Of a stretch of DNA of 64,000 bases, positions 1 to 64,000 are shown in pieces (the first letter of the stretch is position 1; each line of letters opens with the position of its first letter). Under the pieces are notes generated by a model. That model was given only the letters and a program-made list of their open reading frames with translations. It did not search any database and was not told the DNA's origin. Both the position numbers and the translations under genes were made by a program. The DNA lies in NCBI RefSeq assembly GCF_022369475.1, contig NZ_CP059600.1, forward strand, positions 310,001-374,000. The letters run 5' to 3'. The stretch is from Campylobacter sp. RM12651 (GTDB lineage Bacteria > Campylobacterota > Campylobacteria > Campylobacterales > Campylobacteraceae).

Positions 1-1152
1 AGACTTAGATATTCTAGGTATTAATGTAGCTTTGTATTCAGCGCCTATTATTTTATCCATATCACTTAGAAGCCTTGTTTTTTGATTATTTGCTACTATA
101 AATGGATAAGCATCGCTACTATCTCCTAAAATTGCTATTGAAAACACTAAACTACTAACGGCTAATTGATTAGCATAAACAGAGTATTTTTCATTTCCAA
201 AAGGAATTTTATAATCTATATCATTATCGTTTTTCTTAATAAAAACAATAGGCAATGATAGATTAAATTCTTTTAAAGATTTAGATTTACCATTTTCATA
301 AATTACCCAAATATATTTATTTGTTTTAGATATTTGCATTCCTTTTTTTATTTTATTTGCTATTCTTTTAGTGTTGAAATTGTTTTTAGCTAATTCATAA
401 TCTTGATAAAACAGCAAATCATTTTCTTGAGAATAAACTTCTTTTAATAAATCAATAGAATTATTTGACCTACCATCTAAAATATAATAAAGAGCAGAAA
501 AATAGCTAACAAATGGATTAGAATAATTAGCATAAGACTTATAAGCAGGAATTGGGACACTATTATTTATAATGTCTATTACTTCATTACTTTCTCTAGG
601 TTTTTGTTGTAAGTAGTTTAATTCGCTTAAAATATCGCTTTCAAATTCTTCTTTATTTCTTTTTTGTCTATCTAAGGCTCTTTTGATTTCAACTCCAGCT
701 TCATCGTATTCGCCTAAAGCTAGATAACTCATTGATTTGTATGTATTAGTTAGCATTTTTTCATAATATTGACCGCTATAATCAGTTATATTATCATTAA
801 AAAGACCTTCTAAAACTCCTTCTCCAATCTTTAACAATATATTTTTTTCATCTTTATCTTTATAACCATCTTCAACCAAATCAAATAGCTTAATACTATC
901 TTTATAAGACTTACACAAGAATGCTTGATATCCGTAATAATTGCCGTTGTAAAGTGGGTCTTTAATCTTTTCTAATACATTTTCTTTTGAGTATTTTAGC
1001 TCTTTTTTCGTAAGTAATTCGCAGTCTTTAGTATCTAAAGAATATATTTTATTTTTATTTTCTTCTTCGTAGCCTAAAAAGACAGAAGAACAAGCATTTA
1101 ATACTAATAAAGTAAAAACTAAAACAAAAACTTTTAACAAAACTCTTAACAT
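1..1152 (-). CDS. Lipoprotein resembling COG3014 family, 3' end outside window
   Basis: The frame runs open from an ATG at 1152 to the window edge (384 codons, no stop), so the C-terminus is missing. The N-terminus is a lipoprotein signal: a basic start, a hydrophobic stretch and the lipobox VLNAC, so the mature protein should be lipid-anchored. A stretch reading YLALGEYDEAGVEIKRALDR and a late DMDKIIGAEYK resemble what I recall of the uncharacterised COG3014 lipoproteins; this is from memory only. No function is known to me. The start at 1152 is chosen because a run of ten G ends six bases upstream, an ideal Shine-Dalgarno distance. An in-frame ATG at 1170 begins inside that run and would add six residues. 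It is transcribed away from the dehydrogenase gene at 1266-2450 only in the sense that both lie on the minus strand with a 95-base gap. Confidence 0.7.
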   Translation of the reverse strand, partial: MLRVLLKVFVLVFTLLVLNACSSVFLGYEEENKNKIYSLDTKDCELLTKKELKYSKENVLEKIKDPLYNGNYYGYQAFLCKSYKDSIKLFDLVEDGYKDKDEKNILLKIGEGVLEGLFNDNITDYSGQYYEKMLTNTYKSMSYLALGEYDEAGVEIKRALDRQKRNKEEFESDILSELNYLQQKPRESNEVIDIINNSVPIPAYKSYANYSNPFVSYFSALYYILDGRSNNSIDLLKEVYSQENDLLFYQDYELAKNNFNTKRIANKIKKGMQISKTNKYIWVIYENGKSKSLKEFNLSLPIVFIKKNDNDIDYKIPFGNEKYSVYANQLAVSSLVFSIAILGDSSDAYPFIVANNQKTRLLSDMDKIIGAEYKATLIPRISKS

Positions 1153-1158
1153 CGCCGA

Positions 1159-1168
1159 CCCCCCCCCC
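1159..1168 (-). repeat. Homopolymeric G tract (10 G) at the start of the lipoprotein gene
   Basis: Ten consecutive C on the plus strand (G on the coding strand) sit directly before the gene at 1-1152. Such tracts are hypermutable by slipped-strand mispairing in Campylobacter and act as phase-variation switches. Here the tract lies where the Shine-Dalgarno should be. It also separates an upstream ATG (1186) from the gene; that ATG would be in frame with 9 or 12 G but not with 10. Confidence 0.75.
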
Positions 1169-1265
1169 ATTTTTAAAAAACGCCATTTTATAAAAACTTA
1201 ATTAATATATATTAATTTTTTTTAAAATTCAATAATTCTTAAATAATAAGAATTATTGTTTATTT

Positions 1266-2450
1266 TTATAGCTCTAGTATTTTAATAGGAAGACCCATTT
1301 TATTCATTTCATCAAAGAATGGTTTTGCATCAAATTCTTCCATATTAAATACACCTTTTCCGCTCCATTTGCCACTTGCTATTAAATATGTTCCAATTGC
1401 AGCAGGAACGCCTGTTGTGTAGCTTACTGCTTGAGCGCCAGTTTCAGCGTAGCATTCTTCATGCACGCAAACATTATAAATATATACTTTTTTAGCCTTG
1501 CCATCTTTAATACCTTCAATAATACAACCTATGTTTGTCTTGCCTTTAGTCCTTGCACCAAGACTTGCAGGGTCAGGTAAAAGTGTCTTTAAAAACTCAA
1601 TAGGAATTATCTTCATTCCTTGATGTTCAACTGGCTCAATTCCTAGCATACCTACATTTTTAAGACAATTCATATGTTGAATATAGCTTTGTCCAAAAGT
1701 CATAAAAAATCTAATTCTTTTTAAACCTTTTATATTTTTACATAAGCTCTCAAGTTCTTCATGATAAAGTAAATAGCTATCTTTAACCCCAACTTCAGGA
1801 TAATCGTGTTCAACTTTAATCTCAAGTGGTTTAGTCTCAATCCACTCGCCATTTTCCCAATATCTACCATTTGCACTAACTTCTCTTAAGTTTATTTCAG
1901 GGTTAAAATTAGTTGCGAAAGCATAGCCGTGATCTCCTGCATTACAATCCATAATATCAATTGTATGAATTTCATCAAATAAATATTGCTGCGCATACGC
2001 ACACATAACATTCGTTGCACCTGGGTCAAATCCACTTCCAAGCAGTGCAGGAACACCAGCTTTTAAAAAGTCATTATTTCTAGCCCATTGCTCTTTATAC
2101 TCAAATTTAGCTAAATCAGGATGTTCGTAATTTGCTGTATCAATGTATGGAATTTTAGTTTGAGAACAAGCGTCCATTAAAGCTAAATCTTGATAAGGTA
2201 AAGCCACATTTAATAAAATCGTAGCGTTTATATCTTGTATAAGCTTAACAACTGCATTTGTATCATCAGCATTAATCGTAGCAGTTGCAATCTCAACTCC
2301 TAAACGCTCTTTAATAAAACTTGCTATTTCATCACATTTGCTTTTTGTTCTACTTGCAAGCGTGATTTTATCAAAATATTTATATTCAGCTGCTTTATAG
2401 GTTGCTACACGGCTAACTCCACCAGCTCCAATTATTAATAAATGTTTCAT
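1266..2450 (-). CDS. Carboxynorspermidine/carboxyspermidine dehydrogenase (saccharopine dehydrogenase family)
   Basis: A 394-residue protein of the saccharopine dehydrogenase fold, which in Campylobacter and Vibrio reductively condenses aspartate semialdehyde with a diamine to make carboxy(nor)spermidine, a step in the alternative spermidine pathway. The N-terminus MKHLLIIGAGGVSRV is the dinucleotide-binding motif, and GSGFDPGATN near residue 138 is typical of the family. Full length for the family. The start has an AGGAGAA ribosome-binding site. The partner decarboxylase is not in the window. The assignment to CANSDH rather than lysine-pathway saccharopine dehydrogenase rests on the genus and on resemblance to C. 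jejuni Cj0172c as I recall it. Confidence 0.85.
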   Translation of the reverse strand: MKHLLIIGAGGVSRVATYKAAEYKYFDKITLASRTKSKCDEIASFIKERLGVEIATATINADDTNAVVKLIQDINATILLNVALPYQDLALMDACSQTKIPYIDTANYEHPDLAKFEYKEQWARNNDFLKAGVPALLGSGFDPGATNVMCAYAQQYLFDEIHTIDIMDCNAGDHGYAFATNFNPEINLREVSANGRYWENGEWIETKPLEIKVEHDYPEVGVKDSYLLYHEELESLCKNIKGLKRIRFFMTFGQSYIQHMNCLKNVGMLGIEPVEHQGMKIIPIEFLKTLLPDPASLGARTKGKTNIGCIIEGIKDGKAKKVYIYNVCVHEECYAETGAQAVSYTTGVPAAIGTYLIASGKWSGKGVFNMEEFDAKPFFDEMNKMGLPIKILEL

Positions 2451-2543
2451 ATTTTCTCCTTTTAGCTTATGATAAAATATTTATGATAATGATTAATCTT
2501 TTTATGAGATTATATTAGTCTTATTTTATTTTAGGAGTATATT

Positions 2544-3098
2544 ATGAAAAAATTATTTTTAGCTTTAAGCTTAGCAGGTATTTTAGGTGCTAGTGAATTT
2601 GTTCTTGATAAAGTTCATACTAGCGTTGAATTTAGCGTTAAACATATGTTAGTTTCTAATGCTAAGGGCAAATTTAAAAGTTTTGATGCGATGATAGATT
2701 TTGATGAAGCTAATAAAACTTTTAAAGTATTTAATGCAAGCGTTGATGTAGCAAGCGTTGATACAAATAGTGAAAAAAGAGACGAGCATTTAAAATCAAG
2801 TGATTTTTTAAATGAAAAAGTTAATCCAAAACTTACTTTTGTTATGAGTAAATACGAAAAAGTAAGTGATACACAAGGAAAAATGACAGGGGAATTAAAC
2901 ATAAATGGCGTTAAAAAAGAAGTAACATTTGATGTTGCTATCAATGGTGTTGCTACAATGGGAGATAAAACTAAACTTGGGTTTGACCTAAATCTTGACC
3001 TTTTAAGAAAAGATTTTGATGTAGCAAAAGATACAAATGAAGGCTTAGTAGCAAACGAAGTAAAAGTTCAAATTTTTGCTGAAGCTGATAAAAAATAA
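2544..3098 (+). CDS. YceI-family periplasmic protein
   Basis: A 184-residue protein with a cleavable Sec signal (about residues 1-16, ending LGAS) followed by a YceI lipocalin-like beta-barrel, a fold that binds isoprenoid or similar amphiphiles. FVLDKVHTSVEFSVKHM at the mature start and the later NINGVKKEVTFD strand are diagnostic. YceI proteins are base- or stress-induced in several bacteria; the C. jejuni homologue is Cj0420. The ribosome-binding site is TTAGGAG. It stands alone, divergent from the dehydrogenase gene and convergent with the EF-hand gene at 3126. Confidence 0.9.
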   Translation: MKKLFLALSLAGILGASEFVLDKVHTSVEFSVKHMLVSNAKGKFKSFDAMIDFDEANKTFKVFNASVDVASVDTNSEKRDEHLKSSDFLNEKVNPKLTFVMSKYEKVSDTQGKMTGELNINGVKKEVTFDVAINGVATMGDKTKLGFDLNLDLLRKDFDVAKDTNEGLVANEVKVQIFAEADKK

Positions 3099-3106
3099 TT
3101 AAAATT

Positions 3107-3135
3107 AAGAATTTGAAATTTTATTTCAAATTCTT
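3107..3135. terminator. Bidirectional hairpin between yceI-like gene and EF-hand gene 1
   Basis: A perfect 12-base inverted repeat, AAGAATTTGAAA and its complement around a TTTTA loop. It sits nine bases after the yceI stop and overlaps the last codons of the convergent gene at 3126-4064, so one structure can end both transcripts. Confidence 0.6.
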
Positions 3136-4064
3136 ATATCAATTAATCTTGTATCGCTTAAATCTTTTTTAAATTCTTTCGTAAAATCTATAAAATCTCC
3201 TAGCTTATCACTACTTATTAAATCTTTTAATTTATCTTCGCTTATTTTTAATTCATTACTTATGTTTTGGATATTAAATTTTTGTAATATTTCTTTTTCG
3301 TTATTATCTAAAGATTGTGATTTTTTAAGTTTTTCAATTATATTATTAAGTTTGATTTGTTCTTCTGTTTTTTTATTTAATTCTTCAGTTATATTAGTAT
3401 TTATTTTTTTGTGTGAAATTGTCATAAAAGGTAGATTATCTAAAAATACTCCATATTGGTAAGCAGTGTCAGAATAATTGTATTTTTCAGCAATTGTTAT
3501 ATAGCCATCAAGATTTTTATCCATACTAATATTCCCATCAAGTATTGTGCTAATATCAGTTGATTGTTTATTATCAACAGTCAAAATACTTGGAACATAA
3601 CTTGCAACTTTAGTAGCTTGTCCTGAACCATCTTTAGTTGGCTCTATATATAAAGCAAATGCATAGATAGTATAATCAATTTCTTTTTTATCTACTTCTC
3701 CATCGTTATTTCTATCGGCTGCTAAAAAATTACTCTTATACGCTACATCGCTAAACCACCCAGCTACAAAACTTGCTGCATCTTTATCTAAAATAATGCC
3801 TTTGCTAGTATCAATGAAATTATCTTCATTAAAAAATTCTTTTAATCTATTAATATTCTTGTCACTAAGTTTTACTCCGATATTGCTTTCATCAAATTTA
3901 AAAAACACATTGTAATCTTGCTCTTTATTTGTCTTAATCTCAAAATTATTTTTATTTATATTATCTTTTAAATTGCTAATATCTTTAGTATTTAATTCTT
4001 TAGTTTTAACATTATCAGCCCAAGACATTGCTATATTTTTTACTTGCGAGATATCTATTTTCAT
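3126..4064 (-). CDS. EF-hand protein, tandem paralogue 1
   Basis: A 312-residue protein of unknown function with no signal peptide or membrane segment. Two canonical calcium-binding EF-hand loops are visible: DRNNDGEVDKKE near residue 118 and DKNLDGYITIAE near 183. It shares with the genes at 4484 and 5698 a central block beginning FEIKTNKEQDYNVFFKFD and running to ILDKDAASFVAGWFSD, and the C-terminal block DFIDFTKEFKKDLSDTRL followed by IDIRI. It lies 45 bases after the small exported-protein gene (4109-4333) on the same strand and may share its transcript. The lack of a Sec signal together with EF-hands would fit a protein exported by another route, but that is inference. Confidence 0.8.
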   Translation of the reverse strand: MKIDISQVKNIAMSWADNVKTKELNTKDISNLKDNINKNNFEIKTNKEQDYNVFFKFDESNIGVKLSDKNINRLKEFFNEDNFIDTSKGIILDKDAASFVAGWFSDVAYKSNFLAADRNNDGEVDKKEIDYTIYAFALYIEPTKDGSGQATKVASYVPSILTVDNKQSTDISTILDGNISMDKNLDGYITIAEKYNYSDTAYQYGVFLDNLPFMTISHKKINTNITEELNKKTEEQIKLNNIIEKLKKSQSLDNNEKEILQKFNIQNISNELKISEDKLKDLISSDKLGDFIDFTKEFKKDLSDTRLIDIRI

Positions 4065-4108
4065 AAGTTTTCCTTAAATTATTTAGCTAGGAAACTCCTA
4101 GCTAATCT

Positions 4109-4333
4109 TTATCTTATAACAAATCCAGCATTTAATCTCGGACCATTATTTGAGCTAGATGTTCTTTTAAAATTAGGACTCCAGTTTTGTCTAGTAGGAG
4201 TTACTCTATCTCTTTCAGCACTTATAAAAGCCCATCTCCAAGGACCACTGCCTGTAAAATAATCATACCAATAATACGCACTTGCATTCGTAATAAAACC
4301 TAAAGCTAAAATAGCTAAAACTGCTTTTTTCAT
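4109..4333 (-). CDS. Small exported protein, aromatic- and arginine-rich
   Basis: A 74-residue open frame starting with a clear Sec signal (MKKAVLAILALGFITNASA) and an AGGAGA ribosome-binding site seven bases before the ATG, so it is very likely real. The mature part of about 55 residues is rich in Trp, Tyr, Arg, Asn and Ser (YYWYDYFTGSGPWRW at its start) and has no cysteine. I do not recognise the family. A TATAAT box lies on the minus strand upstream (around 4355-4365). It precedes EF-hand gene 1 and could be co-transcribed with it. Confidence 0.7.
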   Translation of the reverse strand: MKKAVLAILALGFITNASAYYWYDYFTGSGPWRWAFISAERDRVTPTRQNWSPNFKRTSSSNNGPRLNAGFVIR

Positions 4334-4419
4334 TGAAAATCTCCTTTCATTAATGATTTGAATTATTATAATATAACTTAAATAAATTATATTGAAATTT
4401 TATTTAAAAAATAGATATT

Positions 4420-4438
4420 TTGTAACTATAAGTAACAA
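4420..4438 (-). promoter_or_regulatory. Operator-like direct repeat GTTAC-N5-GTTAC, copy 1
   Basis: On the minus strand this reads TTGTTACTTATAGTTACAA: two GTTAC units at a 10-base period, upstream of the small exported-protein gene. The same pattern recurs at 5661-5679 and 33810-33828. Ten-base-spaced direct repeats are typical of OmpR-type response-regulator sites. The regulator is unknown. Confidence 0.4.
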
Positions 4439-4483
4439 TTAGCTAATTTCTATTTCAAATTCTTTAATAATTTAAAATATAAA

Positions 4484-5428
4484 TTAGACTTTTATATCAA
4501 TTAATTTTGTATCGTTTAAATCTTTTTTAAATTCTTTTGTAAAATCTATAAAATCACTTAATTTATCATTTGTAATTAACTCTTCTAATTTATCTTCGCT
4601 TATTTTTAAATTAATATTAAAATCTTTTAAGAGTTTCTTTTCATCATTTGTTAGACTTTTTAGGCCTTGATTTTTAAGTTTTGCTAAGGCTGCTAATTTT
4701 TTTAATTCTTCTAATTCTTTCTCTTTTAATTTATCTGTATTTGCAATCTTATATAAGCTAATAAAATCATTATTATTTTTATTATTAGATACTTCTATGT
4801 TATCTTCAAAATATCCCTTTTCGCCTACATTTAGAAATTCGCCAAATGTAATAATACCATCAAGATTTTTATCATTATTTAAACTAGCATTTAAAGCATA
4901 GCTAATATCAGCATAGTATTCATCATTATCTGCTAAAAATTTACTCTCTTCATAGCCTTTTACATAATTAGTGATTATATATTCACCTTTATTATCTCTT
5001 CTATATTCAAGCCTTTCATGTATATAGCTTAATGTCTTTTTTCCTTCTTTATTGCTTAGCTCCCCATTACCATCAACATCAGCTTCAAGGAATTTTTGTT
5101 TATAAGCAATATCACTAAACCATCCAGCTACAAAACTTGCTGCGTCTTTATCTAAAATAGTGCCTTTACTATTAAAAATGAAATTATCTTCATCAAAAAA
5201 TTCTTTTAATCTATTGATATTATTTTCACTAAGTTTTACTCCGATATTACTTTCATCAAATTTAAAAAACACATTGTAATCTTGCTCTTTATTTGTCTTA
5301 ATCTCAAAATTATTTATATTTATTGCATTTTTTATATTGTATAAATCAAAAGAATTTAAAGAATTTGAATTAATTTTATCTTGCCAAGCTATAGGCGTAT
5401 TTAAATAGTTTCCTAGATAATGTCTCAT
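4484..5428 (-). CDS. EF-hand protein, tandem paralogue 2
   Basis: A 314-residue paralogue of the proteins at 3126 and 5698. EF-hand loops are DVDGNGELSNKE near residue 114 and DKNLDGIITFGE near 193. It has the same central block (FEIKTNKEQDYNVFFKFD to FVAGWFSD) and a C-terminal helix-rich block with KLKNQGLKSLTNDEKKLLKD, shared closely with paralogue 3, then the tail TKLIDIKV. No signal peptide or membrane helix. An AAAGGA ribosome-binding site precedes the ATG. The 269-base gap upstream (5429-5697) carries the second copy of the GTTAC repeat and a TATAAT box (around 5600), in a layout matching the region upstream of the small gene at 4333, which suggests that the intergenic DNA was duplicated along with the gene. 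Confidence 0.8.
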   Translation of the reverse strand: MRHYLGNYLNTPIAWQDKINSNSLNSFDLYNIKNAININNFEIKTNKEQDYNVFFKFDESNIGVKLSENNINRLKEFFDEDNFIFNSKGTILDKDAASFVAGWFSDIAYKQKFLEADVDGNGELSNKEGKKTLSYIHERLEYRRDNKGEYIITNYVKGYEESKFLADNDEYYADISYALNASLNNDKNLDGIITFGEFLNVGEKGYFEDNIEVSNNKNNNDFISLYKIANTDKLKEKELEELKKLAALAKLKNQGLKSLTNDEKKLLKDFNINLKISEDKLEELITNDKLSDFIDFTKEFKKDLNDTKLIDIKV

Positions 5429-5660
5429 AAAAAATCCTTTAAAATTATGACTAAATTAGATCTAGCTAATTAATCAAGACATTTTTAAAATCATATAGCT
5501 ATTTTTTACACTTAAAAAGCAATATTAAAGCACTAATACTTTTTAAAATATGCACTAACATTCGTAATGCAAATTAAGTTAATACATTAAAAAATGATTT
5601 GAATTATTATAATTTGATTTTAATTAATACTATTATTATTTTATTTAATGTTTTGATATA

Positions 5661-5679
5661 TTGTAACTTTTAGTAACAA
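5661..5679 (-). promoter_or_regulatory. Operator-like direct repeat GTTAC-N5-GTTAC, copy 2
   Basis: On the minus strand this reads TTGTTACTAAAAGTTACAA, nearly identical to copies 1 and 3. It lies upstream of EF-hand gene 2 and about 75 bases before a TATAAT box. The flanking bases, including TGATTTGAATTATTATAAT near 5595, also match the region at 4353-4371. Confidence 0.4.
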
Positions 5680-5697
5680 TTAATTAAAAATAAAAAA

Positions 5698-6657
5698 TTA
5701 AACCTTAATATCAATTAATTTTGTATCGCTTAAATCTTTTTTAAATTCTTTCGTAAAATCTATAAAATCATCTAATTTATCGTTTGTAACTAATTCTTCT
5801 AATTTATTTTCACTGATTTTAAGATTAAGACTAAAGTCTTTTAAGAGTTTCTTTTCATCATCGCTAAGCACGTCTAAACCTTGATTTTTAAGTTTTGCTA
5901 AGGCTACTAATTTTTTTAATTCTTCTAATTCCTTTTCTTTGAATTTATCTATATTCATAATTTTATAAATATTACCACTATCAATTTTAATTCGCTCATC
6001 ACTTGATTTACAATCAGCTGTATATTTATGAATTTTATTTTTACCATCAGCTCCTAAATATTCGCCAAATGTTATTATTCCATCAAGGTTTTTATCATCA
6101 TTTAAACTAATATTTAAAGCCTTACTAATATCCATACTCTCGCCCTCTGGCAAAGCTACCATACTAGGTAAATATGTGCCTATGATTGCATTTGAGATTA
6201 TTTCTTCTTCAAGTGTCTTTTCATTTACTACTATTTCGGCTGCTTCACTAAATACCGTAAATGTATATTTAAATTCCTTGCCCGTTAATTCTCCATCGTT
6301 ATTAATATCAGCTGCTAAGAGATTTTCTCTATAAGCAATATTGCTAAACCATCCAGCGACAAAACTTGCCGCATCTTTATCTAAAATAGTGCCTTTATTA
6401 TTAGCAATGAAATTATCGCTATCAAAAAATTCTTTTAATCTATTTAGATTTTTTTCATTTATTTTTACACCTATATTATCACCATCAAATCTAAAAAATA
6501 CATTGTAATCTTGCTCTTTATTAGTCTTTATCTCAAAATTATTTTTATTTATTTGATAATTTAAATCTTTTAGCTCTTTTTCTGTTAGCTCGTGCTTTTT
6601 AACATCAATTTTCCAAGCTATCGGCATATTTTTACTAGCACTTATATCGTGTATCAT
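5698..6657 (-). CDS. EF-hand protein, tandem paralogue 3
   Basis: A 319-residue paralogue of the two preceding EF-hand proteins. EF-hand loops are DINNDGELTGKE near residue 118 and DKNLDGIITFGE near 198. The conserved central block and C-terminal block are present, ending TKLIDIKV. It is predicted soluble without a signal peptide. Function is unknown. It lies 72 bases downstream of ttrA on the same strand, with its own TATAAT box (minus strand, 6691-6686) and an AAAGGA ribosome-binding site that forms the arm of a hairpin (6662-6688). Confidence 0.8.
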   Translation of the reverse strand: MIHDISASKNMPIAWKIDVKKHELTEKELKDLNYQINKNNFEIKTNKEQDYNVFFRFDGDNIGVKINEKNLNRLKEFFDSDNFIANNKGTILDKDAASFVAGWFSNIAYRENLLAADINNDGELTGKEFKYTFTVFSEAAEIVVNEKTLEEEIISNAIIGTYLPSMVALPEGESMDISKALNISLNDDKNLDGIITFGEYLGADGKNKIHKYTADCKSSDERIKIDSGNIYKIMNIDKFKEKELEELKKLVALAKLKNQGLDVLSDDEKKLLKDFSLNLKISENKLEELVTNDKLDDFIDFTKEFKKDLSDTKLIDIKV

Positions 6658-6661
6658 AAAT

Positions 6662-6688
6662 AATCCTTTAATATTTATTTAAAGGATT
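6662..6688 (-). promoter_or_regulatory. Hairpin covering the ribosome-binding site of EF-hand gene 3, with embedded promoter
   Basis: AATCCTTT (minus-strand order) pairs with AAAGGATT across an 11-base loop; the second arm contains the AAAGGA ribosome-binding site of the gene starting at 6657. A TATAAT box (6691-6686) overlaps the first arm, so a transcript started there would begin in the loop and lack the first arm, while read-through from ttrA would carry the whole hairpin. That behaviour is inference from base pairing. Confidence 0.4.
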
Positions 6689-6729
6689 ATAGTTTATTTA
6701 GGATAAATAATTTAATCAGTTTAAATTCC

Positions 6730-9642
6730 TTAACCTAAGCTTGAGATTTTTTCTATAATTACTCCAAATCCTTGCCTTGCTACAGAGCCTACGACAAAAT
6801 CACTAATTAAGGCATTTTCTCCACGAATAGTATCATCAGGTATTATATTTGAGATACTAACGCCTGTTCTTTTTGAAATATTTTTAGCAATTAATTTCCC
6901 ATCAATATAAAAATCACTAGCACCTTCGCCACGCCTAGCACGAGAATGCTCAATTCCTACTGCTTCTTTATGAATTCCTTTTCTAGTTTTTAATATTCCT
7001 ATTATTTTTTTATCATCTCTTATAACTTTGATTAAATCCTTATCTTTAAGACCTAGTTTTGCTGCTGTATCTTCGTGTAATTCAATGTAGTTTGAATATT
7101 TTAAATGAGTTAGTTTTGAACTAGCAGCAACTAAACTTGAATATATATTTGATTTATACGAAAAGGCTTTTAGATTTAACTCATCTAATGTGGTATTGTT
7201 TTTAAATCTTTGTTTTACAAAATAAGGAACCCCACTATAATTTTTCCCAGTTAAAGAATCCTTAGTAAGTGCTAAATCTTCGTTATAAATAGCTATTTCT
7301 TTTTTGTATGTTTTTGCTAAGGCATTTTTGTTATATGCTTTGTTTTTGCTTTCAAATTTTCCACCCCTTGCCATACAAAATAAAGCTTTTTTATAGTGTT
7401 TTGGGCTAATTTCTTTTAATTCTTGAATGAATGGTAAGTCCTTTATCTCATCTTCGTTTATTTCATAATCAAATCCACCATCAAGCGTAACATTTATAAA
7501 ACTTCTTAAATAATAATCACTCGGCTTATCAAGGTCAAATAAATTACCTTCACTATCGCTAATTGCGTTTTTGCCAAATCCTGCTAAGCCTAATTTTTTG
7601 CCTAATTCAATTATAAAGCTATCCATACATACGCTTTCATTATTGCTAAACTTAACATTAGGAGAATTTAAAATAGGAAATCTAAAATGACTAGCTTTAC
7701 TCAAAGCACCACCCCAAGGATTAACAACACCCCAAGTCTCATACATAACGTTATCAGGAACTATATAATCAGCAAACATACTTGTTTCGTTTATAAATGG
7801 GTCAATTGCTATGAATAATGGTATTTTAGAGCTATCTTTTAAAGAATTTTTAACATTATTCATATTACTAGCATAAGCAATATTAGCATTCCAAGAAAGC
7901 AATATATCTATTCCGTAAGGATATTTTAATGCTGCATTTGTGATTGCGTCGGTGCAAATTGCATTAGTTAGTGGATACCAAGGTAGTTTTGATGGATAAG
8001 GGTTTTCGTTGTTTTTGATTTTGTTTTTATATTCGCTAGTTGCTTCATAAGGTTTTTTAGTTTTATCAACCCTAATTCCACTAGGTTTAATTTTGCCTTT
8101 ATATTTTGCTAATTCAAATTCTCCTGACAAATCATTATATTTACCCCCACCAGCACTCATTCCACCAATTTTATTTAAATTCCCAAGCAAACCAACTAAT
8201 TCTAAAATAGCATAAGCTGTATAAAATCCATTAGTTTGCATAGTCCCGCCGTGCAAATCAAATGCTACTTTATTTTTATATTTTTTGATTTTTTCTAATA
8301 AATATTCATAATCTTTTTTACTAACGCCACTATTTTGCAACAAATCATCTAAAGAATTTGAATTGACACTTTCTTTTAATTTGATAAAACTTGTTTTAAC
8401 CTTTATTGCTTCATCATCTAAAGTTATTATTCCATCATAATAAATATTAGCTTTTTTACAATCTTTTGCACTTATTAATCCTTGCTCGTTAATAACCATA
8501 ATTTCATTATTAATTCTTAAAAATTCTCCTTTTTTATAGTTTTTATAATCATCTTCAACGACTAAATAAGCAGCATTAGAAAAACTTACATTGTTTTCAT
8601 TTAAATTAGTATAAGATAGATATTCTTCATCATAAATTTTTTGATTTATTACATCTTGTAATAAGGCTAATGCTAAAAACAAATCCCCACCAGGCTTTAT
8701 AGCAATCCATTTTCCTACGCTAGATGCACTTGAAGTAGAATTTGTAAGTATTGGGGTTATTGTTGCGTATTCTAAATTATTGCTTTTTCTATTTGCTATT
8801 TTTAATCCTTGTCTTTTGAAAGGATTTCCAGCTTGAGCAGGAGCACTTGCGAAATTAATCAAAAACTCGCAATTATCAAAATCAGGTTTTAAGTGTGGGT
8901 ATTTATCAAAATCATTTAAAAAAGCAGCCATTCCAGCTCTCATAGAAAGACCGCAAGTTGCTGTGTGTCCGTGAAAATTAATAGTTCCGAATGATTTTTG
9001 AAATCTTTCTTGAAAGAAATTCTTTCTTCCTTCATCGCCTGTTGCGATTATACATAATCCATTTGCTTTCTTTCCAAATTCAGGAGCATTTTCATCTATT
9101 AAATCAGTATGATTATAAACTTCTTTAAATCCTTTTACATAGCCTTCATTAAATAAATCTCCGCCATTTACTATCTCATCTAAAAATTTATCAGGCTCAA
9201 TACTTTGCCATTTATTTTCTCCCCTTTTTCCAACTCTTTTTAGTATTTTAGTTACCCTTGCTTTATCATTTAATTTATCAAATACTAAATTACCCCTAGC
9301 ACAAACACTTGAATGGATTTTGCCTTGATTTGTGAGTAAATAACTATCTTTTATACTAGTATTCATATTAAGCCAAGGGTCGCTTGATAATAAACTATAT
9401 GGATTGCCAATAACTTTTAAAACCTTATTATCTAATACTTTTACCCTAACACCACAATGAGTAACGCAACCATTACAAACACTTGAATAATACTTGCCGA
9501 TTTTTGGATTTAGGCTATTTGCATATATGCTATCGTTTGTTTTTGTTTGTGGTTTTATGATTTTTTGTATTGTTTCATTGTAAAAATAAGCCCCTGCTAT
9601 GCCTGTTATCCCTGATGCTATTAAAAACTTTCTTCTACTCAC
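6730..9642 (-). CDS. ttrA: Tetrathionate reductase catalytic subunit A (molybdopterin, Tat-exported)
   Basis: A 970-residue molybdopterin oxidoreductase of the TtrA/PhsA/ArrA group. The start is GTG with an AAGGAG site, and the N-terminus SRRKFL is a twin-arginine export signal followed by a hydrophobic stretch. A [4Fe-4S] motif C-x2-C-x3-C (SVCNGCVTHCG) lies near residue 55, with a fourth cysteine at SVCARG near 112; GHTATCGLSMRAG supplies a likely Mo-ligand cysteine. The order B-C-A and the three subunit types match Salmonella ttrBCA, which reduces tetrathionate to thiosulfate in the periplasm. Arsenate or polysulfide as substrate cannot be excluded by eye. No TtrRS two-component pair is adjacent. 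The gene overlaps ttrC by eight bases. Confidence 0.8.
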   Translation of the reverse strand: MSRRKFLIASGITGIAGAYFYNETIQKIIKPQTKTNDSIYANSLNPKIGKYYSSVCNGCVTHCGVRVKVLDNKVLKVIGNPYSLLSSDPWLNMNTSIKDSYLLTNQGKIHSSVCARGNLVFDKLNDKARVTKILKRVGKRGENKWQSIEPDKFLDEIVNGGDLFNEGYVKGFKEVYNHTDLIDENAPEFGKKANGLCIIATGDEGRKNFFQERFQKSFGTINFHGHTATCGLSMRAGMAAFLNDFDKYPHLKPDFDNCEFLINFASAPAQAGNPFKRQGLKIANRKSNNLEYATITPILTNSTSSASSVGKWIAIKPGGDLFLALALLQDVINQKIYDEEYLSYTNLNENNVSFSNAAYLVVEDDYKNYKKGEFLRINNEIMVINEQGLISAKDCKKANIYYDGIITLDDEAIKVKTSFIKLKESVNSNSLDDLLQNSGVSKKDYEYLLEKIKKYKNKVAFDLHGGTMQTNGFYTAYAILELVGLLGNLNKIGGMSAGGGKYNDLSGEFELAKYKGKIKPSGIRVDKTKKPYEATSEYKNKIKNNENPYPSKLPWYPLTNAICTDAITNAALKYPYGIDILLSWNANIAYASNMNNVKNSLKDSSKIPLFIAIDPFINETSMFADYIVPDNVMYETWGVVNPWGGALSKASHFRFPILNSPNVKFSNNESVCMDSFIIELGKKLGLAGFGKNAISDSEGNLFDLDKPSDYYLRSFINVTLDGGFDYEINEDEIKDLPFIQELKEISPKHYKKALFCMARGGKFESKNKAYNKNALAKTYKKEIAIYNEDLALTKDSLTGKNYSGVPYFVKQRFKNNTTLDELNLKAFSYKSNIYSSLVAASSKLTHLKYSNYIELHEDTAAKLGLKDKDLIKVIRDDKKIIGILKTRKGIHKEAVGIEHSRARRGEGASDFYIDGKLIAKNISKRTGVSISNIIPDDTIRGENALISDFVVGSVARQGFGVIIEKISSLG

Positions 9643-10657
9643 TTAATTCTCCTTTTATTTGTTTTTCTAATATGCTTACTAAAAGACAAAACAAACTTAT
9701 GCAAATTAGCCAATTGCCAAATACAGAACCTAAACTATCACTACCTAAGATTTTTGGTGTGTATGTTAAAAATCCACTCATAATTTTTGGCATAGAATTT
9801 CCTGCAAAAACTACATTAAATTTAAAGCTAAAGCTATAAATTATCATAGACAAAAATGCAAGTAATAAAAAGAATTGATTGTTTTTTAATCTTGTAAAAA
9901 GATTTATTAAAATAATAAAAATTAAGCAAAACTCAAGTATGAAAATCTCATAAAATCTAGCCATAAATACATATTGATATAGCTCTTTAATTTCTTTATT
10001 AAAACCAAGCATAAAGCTAAACCAAAATAATCTTAATAATAAATCACATACTATTAAAGCACTAGCAAGTCTTATAAAGATAAAAAGATTGATTTTATAA
10101 TTTATAATTTTTGAATATATAAATAAGACTAAAGCACATATTCCAACACCTCCTACACCGCCATTTGCAGCAAATAAAAGTGGTAAAACAGGTGTATTCC
10201 AAAAACTAACTCCAACACTTGTTCCTAAAATATATCCAGTGTATAAAGGAATGCAAAAAGATACAATAAGTGTGATTATTCCTAATTTTTTAGTATTTTT
10301 ATTGTTAATATGATTATATGCTAATAGTATTAGTAAAATAGGGTAGGTTATAAGTAATATAATTCCTATTTTCATAGCTGAAGTTGATAGATTACCCCAG
10401 CCATTTAAAAAGATTTCAAAAACTCTGCTAGGTTGTTTTAAATCATCAATTAAATTAAAAGGAATTGCACATAAACAAACAAAAGAAATTATCATTGAAA
10501 ATAGGGCGATATTTTTGTAGTTTTTCAATCCAAATACTAAATATAAACTAGCACATAAAAACGCTCCAAAACTAGCTCCTGCTATGAAAAAATCATTCAC
10601 AACATCTAAAGCCCAAGTTCGCTGAACGCTAAAACCTTCTAAAACTACAGCACTCAT
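9635..10657 (-). CDS. ttrC: Tetrathionate reductase membrane subunit C (NrfD family)
   Basis: An NrfD/PsrC-type polytopic membrane protein of 340 residues with about nine hydrophobic segments; it anchors the periplasmic TtrA-TtrB dimer and passes electrons from menaquinol. The motif RTWALDVVNDFFIAGASFGA at the N-terminus is typical of quinol-binding NrfD proteins. The start at 10657 is preferred over the in-frame ATG at 10669, because ATGA overlaps the ttrB stop and GGAG lies seven bases upstream. The 3' end overlaps ttrA, so the three genes are translationally coupled. Confidence 0.8.
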   Translation of the reverse strand: MSAVVLEGFSVQRTWALDVVNDFFIAGASFGAFLCASLYLVFGLKNYKNIALFSMIISFVCLCAIPFNLIDDLKQPSRVFEIFLNGWGNLSTSAMKIGIILLITYPILLILLAYNHINNKNTKKLGIITLIVSFCIPLYTGYILGTSVGVSFWNTPVLPLLFAANGGVGGVGICALVLFIYSKIINYKINLFIFIRLASALIVCDLLLRLFWFSFMLGFNKEIKELYQYVFMARFYEIFILEFCLIFIILINLFTRLKNNQFFLLLAFLSMIIYSFSFKFNVVFAGNSMPKIMSGFLTYTPKILGSDSLGSVFGNWLICISLFCLLVSILEKQIKGELSE

Positions 10658-11400
10658 TTTATTCTCCATTCTTCTTCTAAAGCCAAATCAAATTCTTTTG
10701 AAATATCTTGAAACATTTTATGATTAGGATTGATTTCATTTAATTCATTGTCTAAATTAATATAAAAAACTTGTGGTTTAGTCCCAAAATTTTGCTTTAA
10801 AACACTTGTTGGATAATCTTTTAATATTTGTGAAATTTCACTTGAACTATCATTTAAATCGCCAAAAATTCTAGCCCTACCAACGCAGGTTTGAACACAA
10901 GCTGGTAATTCATTATTATCTATTAAATGCACACAAAAAGTGCATTTATCAGCTACTTTTGTATTTTTATTAATAAATCTTTTATCATAAGGACAGGCAT
11001 TTACGCAGTAACTACAACCCCAGCATATTTCATTATCTACTAATACTATTCCATCTTCTCTTTTAAAAGTTGCTCCTGTAGGACAAACGCTTACGCAAGG
11101 TGGATTTTCGCAATGATTACAAAGTTCTGGCAAAAATGCCTTAAATACTTCATCGCTTTTACTTAATTCATATTCAGTAACAAATGTTCTAAATTGTTCG
11201 TGGGGGACTTGATTTTCATTGATACAAGCAGCAGTGCAAGCTTGACAGCCGATACATTTTCTAAGGTCAATTAGCATTGCATAGCGTTTTTTGCTATCTC
11301 CTATATATCTTTTATCTTTTTTATCTATTCCATTATTTTTTAGGCTAAAAGCATAACTTGATGAAGCTAATGTGGTTGTAATAAATACTCTTCTATTCAT
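10654..11400 (-). CDS. ttrB: Tetrathionate reductase iron-sulfur subunit B
   Basis: A 248-residue four-cluster ferredoxin-type subunit. Sixteen cysteines appear in DMSO-reductase-family spacing: CIGCQACTAAC, CNHCENPPCVSVC, CWGCSYCVNAC and CTFC followed later by CVQTC. The N-terminus NRRVFI plus a short hydrophobic run looks like a Tat signal, as in other TtrB proteins. It carries electrons between TtrC and TtrA. It is the first gene of the operon; an AAAAGG site precedes the ATG. The 219-base gap upstream is shared with the divergent gene at 11620 and shows no obvious TtrR site to my eye. Confidence 0.8.
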   Translation of the reverse strand: MNRRVFITTTLASSSYAFSLKNNGIDKKDKRYIGDSKKRYAMLIDLRKCIGCQACTAACINENQVPHEQFRTFVTEYELSKSDEVFKAFLPELCNHCENPPCVSVCPTGATFKREDGIVLVDNEICWGCSYCVNACPYDKRFINKNTKVADKCTFCVHLIDNNELPACVQTCVGRARIFGDLNDSSSEISQILKDYPTSVLKQNFGTKPQVFYINLDNELNEINPNHKMFQDISKEFDLALEEEWRIK

Positions 11401-11570
11401 ATAAAACCTTTTGATTTAGATTTTAATGAGTATATTTTTTGATTGTATAATTAAAGTTAAAATTTAATAATAAATTAAGGTTTAAATATTATTGCCTAAT
11501 TTTTGTTTGTTATTATCAATAAGTTTATATATAAATTTTATATAAATTTTTATAAGAATTTAATAACCAT

Positions 11571-11598
11571 TAATATTTTTTTTAAACTTACCGATATA
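11571..11598 (+). promoter_or_regulatory. Sigma-28 (FliA)-like promoter
   Basis: TAATATTT (11571-11578) and ACCGATAT (11590-11597) are separated by 11 bases, matching the flagellar consensus TAAAGTTT-N11-GCCGATAA at 6 of 8 and 6 of 8 positions. It lies 22 bases before the ATG at 11620. If real, the downstream genes are expressed with late flagellar genes. Confidence 0.45.
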
Positions 11599-11619
11599 GA
11601 AAAATAACGGGGGTTTAAA

Positions 11620-12432
11620 ATGCAAATAACAAACTATAATCACTTTTATAACATTTTAAAGCGTGAAGCAATAATTAATTACAATGTAAAAGAGCGTAAT
11701 CAAAGCACAATTGGTAGTGTAAGAGAGCAATATATCAAAAATCTTAATTTAGATGAAAACTTATTAAATGATTTAAATAATACATTTATAAGAGATGATT
11801 ATTTGCCAAAGAAAGCTTATACAATCAAAGAAGCTTTAAAGAATTTAAATAGTGATTATAGTGAAGCTTTAAAAGATTTAAAATATAACATAAATCAAAT
11901 GTCTGATTTAATTTATAATTCAGCTTTTAGCGATTTTGATGAAACTTTTGTTGATGACGGGACTAATTTAGGCAATCTCAAAACCAAGCTTAATTTAAAA
12001 TTAAGAGTAATACAAGAATACAAAGTAAGTAATATTTATCAAAGAGCTTTTAGTGATTTTTTTAACCCTGAAGACAAAAAAGAACTAAGAGAGTTTTTAA
12101 AAGATTTTAAGATTAATAATGAATACATTGATGAAAGTCTTAATAATATTAATGATAGTGATATTTTAAAATTATTATGTGATAAAAATATTAGCGTTAA
12201 AGATTTTATAAGTGAGTGCAAAAGATTAAAGGCTATAAAAGAAAATCATACAATACTTGATAATAAAAAAGATGATTTTAAACCCATAGAAGTAAAAGGC
12301 ACAAGCACTCGTGAAAGTATGGAAGATATTTTAAGCAAACTTGATATTCAAAATATCAAAGATGAAAGAGATTTATTAGCTATTTTAATGGCATATAAAG
12401 ATAGCGAGAATTTATATGATAAAAGAATTTAA
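11620..12432 (+). CDS. Hypothetical protein, possibly flagella-coexpressed
   Basis: A 270-residue soluble, mostly helical protein rich in Asn, Asp, Lys and Leu; no signal peptide, membrane helix or motif I recognise. The start MQITNYNHFYN resembles the MKINSYSTYQ start of the next protein, and it ends NLYDKRI, reminiscent of the LIDIKV tail of the EF-hand proteins. An internal resemblance, SAFSDFDETF against RAFSDFFNPED, hints at an old duplication. The ribosome-binding site is a G5 run six bases before the ATG instead of AGGAG. A sigma-28-like promoter lies just upstream. It is followed after 15 bases by the next gene. Confidence 0.65.
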   Translation: MQITNYNHFYNILKREAIINYNVKERNQSTIGSVREQYIKNLNLDENLLNDLNNTFIRDDYLPKKAYTIKEALKNLNSDYSEALKDLKYNINQMSDLIYNSAFSDFDETFVDDGTNLGNLKTKLNLKLRVIQEYKVSNIYQRAFSDFFNPEDKKELREFLKDFKINNEYIDESLNNINDSDILKLLCDKNISVKDFISECKRLKAIKENHTILDNKKDDFKPIEVKGTSTRESMEDILSKLDIQNIKDERDLLAILMAYKDSENLYDKRI

Positions 12433-12447
12433 AATAAAGGAATAATT

Positions 12448-13608
12448 ATGAAAATAAATTCTTATTCAACATATCAAATAACCAATATAAGCAAAAAAGA
12501 AACAAATAACGAGATTAAAAAAGTAGATAATAAAGCAGATGATAAAAAGGTAGGTGAAGTATTAGGATACGGAGTTGATAAAGATGGCTTTTTTACAAGT
12601 GATTTTAACAAAGCAGCAGGAATTGCTGAAGATTTTAAAATACATAGCGATAGTTTAAAATCTTTAGTAGAACATAATGAAAATGCAATATCACTTTATA
12701 AAATTTGTAAATCAATTGATATAGCAAAAAGCGTTGAAAATGCTTATAAAGTCTTAAGCCAAGTTGTAAGTGAAGATTTTTTAAACTCTAAAGATTTTTT
12801 TAATACCGAAGATATAAAGCAATTTCCACAAGGTTATATTCAAGCAAGAAGTGATGAAATCAAAATCAATAAAATTTTACATTCACCTGATGATTATGAG
12901 AATAATCACGGAATGACTTTTCAAAATGAACTTTACCAAACTCATCATCCCTTATTTTATTCTTTTGACAATGATGATAAAACCTTACCAAACACAAATG
13001 TTTTTCCACCTGATAATATCAAGCAAGACCCTAGATTTAGTGGATATTTTGGTGATTATGACGAAGCAAGACAAAATTATATAAATGAAAATGGAGAAAT
13101 ATCAAAAGGCGGGCTTTTGATAGGTATATTAAAATCAAACCCAGCTTTAATTGAAGGAGAAAGCACATATAAAGGTAAATTAAGTGGTTATGATAGAAAA
13201 ATTAGCTCGGCTACATTTTTTGCATTTGATAAAGCGTTAGGAATGCAAGTAATAGCAAGGGGAGAAAATGGCTTTATGAGTGCTGAAGTTGAGCGTATGC
13301 CAAGATGGCTGAAAGATTATGTCAAATTAAATGCTTATGATAAACCATTAAGCCAAAGAAGTGCTATTTTAGGAAGTGCTAATTATACTAAAACCTTATA
13401 TAGTCTTAATAGTGGATTTTTTAGTAGTAATAAAAAAGCTGAAGAAAAACAAGCTGACGAATTTATGAGAAAGATAAGAGAGTTAATGGGTTTAGAAAAT
13501 CCAAATAAAAACATTAGCGAATTAAATTATGATGAGTTTTTAAAACTAGCTTTTAGTTTTAGCCAAAATAAAGTATCTAATATAAGATTGTTTGATATAA
13601 AAGTTTAG
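12448..13608 (+). CDS. Hypothetical protein with calcium-loop-like motif and DIKV tail
   Basis: A 386-residue soluble protein with no Sec signal. An EF-hand-like half-loop, GVDKDGFFTSDFNKAAGI, occurs near residue 43. The C-terminal segment YDEFLKLAFSFSQ followed by IRLFDIKV parallels the C-terminal block of the EF-hand proteins at 3126-6657. I recall similar uncharacterised Campylobacter proteins starting MKINSY but cannot name the family. AAAGGA precedes the ATG; it forms a two-gene unit with 11620-12432. Secretion through the flagellar export apparatus is a guess based on the promoter and on the lack of a Sec signal. Confidence 0.7.
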   Translation: MKINSYSTYQITNISKKETNNEIKKVDNKADDKKVGEVLGYGVDKDGFFTSDFNKAAGIAEDFKIHSDSLKSLVEHNENAISLYKICKSIDIAKSVENAYKVLSQVVSEDFLNSKDFFNTEDIKQFPQGYIQARSDEIKINKILHSPDDYENNHGMTFQNELYQTHHPLFYSFDNDDKTLPNTNVFPPDNIKQDPRFSGYFGDYDEARQNYINENGEISKGGLLIGILKSNPALIEGESTYKGKLSGYDRKISSATFFAFDKALGMQVIARGENGFMSAEVERMPRWLKDYVKLNAYDKPLSQRSAILGSANYTKTLYSLNSGFFSSNKKAEEKQADEFMRKIRELMGLENPNKNISELNYDEFLKLAFSFSQNKVSNIRLFDIKV

Positions 13609-13665
13609 ATTATTTTAGAAATTTTATTGCAAAAGTTATAAGATATTTTGATTTTTGAAAATATT

Positions 13666-13710
13666 TTCTTATTTTAAATTCTTAAAACTAAATAGAATTT
13701 AAAATAAGAA
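13666..13710 (+). terminator. Long inverted repeat after the hypothetical gene pair
   Basis: A 16-base perfect inverted repeat (TTCTTATTTTAAATTC and complement) around a 13-base spacer, 58 bases after the stop at 13608. It contains TTTTAAATTCTTAAAA, found again at 36693 and 48549. Confidence 0.55.
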
Positions 13711-13718
13711 TAAAAAGC

Positions 13719-13740
13719 GAATTAGGAATAATCCTAATTC
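13719..13740 (-). terminator. Intrinsic terminator of the cjaA-type gene
   Basis: GAATTAGGA and its complement form a 9-base stem with a four-base loop, followed on the minus strand by CGCTTTTTA. It begins eight bases after the stop of the binding-protein gene at 13748. Confidence 0.65.
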
Positions 13741-13747
13741 AAAATTA

Positions 13748-14560
13748 TTAAAGTTTGCCGCCTTCTACAACAACACTTTCTTTATCAATATCAGTTCCAT
13801 AAACAGGTGCTAGAGTTTCATCATAATTTTTGTGGAAGAATTGCTCTTCGCCTAGTTTTACTATCTCATTATTTAGCCATTCTAAAAGCTCTTTATTGCC
13901 TTTTTTAACAGCAGGTGCGATTACATCAATATCTCCTAATTCACTAATACCTACTACAAAATCAGGATTGTTTTTAACCCAAGCAAAAAGCAAGGTGTTA
14001 TCGTGTGCTAGTGCAGCACCTCTGCCATCTAATAATGCTCCAAAAGTTTCAGTATTTTGGTCGTATTTTGCTAGATTTACTCCGTTTTTATTTTTTGTAA
14101 AATACGCATCAGCAGTTGTGCCTTTATTTACGATTAGAGTTTTTCCATCTAGTTCTTTAATGTCTTTAATCTCTGCATTTTTAGGACTTGCAATGCCTAA
14201 TGAAACTTTCATATAAGGTAATGCAAAATCAACAACTCTTGCTCTTTCAGGTGTTTTTGTAAAATTAGCTAAAATAATATCAACTTTATCAGATTGTAAA
14301 AACTCAACCCTACTAGCAGCCTCAACAGGAACTAAGGTTAATTTATCTTCACTACCTAATAAATCTTTAGCAATTCTTTTTGCAAAATAAATATCATAGC
14401 CTTGAAACTTACCTTCTTTATCAACAAAGCCAAATGGTGGTTTATCAGCAAAAACACCTATTTTAATATTATCGCTAGTTTTAATCTCTTCAATATTTCT
14501 AGCATTAGCAAAACAGGTTAGTAAAGCCCCTGCAACAAGTGATAAAATAACTTTTTTCAT
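13748..14560 (-). CDS. cjaA: CjaA-type cysteine-binding periplasmic protein
   Basis: A 270-residue solute-binding protein of family 3 with an export signal (residues 1-20). Its sequence tracks C. jejuni CjaA (Cj0982), shown structurally to bind cysteine: IGVFADKPPFGFVDKEG, DIILANFTKTPERA, NKGTTADAYF and AHDNTLLFAWVKNNPDF. It captures cysteine for import. C. jejuni CjaA is an inner-membrane lipoprotein; here the only signal-region cysteine is in LLTCFA, a weak lipobox with Thr at -1, so lipidation is uncertain. It is the last gene of a permease-permease-ATPase-binding protein cluster, 62 bases after the ATPase gene, with an AGGAG site. Confidence 0.85.
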   Translation of the reverse strand: MKKVILSLVAGALLTCFANARNIEEIKTSDNIKIGVFADKPPFGFVDKEGKFQGYDIYFAKRIAKDLLGSEDKLTLVPVEAASRVEFLQSDKVDIILANFTKTPERARVVDFALPYMKVSLGIASPKNAEIKDIKELDGKTLIVNKGTTADAYFTKNKNGVNLAKYDQNTETFGALLDGRGAALAHDNTLLFAWVKNNPDFVVGISELGDIDVIAPAVKKGNKELLEWLNNEIVKLGEEQFFHKNYDETLAPVYGTDIDKESVVVEGGKL

Positions 14561-14622
14561 AATTTCTCCTTTAAATAAAATCGCTTGTAATTAAAACGCA
14601 AAAAAATTAATAAAAGATAATT

Positions 14623-15363
14623 TTAATCCTTTTTAAATTCAAACATATTTAAAAATTGCTTAGCTCTATTAGTTTGCGGATTTGTAAAAAACTCTTCAGG
14701 ACTTGCAATTTCAACAATTTTGCCACTATCCATAAAAATAATTTTATCAGCTACAGCTCTAGCAAATGCCATTTCGTGAGTTACTATTAGCATTGTTTTT
14801 TCTTCTTTTGCAAGATTTAATAATACATCTAAAACTTCTCTTACTATTTCAGGATCAAGCGCAGCCGTAACTTCATCAAAAAGCATAATTTCAGGATTCA
14901 TACATAAAGCTCTAACTATTGCAATTCTTTGTTTTTGACCGCCACTTAGCTCTTTTGGATAGGCGTTTTGTTTATGCTCTAAACCAACTTTTTGCAATAA
15001 ATCTAGGGCTTGTTTTAAAACTTCATCTTTTTTACGCTTTTGAACTTTCATAGGAGCTAATAAGATATTTTCAAGCACATTTAAATGGTCAAACAATTCA
15101 TAGCTTTGAAACACCATTCCAACATATTTTCTAATCTCTTGCCAGTTTTTATAATCTTTAGTAATTATTTCATTTTTTATATAAATATTTCCACTAGCTA
15201 TATTTTCAAGTCCGTTAATACACCTTAAAGTTGTGCTTTTCCCACAGCCACTAGGCCCTACTAAAACAACAACTTCGCCTTTATTAACTTCAAAAGAAAT
15301 ATCTTTTAAAGCGTGGTTATTGCCGTAAAATTTATTAATATTTTCAAGTTTTAAAATACTCAT
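14623..15363 (-). CDS. Amino-acid (cysteine-type) ABC transporter ATPase
   Basis: A polar-amino-acid ABC ATPase of 246 residues. Walker A GPSGCGKSTT, signature LSGGQKQRIAIVRAL, Walker B IMLFDEVTAALDP and the switch histidine in VTHEM are all intact. The start at 15363 is chosen: ATG overlaps the permease stop as TAATG with GGTGGAG just upstream. A longer frame starting at 15414 would intrude into the permease gene. It energises the two permeases upstream and is presumably fed by the CjaA-type protein. Confidence 0.9.
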   Translation of the reverse strand: MSILKLENINKFYGNNHALKDISFEVNKGEVVVLVGPSGCGKSTTLRCINGLENIASGNIYIKNEIITKDYKNWQEIRKYVGMVFQSYELFDHLNVLENILLAPMKVQKRKKDEVLKQALDLLQKVGLEHKQNAYPKELSGGQKQRIAIVRALCMNPEIMLFDEVTAALDPEIVREVLDVLLNLAKEEKTMLIVTHEMAFARAVADKIIFMDSGKIVEIASPEEFFTNPQTNRAKQFLNMFEFKKD

Positions 15364-16019
15364 TAACTCCACCTTTTTTCTAGTATTTTTGATATTTTTG
15401 ATAAGGGATAACAAATTATAAAATATATAAAAAATATAATTGTATAAATATATAAAGGTGCTAGATTGCTAATAAATAATGTAACTTCTTTTAATTGATT
15501 ACCTATTGCTAAAATATCTACAACACCTATTAAATAAGCTACTGAAGTAGTCTTAATCATACGGCTTAAAAGATTTATTACATTAGGAATTAATCTTTTT
15601 AATGCAAGTGGCAAAATAATATATCTATACATTTGGTATTTACTAAGTGCAAGTGCGATTGAGCTTTCAAATTGGTGTTTAGGAATACTTGTTATTGCAC
15701 CCCTTACTAAATCCATCATCTCAAACATACCCCAAATCACAAATACAATAATAGTAGCACTAATAGCATCTATACTAAGCCAACTTGACATTCCAAAATA
15801 TATTAAAAATAGCCAAACGATAATAGGCATAAATCTTATAATTTCAAGAATTATTTTTAGAATATAAAAAATAATTTTATTTCCTAAACTCATAAAAACG
15901 CCTAAAACAAGCCCACCTATAATTGAGAAAAATATAGATACAAAAGATATAAATAAAGTAACTTTTAAGCCTTCATAAAGCCTTGAATAAATTGATAAAT
16001 CAAATAATATTTCACTCAT
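15363..16019 (-). CDS. Amino-acid ABC transporter permease (second)
   Basis: A 218-residue His/Glu/Gln/Arg-type inner-membrane permease with about five hydrophobic segments. The EAA-like loop FESSIALALSKYQMYRYIIL followed by PLALKRLIPN contacts the ATPase. It overlaps the first permease gene by four bases and the ATPase gene by one base, showing coupled translation. With the first permease it forms a heterodimeric channel. Confidence 0.88.
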   Translation of the reverse strand: MSEILFDLSIYSRLYEGLKVTLFISFVSIFFSIIGGLVLGVFMSLGNKIIFYILKIILEIIRFMPIIVWLFLIYFGMSSWLSIDAISATIIVFVIWGMFEMMDLVRGAITSIPKHQFESSIALALSKYQMYRYIILPLALKRLIPNVINLLSRMIKTTSVAYLIGVVDILAIGNQLKEVTLFISNLAPLYIYTIIFFIYFIICYPLSKISKILEKRWS

Positions 16020-16660
16020 TTTCTAATCCTTGCTTCAAACCAAGTTAAAAATAATGAAAGCGGTAAAATCATTATAAAATAAGCAACACAAAGCATAAAT
16101 AAAGCTTCATTAGTCACATAATAAAGTCCTATTATATCTTTTGCTGTATAGACTAAATCAGCTAGAGCTATTACGCTTACAACTGATGTTTCTTTTAACA
16201 AAAATATTATATTTGCATTAATACTAGCTATAGAAACTCTAAGTGATAATGGCAATAATATGTAGTATAAAACTTGATTTTTGCTTAACGCTAGAGCATA
16301 TCCTGCTTCTATTTGGTGCTTATTAATAGCATTTAAACCTGATTTTAAACTCTCAGCCATATATCCACCACCTAAAAATGCAAGTCCAATTACTCCACAA
16401 GTAAAGGCTTCAAGTTTAATTCCAAGCTTTGGCATTGCATAATATAAGAAAAACAAATGAATTAAAAGCGGGGTATTTCTTGAAAGCTCTATATAAGCAT
16501 TACAAATTAGTTTTAAAAACCTTAGTTTATGTAGTTCAACCCACATACAAAATAGCCCTATTAAAAATGATAAAACTATGCCATAAAATGCAAGTTTTAT
16601 AGTAAGGATTAATGCGTCTATGTAAAGTGGATAAAACTCTTTTATAACTTCAAAATCCAT
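16016..16660 (-). CDS. Amino-acid ABC transporter permease (first)
   Basis: A 214-residue permease of the same family. SRNTPLLIHLFFLYYAMP is characteristic of polar-amino-acid permeases, and the loop IEAGYALALSKNQVLYYILL with PLSLR is the ATPase-contact motif. It opens the four-gene operon. The 249-base gap upstream (16661-16909), shared with divergent fdhT, is AT-rich and contains the fdhT promoter candidate; no operator was recognised. Confidence 0.88.
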   Translation of the reverse strand: MDFEVIKEFYPLYIDALILTIKLAFYGIVLSFLIGLFCMWVELHKLRFLKLICNAYIELSRNTPLLIHLFFLYYAMPKLGIKLEAFTCGVIGLAFLGGGYMAESLKSGLNAINKHQIEAGYALALSKNQVLYYILLPLSLRVSIASINANIIFLLKETSVVSVIALADLVYTAKDIIGLYYVTNEALFMLCVAYFIMILPLSLFLTWFEARIRK

Positions 16661-16858
16661 CTAAGCTCCTAGCTAAAATAAAAACGGGTTAAATATATCT
16701 TTTTTTGATAAATAATATTTGTAATTTTATTTTCAAATTCTTTTAATTTTGTTACAAAAATTATTAATAAATATGTGTTTATATTAAATAATTTTATTCA
16801 AATAAATTAACTTGATTTTGAGATAAATAATTTAAAGAAATCTTTAAGAATGCTAATT

Positions 16859-16864
16859 TATAAT
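16859..16864 (+). promoter_or_regulatory. Sigma-70 -10 box upstream of fdhT
   Basis: TATAAT in an AT-rich context, 46 bases before the fdhT ATG. A short AGCC-N8-GGCT hairpin can form in the leader just downstream. Confidence 0.4.
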
Positions 16865-16909
16865 CAGCCTTTTAATTTTGGCTAAGTTTTAGCTATACAA
16901 AGGATTTTT

Positions 16910-18094
16910 ATGAAAACTTCAAATTTTGGTGCAGAACTTGCACACTTTCATCAAAACTACCTAAGCAAATTCTATAGCAATACTAAAGCGGTTATGGTTT
17001 TAAGCATAATGGCAACTTTATATTTCGCTATTTTTGGTGGTGTTTTTGCAGTAACAGGCGAATTTACTCGTATCGGTGGAGAAATTCTTGAGCTTTTTGG
17101 AATGGATTTAAGTTCGTATTCATATTATCAAAAGCAAAATCTAAACGGAACTATGCTAACTCGTGTTGATGGAGTTATGATTATTGGACTTATAATTGGT
17201 TGTTTATTAGCTGCTAGCGTTGCTAATAAGGTGTATTTTAGAAAAATAGCTTCTAAGACTAGATTTTTTCAAGCATTAGTAGGCGGAATATTAGCAGGAT
17301 TTGGTGCTAGACTTGCTTGGGGATGCAATTTGGCTAACTTTTTTACAGGTCTTCCTTATTTTTCTTTACATACTTGGGTTTTTGCTATTTTTATGTGTCT
17401 TGGGGTTGCGGCGGCTATTTTGGTGCTAAAAATTAAGATTTTTGCTCCTAGATATGAGATGATTAAAACAAATACTCCGCAATTAAAAATAGATAAGAAT
17501 TTAGAACAAAAAAACAAAATTATTTTATTTCTTAGCGTAATTGCTTTTTTTGTATTCTTTGCATATTTAGCTAGTAATGATACTAAAAATCTTCCTACAG
17601 CATTGATATTTGGAGTGATTTTTGGCTGGTTGATACAAAAAGGACAGATTTGCTTTACTTCTTGTTTTAGGGATTTATTTTTATTTAAAAGATATAGTTT
17701 TTCTTTAGCTTTATTTGTATCAATGTTAGTTGCTAGTATTTTCGTATTTGCATTATTAAATAAAGGCGGATACAACGCTAAGGTTTTAGAAATATCTCTT
17801 GGGCTTTGCACGGGAGCATTTATATTTGGCTTTGGTATAGTGTTTGCAGGTGGTTGTGAATGTGGATTTTTATATCGTGCAGTAGAAGGGCAAACTCATT
17901 TTATAGTAGTTGGTATTGGAAATATAATAGGAACTATGCTAATTGCTTTAAATTATGATTTATTGCCTAAGTGGTTTTTGAGTGGAGAAAAAATCAAATT
18001 AAGCGGATATAGTGGTCTTGGCATTAATATAGCTTTATTTTTAATAAGCATTGCTTTAATATTATTTTATGCAAGGAGAAAAAATGAAAATTGA
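16910..18094 (+). CDS. fdhT: YedE/YeeE-family membrane protein, FdhT-type
   Basis: A 394-residue polytopic membrane protein of the YeeE/YedE (sulfur/selenium transport) family, with about ten hydrophobic segments. Conserved cysteine-containing loops are WGCNLANFFTG, QICFTSCFRD and GGCECGFLYRAVEGQ. In C. jejuni the homologous pair fdhT-fdhU (Cj1500-Cj1501) is needed for formate dehydrogenase activity and selenium acquisition. The partner TusA-like gene overlaps its end, as in that pair. AAAGGA precedes the ATG. A thiosulfate-import role, known for other YeeE members, is an alternative. Confidence 0.8.
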   Translation: MKTSNFGAELAHFHQNYLSKFYSNTKAVMVLSIMATLYFAIFGGVFAVTGEFTRIGGEILELFGMDLSSYSYYQKQNLNGTMLTRVDGVMIIGLIIGCLLAASVANKVYFRKIASKTRFFQALVGGILAGFGARLAWGCNLANFFTGLPYFSLHTWVFAIFMCLGVAAAILVLKIKIFAPRYEMIKTNTPQLKIDKNLEQKNKIILFLSVIAFFVFFAYLASNDTKNLPTALIFGVIFGWLIQKGQICFTSCFRDLFLFKRYSFSLALFVSMLVASIFVFALLNKGGYNAKVLEISLGLCTGAFIFGFGIVFAGGCECGFLYRAVEGQTHFIVVGIGNIIGTMLIALNYDLLPKWFLSGEKIKLSGYSGLGINIALFLISIALILFYARRKNEN

Positions 18095-18308
18095 TTATTC
18101 TATTTCTTTATTAGGCGAACCTTGTCCTTATCCTGCAATTGTTGCTAATGAAGTAATTCACAAGCTAAAAAGTGGTGAAGTATTAGAAATAATTAGCGAT
18201 TGTCCGCAAAGTATTAATGGAATTCCACCTGATATGAAAGCTTTAGGTCATAGTTGCGAAGTAGTGCAAAATGGCTCTATTTTAGGCTTTTATATCACTA
18301 AAAAATAA
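18084..18308 (+). CDS. fdhU: TusA/SirA-like sulfur carrier, FdhU-type
   Basis: A 74-residue TusA-family protein. The motif LLGEPCPYPAIVA has the Cys-Pro pair that carries a persulfide or selenium, and the Asp-Cys-Pro of SDCPQSI follows. The start at 18084 is preferred to 18069 because AGGAGAAAAA immediately precedes it. It overlaps fdhT by 11 bases, so the two are co-translated. It probably passes sulfur or selenium on to the biosynthesis of selenoproteins or Mo-enzymes such as formate dehydrogenase. Confidence 0.82.
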   Translation: MKIDYSISLLGEPCPYPAIVANEVIHKLKSGEVLEIISDCPQSINGIPPDMKALGHSCEVVQNGSILGFYITKK

Positions 18309-18310
18309 GT

Positions 18311-18342
18311 TTAGAATTTAAAACAGAAGTTTTAAATTCTAA
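18311..18342. terminator. Bidirectional hairpin between fdhU and efflux pump gene
   Basis: A 14-base perfect stem (TTAGAATTTAAAAC and complement) with an AGAA loop, two bases after the fdhU stop and overlapping the stop of the convergent gene at 18332. Confidence 0.65.
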
Positions 18343-19492
18343 TTAACTTAAATCTTAAAATATAAACTAGACTTGCAAGTAAGCAAAAAATGCTTATTAT
18401 GCAAGCTAGTGCAAAACTCGTATTAGCATTCATAGCACCGACTAAAAACGCTGCAAATCCTGCGAACATAAATTGCATAGCTCCAAGTATTGCTGAAGCA
18501 CTACCTGAATATTTTTTAGATTTTTGCATAGCTTTTGTAACTAGATTTGGTGTTATAAAGCCTAGCATACATAAAGTTAAGAATAAAAATAAAGTAAAAG
18601 TATAAAAATTATTTGATAAGAGTATTAAGCAAAATGAATTAATTATCATTGTTATACAAGCTATAAAAATTACTTTTGATATACCGAATTTAGAAGTAAA
18701 ATACACATTTAATCTAGCTGTTATCATAAATCCTAAAGAATTTATCCCAAATATTAATCCATATTCTTGTAAGCTGATATTAAAGACATTGGTAAAAACA
18801 AAACTTGAGCCACTAATATAAGCAAATAAAGTGCTCATAATTAAACTTGAGCTAATTACATAAATTAAAAAACTTTTATTAGTTAAAACACTTTTATATG
18901 CTTTATAAATATTTGAAAATGAAAAAGGAATTTGATTTTTGTTGCTTTCTTTTATATAAAAAATACTTAAAAATAATAATAAAATTCCAAGACAAAATAA
19001 AGTAATAAAAATGCTTTGCCAAGAAAAGTATTTAAGCAAAAGCCCACCAATGCTAGGAGAAATCATAGGAGCTATGCTAGAACTAATCATCATTAATGAA
19101 AATACAGCCACTGCTTTTTGCTTAGAAAAACAATCATTTACAATAGCTCTTGCAATCACAACCCCAGCACATCCGCCAAGTGCTTGCATAAATCTTAAAG
19201 CAATAAAAGTATAAATATTATCAACTAAAAAACATAAAAAGCTAGATATTATAAATATGAAAAGTCCTATAATTAATGGGATTTTTCTACCATAAATATC
19301 GCTAATTGGTCCATATAATAATTGTCCTAATGCAAAGGCTATAAAAAAACTAGCAATGCTTAATTGAGTATAAAACTCACTTGTATTAAAACTATGCTGA
19401 ACTAAGCTTAATGCAGGTAAATACATATCAGTTGCAAGTGGGGCAATAGCACTTAAAAATGCCAATATTAAAATAAAAAATTTTTCTTTCAT
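18332..19492 (-). CDS. Bcr/CflA-family multidrug efflux transporter (MFS)
   Basis: A 386-residue, 12-helix major facilitator. The N-terminus with PLATDMYLPALSLVQHSF is diagnostic for the Bcr/CflA subfamily, and GPISDIYGRKIPLIIG is MFS motif A. These pumps export bicyclomycin, chloramphenicol or related compounds by proton antiport; C. jejuni CmeG belongs here. The ATG has an AGGAG site. It is a single-gene unit with no adjacent regulator. The actual substrate cannot be told. Confidence 0.88.
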   Translation of the reverse strand: MKEKFFILILAFLSAIAPLATDMYLPALSLVQHSFNTSEFYTQLSIASFFIAFALGQLLYGPISDIYGRKIPLIIGLFIFIISSFLCFLVDNIYTFIALRFMQALGGCAGVVIARAIVNDCFSKQKAVAVFSLMMISSSIAPMISPSIGGLLLKYFSWQSIFITLFCLGILLLFLSIFYIKESNKNQIPFSFSNIYKAYKSVLTNKSFLIYVISSSLIMSTLFAYISGSSFVFTNVFNISLQEYGLIFGINSLGFMITARLNVYFTSKFGISKVIFIACITMIINSFCLILLSNNFYTFTLFLFLTLCMLGFITPNLVTKAMQKSKKYSGSASAILGAMQFMFAGFAAFLVGAMNANTSFALACIISIFCLLASLVYILRFKLIRI

Positions 19493-19571
19493 CTATACTC
19501 CTAAAAAATATGATACTGTCTTAATTTGGCAAATGAAGTTTTATGCAAGGAAAATTACCTTGCATAAATTA

Positions 19572-19937
19572 TTAATGTTGATGATGATTGATTGCTTCTG
19601 GATATTTATAGCCTTTTTTCTCTAAATATTCTTGCATAAATTTAATTTCAATTTCTTGAGCTTTTATAATATCATTAGCTAATTTTTTGATATTTTCATC
19701 TTCTCCATATTTTAAAACGATTTTAGCCATATCAACAGCACCAATGTGATGAGGTAGCATACCTGCTACAAATGCTATATCAGGGTCGTTTTCATTCATA
19801 CCTGCTTGCATTTTAGAATGCATTTTCATCATACTTTCATTTAGTTCTTTTTTCATATCGTTTAATTCTTGAGGACTTAAATCTTTAGCAAATAAACTAA
19901 ATGCACCTAAGCATAAACATAAAAAAATTTTTTTCAT
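19572..19937 (-). CDS. Periplasmic DUF305-family protein
   Basis: A 121-residue protein with a Sec signal (residues 1-17) and a four-helix DUF305 domain. The conserved AGMLPHHIGAVDMAKIVL and the terminal HHQH give a histidine- and methionine-rich surface, and some DUF305 members bind copper or other metals. Its role here is unknown. It has an AAGGAG site and stands alone between the efflux pump and the metallophosphoesterase. Confidence 0.8.
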   Translation of the reverse strand: MKKIFLCLCLGAFSLFAKDLSPQELNDMKKELNESMMKMHSKMQAGMNENDPDIAFVAGMLPHHIGAVDMAKIVLKYGEDENIKKLANDIIKAQEIEIKFMQEYLEKKGYKYPEAINHHQH

Positions 19938-19998
19938 AAAATACTCCTTGTTTTAAATAAAGATATATTTTATTAATTAGTATTTTCTATTAAGTAAA

Positions 19999-21147
19999 TT
20001 ATTTAGATTTTACATTAATTAAGACTATTTCGCTACTTGCATTAAACCTAGCTACTATGCCCCAAAATCCCGCTCCACTTGTTACATACATTTTGCTATT
20101 TTTTACATTATATAAGCCTTTTAAATATCCTTGCTCAAGTTTAACAGCCAAGCTAAAAGGAAAGATTTGTCCTGCGTGAGTATGTCCAGCTAGGATTAAA
20201 TCATAAGGGCTAACATCGTATTTTTTAACAAATTTTGGCTGATGGGTTAGTAAGATATTAAACTTATCTAATTTAGGCTTTAATTTGCTAATATCAGGCT
20301 CAAAAGTCTTAAGCTTTAGCCCCATCAAATCATTTACACCTGATATTATAAAATCATCAAATTCTATGCTTTTATTATCTAAAAAATGCAATTTATATTT
20401 TTTTAATTCCTTAGCGATACTGCCTACTCCGTGATAATATTCGTGATTTCCTAAGACATAAAATGTGCCATAGGTTGATTTTAGTTCATTTAGATAATTA
20501 AGGTTTTTGACATTATTAATACCTGTATCTACTAAATCTCCTACGATTACTACTAAATCAGGATTTAAAGAATTAATTTTATTAATTATATTTATAAAAA
20601 ACTCATCATTTAAATTCTTTTTTAGATGAATATCAGCTATCATTGCGATTTTTAAATCTTTTTTTAGTTTATCTTCGTTTAGATTTATTTCTTTTATTTT
20701 AGGGACTTTTATTGCGTTTTTTGATACCTTATAAAAAAATACAAAAGCTATGAAAATAAATATATACTCATAATTTAAAATATTTATATCTTTTAAATAA
20801 TAAATAAGTATAAAAAATATAGGAAAAAAATTGAATATCTCCCATATATCAATTGCTTTTGCAAAATATTCTTCATAGACTATTTTTGTCTTGATATAAT
20901 AAAAACTCATAATCATAAAAAACACAATAGTTGAAGCAATTAAAATTATAAAAGAATAATATAAAAGCTCTTTAATTAAGTTTTCTTGAGTAATTAGGCT
21001 TAGTTCAAACGCAAAAATAATACTATAAAAAGCCACAATTATTTTTCTAAATTTATTAAAAGTATTATTTTTAATAGTTCTTAAAAGCATATTTGCATTA
21101 GCGAAAAATACCAATAAAAAATATAAAATACCAAGTAATATAGCCAT
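19999..21147 (-). CDS. Membrane metallophosphoesterase (YkuE/YaeI type)
   Basis: A 382-residue protein with about five N-terminal membrane segments (residues 1-150) and a C-terminal calcineurin-like phosphoesterase. Metal-binding motifs in order: MIADIHL, VVIVGDLVD, VLGNHEYYHG and ILAGHTHAGQIFPF. Relatives hydrolyse phosphodiesters in lipids or nucleotides at the membrane; the substrate is unknown. It is the last gene of the envelope operon, two bases after the NlpC/P60 gene. Confidence 0.85.
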   Translation of the reverse strand: MAILLGILYFLLVFFANANMLLRTIKNNTFNKFRKIIVAFYSIIFAFELSLITQENLIKELLYYSFIILIASTIVFFMIMSFYYIKTKIVYEEYFAKAIDIWEIFNFFPIFFILIYYLKDINILNYEYIFIFIAFVFFYKVSKNAIKVPKIKEINLNEDKLKKDLKIAMIADIHLKKNLNDEFFINIINKINSLNPDLVVIVGDLVDTGINNVKNLNYLNELKSTYGTFYVLGNHEYYHGVGSIAKELKKYKLHFLDNKSIEFDDFIISGVNDLMGLKLKTFEPDISKLKPKLDKFNILLTHQPKFVKKYDVSPYDLILAGHTHAGQIFPFSLAVKLEQGYLKGLYNVKNSKMYVTSGAGFWGIVARFNASSEIVLINVKSK

Positions 21148-21149
21148 AA

Positions 21150-22493
21150 TTAGTCCTTATTAGAATTTAAATTAGGAATTTCAAACTGCAATTCATCAGC
21201 AAATAGATTTCTCATACCAAAAATCCTACTTAATATTACATCTTGTTCTTTTACACTTGAGAGATTTTTGCCTGCATCTATTGTGGTTATTGCTACTTTT
21301 CCAACGATAATTCTACTCTCAACTCCACGCTCATAATTTTTAATCCCCCATAAATTATGCAATATATAGATTTTGTTATCAAATTCTCCTAAATATAAAA
21401 CTATATGACCTTTTAGAGCTAGCAAGGTTGCAAAAGGTATTGCATTGCTTTTAATATAATTATATTTTTGTTTATTGCTAAGTTTTGAGATATTAAAAAA
21501 TATTTTTCTATTTAAATAATCTTTTTGATAGATTTGATCTTGCGAATTTCTAGCTAGAAAAACTCCAAATGTGCCAAAGACATCTTTTAAAAAAGCAGAG
21601 CAATCTCTATCGCCGTTTAATCCGCCCCAGCCATAGTTTTGTCCTATTAATTCATTTGCGATTTTTTTTAAATCAACGCTAGAAAAACTATCTCCAAGCT
21701 TGAAAAAATCTTCTTTTTTGACCTTTATTTCAATAAGTTTTGCGTTATTGTTTAAATCCTTTTTAAAAACTCTTATAGTATAAAAATTAGCACTTTCTTT
21801 ACTTAATGCCAAAGGCATTCCAATTCTTGCGTATTCTATGAAGTCTTCATTTTTATCTATTAATGCAATTTTATCTTTTTTAGGCATTATGAAGTCTTTT
21901 GATGATTTATAAATATTTAAATCTTCATCACTAATAAATGCAATATTTTTATTTTCTATAAAGCCAACTACTACGCTATTATAAATAAAACTCCAGCCAA
22001 AATCCTTGCTAAAATGAGAGATTTTAACAGGAGTATATGCGTAGATAAATGAGTTTTGCAAATAATCAAACGGATAGCCTTCACCTGCTAATTTAGGATT
22101 TTTAAATCTTGGTTTTTTAGTAGGTAATAATCTTAAATTACTTGAATGAATAATGATTGCATTTTTTGAAATTTTGTTTAAATTATCAAAATCAGCATTA
22201 TCTACTATATTTTGCATTAATTTTTGAGAATTTAATTGATAATTTTCTCCATAACCTGTGTCTTTTAAAATATCATTTGCAATATTTTTCATATTGATAT
22301 TTGTTTTATCAATTCCCCATACATAAAATAGGTTTTTTAAATAATTTTCTTTTAATTTTTGTGATACTTCTTTATTGATATAAAACTCATTGCTCTCATA
22401 ATTATTTAAGTCTTGAGATGGAAGAGCAAAATAATTTTTACTGCAAGAAGTAAAAATTACAAGACAAATAATTAAAATAATATTTTTCATCAT
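21150..22493 (-). CDS. NlpC/P60 peptidoglycan endopeptidase lipoprotein with SH3-like domains
   Basis: A 447-residue protein with a lipoprotein signal (lipobox FTSC). An N-terminal stabilising region and SH3-like region (IHSSNLRLLPTKKP near residue 110) precede a C-terminal NlpC/P60 cysteine peptidase: GQNYGWGGLNGDRDCSAFLK contains the catalytic Cys, and LKGHIVLYLG the catalytic His. Such enzymes cut the gamma-glutamyl to diaminopimelate bond in stem peptides. It overlaps pgp1 by four bases, coupling an endopeptidase with a carboxypeptidase, which suggests a joint role in wall trimming. Confidence 0.85.
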   Translation of the reverse strand: MMKNIILIICLVIFTSCSKNYFALPSQDLNNYESNEFYINKEVSQKLKENYLKNLFYVWGIDKTNINMKNIANDILKDTGYGENYQLNSQKLMQNIVDNADFDNLNKISKNAIIIHSSNLRLLPTKKPRFKNPKLAGEGYPFDYLQNSFIYAYTPVKISHFSKDFGWSFIYNSVVVGFIENKNIAFISDEDLNIYKSSKDFIMPKKDKIALIDKNEDFIEYARIGMPLALSKESANFYTIRVFKKDLNNNAKLIEIKVKKEDFFKLGDSFSSVDLKKIANELIGQNYGWGGLNGDRDCSAFLKDVFGTFGVFLARNSQDQIYQKDYLNRKIFFNISKLSNKQKYNYIKSNAIPFATLLALKGHIVLYLGEFDNKIYILHNLWGIKNYERGVESRIIVGKVAITTIDAGKNLSSVKEQDVILSRIFGMRNLFADELQFEIPNLNSNKD

Positions 22494-23767
22494 TCAAATC
22501 TAATTAAAATTTCACCTATAAATTTATTATCTTCGTAAGCTTCAACCCTATAAATCTTACCTGCTTTATCAATTGAGTATTGTTTTTGCATATTTTTAAG
22601 GCTTAGTTTTATACTATCTTCACTATCTTTTGCGTTATAGCCTATGACATTAATTCTTACTTTATCGTGTTTTTTAACTAAAAAATAATTTTTTACTTCA
22701 ATCATTTTTGCGAAATTAGTTGTGATTTCTTTATCATCAACAATTAAATTTAACTTATCAATAATATCGCTATATTCAACATTTTTTTCTAAATACAAAT
22801 TAGTTTGAAAGCGATTGCCGTATTGAATACTAAAGCCATTATCTTGATTGTTTTTAAAAATCGCAGTTAATTCATTGCTAGCTTTATAAGTAAATGGCAA
22901 TTTTATTGGAATAAATCTTATTTTTTCTCTTGGTTTTTGAAGGCTTAATAAAAAGCGATTTTCAATTTTAATTAAAATCGGTTTTTCAATAACTTCTCTT
23001 ACTGCATTAGGATTTAATTCAAATTCTCGCTCAAACTCAACTCCAGCAGCCTTTAAATAGCTCTCAATTGCTAGTAAATGATAATATGCTCTTTCGTGAG
23101 TTAATAGATTTTTGCTAGCTTCGTTTGCATAGGCGGCTTTACCTTGAGTAATTGCATAATAAGTTAGGCTTTTTAGCATTTCTTCATCGCCATTTGCTGT
23201 GTTTGTGTTTTTTAAATGATAGCTATGTAATTTGTGTAATAAATTATTATTTATACTTTCACAAGCCTTACTTGCAATTTCGTTTAAATTCCCATATTTT
23301 GCGTCAATTTGCTCTTGGTCAATTATGCAAGAATTTCCCCATTTTTTAGGATTTTTATCCTTATTTATATAATTTGGAGAATAATATCCACTACCATCGT
23401 GAAGATTTATTATGAGTTTTACTTCAGGTAAAGTTATTATTTTTTTGATTAATTCAACCGTGTAATAATCAGGGTCATCTTCGCTAAGTTCTGCGAATTT
23501 GCGATTTAAATCTCCAAATTCTCCACGACTTCTAGCAATTATTGAATCAAATGCAAGATTTGGCACGACAATTACTTTTCCTTTAGTGATTTTATAATCC
23601 GTGATTAATAAGCTAGCAGCGTGAAAACCACCTGGCTCATCTCCTTGAATACCGCCAAAAATCAAAACGGTATTATCACAAACTTTTTCACATTCTCCTA
23701 AAGTGTTTATAGTAAAATTTAAAGCAAATAAATTAAGACTTAAAAATGTTAAAAATATCTTAAGCAT
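22490..23767 (-). CDS. pgp1: Peptidoglycan DL-carboxypeptidase Pgp1 (M14)
   Basis: A 425-residue M14-family zinc peptidase with an N-terminal signal. The metal site is the atypical GGIQGDEPGG (Gln where most M14 enzymes have His, then Glu) and NLHDGSGYY (His); C. jejuni Pgp1 is known to use Gln/Glu/His. Pgp1 trims tetrapeptides to tripeptides and is needed for helical cell shape in C. jejuni (Cj1345). It overlaps dxr upstream by eight bases and the NlpC/P60 gene downstream by four. The Pgp2 partner is not in the window. Confidence 0.88.
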   Translation of the reverse strand: MLKIFLTFLSLNLFALNFTINTLGECEKVCDNTVLIFGGIQGDEPGGFHAASLLITDYKITKGKVIVVPNLAFDSIIARSRGEFGDLNRKFAELSEDDPDYYTVELIKKIITLPEVKLIINLHDGSGYYSPNYINKDKNPKKWGNSCIIDQEQIDAKYGNLNEIASKACESINNNLLHKLHSYHLKNTNTANGDEEMLKSLTYYAITQGKAAYANEASKNLLTHERAYYHLLAIESYLKAAGVEFEREFELNPNAVREVIEKPILIKIENRFLLSLQKPREKIRFIPIKLPFTYKASNELTAIFKNNQDNGFSIQYGNRFQTNLYLEKNVEYSDIIDKLNLIVDDKEITTNFAKMIEVKNYFLVKKHDKVRINVIGYNAKDSEDSIKLSLKNMQKQYSIDKAGKIYRVEAYEDNKFIGEILIRFE

Positions 23768-24854
23768 TCAAAAACTCTCTTACCATTTTATCTACACTAA
23801 ACACATCATCAATAGTATTTATTTTACTATCAGCAAATTTATCTAAAGCCTTAAATACTGCGTCGCTAATATCATAGAATTTACATTCATCTTTTAAATA
23901 TTTATATACAAATTCTTCATTAGCAGCATTGATAATAACACCTAAATCAGGATTGTTTAATAGCTCATCTTTTAGCCTAAAAATAGGGTATTTATTAGGA
24001 TTTATCTCAAAGAATTCTAATTTAGCAAGTTTTAAAATATCAAAATACTCACAAGCAGCAAAATCACTCTCACCTAAGAGTGCATTTGCAATGCTAAGCT
24101 TCATATCAGGCACGCTAAAATAAGCACTCATTGAGCCATTTATACTTTCACAAAATGCGTGAATACTTGAGCTTGGCTCTATGATTGCGTCTAATTCTAA
24201 ATTAGGATATAAATGTTTTGCTTCTATTAATTCATAAAGCTTATTTGTCATTGTTGCACTATCTATTGTGATTTTTGCTCCCATATCCCAATTAGGGTGT
24301 TTTAAGGCTTCATTTGCTTTTAGATTTGCAACTTCATTGTATTTAAAAAATGCCCCACCACTAGCAGTAATTGTGAGTTTTTTAGGGTGTTTAATACCCC
24401 TTAAAAGTGCTGCCAATGCACTATGTTCGCTATCAATAGGAGAGATATTAAAAGTATCAAGAAATTTTCCAGCCACAACCAAGCTTTCTTTATTTGCTAA
24501 AAAGAGTTTTTTATCTAATTCTTGAGTTTGTAAAGATATTTTAAGCCCTGCAAATCCTACTATTGCATTGATAATTCCATCACTTTTTAAATCTTGCATT
24601 ATAAATGCAGCGTCTTTTATTGAGTATTTATTAGAATGATTTACTTTATCTAGTATTTCATCACTCGCTAAGACTATTTTAGGATTAAACATTTTTATTT
24701 GTTCGTTTAATAATTCATAGTTTTTATAAGCACTAATGCACTCTAATTTAATATCAGCTTGTTTTATGATTTTTAAAGCATTAACGCCGATTGAACCAGT
24801 TGAACCAAATACGCTTATAATTTCAGGTTTTGTTGGATTTATAGTAAAGCTCAT
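23760..24854 (-). CDS. dxr: 1-deoxy-D-xylulose-5-phosphate reductoisomerase
   Basis: A 364-residue enzyme of the MEP isoprenoid pathway that converts DXP to MEP with NADPH. The NADPH-binding motif FGSTGSIGVNALKII lies at the N-terminus, LANKESLVVAG near residue 118, and the metal and substrate site with SIDSEHSAL-type sequence (PIDSEHSALAALL) near 137. Length is near the family norm. It overlaps cdsA by four bases, an arrangement known from C. jejuni. Confidence 0.93.
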   Translation of the reverse strand: MSFTINPTKPEIISVFGSTGSIGVNALKIIKQADIKLECISAYKNYELLNEQIKMFNPKIVLASDEILDKVNHSNKYSIKDAAFIMQDLKSDGIINAIVGFAGLKISLQTQELDKKLFLANKESLVVAGKFLDTFNISPIDSEHSALAALLRGIKHPKKLTITASGGAFFKYNEVANLKANEALKHPNWDMGAKITIDSATMTNKLYELIEAKHLYPNLELDAIIEPSSSIHAFCESINGSMSAYFSVPDMKLSIANALLGESDFAACEYFDILKLAKLEFFEINPNKYPIFRLKDELLNNPDLGVIINAANEEFVYKYLKDECKFYDISDAVFKALDKFADSKINTIDDVFSVDKMVREFLNA

Positions 24855-25579
24855 AAGAATACCACCATAATAATACTAGCAAAAATCAAAGCATCAACTC
24901 TATCTAATACTCCGCCATGTCCAGGGAAAAGCTCCCCACTATCTTTAACCTTCGCTAAGCGTTTTAAATAGCTTTCAAATAAATCTCCAAATACAGCAAA
25001 AAATGCCATTAAAAATGATAAAAATAAAACTTCTAAAAAGCCAATCTCACTATAAACAAAACTAGCATAAATGCTTGAAATTATTGTGCTAATAATAATT
25101 CCGCCGATTACTCCTTCTAAAGTCTTATTAGGAGAACTTGGACTAAAGCTAGTTTTTCCATATTTTTTACCTACAAAATAAGCAAAACTATCACATAAAA
25201 CAACGCTTAAAAGTAGCCAAATAAAGCCACTTAATTCAAATCTAATATAAGTTTCAAAAATAAAGCTAATTCCAATTCCTGCATAAATAAATGGTAGAAT
25301 TTCTTTTAAATCTCCTTGTTTGTATGCTAAAAAAGAAGCAAGAACTAAAATAGCAAAAATCATAGAAACCACAGGCATTTGAGTATAAATTCCTAATATC
25401 AATCCTAAGGCTAAAATTAAATAATTATTTTTAGTATCAAATAATTTACAAGCTTCAAAATATCCAATGCCACTAGCTAATAAAAATATTATTAGCCATA
25501 AATAATAAGAATTTATCGCTAGAAAAATTACTGCAATTATTGCAAAAATTAAGCCTGTTTTTATTTTTTCATTCAACAT
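24851..25579 (-). CDS. cdsA: Phosphatidate cytidylyltransferase
   Basis: A 242-residue integral membrane enzyme making CDP-diacylglycerol from phosphatidate and CTP. The C-terminal signature KDSGELFPGHGGVLDRVDAL is intact. About seven hydrophobic segments. The product feeds PssA (57033-57761 in this window). It has a GGAG site and lies nine bases after the small-protein gene at 25589. Confidence 0.92.
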   Translation of the reverse strand: MLNEKIKTGLIFAIIAVIFLAINSYYLWLIIFLLASGIGYFEACKLFDTKNNYLILALGLILGIYTQMPVVSMIFAILVLASFLAYKQGDLKEILPFIYAGIGISFIFETYIRFELSGFIWLLLSVVLCDSFAYFVGKKYGKTSFSPSSPNKTLEGVIGGIIISTIISSIYASFVYSEIGFLEVLFLSFLMAFFAVFGDLFESYLKRLAKVKDSGELFPGHGGVLDRVDALIFASIIMVVFL

Positions 25580-25588
25580 AAATACTCC

Positions 25589-25903
25589 TTAAACAAGTTT
25601 ATCAAAAAGCCTATCGCTTTCTTTTATTTCTTCAATTTCTTCATCTTCTTCTATCATAACACCGAAAAAATTAGCTCTTTTATGCTCTTTTTTAGGGCGT
25701 TCTTCTTGATATGATTTTTCATCATCAAGATTTGTGTTTGTTTTTGAGCTTTCGCTACTTTCTTCTATTACATTAACTTCTGGCGTAACTAAAGTAATTT
25801 GCTCATCAGCAAACATTTTTGCATTATGTTTTGCGTGATTATCAATCGCTACGCCTTGATTTTGATTTATATAATTTATATTTCCAATATTATTTACACT
25901 CAT
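25589..25903 (-). CDS. Small acidic hypothetical protein (Cj1348-like position)
   Basis: A 104-residue hydrophilic protein starting MSVNNIGNINYINQNQG, with a glutamate-rich C-terminal half (EEDEEIEEIKESDRLFDK). No signal, membrane helix or motif recognised; much of it looks disordered. It overlaps the NFACT gene by four bases, and C. jejuni has a small hypothetical gene (Cj1348) at the same place. The conserved position supports a real gene; function unknown. Confidence 0.65.
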   Translation of the reverse strand: MSVNNIGNINYINQNQGVAIDNHAKHNAKMFADEQITLVTPEVNVIEESSESSKTNTNLDDEKSYQEERPKKEHKRANFFGVMIEEDEEIEEIKESDRLFDKLV

Positions 25904-27180
25904 AAAAAAACCTTTATAGTATCGTAATTAACATAATTAACGAATGCTTTTTCAATAATTTTTACATTTGCTCTTTTTGTAAAATCTACTAAAAAATTAC
26001 CTTCTTTTTTACCAGAATAACAAGCACAAAGACTTGCAGCATGATAGATTAAATCTATATCATAGCTTTTTTTGTTGCTTGAAATTATTACATGAGAGCC
26101 TTTTAAATCCTTTAAATGAAACCATAAATCATCTTTTTTGCTATTTTTTAGCAAATATTCATTAGCGTTTTCATTAAGTCCTACGCTAATTTTGTAATCA
26201 TTTACATAAAAATTTAATATGTTTGGATTTTGCTGGGTTTTGCCTTTTTTATTGTTTTTTGCGAATAATGAGCGTAAAAATACTTCATCTTTTGTGCAAA
26301 TTATTGCTTGTTTTAGGCTATTTAAAGCATTTATTTTTTCGTTTAGATTATCTTTTTCTATGCTTATATTTTTTGCTTTTTGGCTTAATTTTTTAGCGTT
26401 TTTATAAATATTATTTAGCTCATATTTTGCAGAATTGATTAAAGAATATTTATAAATTCCTATTTCAAATTCTCTTTCGTAATCTTTGATTTTATATAAG
26501 TTTTCTTTTAGTGCATCGCCTTTTGAGTATTCATAAAGTGCTTTTTTGTTTAGTAATTCTTCATCTTCTAAAGAATTTATTAAAAGCTCTAATTTTTCAA
26601 TTTTTTTATCATTTTCCATTATTTTTTGAGCTTTTAATGAGTTTAATTTCTCGTTTTGAAGACTTGCAAAAATATTTGCGAAATAAATTTTAAAATCTTC
26701 AATTTTTATATTTTTTTCAGTGATTTTTGTAGGTTCTAAATCTATGTAAGGTTCATTTTGTAAAATATCTCTAAGGTTGTTTTTGCCGTATCTTAAGGCA
26801 CTTATTATATTTCTTTTATCATCTAAGATTAGTGCATTTGTAAATTTTCCTGAAAACTCAAGTATTAAATAAAATTCCATTTTTTTATAAGCGTGAGCTA
26901 AGGCTAGTTTAAACTCTAAAATCCTATTATTTATAGGCACTTTAATATCTAAAATACTTGCGTTAAAAAGCATTTTTTTAAGTTGTAAATCAAATGGACT
27001 AGTATAATCTTTAGCATATAAATTACCACTATAAATTGCACTTTTGCCCTTGGTTAAATCAAAATATAATTTATCTTTAAACTCAATACATAAGCAATTA
27101 TCATTTATTCTATACGCACGATTTATCTTTTTATATTGCTTTAAATAATCTTTAATTTGCACTAAATCATAATAATTCAT
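25900..27180 (-). CDS. NFACT-domain protein, RqcH-like (fibronectin-binding annotation in some genomes)
   Basis: A 426-residue protein with NFACT-N at the start, a coiled coil around residues 190-300 and a C-terminal NFACT-R domain whose signature DLWFHLKDLKGSHVIIS is intact. RqcH in Bacillus binds stalled 50S subunits and recruits tRNA-Ala to add alanine tails. It is shorter than B. subtilis RqcH (about 570 residues). The homologue in C. jejuni is Cj1349, often annotated as fibronectin-binding. A likely RqcP partner is encoded at 45074-45334. It is the first gene of the seven-gene operon. Confidence 0.78.
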   Translation of the reverse strand: MNYYDLVQIKDYLKQYKKINRAYRINDNCLCIEFKDKLYFDLTKGKSAIYSGNLYAKDYTSPFDLQLKKMLFNASILDIKVPINNRILEFKLALAHAYKKMEFYLILEFSGKFTNALILDDKRNIISALRYGKNNLRDILQNEPYIDLEPTKITEKNIKIEDFKIYFANIFASLQNEKLNSLKAQKIMENDKKIEKLELLINSLEDEELLNKKALYEYSKGDALKENLYKIKDYEREFEIGIYKYSLINSAKYELNNIYKNAKKLSQKAKNISIEKDNLNEKINALNSLKQAIICTKDEVFLRSLFAKNNKKGKTQQNPNILNFYVNDYKISVGLNENANEYLLKNSKKDDLWFHLKDLKGSHVIISSNKKSYDIDLIYHAASLCACYSGKKEGNFLVDFTKRANVKIIEKAFVNYVNYDTIKVFL

Positions 27181-27242
27181 TTTTAATCCTTTTATTAATT
27201 TTAACGGCTAAAATTAATAAAATTAGAAAAAAAGGGAAATCT

Positions 27243-28496
27243 ATGACTTTAACAGAACAAATATTTGCTCATCATATAGGAAAAGAAGTAAAAGCAGGTG
27301 AGATTATTGATTGTCCTATTGATATGGTAATAGGAAATGATATTACAACTCCAATTTCTATTAAACAATTTAAAAAAAGTGGTGCTACAAAATTAGCTAA
27401 TCCTGATGGCTTTGCAATTGTGCTTGACCACTATATTCCTGCAAAAGATATTCTAAGTGCAAATCAAGCAAAAATTAGTAGAGATTTTGTAAAAGAACAT
27501 AATTTAAAATATCTTTTTGATGAAAAAAATATGGGTATTGAACACGCACTTTTACCTGAAAATGGACTGATTAGTCCAGGTGATGTGATAATTGGTGCAG
27601 ATAGTCATACCTGTACGCACGGAGCTTTAGGAGCATTTGCTACTGGAATGGGAAGCACTGATTTAGCGTATGCAATGATAACAGGTAAAAACTGGTTTAA
27701 AGTGCCAAGTGCTATTAAAGTGCAATTTCGTGGAAAATTAAAGCCTTGGGTTTATGGAAAAGATTTAATTTTAGAAATTATTAGAATTTTAGGCGTTGAT
27801 GGAGCTTTATATAAATCATTAGAGTTTTTTGGAATTGAAGAGCTTGATATGGATAGCCGTTTTAGTTTATGTAATATGGCGATTGAAGCAGGTGCAAAGA
27901 ATGGAATTTGTGCTGTTGATAATGTTACAAGAGAGTTTTTAAACTCGGTTAATTTAAAGAGAAAAGGCGTTGAGTTTAGCCACTTGCCAAATGCTGTTTA
28001 TGAAAGAGTAATTGAGATTGATTTAGACAAGCTTGACCCTGTTGTAGCATATCCATTCTTACCAAGTAATGGTAAAAGTATAAAACAAGCTGTAAGTGAA
28101 AAGGTAAAAATTGACCAAGCATTTGTAGGCTCATGCACAAATGGAAGGCTAAGTGATTTAAGAATTGCAGCGAGTATTTTAAAAGATAAAAAAGTTCATT
28201 CAGATGTAAGAATGATAATTACTCCAGCTACAACCAAAATTGCTTTACAAGCTCAAAAAGAAGGCTTAATGGATATATTTGCTAGTGCTGGTGCAGTTGT
28301 AAGTAATCCAACTTGTGGTGCTTGTTTAGGTGGGTATATGGGGATTTTAGCTGATGGAGAGCGTTGTATATCAACTACGAATAGAAATTTCGTAGGTCGT
28401 ATGGGTGCGAGAACTTCAGAAGTTTATCTTGCAAATAGTGCAATTGCGGCTGCTAGTGCAATTAAAGGATATATTTGTTCTCCTGATGAGCTTTAA
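27243..28496 (+). CDS. leuC: 3-isopropylmalate dehydratase large subunit
   Basis: A 417-residue aconitase-family large subunit. GADSHTCTHGALGAFATGMG and GSCTNGRLSDL supply cluster and substrate motifs, and PTCGACLGGYMG gives the remaining [4Fe-4S] cysteines. It isomerises 2- to 3-isopropylmalate in leucine synthesis. At 417 residues it belongs to the shorter HacA/archaeal-type LeuC class, not the roughly 470-residue enterobacterial class. leuD and leuB are not next to it, and leuA is at 58561. It overlaps mobA by 11 bases. Homoaconitase activity is a less likely alternative. Confidence 0.88.
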   Translation: MTLTEQIFAHHIGKEVKAGEIIDCPIDMVIGNDITTPISIKQFKKSGATKLANPDGFAIVLDHYIPAKDILSANQAKISRDFVKEHNLKYLFDEKNMGIEHALLPENGLISPGDVIIGADSHTCTHGALGAFATGMGSTDLAYAMITGKNWFKVPSAIKVQFRGKLKPWVYGKDLILEIIRILGVDGALYKSLEFFGIEELDMDSRFSLCNMAIEAGAKNGICAVDNVTREFLNSVNLKRKGVEFSHLPNAVYERVIEIDLDKLDPVVAYPFLPSNGKSIKQAVSEKVKIDQAFVGSCTNGRLSDLRIAASILKDKKVHSDVRMIITPATTKIALQAQKEGLMDIFASAGAVVSNPTCGACLGGYMGILADGERCISTTNRNFVGRMGARTSEVYLANSAIAAASAIKGYICSPDEL

Positions 28497-29067
28497 AAAT
28501 AGCGTTTGCCTAATTTTAGGTGGTGGAAAATCAAGTAGAATGGGGCAAGATAAGGCTAATTTACGCTTTAATTATAAAAAGCGTGAAATTAGCCTGATTA
28601 ATTATTTATATGAAAAATTGCAGCCTTTATTTAATGAAATATATTTTTGTGCTAAGACTAAGCCAAGTGATTTAAAATGTAAATTTTTAAAAGATAATTA
28701 TGAATATTTTCATCCAATTAATGGTTTAAAGACTTTTAAAAATATTAAAATTCCTAATTCAAATTCTGTTTTTGTAATTGCAGTTGATTTTGTAAAAATT
28801 AATAAAAGCTCTATAAAAAGACTTTTTTATAAACATAAAAGATATAAAAGTTCAGTAGTGGCAAAAAGTATCAAAACTCATTTTTTATGTGGTTTTTATA
28901 AGATGAGCGATTTAAAATATTTAGATGAATTAGATGAAAATTGCAAAATCAAAGATTTTTTTATAAAGTCAAAGGCAATTACTTTAAGCTTTAAAAATGA
29001 TAATGTTTTTTTAAATATGAATACAAAAAGTGATTTTGAAAAGTTTATTAAAAGTTACAGATATTAA
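28486..29067 (+). CDS. mobA: Molybdenum cofactor guanylyltransferase
   Basis: A 193-residue nucleotidyltransferase. CLILGGGKSSRMGQDKANL is the GTP-binding signature; the acidic metal site appears as AVDFVK. It attaches GMP to molybdopterin to give the bis-MGD cofactor needed by TtrA and formate dehydrogenase. The start at 28486 is chosen because the protein alignment begins at MSFKNSVCL; a longer frame from 28405 would run far into leuC. The C. jejuni homologue (Cj1350) follows the NFACT gene similarly. Confidence 0.85.
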   Translation: MSFKNSVCLILGGGKSSRMGQDKANLRFNYKKREISLINYLYEKLQPLFNEIYFCAKTKPSDLKCKFLKDNYEYFHPINGLKTFKNIKIPNSNSVFVIAVDFVKINKSSIKRLFYKHKRYKSSVVAKSIKTHFLCGFYKMSDLKYLDELDENCKIKDFFIKSKAITLSFKNDNVFLNMNTKSDFEKFIKSYRY

Positions 29068-29078
29068 ACATTTTATGC

Positions 29079-29084
29079 TATAAC
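29079..29084 (+). promoter_or_regulatory. -10 box of selC
   Basis: GCTATAAC, a near match to the Campylobacter gnTATAAT box, ends 13 bases before the tRNA-Sec 5' end. Confidence 0.45.
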
Positions 29085-29097
29085 TAAGCCTTTTTTA

Positions 29098-29196
29098 TGG
29101 AGAGTTTGGCCTACTGGTGTAGCCCTAAGACTTCAAATCTTGTGGTGGGGTAGTTGACTATTCTGCGGGGGGTTCGATTCCTTCACTCTCTAGCCA
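29098..29196 (+). tRNA. selC: tRNA-Sec (UCA)
   Basis: A 99-base selenocysteine tRNA. The acceptor stem has eight pairs (TGGAGAGT with ACTCTCTA), the anticodon loop CTTCAAA carries TCA at 29133-29135, there is a long variable arm, a GGTTCGATTCC T-loop and an encoded GCCA end. It decodes UGA as selenocysteine, so this organism makes selenoproteins, presumably formate dehydrogenase. Its place right after mobA joins the selenium and molybdenum requirements of that enzyme. selA and selB are not in the window. Confidence 0.93.
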
Positions 29197-29272
29197 GGTT
29201 TTGGAATTTTAAATAATATTTTAGGTTTAAATTATAAAATATTTTTTGATTTATGGTTTTAGGAAAAATAAG

Positions 29273-30337
29273 TTGAAAGAGATTAGAAGAGTTGATAATT
29301 TTGAATATATAATAAAAGTTACCGTTGTTATTATTGGCTTAGTTCATCTTATATATGCTGTTAGTTTTACTCTAACGGGGCTATATTTCTTATTACCTTC
29401 TAGCTTAATTCAAATTATTATTTCTTTATTAGTAGCTTATGTAGTGTTGATAAGAAACAAGGGATATGCAATTGCTACTTTATATGCGCATTTAGATATA
29501 TTATTTTCTTGTTGTTATTGCACTTATTATCTTGGATGGGGCTATGGTTTTACTATGATAATAGTTCTTTTATTATCATTAGCATATTTACAAAATTTCA
29601 ATACTTTCTTAGTTCCAATAGGTATAGGACTTGTAGAAGCGACTGCTTTTTTTGTAATGCTTTATATTACAAAAGATACTCCAAATTATCCAAATCCTTA
29701 TATGCCATATATAAATATAGCTAATTTTTTATTTATGGTAGTTACATTGCTAGTTTATATTTGGCTAAATGATAGAGAAAACGCCAAGATTATTAAGCAA
29801 CTTGATGCTAGAAAAGAATTCTTACAATATAAAGCTGAAAATGATTATTTAACCACACTTTTAAATCGTCGTGCTATGAATGAGATATTAGATAATATGT
29901 TAGAAAAATTAAAAAATAAAGAAGTAAATTCTTTAGCATTAGCAATAGGAGATATTGATAATTTCAAGCATTTAAACGATACTTATGGTCATAATTTTGG
30001 AGATTTAGCTTTAAAAGAAGTTTCTAAAGTGTTTAAAAACGAATATGAAAACAATACAAATACTTATGTGGCTAGATGGGGTGGAGAAGAATTTTTAATA
30101 CTATTTAGCAATTACTCTTACAATGATGTTTTAAATTCTTTAGAAAAAAGTAGAAAATCTATTGAAAAATTACAAATTAAAGATAATTTAAATGAAACTA
30201 GCGTTACTATTTCAATAGGTGTTAGTTATTCTATAAATTTAATTAATAAAGATGTATTGATAACAAAAGCAGATGCAGCACTTTATAGTGCAAAAGACTC
30301 TGGAAAAAATAGAGTAAAGTTAGTTAATTTAGGTTAG
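29273..30337 (+). CDS. Membrane diguanylate cyclase A1 (GGDEF)
   Basis: A 354-residue protein with about six N-terminal membrane helices (to residue 175) and a C-terminal GGDEF domain. GDIDNFKHLNDTYGHNFGD holds the metal and GTP site, and ARWGGEEFL the active GGEEF loop. No RxxD product-inhibition site precedes it (NTNTYVARW). The TTG start at 29273 is chosen because AGGAA lies seven bases upstream and the N-terminus then aligns with paralogue A2 (KEIRRVDN against NEFRKIDN); another TTG at 29246 lacks a good site. It is first of four consecutive cyclase genes and presumably makes c-di-GMP in response to a membrane-sensed cue. Confidence 0.88.
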   Translation: MKEIRRVDNFEYIIKVTVVIIGLVHLIYAVSFTLTGLYFLLPSSLIQIIISLLVAYVVLIRNKGYAIATLYAHLDILFSCCYCTYYLGWGYGFTMIIVLLLSLAYLQNFNTFLVPIGIGLVEATAFFVMLYITKDTPNYPNPYMPYINIANFLFMVVTLLVYIWLNDRENAKIIKQLDARKEFLQYKAENDYLTTLLNRRAMNEILDNMLEKLKNKEVNSLALAIGDIDNFKHLNDTYGHNFGDLALKEVSKVFKNEYENNTNTYVARWGGEEFLILFSNYSYNDVLNSLEKSRKSIEKLQIKDNLNETSVTISIGVSYSINLINKDVLITKADAALYSAKDSGKNRVKLVNLG

Positions 30338-30339
30338 AT

Positions 30340-31419
30340 ATGGGAAGTTTTTTAGATCAAGATGATTTAGTTGTAGCAAAAAAAATTGCTAGATATATAC
30401 TAATTATATTTTCAACATTATATTTTTTATTATCTATTTTAATGGGTTGGTTAGGTCATAACTATCCTATGTTTGTTAATTTGTTTTTAGCTTGTATATA
30501 TTTGTATTCATTAAAAAAGTTAGATTTATTAGAAGTCAATAGTTTAGTATATACGGTGCATTTTGTTTGTATAGTTTATGCTATTTTTATGGTTCTTTAT
30601 TTTGGTTGGAGTTTTGGAGCTCAATATTTTTTAATACCTTGTATAGCTTTTTGTTATGTAGGTCAATTTGAAAATAGAAAAATTATCTATACATTAGCAA
30701 TTTTTGAGAGTATAGTTTTTGAATTATTGTATATATTTATGGAAGTTAATAAATATACCTTACAAAATCAATTATATGTGCTTGGATACAATATTAATGG
30801 CATATTTTATATTATTCATAGCTTATTTGCGTGTCTTACAATTATAATTGTTATGTATTTTTTAAAAATTAAAGTTTATAAAACAATTGAGACAAAAGAA
30901 AATGCAAATGAAGTTTTAAGTATTAATGCTTCTACAGACCCGCTTACATATTTACTAAATCGTTGGGCTTTTATGGAAAAAATTCATTTAATTCAATATA
31001 AAAAGAATTTTCATTTTGCTTTAATAGATATAGATTTTTTTAAAAAAGTTAATGATACTTATGGGCATAGTGTTGGAGATGAAGTTTTAAGAGTAACCGC
31101 AAGTTGCATAAAGCTTAATTTTTCAAGATACACTGATATGATTGCTAGGTGGGGCGGGGAAGAATTCTTAGTATTTGCATTAGGTTGCAGTGAAGAAGAA
31201 TTTTATGAAGCGTGTAATAATTTTAGAAAAGAGCTAAAAAATAATAAATTCTGTGCTGGCGATTTTACGATAAGTGCTAGCGTTGGTTGTTTGCATGTAA
31301 ATGGCGATTTTTCATATAGTAATTTTGATAATTATATTAAAAAAGTTGATGAATTATTGTATATGGCAAAAAATAGCGGTAGAAATAGGATAGAAGCAAA
31401 GCGTATAGAAGATGAATGA
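30340..31419 (+). CDS. Membrane diguanylate cyclase B1 (GGDEF, with I-site)
   Basis: A 359-residue cyclase with six or so N-terminal membrane helices and a GGDEF domain: LIDIDFFKKVNDTYGHSVGD and ARWGGEEFLVF. RYTD lies at the product-inhibition (I-site) position just before the GGEEF loop, so feedback control by c-di-GMP is expected. It is closest to the fourth gene (32479). It starts two bases after A1 and its 3' end overlaps A2 by eight bases. Confidence 0.88.
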   Translation: MGSFLDQDDLVVAKKIARYILIIFSTLYFLLSILMGWLGHNYPMFVNLFLACIYLYSLKKLDLLEVNSLVYTVHFVCIVYAIFMVLYFGWSFGAQYFLIPCIAFCYVGQFENRKIIYTLAIFESIVFELLYIFMEVNKYTLQNQLYVLGYNINGIFYIIHSLFACLTIIIVMYFLKIKVYKTIETKENANEVLSINASTDPLTYLLNRWAFMEKIHLIQYKKNFHFALIDIDFFKKVNDTYGHSVGDEVLRVTASCIKLNFSRYTDMIARWGGEEFLVFALGCSEEEFYEACNNFRKELKNNKFCAGDFTISASVGCLHVNGDFSYSNFDNYIKKVDELLYMAKNSGRNRIEAKRIEDE

Positions 31420-32482
31420 ATTTAGAAAGATAGATAATATAAGACAATTAGTAAAAATCACAATGATTTTACTAACAATAACCCATACTACTTATGGGAG
31501 TGTGTTTTATTTTCTAGGTCTTTATCCTATGGTTAATATTAAGTTTATTGAAGCTTTTATTGCTTTAGTAGCTACGATTTTTATTTTAAAAATTGACAAA
31601 TATCATAATATTGCTGTTTATTTTACACATGCTTCTGTTTTGCTGTCTTGTTCAATTTGCACATATATTTTAGGGCAAGGATATGGTTTTTTAATAGTTA
31701 TGATAGCACTTTTATCTCTTGGCTATGTTCATGACTTTAGCAGTTCTAAATATCCTTTGATTATTGGTATTTTTGAAATTATTTTATTTATAGTTACAAT
31801 AATTATTACAAAAGATGTTCCTGATTTTGAAAGCGAATATATGGTTTTTGTATATGTATTTAATGTTATAAATATTACTTCTGTAATTATTTTTTATTCG
31901 TTTTATACGCATAGTATTGATGAGAATGAAAGTAAAATATTAGAAAAAGAAAGCATTAAATTACAAAATAAAGCTGATTATGATTATTTGACAAATATTT
32001 TAAATCGTCGTGCAATGAATGAAATTTTACATATATATCATAATTATTTTCAAAAAGACCAGATTCGTTCTATGGTAATTGTCTTAGGTGATATTGATAA
32101 TTTTAAGAGTTTAAATGATGAGTGCGGTCATAATTTTGGAGATATTGTTCTTAAAAATACAGCAAAAATCATTAAAGATAAAATATCTAAAAGAGCTTCT
32201 AGTTATGTAGCTAGATGGGGTGGAGAAGAGTTTTTAATGCTATTAACAGGTCTTAGCATAGATGAAAGTGAAGAACTAATGAATGAGATTAGGGAAGATT
32301 TTGCTAACTATACTCATAAAGATGGTTATAATGCTAGGAAAACTACAATTACTTTTGGAATTTGTTATTCTTTAAGACTTGAAAGTATAGATTATATGCT
32401 ATCTCAAGCTGATAATGCCTTATATAGTGGTAAAAAATCAGGTAAAAATAAAGTAGAAACTATAGTTTTAGGACAAATATGA
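31412..32482 (+). CDS. Membrane diguanylate cyclase A2 (GGDEF)
   Basis: A 356-residue cyclase, paralogue of A1. The membrane half shares YGFxxxxIxLLSLxY and ITKDxPxF, and the catalytic half LNRRAMNEIL, GDIDNFKSLND and ARWGGEEFL. The GTP-contact segment reads NDECGHNFGD where the others have NDTYGH, a substitution of unknown effect. No I-site (RASS). Overlaps with both neighbours (8 and 4 bases) indicate one transcript. Confidence 0.88.
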   Translation: MNEFRKIDNIRQLVKITMILLTITHTTYGSVFYFLGLYPMVNIKFIEAFIALVATIFILKIDKYHNIAVYFTHASVLLSCSICTYILGQGYGFLIVMIALLSLGYVHDFSSSKYPLIIGIFEIILFIVTIIITKDVPDFESEYMVFVYVFNVINITSVIIFYSFYTHSIDENESKILEKESIKLQNKADYDYLTNILNRRAMNEILHIYHNYFQKDQIRSMVIVLGDIDNFKSLNDECGHNFGDIVLKNTAKIIKDKISKRASSYVARWGGEEFLMLLTGLSIDESEELMNEIREDFANYTHKDGYNARKTTITFGICYSLRLESIDYMLSQADNALYSGKKSGKNKVETIVLGQI

Positions 32483-33549
32483 TAGATTTTGAAAAAAGAA
32501 AATATGAACTAGTAGAAGTTTTACAAGCTGAAAAAATTATGAAAGGTATTTTAGTTTTTAATTTAGTATATGCTTTAATAATGATAATTAATGATATTCC
32601 TTATTTGTTTTTAACGTATTTTATGCTAGCTGGATTATTTTTAGTATCGTTAGTATTTGTTAAGAGTAATAATTTTAATGCTTGTATTTATGTTACTTTT
32701 TTTTCTTGTTTTGTTTTTTCTGCTAGCTCAATTTATTATCTTGGGTGGGGTTATGGGTTTGAATATTATATATTACCTATAATATCTTATTTTTATATAG
32801 GTATTTATAGGAAAAAATACATTATATATTTAATAGCGACTTTCGGACTTATTTATTATTTGGCAATGTATTATTTTTTTTGTGTGAATGATTATTCTTT
32901 AGATATACCTTTATATTTATTTAGCGATGGTTCTAAATTCTATTTTAATTGTTTTAATGGGATTGTAGTATCAACTATTTTTGTAATTGTATCAAGTGTT
33001 TTAAGAAAACAAATATATATTGAATTAGAAAATAGACAAAATATAAATAAAAAGCTTGATAAAAGTGCAAATTTTGATTATTTAACAAGACTTATGAATA
33101 GATGGTGTTTTATAGATAGTATTGAAGATTTAAATATTAAAAGTAAGGTAAGTATTGCTTTAATAGATGTTGATTATTTTAAAAAAGTAAATGATACTTA
33201 CGGACATAGTGTGGGAGATGAAGTATTAAAAAATTGTGCAAATTTAATGAGAAAGCATTTTGGAGAATATACTGATTTGATTTGTAGATGGGGTGGAGAA
33301 GAATTTTTAATATTAGCTTATAATGTATCTGCTTTAGATTTTGAAAATGCTTGTGAGAATTTTAGAATAGAGTATTCAAATTCTACATTTTCTGTTGAAA
33401 GCTTAACTACTAGCGTTAGTATAGGTTTAGTTTTTATAGAAGATAATTTTGCTAATAATATTTTAGATGAATATATAACAAGAGTTGATAAGTGTTTATA
33501 TGAGGCTAAAAATACAGGTAGAAATAAAATAATAAAAAATATAATTTAA
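32479..33549 (+). CDS. Membrane diguanylate cyclase B2 (GGDEF)
   Basis: A 356-residue cyclase, paralogue of B1: LIDVDYFKKVNDTYGHSVGD and CRWGGEEFLIL. At the I-site it has EYTD where B1 has RYTD, so the arginine of RxxD is lost. The membrane half shares SSIYYLGWGYGFEYYILPII with B1's FGWSFGAQYFLIPCI. It closes the A-B-A-B array; the ATG overlaps the A2 stop. It is followed after 53 bases by tRNA-Arg. Confidence 0.88.
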   Translation: MIDFEKRKYELVEVLQAEKIMKGILVFNLVYALIMIINDIPYLFLTYFMLAGLFLVSLVFVKSNNFNACIYVTFFSCFVFSASSIYYLGWGYGFEYYILPIISYFYIGIYRKKYIIYLIATFGLIYYLAMYYFFCVNDYSLDIPLYLFSDGSKFYFNCFNGIVVSTIFVIVSSVLRKQIYIELENRQNINKKLDKSANFDYLTRLMNRWCFIDSIEDLNIKSKVSIALIDVDYFKKVNDTYGHSVGDEVLKNCANLMRKHFGEYTDLICRWGGEEFLILAYNVSALDFENACENFRIEYSNSTFSVESLTTSVSIGLVFIEDNFANNILDEYITRVDKCLYEAKNTGRNKIIKNII

Positions 33550-33602
33550 TTTAAGCAAAAATTAATTTTATTAGGATAATATACAGCTTTTATTTTTAGT
33601 GT

Positions 33603-33679
33603 GCGTTCATAGCTCAGCTGGATAGAGCAACGGCCTTCTAAGCCGTAGGTCAGAGGTTCGAATCCTCTTGGGCGTACCA
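33603..33679 (+). tRNA. tRNA-Arg (UCU)
   Basis: A 77-base cloverleaf with a seven-pair acceptor (GCGTTCA with TGGGCGT, some G-U pairs), anticodon stem ACGGC/GCCGT, loop CTTCTAA giving TCT, a GGTTCGAATCC T-loop and an encoded CCA. It reads AGA/AGG, the common arginine codons in this AT-rich genome. Confidence 0.93.
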
Positions 33680-33683
33680 CTTA

Positions 33684-33768
33684 GCGGATGTGGTGAAATT
33701 GGCAGACACGCCAGACTTAGGATCTGGTGCAGCAATGCGTGGAGGTTCAAGTCCTCTCATCCGCACCA
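33684..33768 (+). tRNA. tRNA-Leu (UAG)
   Basis: An 85-base class II tRNA with a long variable arm. Acceptor GCGGATG pairs with CATCCGC, the loop CTTAGGA gives anticodon TAG, and ACCA is encoded. It lies four bases after tRNA-Arg, so the two are probably processed from one transcript. Confidence 0.93.
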
Positions 33769-33809
33769 CTTATCACTTTATTTATCTTTTTTAATCACCT
33801 TTTTAATAT

Positions 33810-33828
33810 TTGTTACGAAAAGTTACAT
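33810..33828 (+). promoter_or_regulatory. Operator-like direct repeat GTTAC-N5-GTTAC, copy 3
   Basis: TTGTTACGAAAAGTTACAT, 87 bases before the abgT start. It differs from copy 2 at two positions only and is in the same orientation relative to the downstream gene. Confidence 0.4.
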
Positions 33829-33914
33829 TAACACATAAAAGTGCTAATTTTCTTTGCTTAAAATCTGATTTTATTGTAACATAAATCCTTTTATTTTATC
33901 AAAAAGGAGCCTTA

Positions 33915-35471
33915 ATGGTAGAAAACCAGCAAATCAAACGAAATGGATTTGAAAAAATCTTACACAAAATTGAAGTATTAGGAAACAAATTACCTGATAT
34001 TACAATTCTTTTTTTAATTGCATTTTTTATTGTGATGATTTTAAGTTTTGCATTAAGTTTTATTGATTTTTCTTACATTCATCCAGTTAGTCATGAAAAA
34101 ATTGTAGTTAAAAATATGTTTGAAATTCATAATTTAACTGAACTAATAGTTAGATTAGGCGTTAATTTTATAACTTTTCCTGCTTTACAATTAGTTTTAG
34201 TTGCTACTTTAGGAGTTAGTATTGCAGAAGGCAGTGGTTATATTAGAGCATTACTAATTAAAATGATAGGAATAGTTCCAAAAAGCATTGTTGTTCCTGT
34301 GGTTATATTAATTTCTATATTTTGCCATATAGTATCGGATAGTGCTTATGTATTTTTAATGCCAATTGCAGCTGCTATGTATTATAGTGCAGGTCGCCAT
34401 CCAATAGCTGGAATTACTACTTCATTTGCTGCACTTGCAGGTGGGTTTAGTGCTAGTTATATTCCAAGTGTAGTTGATCCGTTAATGCAAGAATTTACTC
34501 AAAAAGCAGCAAGGACAATTGACCCTGAAATAAGCGTAAATGTATTGTGTAATTATTTTTTAAGTATTTTTTCAACCTTTAGCGTAATTGCTGCTTGTTG
34601 GTTTGTTAGCTCAAAAATTATTGAGCCTATGCTAAATAAAACTATGCCTATTGATAGTGATTGCAAAATCGCTCATTTAGAAAATGAGAAATTAAGCTCA
34701 CAAGAAAATAAAGCTTATTGGGGAGCAACTTTAACATTTATATTTATGGCTTTATTATTATTTGCTGTATCAATTCCAGATGATTCGGTTATGCGTGGTG
34801 CTAATGGCTCACTTACTAGTGCTGATGCAGCTTTAATGAAAGCTATTGTTCCATTAGTATTTTTATTCTTAGCAATTCCAGGATATGTTTATGGAAAAAT
34901 TAGTGGCTCTATAAAAACTTCAAGTGATTTATCAAAAATGGCTGCAAGTAGTTTAAATACTCTTACTACTTTTATAGTATTTTGTTTCGTATGCGGGCAG
35001 TTTTTATATGTATTTAATACTTCAAATCTTTCAACTCTATTAGCAATTTCAGGAGCTGAGTTTTTAAAGAGTATGAATATGCCTTCAGTTTTCACTGTTT
35101 TAGGAGTGATTATATTTACAAGCTTTTTAAATATTTTTGTTACATCAGCTACATCAAAATGGGCTATATTAAGCGTTATTTTTGTTCCTATGTTAATGTT
35201 ACTTGGAATTAGTCCTGAACTTACTCAAGCAGCATATAGGACGAGTGATAGTGCGGTAAATGTTATGACACCTATGTTTCCATTTTACCCATTAGTGATT
35301 GGTTATTGTCAAAAATATTATAAAAAAACAGGGGTTGGAACACTTAGTTCATTAATGCTTCCATTTGGTATTGCTTTATGGATAGCTTTAGTTGGTAGTT
35401 TATTTATATTCTGGGCTTTAGGTCTTCCGTTAGGATTTGATACTACTTATGTTTATAATTTTAAAGGTTAG
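33915..35471 (+). CDS. abgT: AbgT-family transporter (p-aminobenzoyl-glutamate type)
   Basis: A 518-residue membrane protein with about twelve hydrophobic segments of the AbgT/MtrF family. Recognisable stretches include FPALQLVLVATLGVSIAEGSG, SDSAYVFLMPIAAAMYYSAG and PMFPFYPLVIGYCQ. Family members import aminobenzoyl-glutamate or export sulfonamides; substrate uncertain. It is two bases from pepT and so co-transcribed, which suggests that a small peptide-like substrate is cleaved after import. AAGGAG precedes the ATG. Confidence 0.85.
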   Translation: MVENQQIKRNGFEKILHKIEVLGNKLPDITILFLIAFFIVMILSFALSFIDFSYIHPVSHEKIVVKNMFEIHNLTELIVRLGVNFITFPALQLVLVATLGVSIAEGSGYIRALLIKMIGIVPKSIVVPVVILISIFCHIVSDSAYVFLMPIAAAMYYSAGRHPIAGITTSFAALAGGFSASYIPSVVDPLMQEFTQKAARTIDPEISVNVLCNYFLSIFSTFSVIAACWFVSSKIIEPMLNKTMPIDSDCKIAHLENEKLSSQENKAYWGATLTFIFMALLLFAVSIPDDSVMRGANGSLTSADAALMKAIVPLVFLFLAIPGYVYGKISGSIKTSSDLSKMAASSLNTLTTFIVFCFVCGQFLYVFNTSNLSTLLAISGAEFLKSMNMPSVFTVLGVIIFTSFLNIFVTSATSKWAILSVIFVPMLMLLGISPELTQAAYRTSDSAVNVMTPMFPFYPLVIGYCQKYYKKTGVGTLSSLMLPFGIALWIALVGSLFIFWALGLPLGFDTTYVYNFKG

Positions 35472-35473
35472 AT

Positions 35474-36676
35474 ATGTTGGTAGAAGACTTTATAAAATAT
35501 GTAAAAATCTCATCTCAAAGCGACGCTAGTAAGAGTAATACTCCTACTAGTGAAGGGCAGTTACAATTAGCGAAATTATTAAAAAGTGAGTTAGAGAATT
35601 TAGGACTTAGTGAAATTAAGCTAAATGATAATGGTATTTTAACCGCACTTTTAGCTGGTGATAAAACTAAGACTAGCTTAGGTTTTGTAGCTCATCTTGA
35701 TACTATTGATGTTGGGCTTAGTCCTTGTGTAAATCCTAAGATTTTAAGATTTGAAGGTAAGGATTTAGATTTAGGTAAAGCGGTTTTAGAGATTTCTAAA
35801 CACCCTGAAATTATGAAGTATTTAAATGAAGACATTATTTTTAGCGATGGCTCATCTGTTTTAGGGGCTGATAATAAGGCTGCAATTGCTGTTATTATAA
35901 ACTTAATTAAAACTCTTAAAAATAGTGATATTAATCATCCTGATATATTTTTAGCTTTTGTGCCAGATGAAGAAATAGGGCTTTTAGGCTCAAAGCAGCT
36001 TAATTTAGATGATTTTAGGACAACTCATCCTTATACTATTGATTGTTGTGAGGTTGGGGAATTAATGTATGAGACATTTAATGCAGCAAGTGCAAAGCTT
36101 AATATAATAGGTGTATCAGCACACCCAATGAATGCTTATAAAATAATGCTAAATCCAACTTTATTAGCAAATGAGTTTATAAATCTTTTTGATAGATTGC
36201 AAACTCCTGAAAATACTAAAGATAAAGATGGATATATTTGGATAAATGAAATGCACTCAAATCAAAACGAAGCTAGTGTGTGTTTAAATATAAGAGACCA
36301 CGATAAAACTAAGTTTGAAGAGAAAAAAGAATACATTAAAACTTGCGTTGATTTTATGCAAAATAAATATAAAAAAGCTAGTTTTAAACTAGAAATGAGC
36401 GATACTTATTACAATCTAAAAGATGCTTTAAATGATGATAATAAAGATAGTTTAGATAAATTATATAAAGCTTTTGAATTATCAAATATTAAAGCAAATA
36501 CAATTGCTATGCGTGGTGGGACTGATGGAAGTGCGTTGAGTGTAAAGGGTCTTTTTACCCCGAATTTTTTCACAGGAGCACATAATTTTCATTCAAGATT
36601 TGAGTTTTTACCTGTTAAATCACTTGAAAAGTCTTATGAAGTAGCACTTAATTTAGTAAAAATATATTCAAACTAG
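35474..36676 (+). CDS. pepT: Peptidase T (tripeptide aminopeptidase, M20B)
   Basis: A 400-residue cytosolic M20 zinc peptidase that removes the N-terminal residue of tripeptides. Metal and catalytic motifs: GFVAHLDTIDVG, SDGSSVLGADNKAAIAV, FVPDEEIGLLGSKQ, MRGGTDGSALS and GAHNFHSRFEF. Full length. It lies directly downstream of abgT in a two-gene unit closed by a strong hairpin. Confidence 0.92.
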   Translation: MLVEDFIKYVKISSQSDASKSNTPTSEGQLQLAKLLKSELENLGLSEIKLNDNGILTALLAGDKTKTSLGFVAHLDTIDVGLSPCVNPKILRFEGKDLDLGKAVLEISKHPEIMKYLNEDIIFSDGSSVLGADNKAAIAVIINLIKTLKNSDINHPDIFLAFVPDEEIGLLGSKQLNLDDFRTTHPYTIDCCEVGELMYETFNAASAKLNIIGVSAHPMNAYKIMLNPTLLANEFINLFDRLQTPENTKDKDGYIWINEMHSNQNEASVCLNIRDHDKTKFEEKKEYIKTCVDFMQNKYKKASFKLEMSDTYYNLKDALNDDNKDSLDKLYKAFELSNIKANTIAMRGGTDGSALSVKGLFTPNFFTGAHNFHSRFEFLPVKSLEKSYEVALNLVKIYSN

Positions 36677-36693
36677 GAATTTTAATTCCTAGT
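36672..36693 (+). terminator. Intrinsic terminator of abgT-pepT
   Basis: ACTAGGAATT and its complement form a 10-pair stem with a two-base loop, overlapping the pepT stop codon and followed by TTT; the shared element TTTTAAATTCTTAAAA begins at 36693. Confidence 0.7.
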
Positions 36694-36702
36694 TTTAAAT
36701 TC

Positions 36703-37377
36703 TTAAAAGCTATATCCTAAATTAACTCCGTATCTAATACCTTTAGCTATTACATCATTTGTATAACTTGCTTTAATTCCTGCATAAAAGCCGTCTAAAT
36801 TGCGAGTGAATTTATAACCTAGCATAAGATTTGCTTCATAATTTAGTCTTTTTTGTTGCTCGTTAAATAATTTATCTCTTTTATTATCTAAATAAAATTT
36901 TGCAAAAGCACTAGCTTCAACAACTAATCCTTCATCAAAAATATTCATAGTGCTAGCTCCTAATTTGATTAAATTAGTATTAGCTACTAAATCTTTAGTA
37001 TTAGTTTTGCTTTTGATTTTTTCATGACCTAAGCCACCTAAGACATTAAAGCCTGATTTAACTCCTACATTATTATTAAAAAATCCAATACCACCTAATA
37101 CATTAACAGCAGTATAAGTGCTTGAAATTTTGCCACTTTCTATATTATTTTTATATTCTGAATCAAAGTCGTGAATGCTTAAATCTGCACCAAAAACAAA
37201 ATCATTATCATAATTACTAAGTTTATAAGAATTTATAAAAATTCTTCCTTGATAAATACCATTATCGCTTAAATTAAGCCCGTAATCTTTAGCTTTTCCT
37301 ACCATAAAATCAGCACCTACGAAGTTTTGTGCGTTTAGGCTAATTACACATATTAGTGTTGATAAAATTTTTTTCAT
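36703..37377 (-). CDS. Outer-membrane beta-barrel protein, unknown function
   Basis: A 224-residue protein with a Sec signal (about 17 residues) followed by alternating hydrophobic and polar strands and a terminal Phe (GVNLGYSF), as expected for a small 8-10-strand barrel. Glycine- and tyrosine-rich strands such as NVLGGIGFFNNNVGVKSGFN support this. No specific family recognised. AGGAG is spaced properly from the ATG. It is a single gene downstream of the pseudopilin pair on the same strand. Confidence 0.75.
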   Translation of the reverse strand: MKKILSTLICVISLNAQNFVGADFMVGKAKDYGLNLSDNGIYQGRIFINSYKLSNYDNDFVFGADLSIHDFDSEYKNNIESGKISSTYTAVNVLGGIGFFNNNVGVKSGFNVLGGLGHEKIKSKTNTKDLVANTNLIKLGASTMNIFDEGLVVEASAFAKFYLDNKRDKLFNEQQKRLNYEANLMLGYKFTRNLDGFYAGIKASYTNDVIAKGIRYGVNLGYSF

Positions 37378-37434
37378 ATTATCTCCTTTTTAAAAAATGT
37401 TAATTCTATATTTGTATTTTTATATTTTAGTAAT

Positions 37435-38193
37435 TTATAAATTATGACAATATATAGGCTTTTTGATATTAGAAATAAGTTGTCCGTTATTATTTTTAGG
37501 AATTGTTGTAAAACCTACATTATTTATTACAATACATATTGAGTTATTTTGGTCTATATTAGTTGATTTGCTTAGTCTAATAATATATGAATTAGCTTTT
37601 ATTAGATTATAAGTTTTTGATTTATTAGCATATGAACTTGCAAATAATTCTCCTAATTCATTTACCATTATTCTGTGAGTTTTTTTGTATTTATTATTTA
37701 GATTATAAAATACATCAATTTTAGTTATTCCAAAGCTTTTTGTAAGATTTGTCCTTGTTGTAAGCAAATTATCATCTACGCTTATTCCTGCATATCTAGC
37801 TCCAATTAATTTTGTTTTATCAAATAAATCTTTTGCTAATTCATTTGCATCTGGATTTGATGAGCTAGAACCTATGCTATCACTAAAAATACTATATCCA
37901 AATTCTTGATGATTGCATTTGTATTTGTTATATGAAGTTTTTGTATTTGCTACACAATGAAAATATATTTGCCAATATGATTTATCGTAATTTGTCGTAT
38001 AATCATATATATCGTAATTTAGTGCTAAATTACGAAGTATATAAATATCTTGAGATAAACTCCTAGCCGCTAGGATTAAAGAATTTGAATTGATTTTTGA
38101 TATTGCTATACTTGAGAGTATTCCAGCAACAACTAAAACTAAAACTAATTCAATTAAAGTAAAGCCACACTTATTTGCACGCAGCTCTGTCAA
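37435..38193 (-). CDS. Type IV pilin-like (pseudopilin) protein 2
   Basis: A 252-residue protein with a prepilin signal: short positive leader, then CGFTLIELVLVLVVAGILSS, where cleavage is expected between Gly and Phe with Glu at +5. The C-terminal domain is unrecognised and holds several cysteines. The start is a TTG at 38193, 22 bases inside the preceding prepilin gene, so expression depends on coupling. No pilus assembly ATPase, platform protein or prepilin peptidase is in the window. Confidence 0.75.
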   Translation of the reverse strand: MTELRANKCGFTLIELVLVLVVAGILSSIAISKINSNSLILAARSLSQDIYILRNLALNYDIYDYTTNYDKSYWQIYFHCVANTKTSYNKYKCNHQEFGYSIFSDSIGSSSSNPDANELAKDLFDKTKLIGARYAGISVDDNLLTTRTNLTKSFGITKIDVFYNLNNKYKKTHRIMVNELGELFASSYANKSKTYNLIKANSYIIRLSKSTNIDQNNSICIVINNVGFTTIPKNNNGQLISNIKKPIYCHNL

Positions 38194-38773
38194 TATGTAC
38201 GAATCCAGAATATTTCTCTACATAAATACAAGCTATATCACTACCTTTTGAAATTTCTATTTTAAATCCACTTGGATTTTGATTAAAGTTTAAAGGCTCT
38301 CCTAATTCATTAAATATAATAGTATCCGTAGGTGTTAGACCGCTAGCAGGAGTTGTTGTTGGTGTAGTTGGGGTAAATGTTATATTGTATTTTTTAATTT
38401 TAAGAATAGCTGTTCTTGTAGCACAATTTTCATTGTTTTCAAAATCACATATTCTTTTATCAGGATTTAAAAAATCTTCAGCATATTCTGCTAAAACAGG
38501 CGTACTTCCTTTTGTGTTGTATTCGGTTTTACTAATTTTATAAATCTTATTAGAAGCTATTGTAAAACGATAATATTTATTATGATAACCATTTGTTCCA
38601 TCATAAGCGTCATCTCCTAACGCTAGAATTTTTGTATATCTAATATCGTTTGCAATACTTCTAGCAGCATCTATTAATTCACTTGTATGTATTTTAGAAA
38701 CAGCAACCGCACTAAGTATAGCACCAACAACCATAACAACTAATAATTCAATCATAGTAAAAGCTTTTTTCAT
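38171..38773 (-). CDS. Type IV pilin-like (pseudopilin) protein 1
   Basis: A 200-residue prepilin-type protein: MKKAFTMIELLVVMVVGAIL is a classical class III signal with cleavage expected before Phe (Ala at -1). The C-terminal part contains cysteines (CDFENNENC and IDRAACK) likely to form disulfides. The start at 38773 gives a normal leader; an ATG at 38785 would lie inside radA. It follows the radA stop by two bases, so it is co-transcribed with radA. Confidence 0.78.
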   Translation of the reverse strand: MKKAFTMIELLVVMVVGAILSAVAVSKIHTSELIDAARSIANDIRYTKILALGDDAYDGTNGYHNKYYRFTIASNKIYKISKTEYNTKGSTPVLAEYAEDFLNPDKRICDFENNENCATRTAILKIKKYNITFTPTTPTTTPASGLTPTDTIIFNELGEPLNFNQNPSGFKIEISKGSDIACIYVEKYSGFVHIDRAACK

Positions 38774-38775
38774 AC

Positions 38776-40104
38776 TTACATCCATTCTAAAACTTGAGCT
38801 AACTCATTAGCTACAAAGCATTTAATACCTTTAAAATTACTTTTATTTGGAATTATAGCATTTTTAAAGCCTTGATTTTTTGCTTCATTAAGTCTAATAT
38901 CAAGGCTAAAAACTTCGCAAATTCCACCATTTAAACTAAGCTCCCCAATAAATACACTCTCATTGCTTAAAACTCTATTTTTAAAGCTAGATATTATAGC
39001 AGCTGCAACTGCTAAATCAGCAGCAGTCTCGCTAACTTTTATCCCACCGCTAATATTTATAAATACATCATATCTTGCAAGTGGAATTTCTAATTTTCTC
39101 TCAAGCAAGGCTAAAATCATATCAAGTCTATTTCTATCAAATCCAGTTGCACTTCTTTTAGCATAAGCACTTTCGCATACTAAAGCCTGAACTTCAAGAG
39201 TAATTGCTCTGCTACCTTCTAAAATAATAGTTAGAGCACTTCCTGCATGATTTTTACCTACAAATCTAGTTTTAATATTGTTTGCACTTATAAGTCCATT
39301 TTCACTCATTTGCCAAATGCCTATTTCGCTAGTGCTTCCGAAACGATTTTTAAAGCCCCTTAAAATTCTTAATTCCTTACTAGCATCACCTTCAAAATAA
39401 AGCACCACATCAACCATATGCTCAAGCACTCTAGGTCCTGCAATTGAGCCTTCTTTAGTGATATGTCCTATTATAAATGTGCTAATATTATTGCTTTTGC
39501 TTAGTTTCATTAGCTCAAATGTAAGCTCTCTTACTTGAGTGATTGAACCAGCACACGAACTTATATTTTCTGAATAAATAGTTTGAATACTATCTATAAT
39601 TAAGACTTCATAATTATTGCTTAAAACTTCATTTTTAATATTTTCAAAACATAATTCAGTTAATAAAAACAAATTATCTTCATTAGCATTTAATCTATTT
39701 GCACGAAGTTTTATTTGACTTTTACTCTCTTCAGCACTAACATAAAGGACTTTTTTGCCATTTTTTGCTAAGTTTGCAGCGGTTTTTAAGAGTAAAGTTG
39801 ATTTGCCAACACCAGGAGAGCCACCTAGTAAAACTAATGAGCCTACAACAAGCCCGCCACCTAAAACCAAATCAAGCTCTTTATCATAAGTTGAAAATCT
39901 ATCAACTTGCTCAATTAAAACTTCTTTAATGCTAACTGCTTTGTTTGAATTTGGTTTTATTTCGTTTTTTAATACTTCAATTTGAGTTTGATTTAATTCT
40001 AAATATGAATTAAATGCCCCACATTCAGGGCATTTGCCTAAAAATCTAATTTGTTGATTACCACAAGCTTGGCATTCATAAAGGCTTGATTTTTTCTTAG
40101 CCAT
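38776..40104 (-). CDS. radA: DNA repair protein RadA/Sms
   Basis: A 442-residue RecA-like helicase for branch migration in recombination. A four-cysteine zinc motif (CQACGNQQIRFLGKCPECG) starts the protein, Walker A is GGSPGVGKSTLL, the RadA signature KNRFGSTSEIG is intact and a Lon-like domain follows. The gene overlaps ftsY by eight bases, the same order as in C. jejuni. Confidence 0.95.
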   Translation of the reverse strand: MAKKKSSLYECQACGNQQIRFLGKCPECGAFNSYLELNQTQIEVLKNEIKPNSNKAVSIKEVLIEQVDRFSTYDKELDLVLGGGLVVGSLVLLGGSPGVGKSTLLLKTAANLAKNGKKVLYVSAEESKSQIKLRANRLNANEDNLFLLTELCFENIKNEVLSNNYEVLIIDSIQTIYSENISSCAGSITQVRELTFELMKLSKSNNISTFIIGHITKEGSIAGPRVLEHMVDVVLYFEGDASKELRILRGFKNRFGSTSEIGIWQMSENGLISANNIKTRFVGKNHAGSALTIILEGSRAITLEVQALVCESAYAKRSATGFDRNRLDMILALLERKLEIPLARYDVFINISGGIKVSETAADLAVAAAIISSFKNRVLSNESVFIGELSLNGGICEVFSLDIRLNEAKNQGFKNAIIPNKSNFKGIKCFVANELAQVLEWM

Positions 40105-40972
40105 TGTTAAAAATTCCGTCTAAAAGAACCTTTAAATATTCATTTGCTTTAAAAGGAGCAATATCATTTGCACCTTCTCCATATCCAAAATATAAAATTG
40201 GTAGCTCTAATTCTCTTGCGATTGCAAATAATGAACCACCTTTACTTGTTCCATCAAGTTTAGTAATAATTACTCCATCAAGCTTTACTAAATCATTAAA
40301 AACTTTTGCTTGATTAATACCACTATTTCCTTGAGTTGCATCTAGGACTAGAATTTTTCTATGTGGAGCGTTTTCATAAGCACGAGATGAAATTCTTATT
40401 ATTTTTTCTAGTTCATTTGCTAGATTTTTTTTATTTTCTAATCTTCCTGCTGTATCAATAATAACATTATCATAACCTTTGCTAAGTGCTTTAGTAATGG
40501 TATCAAAAGCAACTGCACTTGGGTCATGCCCTTGCTTAGTGCTTACAATATCGCAATTATTTTTACTAGCCCAAAGTTCAAGTTGCATAATTGCACCTGC
40601 TCTAAAAGTATCACAAGCTCCTAGTAAAACTTTTTTGCCTTGATTTTTATAAAAATTACTTAATTTTCCTATGGTTGTAGTCTTTCCTACTCCATTTACA
40701 CCTAATATCAATTCTACAAATGGTTTATCATTAGAATTTGAATTAGGATTTTCATACATAAAATATGAGCTCATTACTCTTTCTAAATCTGCTCTTTCAA
40801 CTATATCTTTAGGCGGTAAGTAGTATAAAATCTCTTCTACTATTTCATAAGTAATATCAGCATTTACTAGCATTTCTTCTAATAAATCTTTACTTATTTT
40901 TTCGTTTTTTGGTTTTACTTGATTTATAGCTTCAAGTGTTTTTGCTAAGCCTTTTTTTAAAAAATCTAACAT
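40097..40972 (-). CDS. ftsY: Signal recognition particle receptor FtsY
   Basis: A 291-residue SRP GTPase receptor. NG-domain motifs: GVNGVGKTTTIGKLS (G1), DTFRAGA (G2), IIDTAGRL (G3) and TKLDGTSKGG (G4/G5). It lacks the long acidic N-terminal domain of E. coli FtsY, as usual in Campylobacterota. It docks ribosome-SRP complexes at the membrane. Its start abuts the thioredoxin-like gene by one base. Confidence 0.95.
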   Translation of the reverse strand: MLDFLKKGLAKTLEAINQVKPKNEKISKDLLEEMLVNADITYEIVEEILYYLPPKDIVERADLERVMSSYFMYENPNSNSNDKPFVELILGVNGVGKTTTIGKLSNFYKNQGKKVLLGACDTFRAGAIMQLELWASKNNCDIVSTKQGHDPSAVAFDTITKALSKGYDNVIIDTAGRLENKKNLANELEKIIRISSRAYENAPHRKILVLDATQGNSGINQAKVFNDLVKLDGVIITKLDGTSKGGSLFAIARELELPILYFGYGEGANDIAPFKANEYLKVLLDGIFNNG

Positions 40973-41547
40973 TATTTCATAACCTTTTGAATATCAATAT
41001 CAAGCATTTCTTCATAAACTGCACCTAGATAGTTGTTTATATTTTTACCATTTTGGTCGTATAAAGCAATATATGGAATGCCGTTAATTTCTCCTAAAAC
41101 TTTTAAAAATGTGTAATTATTATCACCTGTAACAATATCATAGCTAATACCATTATCCTTAATAAATTTAGCTATTTCTTCATCACTTTTATCTTCTAAT
41201 AAAACGCCAATAACTCTTAATCTATCTTTATATTTTAATGCTAAATCATTTAAGTGTGGAATTTCAGCCTTGCAAGGTGGGCACCAAGTAGTAAAGAAAT
41301 TAAATAATATAATTTTATCATTTGAAGTAAATTCTAAGTCTTTATTATCATTATTAATTCTTTTAATTTCAAAAATCTCATCGCTATTATAAAATTTTAA
41401 AGAGAATTTAATTAGTCTATTAAAATCAGGTTCTTTTTTAACTTCAACTTGAGTAATTTGTTCGCTTTCTTCTTCTTTTTTATCTTCTTTCTTATCAAAA
41501 CAAGCTGTAAAAAACAATAAAGCAACGCTTAGCAATATAGCTTTCAT
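40972..41547 (-). CDS. TlpA/ResA-like thioredoxin lipoprotein
   Basis: A 191-residue lipoprotein (lipobox FFTAC), then a lysine/glutamate-rich linker and a thioredoxin fold with active site WCPPCKAE near residue 90 and cis-Pro loop NGIPYIALYD. It likely reduces periplasmic disulfides, for example in cytochrome c maturation. C. jejuni has the equivalent gene (Cj1207) beside ftsY. Divergent from the gene at 41593 across 45 bases. Confidence 0.88.
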   Translation of the reverse strand: MKAILLSVALLFFTACFDKKEDKKEEESEQITQVEVKKEPDFNRLIKFSLKFYNSDEIFEIKRINNDNKDLEFTSNDKIILFNFFTTWCPPCKAEIPHLNDLALKYKDRLRVIGVLLEDKSDEEIAKFIKDNGISYDIVTGDNNYTFLKVLGEINGIPYIALYDQNGKNINNYLGAVYEEMLDIDIQKVMK

Positions 41548-41592
41548 TTTAATTCCTTATGTAATATGCTTATAAATTTTTTAGGTTAGATT

Positions 41593-42147
41593 ATGGATAA
41601 AAAGTTAATAAGAGAAAAATTTCATAAAGAAAATTATAAATTTTGTAAAAATTACGGAAGTTTTAGAGCTATTTTAAAAATAATATCTAAAGTTAAAACA
41701 AATAAAAAATTAAATCTTTTAATTTATATTGCAAAAGATAAAGAAATAAATCTATATAAATACAAAAGATTTTTATGTAAAAAATTCAATATTTATATTC
41801 CAAAAATGCTTAGTGATAATAGTTTAGCTTTTAATAAATTAAGGTTTCCATTAAGTGAAGTTAGATTTAAAATAAAAGAAAGCTCAAGTAAGATTGAAAA
41901 TGTTAAAATTGATATTGCAATTATACCTGTTTTAGGAATTGATAAAGATTTTAGAAGAGTAGGTTTTGGCAAAGGATTTTACGATAGAACTTTTTCTAAA
42001 ATTGATTATGATTTATTAATTATTTTTATTCAAAATATAAAATCCGTTACTAAAAACAAAATTTGTTTAAAATCGGATATTCAAGGCGATTTTTATATCG
42101 CAAATGGTAAAACAATAAAAAGAAAGAGAAGTTATGACATTAGTTGA
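41593..42147 (+). CDS. 5-formyltetrahydrofolate cyclo-ligase
   Basis: A 184-residue protein of the MTHFS family, which converts 5-formyl-THF to methenyl-THF with ATP. The signature VLGIDKDFRRVGFGKGFYDR near residue 118 is diagnostic. The N-terminal half is unusually basic and divergent. It overlaps rny by 14 bases, as in C. jejuni (Cj1208-Cj1209). Confidence 0.85.
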   Translation: MDKKLIREKFHKENYKFCKNYGSFRAILKIISKVKTNKKLNLLIYIAKDKEINLYKYKRFLCKKFNIYIPKMLSDNSLAFNKLRFPLSEVRFKIKESSSKIENVKIDIAIIPVLGIDKDFRRVGFGKGFYDRTFSKIDYDLLIIFIQNIKSVTKNKICLKSDIQGDFYIANGKTIKRKRSYDIS

Positions 42148-43714
42148 AATTATATCGTTATTAGCGGTATTTATTCTAGGAGGAGCATTAGGGGTTTTAG
42201 TAGCCAAAAGAATACACGAAGCTCATTTTAAAATTCACGAAGAACAAGCAAAAGCAAAAGCAAAAGTGATTGAATATGAAGCTGAAAAAATACTAAGAAA
42301 TGCTGATAAAGTTCTAGAAAATGCCAAAGCAAGTGAGGGTAAGATTGAGTTGAGTTATAAAAAATCTTATGATGAAAAGATTTTAGAACTTCAAAAAGAA
42401 CACGATAAGAAAATTCTAGAAATTGAGAAAAAAGAGCAAATTCTAGCAATAAACGAACAAAAATTAGATGAATTTAAAGCAAGTATTGTAAAAAGCGAGC
42501 AAGCTGCAAATGAATTGATGGAAGAAGCAAATATGCTTAAAAAATCTTGCGAAGCAAAAATGCAAGAATTATTAAGCAGTATTGAAAATATAAGTGGTTT
42601 AACTCAAAGCGAAGCAAGAGAATTAGTAATAAATCAAGCTAAAGAAGATGCAAGAGATGAAATCGCTCATATCGTAAGAAAATGCGAAGAAGAAGCAAAA
42701 TCTCAAGCAAAGGCAAAAGCAGGATATATCCTAGCACAAGCTACTACTAGATTTGCAGGTGAATATGCAAGTGAGAGATTAATTAGCGTAATAAATCTTA
42801 AAAGCGATGATTTAAAAGGAAGAATTATCGGTAAAGAAGGAAGAAATATAAAAACACTTGAAATGGTTTTAGGTGTTGATGTAATTATTGATGATACTCC
42901 AAACGCAATTATTATTAGCTCATTTAATGTTTTACGCCGTGCAATTGCTAAAAAAGTAATTGATTTATTAATAGATGATGGAAGAATTCAGCCAGCTAGA
43001 ATTGAAGAATTACACGAAAGAGTTTCAAAAGAATTTGAAGAAGAAATGTTTAACGAAGGTCAAAATATCATAATGGATTTAGGACTTACAAAAATGGCCC
43101 CTGAATTAGTAAAATTAATTGGCCGTTTAAAATATCGTGCAAGTTACGGACAAAACGCATTAGCACATAGCTTAGAAGTTGCACATTTAGCAGGAATTAT
43201 CGCAGCTGAATGTGGTGGTAATACAAGACTTGCAAGGCGTGCTGGAATTTTACATGATATTGGCAAGGCTTTAACTCACGAATATGAAGGTAGCCATGTT
43301 GATTTAGGTGCTATGGTTTGTGAAAGGCACAAAGAGCATCCTGTGGTATTAAACGCTATTTTTGCTCATCACGGGCATGAAGATGCTTTAAGTATTGAAG
43401 CTGCTGCAGTTTGCACGGCTGATGTTTTAAGTGCGGCAAGACCAGGTGCTAGAAGAGAAGTTTTAGAAGCGTTTTTAAAGCGTGTTAGTGAGCTTGAAGC
43501 TATTGCAAAACAACATTCTCAAGTTAAAAAAGCTTATGCAATTAATGCTGGTCGTGAAATTAGAGTTATTGTAAATGCTAAGCTAATTAATGATGATGAA
43601 AGTGTTCTTTTAGCTAAAGAAATAGCTAGTGAAATAACAAGCAGCTTACAATTTCCAGGAGAAATTAAAGTAAATGTTATCCGTGAAACTAGAGCTGTGG
43701 AGCTAGCGAAATAA
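42134..43714 (+). CDS. rny: Ribonuclease Y
   Basis: A 526-residue membrane-anchored endoribonuclease that starts mRNA decay. An N-terminal transmembrane helix (residues 3-24) is followed by a long coiled coil (30-200), a KH domain with GRIIGKEGRNIKTLE, and an HD domain with ILHDIGKALTHE and AHHGHEDA. The enzyme stands in for RNase E. Full length for the family. It shares one base with dedA. Confidence 0.95.
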   Translation: MTLVEIISLLAVFILGGALGVLVAKRIHEAHFKIHEEQAKAKAKVIEYEAEKILRNADKVLENAKASEGKIELSYKKSYDEKILELQKEHDKKILEIEKKEQILAINEQKLDEFKASIVKSEQAANELMEEANMLKKSCEAKMQELLSSIENISGLTQSEARELVINQAKEDARDEIAHIVRKCEEEAKSQAKAKAGYILAQATTRFAGEYASERLISVINLKSDDLKGRIIGKEGRNIKTLEMVLGVDVIIDDTPNAIIISSFNVLRRAIAKKVIDLLIDDGRIQPARIEELHERVSKEFEEEMFNEGQNIIMDLGLTKMAPELVKLIGRLKYRASYGQNALAHSLEVAHLAGIIAAECGGNTRLARRAGILHDIGKALTHEYEGSHVDLGAMVCERHKEHPVVLNAIFAHHGHEDALSIEAAAVCTADVLSAARPGARREVLEAFLKRVSELEAIAKQHSQVKKAYAINAGREIRVIVNAKLINDDESVLLAKEIASEITSSLQFPGEIKVNVIRETRAVELAK

Positions 43715-44262
43715 TGCAAGAATTTATAGAAAAATTTGTAGAATACGGATATATTTTAGTATTTTTATACTCTTTAGGCGGCGGTATGTTAGCACTGCTT
43801 GCCTTAGGAGTGTTTGCAAGTGCTTATAATGTAAATCCTTATATTAGTATTTTAGTAGCTTTTGTAGGTAATTTTCTAGGCTCATCGGCTTTATTTTATT
43901 TTACTAGAGCTAGTAAAAAAGACTTTCAAAAACATCTTGTAAAGCATAAAAGAAAACTAGCTCTTTTAGTAGTTTTATTTAGAAAAAATGGCTTTATTTT
44001 TACTTTAGTTTGTAAGTTTGTTTATGGGCTTAAAACCTTAGGTCCAATAGCAGCTGAGATTTCAAAATTAAGCTTTTTTAGATTTAGTATTTATAATTTA
44101 ATTTCTTGTTTTGTTTGGGCTGTTGTGGTGTTTTATGCGGCGTTTTATTTAGGAGATAGCTTGGCTAAAACTTTTGATGAATATTCATCTTATATGCCAA
44201 TTATTTTACTTGTTTTATTGATTGTAATTTTCACATATTTAAAAATAAAAGCGAAGAAATGA
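43714..44262 (+). CDS. DedA-family membrane protein
   Basis: A 182-residue protein of the DedA/SNARE-associated family with about four or five hydrophobic segments. FRKNGFIFTLVCKFVYGLKT corresponds to the conserved basic re-entrant motif, and LGSSALFYFTRASKK to the earlier one. Members include flippases that recycle undecaprenyl phosphate or phospholipid; substrate unknown. Overlapping rny (TAATG) and the next gene (ATGA). Confidence 0.85.
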   Translation: MQEFIEKFVEYGYILVFLYSLGGGMLALLALGVFASAYNVNPYISILVAFVGNFLGSSALFYFTRASKKDFQKHLVKHKRKLALLVVLFRKNGFIFTLVCKFVYGLKTLGPIAAEISKLSFFRFSIYNLISCFVWAVVVFYAAFYLGDSLAKTFDEYSSYMPIILLVLLIVIFTYLKIKAKK

Positions 44263-45038
44263 AGAGCAAAAAATTATTAAATATTAGATTTTTTTTAAGA
44301 AAGATAATTCATTTTAAAAATCATAAATTCCTAAATCAAATTCTACTAGATTATCCGAAATTATCTAAGAAATTTAGCGAGAATTTAAAATATCACAATG
44401 ATATGTTATGCAAAAAATACGGGGCTACTAATTTTACTTTTGAATATTCAAATGAATGTTTTAAAAGGGATTTAGAAATTATTACAAATAGATTTTTGGA
44501 TATTTTAAGTAATGATGAGATTATTTTTAACGAATTTGATTTAAAAATTACGCTTAGCTCAAATCCTAAAGTAATTAGCGAAGGACTTTTTACAATTCAT
44601 TTGCATTATAAAAATGAGCTTTTATATTCTTTAAGTTTTGTTTTATTAAATGATGCTTTATTAATCACAGCTTTACAAGGTAATTTAAATACTAAAGATG
44701 AGATAAAAGAATTTACTAAAGTTTATTTTGGCTTAAGACCGCTTAATTTTATTATATTTTTTGCTTTTATTTTTGCTGAGTTTTTAGGTATAAATAAAGT
44801 TTGCGGAGTAAAGGATAGATTTTTAGTATCAAGATTTAAACGCAATAGAAAAAGAGATGGAAGAGTATTTGTAATACCAAATTATGACGAAATATGGCAA
44901 GAAAATACAAAAATTATTAAAGAAGAAAAATCATTTTATGTATTAGAATATTTGCAAAAAGATTTAGAAGAAATACCATCAAAAAAACGCTCAATGTATA
45001 AAAAAAGATTTGAGTTCTTAAAAACGATTAAATTGTAA
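44259..45038 (+). CDS. VirK/YbjX-like (DUF535) protein
   Basis: A 259-residue protein similar to VirK/YbjX: LYSLSFVLLNDALLITALQG and EFTKVYFGLRPLNFIIFFAF occur centrally, and SKKRSMYKKRFEFL closes it. VirK homologues affect outer-membrane integrity and resistance to host peptides in Salmonella and in Campylobacter; the mechanism is unknown. No signal peptide. It overlaps dedA by four bases. Confidence 0.75.
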   Translation: MKSKKLLNIRFFLRKIIHFKNHKFLNQILLDYPKLSKKFSENLKYHNDMLCKKYGATNFTFEYSNECFKRDLEIITNRFLDILSNDEIIFNEFDLKITLSSNPKVISEGLFTIHLHYKNELLYSLSFVLLNDALLITALQGNLNTKDEIKEFTKVYFGLRPLNFIIFFAFIFAEFLGINKVCGVKDRFLVSRFKRNRKRDGRVFVIPNYDEIWQENTKIIKEEKSFYVLEYLQKDLEEIPSKKRSMYKKRFEFLKTIKL

Positions 45039-45073
45039 GCAATAATTATTCCTAACTAGCTAAAATGCTCTTT

Positions 45074-45334
45074 ATGAGAGTAGATAAATTTTTAAATGCA
45101 GTAAATATCACAAAACGCCGTTCAATTTCACTTGATATGTGTAAAAACGGCGTAATTTGTATAAATGGAAATGTTGTTAAACCTAGTAAAGAAGTAAAAG
45201 TTGGCGATATTATAAGTCTAAATCTTTTAAACGAGCAAATTAGATTTAAGGTATTAGCTTTACCTACAACCAAAAATGTAGCTAAAGCAAAATCAAATGA
45301 ATATGTGGAAAAACTAGATGATAATCAAGGCTAA
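45074..45334 (+). CDS. S4-domain RNA-binding protein, RqcP/HslR-like
   Basis: An 86-residue S4 protein: MRVDKFLNAVNITKRRS opens it and GVICINGNVVKPSKEVKVGD is the RNA-binding core. The start and length match Bacillus RqcP, which helps RqcH to translocate alanine tails on stalled 50S subunits, better than they match the longer HslR. The ATG at 45074 fits the family start; an ATG at 45065 would add three residues. No strong ribosome-binding site is visible for either. It overlaps tsaE by 17 bases. Confidence 0.78.
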   Translation: MRVDKFLNAVNITKRRSISLDMCKNGVICINGNVVKPSKEVKVGDIISLNLLNEQIRFKVLALPTTKNVAKAKSNEYVEKLDDNQG

Positions 45335-45716
45335 TTTAGATAATTTAGATTTAGTGGTAAATGAGTTTGGCGATAATGGGATTTATTTATTGCAAGGCGA
45401 TTTAGCTAGTGGCAAGACTACTTTAGTAAATAAAATAGCAAATAAAAAATTAAATCAAAAAGCAATTTCTCCAACTTTTAGTGTATTAAATACTTATAAA
45501 AACGATACTAATACGATTTATCATTATGATATTTATCAAAAAGGAACAAAAGCTTTTATAGAAAATGGTTTGTTTGAGAATTTGTTTAATGATGGTCTTC
45601 ATTTAATTGAATGGGCTGATGATGATTTTATAAAAATATTAGAGCAATTTGCACTTGAATACAAGATTGTAAAAATTAGCGCTAATAATGAAGGTAGGCT
45701 TTATGAGTTTAGTTAA
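45318..45716 (+). CDS. tsaE: tRNA threonylcarbamoyladenosine biosynthesis ATPase TsaE
   Basis: A 132-residue P-loop protein of the t6A pathway. GDLASGKTTLVNKI is Walker A, SPTFSVLNTY the switch region and HLIEWADD the conserved Trp/Glu stretch. It drives turnover of the TsaB-TsaD complex. Overlaps the genes on both sides (17 and 14 bases). Confidence 0.92.
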   Translation: MIIKANLDNLDLVVNEFGDNGIYLLQGDLASGKTTLVNKIANKKLNQKAISPTFSVLNTYKNDTNTIYHYDIYQKGTKAFIENGLFENLFNDGLHLIEWADDDFIKILEQFALEYKIVKISANNEGRLYEFS

Positions 45717-46425
45717 TTTAAAAGCGTGTGGTTTAAAAAAAAGTATAAAAAATATAGAAATTATAAAAAATGTAGATATTAGTATGGATAATTCTCAAAT
45801 AGTAGGATTGTTTGGAAGTAATGGTGCAGGAAAAACTACTACATTTTATATGATTTGCGGACTTGTTAGCCCTAGTGCTGGGGATATTTTTTTAGATGAT
45901 TTAAATATTACTAACGAGCCACTTCATAAACGCGCAATTCTAGGCATTGGTTATTTACCACAAGATTCAAGCGTTTTAAAAGATTTAAGTGTTTGGGAAA
46001 ATATGCAAATTGCAGCAGAGCTTAAAGGGCTTAAAAATATAGATGAATTAATAGAAGAAAAATTAAATCTTTTAAAGATTTATGATAGAAAAGACCGCCT
46101 TGCAAAAAGTCTTAGCGGTGGGGAGCGTCGTAGATTAGAAATAGCTAGAGCTTTAGTTTTAGAGCCTAAGTTTTTATTACTTGATGAGCCTTTTGCTGGG
46201 GTTGATCCAAAAAGTATTAATGATGTTCAAAGCATTATTAAGGATTTAAAAGATTTAAATATAGGCGTATTAATTACTGACCATAATGTCCGTGAGACCC
46301 TTAGGATTTGCGATAAAGCTTATGTTTTAGATAGCGGTAGTATTTTAGCTAGTGGAAGTGCTAAAGAAATTGCAAATAATGAAATAGTAAAAAGCAAATA
46401 TTTAGGTAAAAACTTTTCTTTATAA
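45703..46425 (+). CDS. lptB: LPS export ABC transporter ATPase LptB
   Basis: A 240-residue ATPase powering lipooligosaccharide extraction by LptFG. Walker A GSNGAGKTT, Q-loop YLPQDSSVLKDLSVWENM, signature LSGGERRRLEIARAL and Walker B LLLDEPFAGVDP. The ATG at 45703 is chosen because it fits the family start and AAGG lies upstream. It joins rpoN directly (shared base at 46425), the widespread lptB-rpoN pairing. Confidence 0.95.
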   Translation: MSLVNLKACGLKKSIKNIEIIKNVDISMDNSQIVGLFGSNGAGKTTTFYMICGLVSPSAGDIFLDDLNITNEPLHKRAILGIGYLPQDSSVLKDLSVWENMQIAAELKGLKNIDELIEEKLNLLKIYDRKDRLAKSLSGGERRRLEIARALVLEPKFLLLDEPFAGVDPKSINDVQSIIKDLKDLNIGVLITDHNVRETLRICDKAYVLDSGSILASGSAKEIANNEIVKSKYLGKNFSL

Positions 46426-47651
46426 TGTTAAAAGTCCGTCAGCAAGTAAGCCAAAAGCCAAAATTATCTCAAACCCTTAGAAGCTGGTTGCCACTGCTTC
46501 AAGCTAGTAGTGATGATTTAGAAGATGAAGTAAATAATCTAGCAAAAGATAATCCTTGTATAAAAATTAGCTCAAAAAAAGAAATAAATGATAAAAAATC
46601 TAACAAAAGTATAAGACAATTATATTCTAAAGGTGGTGGTTTGATTGAAGAATTAAATATCGCTAAAAAAAGCATATATGATGATTTAGAATTACAGCTT
46701 AATAAGACTTTATTTCCTACTCAAAAATCTCAAGAAATTGCAAGAATTATTATAAGTTGTCTTGATGAGAATGGATATTTTGTATATGATGAAAATATTT
46801 GTTTAGGATATTTATTAGAAGATATAGAAAAAGTTAGAAAGAGATTTTGCTACCTTGAGCCTTTAGGAGTTGGTGCGATTAATTATATTGAAGCTTTAGA
46901 GTTTTGCTTATTGAATGCGAATTTAGAAAATGAATTATTTTTATTATGTAAAAAGCTTATAAATGATTTAGATAATTTATCAAAATATACTAAAAATCCT
47001 TTATATAAAGACGCAATAAGAATTATAAAAAGCTTTAATCTACCGCCTTTTATTGATGATTTAGAAGATAGCAAAGAGATTATCCCTGATATTTATATCT
47101 TAAATGAGAATGGAAAATTAGAAATAATTATCAATGATGATTATTATCCGCAGATTGAAATTCAAGACTATAAAGAGTTAAAAGAACAAGTAAAAAATGC
47201 TAAAAATTTAGTAGATGCTTTAGAGATGAGAAAGGCGACTTTAAAAAAACTTGCCTTAATGATAGTTGAATATCAATATGATTATTTTTTAGGTGGAGAT
47301 ATTAAGCCATTAAAAATGCAGGATTTAGCAACCGAACTTGATAGAAATACTAGCACAATTAGCCGCGCAATAGCTAATAAATACATTAGCTCAAATCGTG
47401 GGATAATAGCTATTAAAGACTTTTTTGCAGCAGAATTAAACGATGGCACAAGTAATAAAACCATCAAAGAATTTGTAAGTGAATTAATCAAAAATGAAAA
47501 TCACTTAAAACCTTTAAGCGATCAATTAATTTTAGAAAAAATAGAAAAAGAATTTAATGTAAAAATAGTAAGAAGAACTATCACAAAATATAGAAAATTA
47601 CTAGATATTCCAAGCTCAAGCGAGAGAAAAAAATTATATTCATTAAGGTAG
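46425..47651 (+). CDS. rpoN: RNA polymerase sigma-54 factor
   Basis: A 408-residue sigma-54. Region I begins LKVRQQVSQKPKLSQTLRSW, the core-binding domain is central, a helix-turn-helix lies near residue 300 (MQDLATELDRNTSTISRAIA) and the RpoN box VRRTITKYR is near the C-terminus. In Campylobacter it transcribes hook-basal-body flagellar genes under FlgSR. No sigma-54 promoter was recognised in this window. Confidence 0.95.
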   Translation: MLKVRQQVSQKPKLSQTLRSWLPLLQASSDDLEDEVNNLAKDNPCIKISSKKEINDKKSNKSIRQLYSKGGGLIEELNIAKKSIYDDLELQLNKTLFPTQKSQEIARIIISCLDENGYFVYDENICLGYLLEDIEKVRKRFCYLEPLGVGAINYIEALEFCLLNANLENELFLLCKKLINDLDNLSKYTKNPLYKDAIRIIKSFNLPPFIDDLEDSKEIIPDIYILNENGKLEIIINDDYYPQIEIQDYKELKEQVKNAKNLVDALEMRKATLKKLALMIVEYQYDYFLGGDIKPLKMQDLATELDRNTSTISRAIANKYISSNRGIIAIKDFFAAELNDGTSNKTIKEFVSELIKNENHLKPLSDQLILEKIEKEFNVKIVRRTITKYRKLLDIPSSSERKKLYSLR

Positions 47652-47655
47652 AAAA

Positions 47656-48270
47656 ATGACTTATTTAGAACTAAAAGAAAAATATAAAGATATAAGAATT
47701 ATAGCGGTTAGTAAATATACAACAGATGAGAAAATAATGGCTTTACATAAATTAGGACAAATTGAATTTGGCGAAAACAAAGTGCAAGATTTAGCTAGAA
47801 AAAAAGCTGAATTATCAAGTGATATTAACTGGCATTTCATAGGAAATTTGCAAAAAAACAAAGCTAATTTACTTATAAAAACAAAGCCTGTTATGTGGCA
47901 AAGCTGTACTAACTTAGAACTTGCAAAATATGTTGATGCTAGACTTGATTATGAGCTAGATACTTTGCTTGAGATAAATGTGGCTAACGAAGATAGCAAG
48001 GCTGGTATTAATCCAAGTAAAGCGATTGATGAGTATTTAGCGATTAAACAAAATTGTAAATTCATAAAACCTGTAGGAGTTATGTGTATAGGTGCTATGA
48101 GCGATGATATTAAGCAAATTATTAAGAGTTTTGATTTGTGTTATAAGATTTATGATGAGCTTAAAAAAGATGGAGCTAGGATTTGCTCTATGGGTATGAG
48201 TAGTGATTATGAAATAGCTATTAAAAGTGGAGCAAATATGATACGCTTAGGCAGTGTGCTATTTAATTAA
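47656..48270 (+). CDS. YggS/PLPBP-family pyridoxal phosphate homeostasis protein
   Basis: A 204-residue alanine-racemase-N-fold protein. The PLP lysine is in IIAVSKYTT, with IEFGENKVQD, NWHFIGNLQKNK, INVANEDSKAGI and CSMGMSSDYEIAI as family markers. It buffers PLP and amino-acid metabolism. It starts five bases after rpoN. Confidence 0.92.
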   Translation: MTYLELKEKYKDIRIIAVSKYTTDEKIMALHKLGQIEFGENKVQDLARKKAELSSDINWHFIGNLQKNKANLLIKTKPVMWQSCTNLELAKYVDARLDYELDTLLEINVANEDSKAGINPSKAIDEYLAIKQNCKFIKPVGVMCIGAMSDDIKQIIKSFDLCYKIYDELKKDGARICSMGMSSDYEIAIKSGANMIRLGSVLFN

Positions 48271-48592
48271 TAAAATAAATTTTCATTTTATAAGATAAGT
48301 TTTTATAGTTGTAGTTATCTTAATTTTTATATAAAATATTATTAAATAATAAGAGCTATTTTAAGATATTATTTTTTAGTTTTATATAAAGTTTTGATTT
48401 TAAATTCCAAAATCTTTAATATCGTAAATATTGTTTATTACAAATACAAAATAAAATATATATAAGTTCTAAAATATCTTTATATTTAAAATATTGAAAT
48501 TAACAATATAATACCAATTTGCCTTTTATTTTAAAGTATTATCTCCTATTTTAAATTCTTAAAATGTATTGAATTTAAAATAGGAATTGAGT
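48271..48592. other. 322-base AT-rich intergenic region between convergent genes
   Basis: No open frame of note, tRNA or promoter pointing at a gene. The only structured part is the inverted repeat at 48545-48584. The rest is A/T-rich DNA with scattered TATAAT-like words that cannot be told from background. Confidence 0.6.
48545..48584. terminator. Hairpin terminator downstream of galE
   Basis: CCTATTTTAAATTC and its exact complement (14 pairs) around 12 bases, eight bases beyond the galE stop. It contains the shared word TTTTAAATTCTTAAAA (48549-48564). Confidence 0.65.
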
Positions 48593-49579
48593 TTATATTT
48601 TTAACTCCCATTCATAAGCGCTTTTGCAAATTAATTCAAGGTTGTCGTTACTATATTTCCAGTCTGTTAAAGAAGTTATTTTTTTATTAGATGCTACAAG
48701 TGAGCTAGGATCTCCTGTGCGTCTATCTGCCATTTCTACTTTAAAATCATTACCACTGATTTTTTTCATAATATCAATTACTTCTTTTACGCTAGTTCCT
48801 TTTGAGTACCCAACATTAAAGGCTTGACTTGTTTTTTGGTTTTTTAAATATTTTAATGCTTCAATATGTGCGATAGCCAAGTCATCAACGTGTATATAAT
48901 CCCTTACGCAAGTTCCATCAGGGGTATTATAATCATTACCATATAAATACATTTTATCTCTTTTATTAGCAGCACATTCAGCAGCTATTTTTATAAGTAA
49001 GCTAGATTTACTAAATTGACCTAAAGGTGCAATTAGGCTTGCTCCTGCAACATTAAAGTATCTTAATGCTATGAAATTAAATTCTTTCTTAGCATTTGAT
49101 AAATCATTTAATATATATTCGCCTATTAGTTTTGTTAAACCATAAGGATTTATAGGATTTTTTGGAGTATCTTCTGTGATTAATTCATTAGTTTTTGGTT
49201 CTCCATAAGTTGCAGCAGAACTTGAGAAAATAAAATTATTAATATCGTATTTTTCACAAATTTTTAATAAATTAATCATATTTGATACATTATTATCATG
49301 ATATTTTAATGGATTTTGCGTGCTTTCAAATACGCTAGTATTAGCTGCAAAATGCACTACACAATCTATTTTATTATTGGTTACTATTTGTTCTATTAGT
49401 TCTAAATTTCCAAAATTTCCTTCGTAGAATTTAAAATTATCAAATTTATTTAACACTTCTAAAGCCCTTGCATTTCCAGTGCTAATATTATCAATACCTA
49501 TAACTTTATAATTATTCTTTAAAAAATGATAACTTGTAATTGAGCCAATATAACCTGCTGCGCCTGTAATTAAAATCAT
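48593..49579 (-). CDS. galE: UDP-glucose/UDP-GlcNAc 4-epimerase
   Basis: A 328-residue short-chain dehydrogenase-type epimerase. NAD-binding [22 protein letters not shown], catalytic [10 protein letters not shown] and YGLTK, and [14 protein letters not shown] are present. It resembles C. jejuni Gne, which makes UDP-Gal and UDP-GalNAc for lipooligosaccharide, capsule and N-glycan. It overlaps truD by four bases; no glycan locus is adjacent. Confidence 0.92.
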
Positions 49580-50661
49580 TCTTCGTTCCTTTCTAAATGT
49601 ATTATTTCATCAAGCACGACTGTTGCGTATGAGCCTTTTTGTAGGCTAAATTCAAGGCTAAGTTGTGCTAATTCTTCATTATAGTTAATTTTTTCATCAT
49701 TTGTGTAAGTCCATAAATATCTTCTTGAACCATTTTGAGTTTTTAATAAATCAAAATAATCCTTATATATGCTATTTTCAATTTCACCTAAAAAACCTTC
49801 ATTTAATTTAGGCTTATTTCCTAGTATCAATCCAGAAGGGCTAATATCCCTTGCTAAAAATCTTTTTAAACCATCTTCTAAATTCTCATTAAATACCTTG
49901 CCGTAAGGATAATGCTCATATATTTCATTATCAAATAATTTAAAAAATTGTTCTTGTTTTTTTAGATTTTCAACTAAAGTTTTATCCTTATAAAGTGCTA
50001 ATAATTCTTGTTTAGAAAAATCATTGCTAAATCTTGAAATTTCTATTCTTTTTGATAAATATGTGTTGAATAATTCGCTTTGAAATGCAGAAATTAAAAA
50101 GTTATTTAATTTATTATTTTTAAATTTTAATTCGTTTTTTAATATTTCTAAGCCTGTTTTTGCATTATCATTATCTTTGCCAAAACGCTGATAGCCATAA
50201 TAATTAGGAAAGCCATTTTCTTTAATATTTGTAAAAATTTGCTCAATCTTTAAGGCGTCAATTTTATTAACTTTTTTTAATCTTATAAAAAATGAATTAC
50301 CTTTTAAATGTCCGATTTTTAATTTATTATTGTGTAAAAAAGTATCAATAATTTTACATTTTTCATGAGAAAATTTAGCTAATTCTTTCTCGTATTTTTT
50401 AGGCATTGAAATGTATTGAAATGTAAGTCCTTGCTTGTCTTTAAGACCTGCGTAACCAAAATCTTTTGCTTTAATTCCTGTTGCTGCACTTAAATCTTTT
50501 AAAAGTTCATTTGTGCTTAAATCTTTCTTTTGTATATGTAAAATCAAATGCTCTCCAGAGCCACTAAATTCGTATAATGGTATTTCACGCACTACGAAAT
50601 CGCTAGAATTTTTTGAAAAATAAACATTGATTTTTGAATGAGTGTTTGCTCTTAAATACAT
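49576..50661 (-). CDS. truD: tRNA pseudouridine(13) synthase
   Basis: A 361-residue Tru[20 protein letters not shown] holds the catalytic Asp of the family, and [20 protein letters not shown] the conserved core with a TRUD insertion after it. It makes pseudouridine 13 in tRNA-Glu. Divergent from the gene at 50726 across 64 bases. Confidence 0.92.
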
Positions 50662-50725
50662 ATTAAATCCTTTTAATAATTTATAACATTTTTTTGATAT
50701 AAATTAGTAAAAAAGGAATTTTGTT

Positions 50726-51352
50726 ATGAGAAGTTTTATTTTAAGAGTATTTAGATTTGATGCTAGTAGAGATTATGAGTTTTACTATAAGCCATATGAG
50801 ATTAATTTAAAAGACATTAACGATAGTTCTACACTTTACGATGTTTTAGGGTTAGTAAAACAACAAGATAGATATTTTAATATGCCAGATTGTAATGAAT
50901 TTGTAAGGATTGAAAATAAAGTTTTATCACTTAATACAAACATAAATGAACTTATTAAAAAATTTGGAAATGATTTTTGTGTAAGTGCAATTGATTTAAA
51001 AAGAGCAAAGCTTGATTTAATGTGTGATGATAGTGATTTTATAAAAGTTTTTGATTATTTTAAAAATATTTGCAATGCAGATGATTATAAAGATTATTTA
51101 ACTTATAAATTTTTATATTATGCAAGTGATATTCGTGAATATAATGATGAATTTTTAGGTGATAGTGCGTTTGTGTTTGCAAATAAATTATTAGAAAAAT
51201 ATCCTAATAAAAGAAAAGATATTTTAGATATTGTTTTTGATAAGGAAAAAGGAATTGAGTATAGTGTAAGCTTAAAACCATTTTTATATAGTGATTATGA
51301 AAAATATGAAGAAATTAAAAATTCTTTAAAACATCAAAAGGAGATTAGATGA
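50726..51352 (+). CDS. Hypothetical protein with FrdB-like ferredoxin N-domain lacking cluster cysteines
   Basis: A 208-residue soluble protein. Residues 1-75 (SFILRVFRFDASRDYEFYYK to RIENKVLSLNTNINELI) follow the layout of the N-terminal 2Fe-2S domain of fumarate reductase B subunits, but the cysteines that would bind a cluster are absent. I believe such proteins are labelled DUF5644 in Campylobacterota. The rest is helical and unrecognised. It overlaps the next gene by four bases and heads a four-gene unit ending in rsmD. Confidence 0.65.
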   Translation: MRSFILRVFRFDASRDYEFYYKPYEINLKDINDSSTLYDVLGLVKQQDRYFNMPDCNEFVRIENKVLSLNTNINELIKKFGNDFCVSAIDLKRAKLDLMCDDSDFIKVFDYFKNICNADDYKDYLTYKFLYYASDIREYNDEFLGDSAFVFANKLLEKYPNKRKDILDIVFDKEKGIEYSVSLKPFLYSDYEKYEEIKNSLKHQKEIR

Positions 51353-51984
51353 TAACTTTAATAAATGATGATTTTAATTTTTCTAATTTATTAAAAGGTG
51401 ATTATAGAAAAACCTATGTAAAAACACCTAGTTTTATGAGTGAATATAAAGCAGATGAATATAAAAAAGAATTTGATTCTTGTTTAGGAGAGATGAATTT
51501 AATCTGCGATACTAGTATTTTAGATTATGCAAAGAAAAATTATAAAAATGCTTCATGTGTTATTCAAGATTTACAAAATATAGAAATTAAAAACGATTTT
51601 AATGGTTTTAATGTAGCTGTTTATCGTGGTTTTACCATTGATTTATTTTTACATTTTTTAAAAAAGACTAAGGCAAAATTAATAAATTATGAAACTCAAG
51701 AATTTGAAAATGGTTTTAGATTTTTAGAATTTGATAAGCAAATAGCTTATAAAAAAGCAGCTAAGATAGTTTTAGATGCTTATGATAGCGGTGCTGATTT
51801 TTTAGTAGTTGGCGATAGTTTAAGCTTTAAAATGTTTGATACTTTAAGTGGCGAATTACAAAAAGTATCTAATAGAGATTTTAGTGATTTTTATATTTTA
51901 CATATGGCTGAGTTTATAAGTTTAGCTAATGGTAATATTCCAGCTAGTCTTAAAGACCATAAATTAAAGGTTAGTTTGGTATGA
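51349..51984 (+). CDS. Hypothetical protein with HdrB/CCG-like C-domain lacking cysteines
   Basis: A 211-residue protein. Its C-terminal half (AAKIVLDAYDSGADFLVVGD, then ILHMAEFISLANG) resembles the second CCG domain of heterodisulfide-reductase B and methylmenaquinol:fumarate reductase E subunits, but the CCG cysteines are missing (VVGDSLSF where Cys-containing sequence is usual). It is tied by overlaps to the FrdB-like gene before it and to the small gene after it. A structural rather than redox role is likely if the homology is right. Confidence 0.6.
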   Translation: MITLINDDFNFSNLLKGDYRKTYVKTPSFMSEYKADEYKKEFDSCLGEMNLICDTSILDYAKKNYKNASCVIQDLQNIEIKNDFNGFNVAVYRGFTIDLFLHFLKKTKAKLINYETQEFENGFRFLEFDKQIAYKKAAKIVLDAYDSGADFLVVGDSLSFKMFDTLSGELQKVSNRDFSDFYILHMAEFISLANGNIPASLKDHKLKVSLV

Positions 51985-52307
51985 AAATAGCCATTGCGTG
52001 CAAAGATATTTTATTAGAAAAGACTTTAATATTATTTTTACAAGATTATTTAGCAAATAAAAAAGATTGCGATTTTTTAATCACTGATGAAAAATTAATG
52101 CACGCAAAAAAACCACAATTTATAATAGGTTTTAATAATGCACATTTAAAATTGCCTTTTAGTAAAGAGCAATTAATTGATGCTTTATATGAGTTTTCAA
52201 GCACAATAAATCAAGATGATAATAAGGTTTTAAGTTTTGAAGAAAAACTTGATAAATTACTTAATAAATTTAAATATGATTTACTTCAATTAATGTATGA
52301 AAAATAA
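51981..52307 (+). CDS. Hypothetical 108-residue protein
   Basis: A short protein with alternating beta/alpha pattern at the start (MKIAIACKDILLEKTLILFL) and FIIGF later, loosely like a small receiver or Rossmann half, followed by a lysine-rich helical tail. No motif recognised. Overlaps by four bases with the gene before and by 11 bases with rsmD, so it is a genuine member of the unit. Confidence 0.6.
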   Translation: MKIAIACKDILLEKTLILFLQDYLANKKDCDFLITDEKLMHAKKPQFIIGFNNAHLKLPFSKEQLIDALYEFSSTINQDDNKVLSFEEKLDKLLNKFKYDLLQLMYEK

Positions 52308-52851
52308 TGTTTTAAGAGTTCAGAGCGGTTTTTTAAAAGGTAAAATTTTAGAAAATCCATCAAAAGATACCACAAGAGCTACAAAAAGTATAGTTAAGTC
52401 TTGTGTTTTTAATGTTTTAAGAGATGAATTAAGGGAATATGTTTTTATAGAAGCATTTGGCGGTAGTGCTAGTATGGCGATTGAGGCTATAAGTAATTAT
52501 GCTAAAAAGGCATTTGCTATTGAGATTGATAAATTAGCGTATAAAAGTGCTTTAAAAAATACAAAAGATTTAAATATAGAAGTTTTAAATGACGATACTT
52601 TTAAAGCTTTACCTAATATTATTGCCAAATTACAAAATGAAAAAACTATTCTTTATTTAGACCCGCCATTTGATATTAGAGATGGTTTTAGTGATGTATA
52701 TTTGAAAATCAAGAATTTGTATGAGAATTTAGATTGTGATATTGTCATTATAGAGCATTCTAGCAAGGTTGAATTTGCATCTTTAAAATATACCTTATTT
52801 AAGGTAAAAAAATTCGGCAACACAACTCTTAGTTTTTTTACTAGGTCTTAA
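52297..52851 (+). CDS. rsmD: 16S rRNA (guanine966-N2)-methyltransferase
   Basis: A 184-residue Rossmann-fold methyltransferase. RVQSGFLKGKILENP opens it, TRATKSIVKSCVFNVL matches the RsmD region, EAFGGSASMAIEAIS is the SAM motif and LYLDPPFD the catalytic motif IV. It ends the four-gene unit begun at 50726. Confidence 0.9.
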   Translation: MKNNVLRVQSGFLKGKILENPSKDTTRATKSIVKSCVFNVLRDELREYVFIEAFGGSASMAIEAISNYAKKAFAIEIDKLAYKSALKNTKDLNIEVLNDDTFKALPNIIAKLQNEKTILYLDPPFDIRDGFSDVYLKIKNLYENLDCDIVIIEHSSKVEFASLKYTLFKVKKFGNTTLSFFTRS

Positions 52852-52949
52852 TTTATTTACTTTAGCTTAATAGAATATAGAGCATAATTTTTTTAGTAGG
52901 GATACGCAAGCCGAAAGGAAAATTATATATATTTTTATTAGGAGATTTT

Positions 52950-53264
52950 ATGAAAAAGTTTTTATTAGTTTTACTTGCTTTTTCTAGTGTTGCTTTTGCT
53001 GCAGAAACTGAAATCGGTAGCGAGTTATTAAAAGCTTGTTCTGTTTTAGCTGCTGGTATTGGCTTAGGTGTTGCTGCACTTGGTGGTGCTATTGGTATGG
53101 GTCATGCTGCTGCTGCGACTATTGCAGGAACTGCTAGAAACCCTAGTTTAGGTGGTAAATTATCAACAACTATGTTTATTGCTATTGCGTTAATTGAAGC
53201 ACAAGTAATTTATGCTCTAGTTATTGGATTAGTATTATTATACGCTAACCCATTTTTAGGATAA
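52950..53264 (+). CDS. atpE: ATP synthase F0 subunit c
   Basis: A 104-residue proteolipid with an N-terminal signal-like segment (MKKFLLVLLAFSSVAFAAE) before the helical hairpin, as known in Campylobacterota. The polar loop is AGTARNPSLGGKL and the proton-carrying Glu sits in IALIEAQVIYAL. It forms the rotor ring. It stands apart from the other F0F1 genes, which is usual in this group. TTAGGAG precedes the ATG. The 98-base leader includes a CCGAAAGG tetraloop hairpin. Confidence 0.93.
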   Translation: MKKFLLVLLAFSSVAFAAETEIGSELLKACSVLAAGIGLGVAALGGAIGMGHAAAATIAGTARNPSLGGKLSTTMFIAIALIEAQVIYALVIGLVLLYANPFLG

Positions 53265-53269
53265 TTTTA

Positions 53270-53290
53270 GGCTACTTTTGTAGCCTTTTT
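53270..53290 (+). terminator. Intrinsic terminator of atpE
   Basis: GGCTAC-TTTT-GTAGCC followed by five T, starting five bases after the atpE stop and ending at the first base before tRNA-Leu. The strongest classical terminator in the window. Confidence 0.8.
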
Positions 53291-53375
53291 GCGTTTATGG
53301 TGGAATTGGTAGACACGCTATCTTGAGGGGGTAGTGCCAACAGGTGTGCGAGTTCAAGTCTCGCTAAACGCACCA
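53291..53375 (+). tRNA. tRNA-Leu (GAG)
   Basis: An 85-base class II tRNA: acceptor GCGTTTA pairs with TAAACGC, the loop CTTGAGG gives anticodon GAG, there is a long variable arm, and ACCA is encoded. Reads CUC/CUU. It sits directly behind the atpE terminator and 30 bases before cheY. Confidence 0.93.
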
Positions 53376-53405
53376 TGAAAAATAATATTACAAAAGGATT
53401 TTGAA

Positions 53406-53771
53406 GTGAAATTATTAGTAGTAGATGATAGCTCTACAATGAGAAGAATTATTAAAAATACTTTACAAAGATTAGGTCATGAGGATGTTTTAGAAGCTGA
53501 ACATGGCGTGGAAGCTTGGGGATTGTTATGTGCAAATAGCGATATTGATGTTTTAATAACAGATTGGAATATGCCTGAAATGAATGGTCTTGAACTTGTT
53601 AAAAAAGTAAGAGCTGAAGCTAAATATGCAGATATGCCAATCATCATGGTAACTACTGAAGGTGGTAAAGCAGAAGTTATTACAGCATTAAAAGCTGGTG
53701 TTAATAACTATATAGTAAAACCTTTTACTCCACAAGTATTAAAAGAAAAATTAGAAGATGTTTTAGGATAA
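53406..53771 (+). CDS. cheY: Chemotaxis response regulator CheY
   Basis: A 121-residue single receiver domain. The phosphorylation site is in LITDWNMPEMNG, the acidic pair is in VVDDSSTMRRI, and the switch Thr and Lys are in MVTTEGG and YIVKPFTP. It carries signals from CheA to the flagellar switch. The start is GTG with AAAGGA. In C. jejuni cheY also precedes prmA and ftsH. Confidence 0.94.
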   Translation: MKLLVVDDSSTMRRIIKNTLQRLGHEDVLEAEHGVEAWGLLCANSDIDVLITDWNMPEMNGLELVKKVRAEAKYADMPIIMVTTEGGKAEVITALKAGVNNYIVKPFTPQVLKEKLEDVLG

Positions 53772-53773
53772 TT

Positions 53774-54601
53774 ATGCGTAATACTTATCAAGAATTAGTT
53801 ATTAAAACAAATAATTTGGAGTTTATTAGTGATTTTGTATTTGCGTTTGATGTTGATGCAATTGAAGAAAAAAATGATGAATTAATTGTAAGAAGTGATA
53901 ATAATCTTGATGATTTAGTTTTTGCGTTAGGCGAGTTAAAACAAAAACTTAATGATGCTAATTTAAATATTAATCTTACTTATGAACTTTGTGAAAAAGA
54001 GAATAAGGATTGGATTAATGAATATAAGAAAAATATAAAGCCAATTTTAATAGATAATATATATATACATACTACTTGGCAAGAGCCTAAAGCAGGCTAT
54101 GTAAATCTAAAAATAGATCCAGCTTTAGCTTTTGGCTCAGGTCATCATGAAAGCACAAATTCTTGTGTAGAATTTTTGCAAAAATATTATAAAGGTTGCA
54201 AAACAGGTCTTGATGTAGGATGTGGTAGTGGAATTTTGTCTTTAGTTATGGCTAATTATGGTATTAGTGTTGATTCTTGTGATACTGATGAATTAGCAAT
54301 TATGAGTACTAAAAATAATTTTGAGTTAAATAATCTTAAAATTAATAATATTTGGCAAGGTTCTTGTGATAAAGCCAAAAAGAAATATGATTTAGTAGTA
54401 GCAAATATAATTGCCGATGTGATATTAATTATTAAAAATGATTTGATAAAAAGTCTTAATGAGAACGGAGTTTTAATTCTTTCTGGTATTTTAAATACTT
54501 ATTCTGAAAGGATTAAAAGTCAATTTTCTTCACTAACTTTAGTTGATGAGAAAATAAAAGGAGATTGGCTAACTTTAGTTTATAAGGTGAAAAATGAATA
54601 A
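53774..54601 (+). CDS. prmA: Ribosomal protein L11 methyltransferase
   Basis: A 275-residue SAM methyltransferase. DPALAFGSGHHEST, LDVGCGSGILSLVMA and VVANIIADVI are the PrmA motifs. It trimethylates L11. It begins two bases after cheY and overlaps ftsH by eight bases. Confidence 0.92.
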   Translation: MRNTYQELVIKTNNLEFISDFVFAFDVDAIEEKNDELIVRSDNNLDDLVFALGELKQKLNDANLNINLTYELCEKENKDWINEYKKNIKPILIDNIYIHTTWQEPKAGYVNLKIDPALAFGSGHHESTNSCVEFLQKYYKGCKTGLDVGCGSGILSLVMANYGISVDSCDTDELAIMSTKNNFELNNLKINNIWQGSCDKAKKKYDLVVANIIADVILIIKNDLIKSLNENGVLILSGILNTYSERIKSQFSSLTLVDEKIKGDWLTLVYKVKNE

Positions 54602-56447
54602 TAATGAAAATAAGAATTCTAATAAAAATCCAATAGTTATATTTTTAATTTTTTCACTATTGGTATTTGGTGGGTTTTCTTTATTTTTTGAAGAAGGTGG
54701 AATAGCTGATAATGGAAATAAAATAAGTTATTCTGACTTTAAGAAAAAAATAGAGACAGGTGAAATAACAAAAGTTCAAATAGGACAAACTCAAATAAAA
54801 GGTAGCGGGCTTAACTCTAGTTATACTGCAAACTTAGTAAGAGATTCAAATCTTACTACTTTACTTGATAGTAAAAATGTAAATTACACATCTTATTCTG
54901 AAAATAACTTTTTATCTAATTTATTATTTACTTGGATAATTCCAATTTTTATATTTTTTGCTATTTGGGGATTTATTACAAACAGAATGCAAAAGAAAAT
55001 GGGTGGCGGAATTTTAGGAATTGGAAACTCAAAAAAATTAGTAAATTCTGAAAAACCAAAAGTAAAATTTGATGATGTAGCAGGTGTAGAAGAAGCAAAA
55101 GAAGAAGTAAAGGAAATAGTAGATTTTCTAAAATATCCAGAAAGATATATTAAATTAGGTGCTAAAATTCCAAAAGGTTTATTGTTAGTTGGACCTCCAG
55201 GCACAGGTAAAACTCTTTTAGCAAAAGCAGTTGCAGGTGAAGCCGATGTTCCATTTTTTAGTGTTTCGGGTTCAAGTTTTATAGAAATGTTTGTAGGTGT
55301 TGGCGCTAGTCGTGTTAGAGATTTATTTGAAAACGCTAAAAAAGAAGCTCCGGCAATTATTTTTATAGATGAAATTGATGCTATTGGTAAATCTCGTGCA
55401 GCAGGTTCACATATGGGCGGGCACGATGAAAGGGAACAAACTTTAAATCAGCTTTTAGCTGAAATGGATGGGTTTGGTTCAGAAAGCCCTGTAATTGTAT
55501 TAGCAGCTACAAATAGACCTGAAGTGCTAGATGCAGCATTACTTAGACCGGGTCGTTTTGATAGACAAGTTTTAGTTGATAAGCCAGATTTTAAAGGAAG
55601 ATGCGATATTTTAAGCGTTCATATGAAAGATGTAAAAATTGCTAAAGAAGTTAAAGTTGAAGATATTGCAAGACTTACGGCAGGACTTGCTGGAGCTGAT
55701 TTGGCAAATATAATAAATGAAGCTGCATTACTTGCAGGAAGAAATAATAAAAAAGAAGTAGAGCAAGGCGATTTAACTGAAGCAGTTGAAAGAGCTATTG
55801 CAGGACTTGAGAAAAAATCAAGAAGAATAAGTGATAAAGAGAAAAAAATTGTAACATATCATGAGTGTGGACATGCTTTAATAGCAGAGACAACAAAAGG
55901 TGCTAAAAAAGTTACAAAAGTTTCTGTTATTCCTAGAGGTTTAGCAGCGCTTGGTTATACTTTAAATACTCCTGAAGAAAATAAATTCTTAATGCAAAGA
56001 CACGAGTTGATTGCAGAAGTTGATGTTCTTTTAGGTGGTCGTGCAGCTGAGCATGTATTTATTAAAGAGATTTCAACAGGTGCTAGTAATGATTTAGAAA
56101 GAGCAACCGATATTATAAAAGCAATGGTTTCTATGTATGGTATGAGTGATATTGCTGGGCTTATGGTTTTAGAAAAACAAAGAAATCAATTCTTAGGTGG
56201 TGGTCAAACTATCAAGGATTATTCAGATGATATGGCTCATAAATTAGATGAATATGTTAAAAACTTACTTGATGAGAGATTTAAATCTGTTGTTGCTACT
56301 TTAGAACAATATAGTGGAGCAATTGAAACAATGGTTGAAAAACTTTATGAAAAAGAAGTAATAGAAGGTAGTGAAGTAAGAGAAATAATTAAAAATTATG
56401 AAATAGAAAATAATTTTGAAACTAGATTAAGTGAGATAGAAAAATGA
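54594..56447 (+). CDS. ftsH: ATP-dependent zinc metalloprotease FtsH
   Basis: A 617-residue membrane AAA protease. Two transmembrane helices flank a small periplasmic domain (residues 13-120). Walker [14 protein letters not shown], Walker [11 protein letters not shown], the second region of homology [17 protein letters not shown] and the zinc site HECGHAL are intact. It degrades membrane and regulatory proteins. Starts inside prmA and overlaps the psd-like gene by four bases. Confidence 0.95.
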
Positions 56448-57031
56448 ATTTAATAGCAAATTGTGGAAAAAAGATAATATTAATTGCTTGGATAATATTT
56501 ATATTATTTACTTTAATATTTTCTTTTTCTTGTTTGTTATTTTTAATTTTAGTATTACTACATTTATTTTATAAAAGGGTTGAGAGAGAAATAACTGATT
56601 ATGATAATAATACTATAGTAAGTCCAATTGATGCAAAGGTAGTTGGAATATATGTTGATGAAGATAATAAAAATATAGTATTAACTTTAGAAAAAAATTA
56701 TTTTAGCTTATTTTTAAATTCTTCAGAAATTAGAAGTGTGATAAAGTCTGAAGATATTTATAAAAAGCAATTTAATGGTTTAAAATATAATGATAATTTT
56801 TATTCAAATGCTACTGAAATAGTATTTAATAAAGATATTTCATTAATTTTAAAACCTGCTAGGTATTGTGTAAATTCTTTTTATGACATAAAAAAAGCTT
56901 TTAAAGGTCAAAGAATTGGATTTTTTTCAACAGGATTAGTTGATATAAAATTACCATATAATTGCACTTTATTAGTTGGAATGCACGATAAAATCTTAGC
57001 TAATGCAGATATTGCAAAGATTGGAGAATAA
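56444..57031 (+). CDS. Phosphatidylserine decarboxylase-like membrane protein, cleavage site degenerate
   Basis: A 195-residue protein with two N-terminal membrane helices (residues 10-45) and a domain with the layout of short phosphatidylserine decarboxylases: VSPIDAKVVGIY, then RIGFFSTGLVDIKLPYN. Active enzymes have a Gly-Ser at which the chain cuts itself to make the pyruvoyl group (FGSRVD in short types); here the segment reads STGLVD and one residue appears missing. It may be inactive or use Ser-Thr differently. It sits before pssA, as does Cj1115 in C. jejuni. Confidence 0.72.
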   Translation: MNLIANCGKKIILIAWIIFILFTLIFSFSCLLFLILVLLHLFYKRVEREITDYDNNTIVSPIDAKVVGIYVDEDNKNIVLTLEKNYFSLFLNSSEIRSVIKSEDIYKKQFNGLKYNDNFYSNATEIVFNKDISLILKPARYCVNSFYDIKKAFKGQRIGFFSTGLVDIKLPYNCTLLVGMHDKILANADIAKIGE

Positions 57032-57032
57032 A

Positions 57033-57761
57033 ATGGAAAAAAATTCTCATAAATTAGCTTATATTTTACCTAATTTATTTACAGCAGCATCTATATTTTT
57101 AGGCGTTTTAAGTATTTTAGCGTCTATTAAAGGCGATTATGATAAAGCTATGATTTTAATTATAGTAAGTTTGATTTGTGATGGCCTTGATGGTCGTGTG
57201 GCAAGACTTACAAATACAGCTTCAAAATTTGGAGTAGAATTTGATAGTTTAGCTGATATTATTGCTTTTGGAGTTGCACCTGCAGTACTATTTTATTTTA
57301 ATTTAGGTCAAGAATATGGAAGACTTGGTTCTCTTGCTATGGCTGTTTTTATAATATTTGGTGCAATTCGCTTAGCTAGATTTAATGTTACAACAGGCAC
57401 ATATGATCCAAGAGTTTTTATAGGTCTTCCAATTCCAACGGCTGCAGTTGTTTTAGGTATTTGGGTTGTGTTTTATAAACACCATTTTGATAATAATTCA
57501 TTTATAGAAATTTTTATTATATTTCTTACATTTTTATTATCATTTTTGATGGTGAGCAATGTAAGGTATCCAAGTTTTAAAAAGATAGAATTTCAAAAAG
57601 CAAATATTTTAAAAGCTTTAGTGATTTTAATTTTTATTTGTTCTCTTATATATTTACGCCCTTTAGAAATTTTTACCTTAATAATGAGTGCTTATGTTAT
57701 TTATGGTTTATCAAGAGCGATTTATAATTTATATATAAAAAAGATTAAAAAAGTAGGATAA
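57033..57761 (+). CDS. pssA: CDP-diacylglycerol-serine O-phosphatidyltransferase
   Basis: A 242-residue membrane enzyme of the CDP-alcohol phosphatidyltransferase family. The motif DGLDGRVARLTNTASKFGVE and the later DSLADIIAFG give the metal-binding Asp residues. It makes phosphatidylserine from the CDP-diacylglycerol provided by CdsA. The ATG at 57033 follows GGAG and fits the family start; a longer frame from 57003 would overlap the psd-like gene. Confidence 0.92.
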   Translation: MEKNSHKLAYILPNLFTAASIFLGVLSILASIKGDYDKAMILIIVSLICDGLDGRVARLTNTASKFGVEFDSLADIIAFGVAPAVLFYFNLGQEYGRLGSLAMAVFIIFGAIRLARFNVTTGTYDPRVFIGLPIPTAAVVLGIWVVFYKHHFDNNSFIEIFIIFLTFLLSFLMVSNVRYPSFKKIEFQKANILKALVILIFICSLIYLRPLEIFTLIMSAYVIYGLSRAIYNLYIKKIKKVG

Positions 57762-57763
57762 AT

Positions 57764-58504
57764 ATGTTGGATAATAGTAGCGTAGCAGTATTTATAGATG
57801 CAGAAAATATACCTGCTAAATATGCTAGAGAAATATTTGACTACGCTTCTAATTATGGAAATGTTATTATTAAAAGAATATATGCTGATTGGAGTAAAGA
57901 AAATATTCAAAATTGGCGTGAAAAAATATTTGATTATGGCATTATTGCAATGCAGCAATTTTCTACTTCATCGGGTAAAAACTCATCTGATATGTATCTT
58001 ACAACCGAAGCTTTAAGCATATTTTATGAAAAACAAATAGATGTTTTTGTTATAGTTTCAGGTGATAGTGATTATACGAGTTTGGCTCAAAAATTAAGAG
58101 AAAACAAAAAATTAGTAATTGGAATAGGGACTAATAAATCTTTAAAATCATATGTAAATTCATTTAATGAGTTTTTTTATTTGGATAATGAAAAAGTTAA
58201 AAGTAATGATAAAGACAGATTAAAAGCAATTCCAAAAGAGCAATTAAAAGAATTAGAACAAATAATTGATAATTTAATTGATGAAAAAACTAGAGCAGAA
58301 TATGCAGTAATAAATACATATATGCAGAAAAAATATTCTGATTTTCACGCTAAAAATTATGGTTTTAGTAGTTTTAGACAATTAATTGAGAATTTTATTT
58401 TAAAACATAAGGAATATCAAGAAAAAGTATCTGATGATAGATGTACTTATTATCTTGTGAAAAATTCTACACTCCTTCGCCCAAACAAGGGCGATATAGA
58501 CTAA
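57764..58504 (+). CDS. NYN-domain protein with OST-HTH/LOTUS-like C-terminus
   Basis: A 246-residue protein. Residues 1-135 form a NYN (PIN-like) nuclease domain: VAVFIDAENIPAKYA, SSDMYLTTEAL and VSGDSDYTSLAQKLRE hold the acidic metal-binding residues. Residues 155-235 look like an OST-HTH/LOTUS winged helix (FHAKNYGFSSFRQLIENF), which binds RNA in other proteins. Likely an endoribonuclease; targets unknown. It starts two bases after pssA, a conserved neighbour in Campylobacter. Confidence 0.82.
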   Translation: MLDNSSVAVFIDAENIPAKYAREIFDYASNYGNVIIKRIYADWSKENIQNWREKIFDYGIIAMQQFSTSSGKNSSDMYLTTEALSIFYEKQIDVFVIVSGDSDYTSLAQKLRENKKLVIGIGTNKSLKSYVNSFNEFFYLDNEKVKSNDKDRLKAIPKEQLKELEQIIDNLIDEKTRAEYAVINTYMQKKYSDFHAKNYGFSSFRQLIENFILKHKEYQEKVSDDRCTYYLVKNSTLLRPNKGDID

Positions 58505-58560
58505 AAATTTATTAATAATACATATACTAACAATACATTAAATTAAAGGAAAGAAAAAAA

Positions 58561-60072
58561 ATGAGTGAAAGAATTATAATATTTGATACAACTTTAAGAG
58601 ATGGTGAGCAAAGTCCAGGTGCTTCAATGAATACAGAAGAAAAAATCCAAATAGCTTTAGCGCTTGAGCGTTTGGGTGTTGATGTTATGGAAGTAGGGTT
58701 TGCAGCATCTAGTCCAGGAGATTACGAAGCGATTAATAAAATTGCGCAAATTATTAAAAACTCAAGCGTTTGTTCTCTTGCAAGATGTGTAGAAAACGAC
58801 ATTATTCAAGCAGGTAAAGCGCTTGAGCCAGCAGCTAAAAAACGCATTCATACATTCATTGCAACAAGCCCAATTCATATGGAATACAAGCTTAAAAAAA
58901 CTTCAGCAGAAGTTTTAGCAACTGCAGTTAAGAATGTAAAATTAGCTAAGAGTTTATGTGATGATGTTGAGTTTTCTTGTGAAGACGCTTTAAGAAGTGA
59001 TGTAAATTTTTTAAAAGAAATGGCTGATGCAGTTTATGAAGCAGGTGCAAGGACATTTAATATCCCTGATACTGTTGGATATAGATTACCTGATGAGATT
59101 TATAAGGTATTTAAAGAAATTAGCGATTATACAAAAGGAAGACTTATAGTATCAGCACACAATCACAATGATTTAGGTTTAGCTACTGCAAACACACTTG
59201 CTGCTATTAAAGGTGGTGCTAGACAAATTGAAGTAACTCTAAACGGCTTAGGTGAGCGTGCAGGAAACGCTGCTTTAGAAGAAGTTGTGATGGCTTTAAA
59301 GGTTAGAGCTGATGAATTAGGCGAGTTTTATACCACAATTAATCATAAAGAAATTTATCCATCAAGTAGATTATTATCAAACATAATCGGTGTAAATCCA
59401 CAACCAAATAAAGCAATAGTAGGTAAAAATGCCTTTTCTCACGAAAGTGGAATTCATCAAGATGGCGTGTTAAAACACCCTGAAACTTATGAGATTATGA
59501 AAGCTAGTGATATAGGCTTAGTTCAAGATAATTTAGTTTTAGGAAAACATAGTGGAAGAGCAGCGTTTAATGATAAATTAAAATCTCTTGGCTTTACATT
59601 AGATACCGATGAGTTAAATCGTGCATTTGCAGAGTTTAAAGACCTTTGCGATAAGAAAAAAGAAGTATTTGATGAGGATTTAATAGCGATAGTTGCTGCT
59701 GATAAGATTAAAATAGAAGAGAAATTTAAGCTAATAAACCTTCAAGTAAGCGATTGTTCATCAGCACTTGCAACTGCTGCTGTTACTATGGAGTGCGATG
59801 GAGAAATATTTAGCGAAGCAGCTATTGGAGATGGTGTAATTGATGCAGTATTTAAAGTAATTGATAGAGCTAGCAAGGTAAATGGTAGCTTGCTTGATTA
59901 TAAGGTTGATGCAGTTAGTAAAGGTAAAGATGCTTTAGCTCAAGTTAGTGTAAAAGTTAGCTTTGAAGGTCAGCGTGCAATCATTGGTCATGGGCTTGAC
60001 CTTGATACTATGAAAGCTAGTGCTAAGGCATATTTAGGTGCATTAAATAGCTATATTTCAATGAACAAATGA
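58561..60072 (+). CDS. leuA: 2-isopropylmalate synthase
   Basis: A 503-residue enzyme starting leucine synthesis by condensing acetyl-CoA with 2-oxoisovalerate. [18 protein letters not shown] is the catalytic and metal motif, [18 protein letters not shown] the HxH site, and residues 390-500 form the leucine-sensing regulatory domain. Separate from leuC (27243) and without leuB or leuD beside it. AAAGGAAAG precedes the ATG. Confidence 0.95.
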
Positions 60073-60755
60073 TGAAAAAAGTTATAGAATTTGTAAAGGA
60101 GTTTAATAAGTTTGCTAAGGATAATTCCTTAGCACTTATAGAATTAGAACAAGCAAATTTCATAGCTAGTGCAAAAGACACTCTAAATCTTAGTAATATT
60201 GTAAAAAATATTATTTCTATTAAATTTTATAACCTTTATAAAGGAATAATTTTTTCTGATTTAGATTTATTTGTAGATAGAATACAAATATCACAATTTA
60301 GCCTAATTGATAAAAAACATATGTTGCTTTTATTAATAGCTAGTAGAAGTGAAAAATACGCTCAAACTCTAACCAGTAGTTTAAGAGAAGATGAAAGAAA
60401 ATTTCTTAATACTTATCTTAAAAAAACTAAGGAATTTGTAAATTATGTATTGGATAAAAACAATAAAGACGAAATAGCTTTATTTTTATATGATTTAAAT
60501 TCTTTTAGAAAATACTTAAAAAAAGATGAATTTTTAATGCCTACGAAAATTTCTAATGCTTTTAATTGGGTTAAAAAAATTGATGATAAAAATATTTTAG
60601 ATGAATTAGAAAATAGTAAAAAATCATTATTTTTATCAAGAAGAAAATATTATGATAAATTAAATATATATGAAGATGTTGTGAAAGATTATAAAAAATA
60701 TGAAAAAAAATTAGATTTAATTATTAAAGAGTTTAAATCAAATTCTAATTTATAA
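60069..60755 (+). CDS. Hypothetical helical protein (Cj1720-like position)
   Basis: A 228-residue lysine-rich, mostly helical soluble protein; no motif recognised. The start ATGATG overlaps the leuA stop, so either Met may be used. C. jejuni has a hypothetical gene (Cj1720) next to leuA, which supports a real gene of conserved position. It converges with the thiamine pyrophosphokinase gene, with one base between the stops. Confidence 0.65.
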
Positions 60756-60756
60756 A

Positions 60757-61386
60757 TTAAGTAAAATTCAAATATACTAAAAGTTCTTTATTATTATGAT
60801 TTTTTATACTAAAAGTATTGCCTAATGCTTCGTTTAAAGTCCCACTATTTAGATATTTAAAATTAAAATTATTTAGTTCATATTTAAGGTTTTGTGAGCT
60901 AAATTTAGCTCTTTTATCAAGGCAAAATAATGATATTTGCTGACCTTTATAAGAATTAGCAGTAAAATCAGTATTTTTTATAAAAAATTCCCCGTAATTT
61001 GTGATTAGTTTTAGATTTATTGTCTTATTAAAGCGATTTTTTAATTTAAAATATTGAAATAATAAAGCTATATTTGCTATAAAATGATCATCTCTTTTGC
61101 CCCCAGCACCAAGGATAAAAATATCACTAAAATCCATTGATAAAGCGTATTTATAGGCTTTTGTTAAGTCATTTGTATTTTGATTTTTTACTTTAATTAT
61201 TTTTGCTTTTGTTTTTAGATTTTGAAAACTATCTAAATCACCAATAATTACATTAGGCTCATAATTATTAGCCAAAAGCAAATTAGCAGCACCATCACAA
61301 GCTATTAAAAAATCAGCATTTTTTAGATAATTTAAGGTTATTTTATTGGTGCAAAACTCCCCATTAGCCATAATCACGCAAGTCAT
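60757..61386 (-). CDS. Thiamine pyrophosphokinase
   Basis: A 209-residue enzyme transferring pyrophosphate from ATP to thiamine. ACDGAANLLLAN, VIIGDLDSF and GAGGKRDDHFIANIALL are the family motifs. The start at 61386 is chosen: it overlaps the transporter stop as ATGA, and AAAGGAT lies upstream. A longer frame from 61404 adds six residues. Together with the transporter it salvages thiamine, under TPP riboswitch control. Confidence 0.9.
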   Translation of the reverse strand: MTCVIMANGEFCTNKITLNYLKNADFLIACDGAANLLLANNYEPNVIIGDLDSFQNLKTKAKIIKVKNQNTNDLTKAYKYALSMDFSDIFILGAGGKRDDHFIANIALLFQYFKLKNRFNKTINLKLITNYGEFFIKNTDFTANSYKGQQISLFCLDKRAKFSSQNLKYELNNFNFKYLNSGTLNEALGNTFSIKNHNNKELLVYLNFT

Positions 61387-61991
61387 TTTAAATCCTTTTT
61401 CCAAGAAAATAAGTAAATAATACCTAAGATAAAAAATAAAATCATAAGCATTAATACAGCTAAATTAGAACTATCTTCAATGTAAAGAATGGTCCAAATA
61501 TAAATAGAAGCAATGTTTGAAATACTTATATAAATATAATGATTTATTATTTTTTTTAGACTTAAAATAGTTGCTATAAGCCCACTTGAGAATATAAAGC
61601 TTTCAAGATAAATAAATCTTGATTCTAAATTCTGTAAATAAAAAGAATAAAAATAAGCAATAATAAAAATTGCTATATAAATTAATATAAAATTTTTCAA
61701 GTTTAAAGTCTTAATTAAAGTATTTTTATTCCAATAAAAATAGCCATAAATCATCATAGGAAAATAGCATAATAAATACAAAAATACTTCTCCAAAAAGT
61801 CTATTTATATAAGCAATATAAGCATAAATTAAAGCATTAAATACACCTACAATAAAGCATAATTTATTTTTTACTCCCATTAATAATACATATAAAATTC
61901 CAGTAAAAAGAGCAAAAAAGTTTAAAACATTTGAATTGGTAAAATAAGCAAAAGCTAAACTAAAAATAAGCGAAGTTAAAAATAATCTCAT
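61383..61991 (-). CDS. pnuT: PnuC-family thiamine transporter (PnuT type)
   Basis: A 202-residue membrane protein with about seven hydrophobic segments in the PnuC/SWEET-like fold. FCIVGVFNALIYAYIAYINR-like and MMIYGYFYWNKNT fit the family, whose Trp/Asn-rich helices bind the vitamin. PnuC proper carries nicotinamide riboside; the adjoining pyrophosphokinase and the upstream TPP riboswitch indicate thiamine here, as in the PnuT group. TTAAGGAG precedes the ATG. Confidence 0.85.
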   Translation of the reverse strand: MRLFLTSLIFSLAFAYFTNSNVLNFFALFTGILYVLLMGVKNKLCFIVGVFNALIYAYIAYINRLFGEVFLYLLCYFPMMIYGYFYWNKNTLIKTLNLKNFILIYIAIFIIAYFYSFYLQNLESRFIYLESFIFSSGLIATILSLKKIINHYIYISISNIASIYIWTILYIEDSSNLAVLMLMILFFILGIIYLFSWKKDLK

Positions 61992-61995
61992 AATA

Positions 61996-62062
61996 TCTCC
62001 TTAATCAGCATTACCTGTCCAAGTTCAATGGGTTTAATCTCAGCTAAAAGCACCCCAAAAAA
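61996..62062 (-). ncRNA. TPP riboswitch (THI element)
   Basis: On the minus strand the leader contains, in order, GGGGTGC, GCTGAGAT, ACCC, TTGAACTTGGACAGG and GTAATGCTG, the invariant blocks of the thiamine pyrophosphate aptamer. The last bases, AAGGAGA, are the ribosome-binding site of pnuT, and the seven U before GGGGTGC can pair with it, so TPP binding probably hides the site and stops translation. The pairing is inferred by eye. Confidence 0.9.
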
Positions 62063-62067
62063 ATCTT

Positions 62068-62079
62068 ATTATAATTATA
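62068..62079 (-). promoter_or_regulatory. -10 boxes for the thiamine operon
   Basis: Two adjacent TATAAT words on the minus strand (62079-62074 and 62073-62068) place the transcript start a few bases before the riboswitch. Confidence 0.5.
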
Positions 62080-62110
62080 AAAATTAATAATCTTATTAAT
62101 CAATTTGTTT

Positions 62111-62116
62111 TATAAT
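62111..62116 (+). promoter_or_regulatory. -10 box of rpsO
   Basis: TATAAT in the context TTGTTTTATAATCACA, 36 bases before the rpsO start. Divergent from the thiamine operon promoter. Confidence 0.55.
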
Positions 62117-62151
62117 CACAGCTTTTAATTTACACCAATTTGGAGGTCAAA

Positions 62152-62424
62152 ATGGCTTTGGATTCGGCAAGAAAAGCTGAAATTATCAGCAAATATGCAA
62201 GATTTGGTGGCGACACAGGTTCGTCTGAAGTTCAAATTGCTTTACTTACAGAAAGAATTGCAATATTAACAGAACACTTAAAAGTATTTAAAAAAGACTT
62301 TTCATCAAGACTAGGACTACTTAAATTAGTTGGTCAAAGAAAAAGACTTTTAAAATATTTAAAAGCTACAAAATACGATGTTTATGTTAAATTAATTAAC
62401 GAATTAAACATTAGAGATAAATAA
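62152..62424 (+). CDS. rpsO: 30S ribosomal protein S15
   Basis: A 90-residue S15 that binds the central domain of 16S r[18 protein letters not shown] and the C-terminal [19 protein letters not shown] are conserved. The ATG at 62152 follows GGAGGT; a TTG start at 62140 would add four residues and remove that site. Confidence 0.95.
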
Positions 62425-62430
62425 TTCTTA

Positions 62431-62445
62431 GCCCCTTTTTGGGGC
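62431..62445 (+). terminator. Short GC hairpin between rpsO and ybeY
   Basis: GCCCC-TTTTT-GGGGC, six bases after the rpsO stop. There is no T tract after it, so it may be an attenuator or an mRNA 3'-end stabiliser. It ends eight bases before the ybeY ATG. Confidence 0.5.
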
Positions 62446-62453
62446 AAAATACT

Positions 62454-62867
62454 ATGATTTTATACGATAATTTAGAAGAAATTACCTACCTTGAAAAACT
62501 AGCAAATCGTCTAAGCTCTAAAGATATTGAGCTTGTTTTAACTAACAATGATGAAATGCAAGAAATCAATAAAAATACAAGAAATATTGATAAAACTACT
62601 GATGTTTTAAGTTTTCCACACGATAATTCTTTTTTAGATACTAATTTTTTAGGCTCATTAGTTATTAATACCGAACTAGCAAAAACTAAAGCTTGTGAAT
62701 TAGGGCATAGTTTAGAAGATGAAATATCTTTATTATTTATTCATGGAATGTTACATTTATTAGGGTATGACCACGAAATAGATAATGGCGAAATGAGAGC
62801 AAAAGAGATTGAGCTAATAAAAGAATTTAATTTACCAACAAGCCTTATAGTAAGAACTTTAGATTAA
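62454..62867 (+). CDS. ybeY: Endoribonuclease YbeY (16S rRNA maturation)
   Basis: A 137-residue zinc metalloprotein. The site [12 protein letters not shown] (H-x3-H-x5-H) and TDVLSFPHD are diagnostic. It matures the 16S rRNA 3' end and takes part in ribosome quality control. The ATG at 62454 fits the family start; a TTG at 62439 would lie inside the hairpin. Confidence 0.92.
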
Positions 62868-62916
62868 ATCTTTTTATGTAGAATGATAACTATTTTATTT
62901 TTTAAAAGGATATTCT

Positions 62917-63207
62917 ATGGAACAAAATGCTTTAGTTCAATTTTTACCATTAATCGTATTATTTGCGATTTTTTATTTTTTAATTATTCGCCCACAACAA
63001 AAACAAGCAAAAGCACATAAAGAAATGCTAAATTCACTTACTAAAGGTGATAAAATAGTTACCAATGGTGGTTTAATTGTTGAAGTTGTAAAAGCTGAAG
63101 ATGATTATTTAAAAATTAGATTAAATGATGATGTTGTTGCTAAATTAGATAAAAATTTTGTAGCTAGAAAAGTAGAAAACACAAATAATTCGGAAGCAAC
63201 AAAATAA
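62917..63207 (+). CDS. yajC: Preprotein translocase subunit YajC
   Basis: A 96-residue protein with one transmembrane helix (residues 9-27), then IIRPQQKQAKAHKEML and GDKIVTNGGLIVEV, typical of YajC. It associates with SecDF. AAAGGA precedes the ATG, and the stop overlaps the secD start by one base. Confidence 0.93.
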   Translation: MEQNALVQFLPLIVLFAIFYFLIIRPQQKQAKAHKEMLNSLTKGDKIVTNGGLIVEVVKAEDDYLKIRLNDDVVAKLDKNFVARKVENTNNSEATK

Positions 63208-64000
63208 TGCGTAATCAAAAAACAAAAAGTATCACATATCGTTTTTATGTTTTAGTTTTTGTTACACTTTTTGGCATATTTTTAAGTGTGCCAAGCTTTT
63301 TTTCTATAAATGGTCCTAAGATTAATTTAGGGCTTGATTTACAAGGCGGACTTCATATGCTTTTAGGTGTAGAAACCAATGAAGCTATAAAGTCTAAAGT
63401 AAAATCAATCGCTTCAAGTATTAATTATTCTTTTAATAAAGAAAATATTTTAACTGATGGATTTAAAAGTAATGATGGTGTAATACATTTTGAACTACTA
63501 GATAAAGATGATACTGCTAAAGTAGATAAAATAATTAAAGAACTAAAAGGCTTAAAAGTTAGTGTTAATAATTCTTTTTATGAGATTACTTTAACACCTG
63601 AAGAAGAAGTTCAAACTGCTAAATTTGCAATAGATCAAGCTGTAGAAACTATTAGAAATAGACTTGATTTATTTGGGCTTTCAGAGCCAACTGTTGCTAA
63701 ACAAGGTGAAGATAAAATCTTGGTTGAAATTCCAGGCGTAAAAACTGCTGAAGATGAGCAAAGAGCTAAAGATTTAATAGCTAAAGCTGCACATTTACAA
63801 CTAATGGAAGTAGATAGAGCTAAGGCTGATCAAGGCAATATGTTAAGTCCTGAAGAAGCAGCAAGTTATGGAGATATTATTTTACCTGATGTAAAAGATA
63901 AAAATATTAAATATGTTTTAAAAGAATTACCTATTTTAGATGGCTCTATGTTAATTGATGCTAGAGTAGGATTTTCTGATAAAACTGCTCAACCTGTTAT
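63207..64000 (+). CDS. secD: Protein translocase subunit SecD, 3' end outside window
   Basis: The first 264 codons of SecD. A transmembrane helix at residues 13-34 is followed by LGLDLQGGLHMLLGVE, the family signature, and by the start of the periplasmic P1 domain (AVETIRNRLDLFGLSEP). SecDF uses the proton motive force to pull exported proteins. The rest, including the remaining helices, and probably secF lie beyond the window. Confidence 0.93.
   Translation, partial: MRNQKTKSITYRFYVLVFVTLFGIFLSVPSFFSINGPKINLGLDLQGGLHMLLGVETNEAIKSKVKSIASSINYSFNKENILTDGFKSNDGVIHFELLDKDDTAKVDKIIKELKGLKVSVNNSFYEITLTPEEEVQTAKFAIDQAVETIRNRLDLFGLSEPTVAKQGEDKILVEIPGVKTAEDEQRAKDLIAKAAHLQLMEVDRAKADQGNMLSPEEAASYGDIILPDVKDKNIKYVLKELPILDGSMLIDARVGFSDKTAQPV

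Follow-up and report, generated by a model that had tools for sequence, protein, structure and literature searches.

Two alternating types of putative six-TM diguanylate cyclases form a tandem array in Campylobacter, best read as a two-gene module doubled once

Introduction

The usual view of diguanylate cyclases is that they work as homodimers. In Pseudomonas aeruginosa, ImcA (PDB 8wcn) is encoded by a single gene; its structure was solved as a homodimer, and it is inhibited by IsmP (PMC10904736). Consecutive cyclase genes have been described in Leptospira interrogans, where LIC_11125-LIC_11131 are seven consecutive PAS-GGDEF paralogues and the number of copies varies between strains (PMC12943098). 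In E. coli, contact of one GGDEF protein with another has been reported for heteromers that include the DgcE-DgcM-PdeR hub (PMC5635695).

Here we describe an array of four GGDEF genes in Campylobacter sp. RM12651. The whole stretch of DNA analysed, 64,000 nucleotides corresponding to C1:310001-374000 of the 2.19 Mb genome G000, is called the window below. We conclude that the array is probably an A-then-B module of paralogous six-TM diguanylate cyclases, which was block-duplicated once in the ancestor of the genus. Tandem GGDEF arrays (PMC12943098), six-TM cyclases (PMC10904736) and GGDEF heteromers (PMC5635695) are already known; what is new is a duplicated pair of alternating types, the two-gene ancestor of this pair across the family, and a membrane domain that has not been catalogued. 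A literature search of open papers found none on the pair of the Campylobacter family, which is weak evidence of novelty.

Results

Layout of the array

According to the ORF list of the window, four consecutive + strand GGDEF genes in the order A-B-A-B span positions 29273-33549. The array is bracketed by tRNA-Sec on one side and by tRNA-Arg/tRNA-Leu on the other side:

29098..29196, + strand: tRNA-Sec, anticodon TCA; 76 bp from the tRNA end to A1
29273..30337, + strand: A1, predicted six-TM GGDEF protein, 354 aa; TTG start, GGEEF intact, without RxxD I-site
30340..31419, + strand: B1, predicted six-TM GGDEF protein, 359 aa; GGEEF intact, complete I-site RYTD, the sole one among the four
31412..32482, + strand: A2, predicted six-TM GGDEF protein, 356 aa; GGEEF intact, without RxxD I-site (RASS)
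32479..33549, + strand: B2, predicted six-TM GGDEF protein, 356 aa; GGEEF intact, half-lost I-site (EYTD)
33603..33768, + strand: tRNA-Arg (TCT) and tRNA-Leu (TAG), the first beginning 53 bp past B2

A1 and B1 are separated by a 2-bp gap, whereas B1/A2 and A2/B2 overlap by 8 and 4 bp, respectively. Each of the four proteins gave a PF00990 GGDEF match, with E values of 1e-30 to 1e-36. The preliminary description of the locus, four consecutive GGDEF genes with near-touching or overlapping ends, is thereby borne out. The motifs it had quoted for the two types were also found, GDIDNFK and LNRRAMNEIL in genes 1 and 3, D[IV]D[FY]FKKVNDTYGHSVGDEV in genes 2 and 4; as it had stated, neither a phosphodiesterase nor a receptor gene adjoins the array in the local ORF list. 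The pairwise identity is 38% between A1 and A2, 38% between B1 and B2, and 24-27% between A and B. Another open TTG lies upstream of A1, at 29246; the TTG at 29273 is most likely the start, because the same position is TTG in G003 and ATG in G001.

No terminator-like site was found in the 76 bp between tRNA-Sec and A1, and a promoter search in the region stayed at chance level, with 37 found and 36.5 expected. With no terminator-like site and no promoter that stands out, transcripts might read through from tRNA-Sec, and the array is possibly co-transcribed with it.

Elsewhere in the window, three neighbouring paralogous ORFs on the - strand (3126-4064, 4484-5428 and 5698-6657) carry NKNNFEIKTNKEQDYNVFF; their function is unassigned, and related stretches are present in G003.

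Conservation of the array and its flanks

Each of the four genus genomes examined has the identical order A1-B1-A2-B2, so the alternation is not due to chance. In G003 the flanks are as in the window (leuC-mobA-[array]-abgT-peptidase), and in G001 only the upstream leuC-mobA is common to both. The protein-coding flanks of G002 are entirely different, and only tRNA-Sec is kept; since the array nevertheless stays whole there, the four genes travel as a unit. tRNA-Sec lies directly upstream of the array in 4/4 genomes, including those with other protein-coding neighbours, and tRNA-Arg/tRNA-Leu are found at the same downstream site in 3/4.

A segment of ∼5.8 kb (window 23400-29200) is ∼99% identical to G001, compared to 69-78% for other loci and ∼70% for the array. 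It has the look of a recent recombination tract between species; one end of the tract falls within tRNA-Sec or just past it, right before the array.

Number of c-di-GMP enzymes in the genome

The genome contains 19 GGDEF matches; as one protein gives two matches and one match is below the cut-off, they correspond to about 18 GGDEF loci, and four loci are fused to EAL. Six EAL matches, two HD-GYP matches and one PilZ match just under the cut-off were also found. The number of GGDEF matches per genome is 15-19 in the genus and 1-61 across the family. The preliminary description had regarded four cyclases in a row as striking, assuming that campylobacters usually have very few c-di-GMP enzymes; for this genome, the genome-wide count (∼18 GGDEF, 6 EAL and 2 HD-GYP loci) contradicts this assumption, and the counts indicate that the array is no exception within a genome short of such enzymes.

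The genus has a second two-gene GGDEF tandem, located at L016 (G000:C1:272548-274798), L082, L087 and L088 and kept in 4/4 genomes. Its N-terminal halves are unrelated to those of the array.

Catalytic domain and I-site

All four window proteins contain the GGEEF signature and both metal-binding Asp residues. The substrate-binding Asn and Asp, equivalent to N335 and D344 of PleD, are kept in 74/74 proteins compared. The GGDEF part of A2 also gave a marginal Cas10 palm match; no further Pfam domain was above the cut-off in the four proteins, and none of them reached an equivalog cut-off in the NCBIfam search. For each of the four genes the dN/dS ratio is ∼0.17-0.21 (Nei-Gojobori, G000 versus G003), which points to purifying selection.

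The RxxD I-site, located five residues before GG[DE]EF, is complete in B1 (RYTD) only; the corresponding residues are NTNT in A1, RASS in A2 and EYTD in B2. The loss follows a pattern in the wider comparison, which includes the two-gene pairs of two sister genera, g4 and g5. The A proteins and the g5 first genes are without both R and D; the g5 second genes keep D and have lost R. Most B proteins likewise retain D without R, and both residues are present in many g4 proteins.

In the array of G002 (L074:7531-9692), the active sites of A2 (GGNEF) and B2 (SSEQF) are degenerate, both genes keep their positions, and A1 and B1 are canonical. This degeneration is confined to G002; in the window and the two other genomes of the genus, A2 and B2 have all catalytic residues.

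Membrane domain and stalk

In the full window proteins, no Pfam match at E<=1 was found for the N-terminal halves, including no MASE, MHYT or 7TMR-DISM; a Pfam search with 26 membrane halves gave merely four isolated matches, at chance level. The predicted six-helix membrane domain is uncatalogued, and Pfam has no model for it.

AF2 models, built from the four window proteins only, have mean pLDDT values of 72.6 and 67.5. They contain five helices, then one long helix entering the stalk, followed by a confident GGDEF fold. The membrane half, without a solved close relative, is of low confidence (pLDDT mostly 45-80). In a Foldseek search, the six-TM cyclase ImcA (8wcn) aligned full length to both models, with an rmsd of ∼15 Å and an alignment mostly driven by GGDEF.

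Counted from a fixed position close to TM6, the DxLT motif lies 40 residues away in 70 of the 74 A, B, first and second proteins. The 40-residue stalk is of fixed length and is common to A and B. A His pair on TM1 and TM3 was considered as a haem or metal site and rejected; both His residues are kept in A, and they do not occur together in the other groups.

Ancestral two-gene module in sister genera

A profile constructed from 26 membrane halves was searched at E<=1e-10 against 153 family genomes in 12 genera. The membrane domain was found in 60 of these genomes, which belong to three genera; the other nine genera gave no match at this threshold. Outside the family, an order scan (399 genomes) gave just four weak isolated matches.

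An adjacent two-gene tandem is present in 54 of the 56 g4 and g5 genomes having the membrane domain. Two matches ∼1 kb apart were found in all 11 g5 genomes and in 43 of the 45 g4 genomes. The two exceptions, G092 and G096, have an intact second gene at the usual syntenic place, and the further match in each belongs to another paralogue. At the usual place, tblastn with three first genes detected the second gene only and nothing of the first. G093 has two unlinked copies of the two-gene pair (L252 and L261), the second copy being very diverged.

Phylogeny and duplication history

Trees were built for the membrane and catalytic halves separately, from 70 proteins including the pairs of g4 and g5. 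Quick trees with conflicting deep joins were discarded and replaced by careful trees, from which four long-branch rows were removed. In the membrane tree, A1 and A2 form one clade and B1 and B2 form another (support 100/99 and 100/100); the catalytic tree gave the same two clades with the same support (100/99 and 100/100). A and B are each monophyletic, at 100/100, in the full-length tree. Within A and B, the membrane tree groups the proteins by position, with support of 98/90 for A1, 98/93 for A2, 99/93 for B1 and 100/98 for B2; compared to that, by-position grouping is less well supported in the catalytic tree (B1 81/37). The A1/A2 and B1/B2 splits are older than the four species. That A1-A2 and B1-B2 are equally similar is in keeping with one duplication of the whole block.

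The preliminary description had taken duplication of an A-B pair as the simplest history and had proposed separate phylogenies of the two halves as the check. Both phylogenies support pairwise duplication, neither being at odds with it, and the duplicated unit is identified as the two-gene module of the family. On these trees the block duplication is well supported, and it is the strong part of our claim.

The full-length tree joins A to the first genes and B to the second genes of the sister-genus pairs, with support of 90/90. Grouping A with the second genes was not rejected by the AU test, with p values of 0.24 for the full length, 0.42 for the membrane half and 0.08 for the catalytic half; nor were A and B as sisters, that is, a pair formed separately in the genus (p 0.20). 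With the membrane HMM of A, the second genes score higher, whereas the catalytic half places A with the first genes. We therefore considered whether A and B had swapped their membrane and catalytic halves; such a swap is not required by the AU tests and was set aside. Descent of A from the first and B from the second ancestral gene is no more than favoured. Taken together, the best reading of the array is a module specific to the family that was doubled once, ahead of the radiation of the genus.

Discussion

Proposed function of the array

Judged from the genes, the predicted N-terminal six-helix domain would detect a cue at or within the inner membrane, and the signal would pass through the helical stalk of fixed length to the cytosolic GGDEF domain. 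When two GGDEF domains meet, two GTP would be joined into c-di-GMP. A and B would come from one transcript. B1 retains the I-site and would be subject to product inhibition; we propose that the A enzymes escape this inhibition because their I-site was lost. Each protein most likely can act as a homodimer, so that the pair would represent two differently tuned sensor-cyclases, and A may also mix with B. We take the homodimer as the default because this is the form of ImcA, which Foldseek placed closest among solved full-length relatives.

Quite plausibly, just short of probably, the four proteins are separate homodimeric cyclases that arose by ordinary tandem amplification and are together only through a common promoter. 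The seven in-tandem PAS-GGDEF paralogues of Leptospira interrogans, with their serovar-variable loss, are a precedent (PMC12943098), ImcA, a six-TM cyclase already described, forms a homodimer (PMC10904736), and the clean loss of the first gene from two genomes agrees with independent sensors. However, such loss is rare (2/56); the alternation is strict in the genus, and none of the four species has an array of one, two or three genes.

From the alternation, the preliminary description had suggested that A and B work as a hetero-pair, perhaps through their membrane domains; the evidence points both ways. It is unlikely that A and B are obligate or preferred heterodimers joined through their membrane domains, the array being two A-B enzyme units. 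Adjacency is retained in 54/56 sister-genus and 4/4 genus genomes, as this reading would expect, but tandem duplicates can stay adjacent without contact. The 40-residue linker between TM6 and GGDEF (70/74 proteins) would put the A and B stalks in register; an identical register would suit homodimers too. I-site loss is asymmetric: A and the g5 first genes lose R and D, whereas the g5 second genes and most B proteins keep D and lose R. Both degenerate members in G002 (A2, GGNEF; B2, SSEQF) belong to one pair, with A1 and B1 canonical, but such co-degeneration has a 1/3 chance if two of the four genes decay randomly. Heteromeric GGDEF-GGDEF contacts are documented in E. coli (PMC5635695). On the other side, G092 and G096 have kept an intact second gene without the first, which indicates that hetero-pairing is not obligatory in every lineage. 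Somewhat less likely still is the fuller version, a dedicated membrane A-B heterodimer with one I-site-free and one I-site-bearing subunit, built on a six-helix sensor domain with strong matches in only three genera of the family, in which the second unit, once the block is duplicated, can turn into a non-catalytic regulator, as in G002.

Finally, it is very doubtful that A1-B1 are the enzymes while the second pair is becoming regulators without catalysis or receptors for c-di-GMP. A2 and B2 of G002 have lost the GGDEF signature and are still in place, but in the window and two other genomes both proteins keep every catalytic residue, with low dN/dS. The membrane halves, too, are most diverged in G002, and simple decay is possible.

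Two homodimeric, differently tuned sensor-cyclases in a doubled module remain our preferred reading. Adjacent in 54/56 genomes and then block-doubled, the module offers a natural test case for heteromeric membrane cyclases and for the route by which a c-di-GMP network expands. The array also marks an uncatalogued, predicted six-helix sensor domain, and the family range of 1-61 GGDEF matches per genome corrects the view that c-di-GMP enzymes are scarce in Campylobacter-like bacteria.

Comparison with known systems

The GGDEF domains of the array proteins have the same catalytic fold and residues as those of the SiaD/WspR/PleD type (NCBIfam TIGR00254; PF00990), but the N-terminal input domains are unlike. 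Like the array proteins, ImcA consists of a six-TM N-terminal domain (predicted here), a stalk and a C-terminal GGDEF domain, and it is similar in length. Different from them, it is encoded by a single gene; the identity is 18-25%, and the superposition is poor (rmsd ∼15 Å). As adjacent paralogous genes on one strand, the four genes are a tandem GGDEF array. In this they resemble LIC_11125-LIC_11131 of Leptospira, which are also consecutive paralogous GGDEF genes; however, the Leptospira tandem is of one PAS-GGDEF type, whereas two membrane types alternate in the array. DgcE, DgcM and PdeR are encoded by scattered genes and have different input domains, and their contact was measured, whereas contact between A and B is conjectured.
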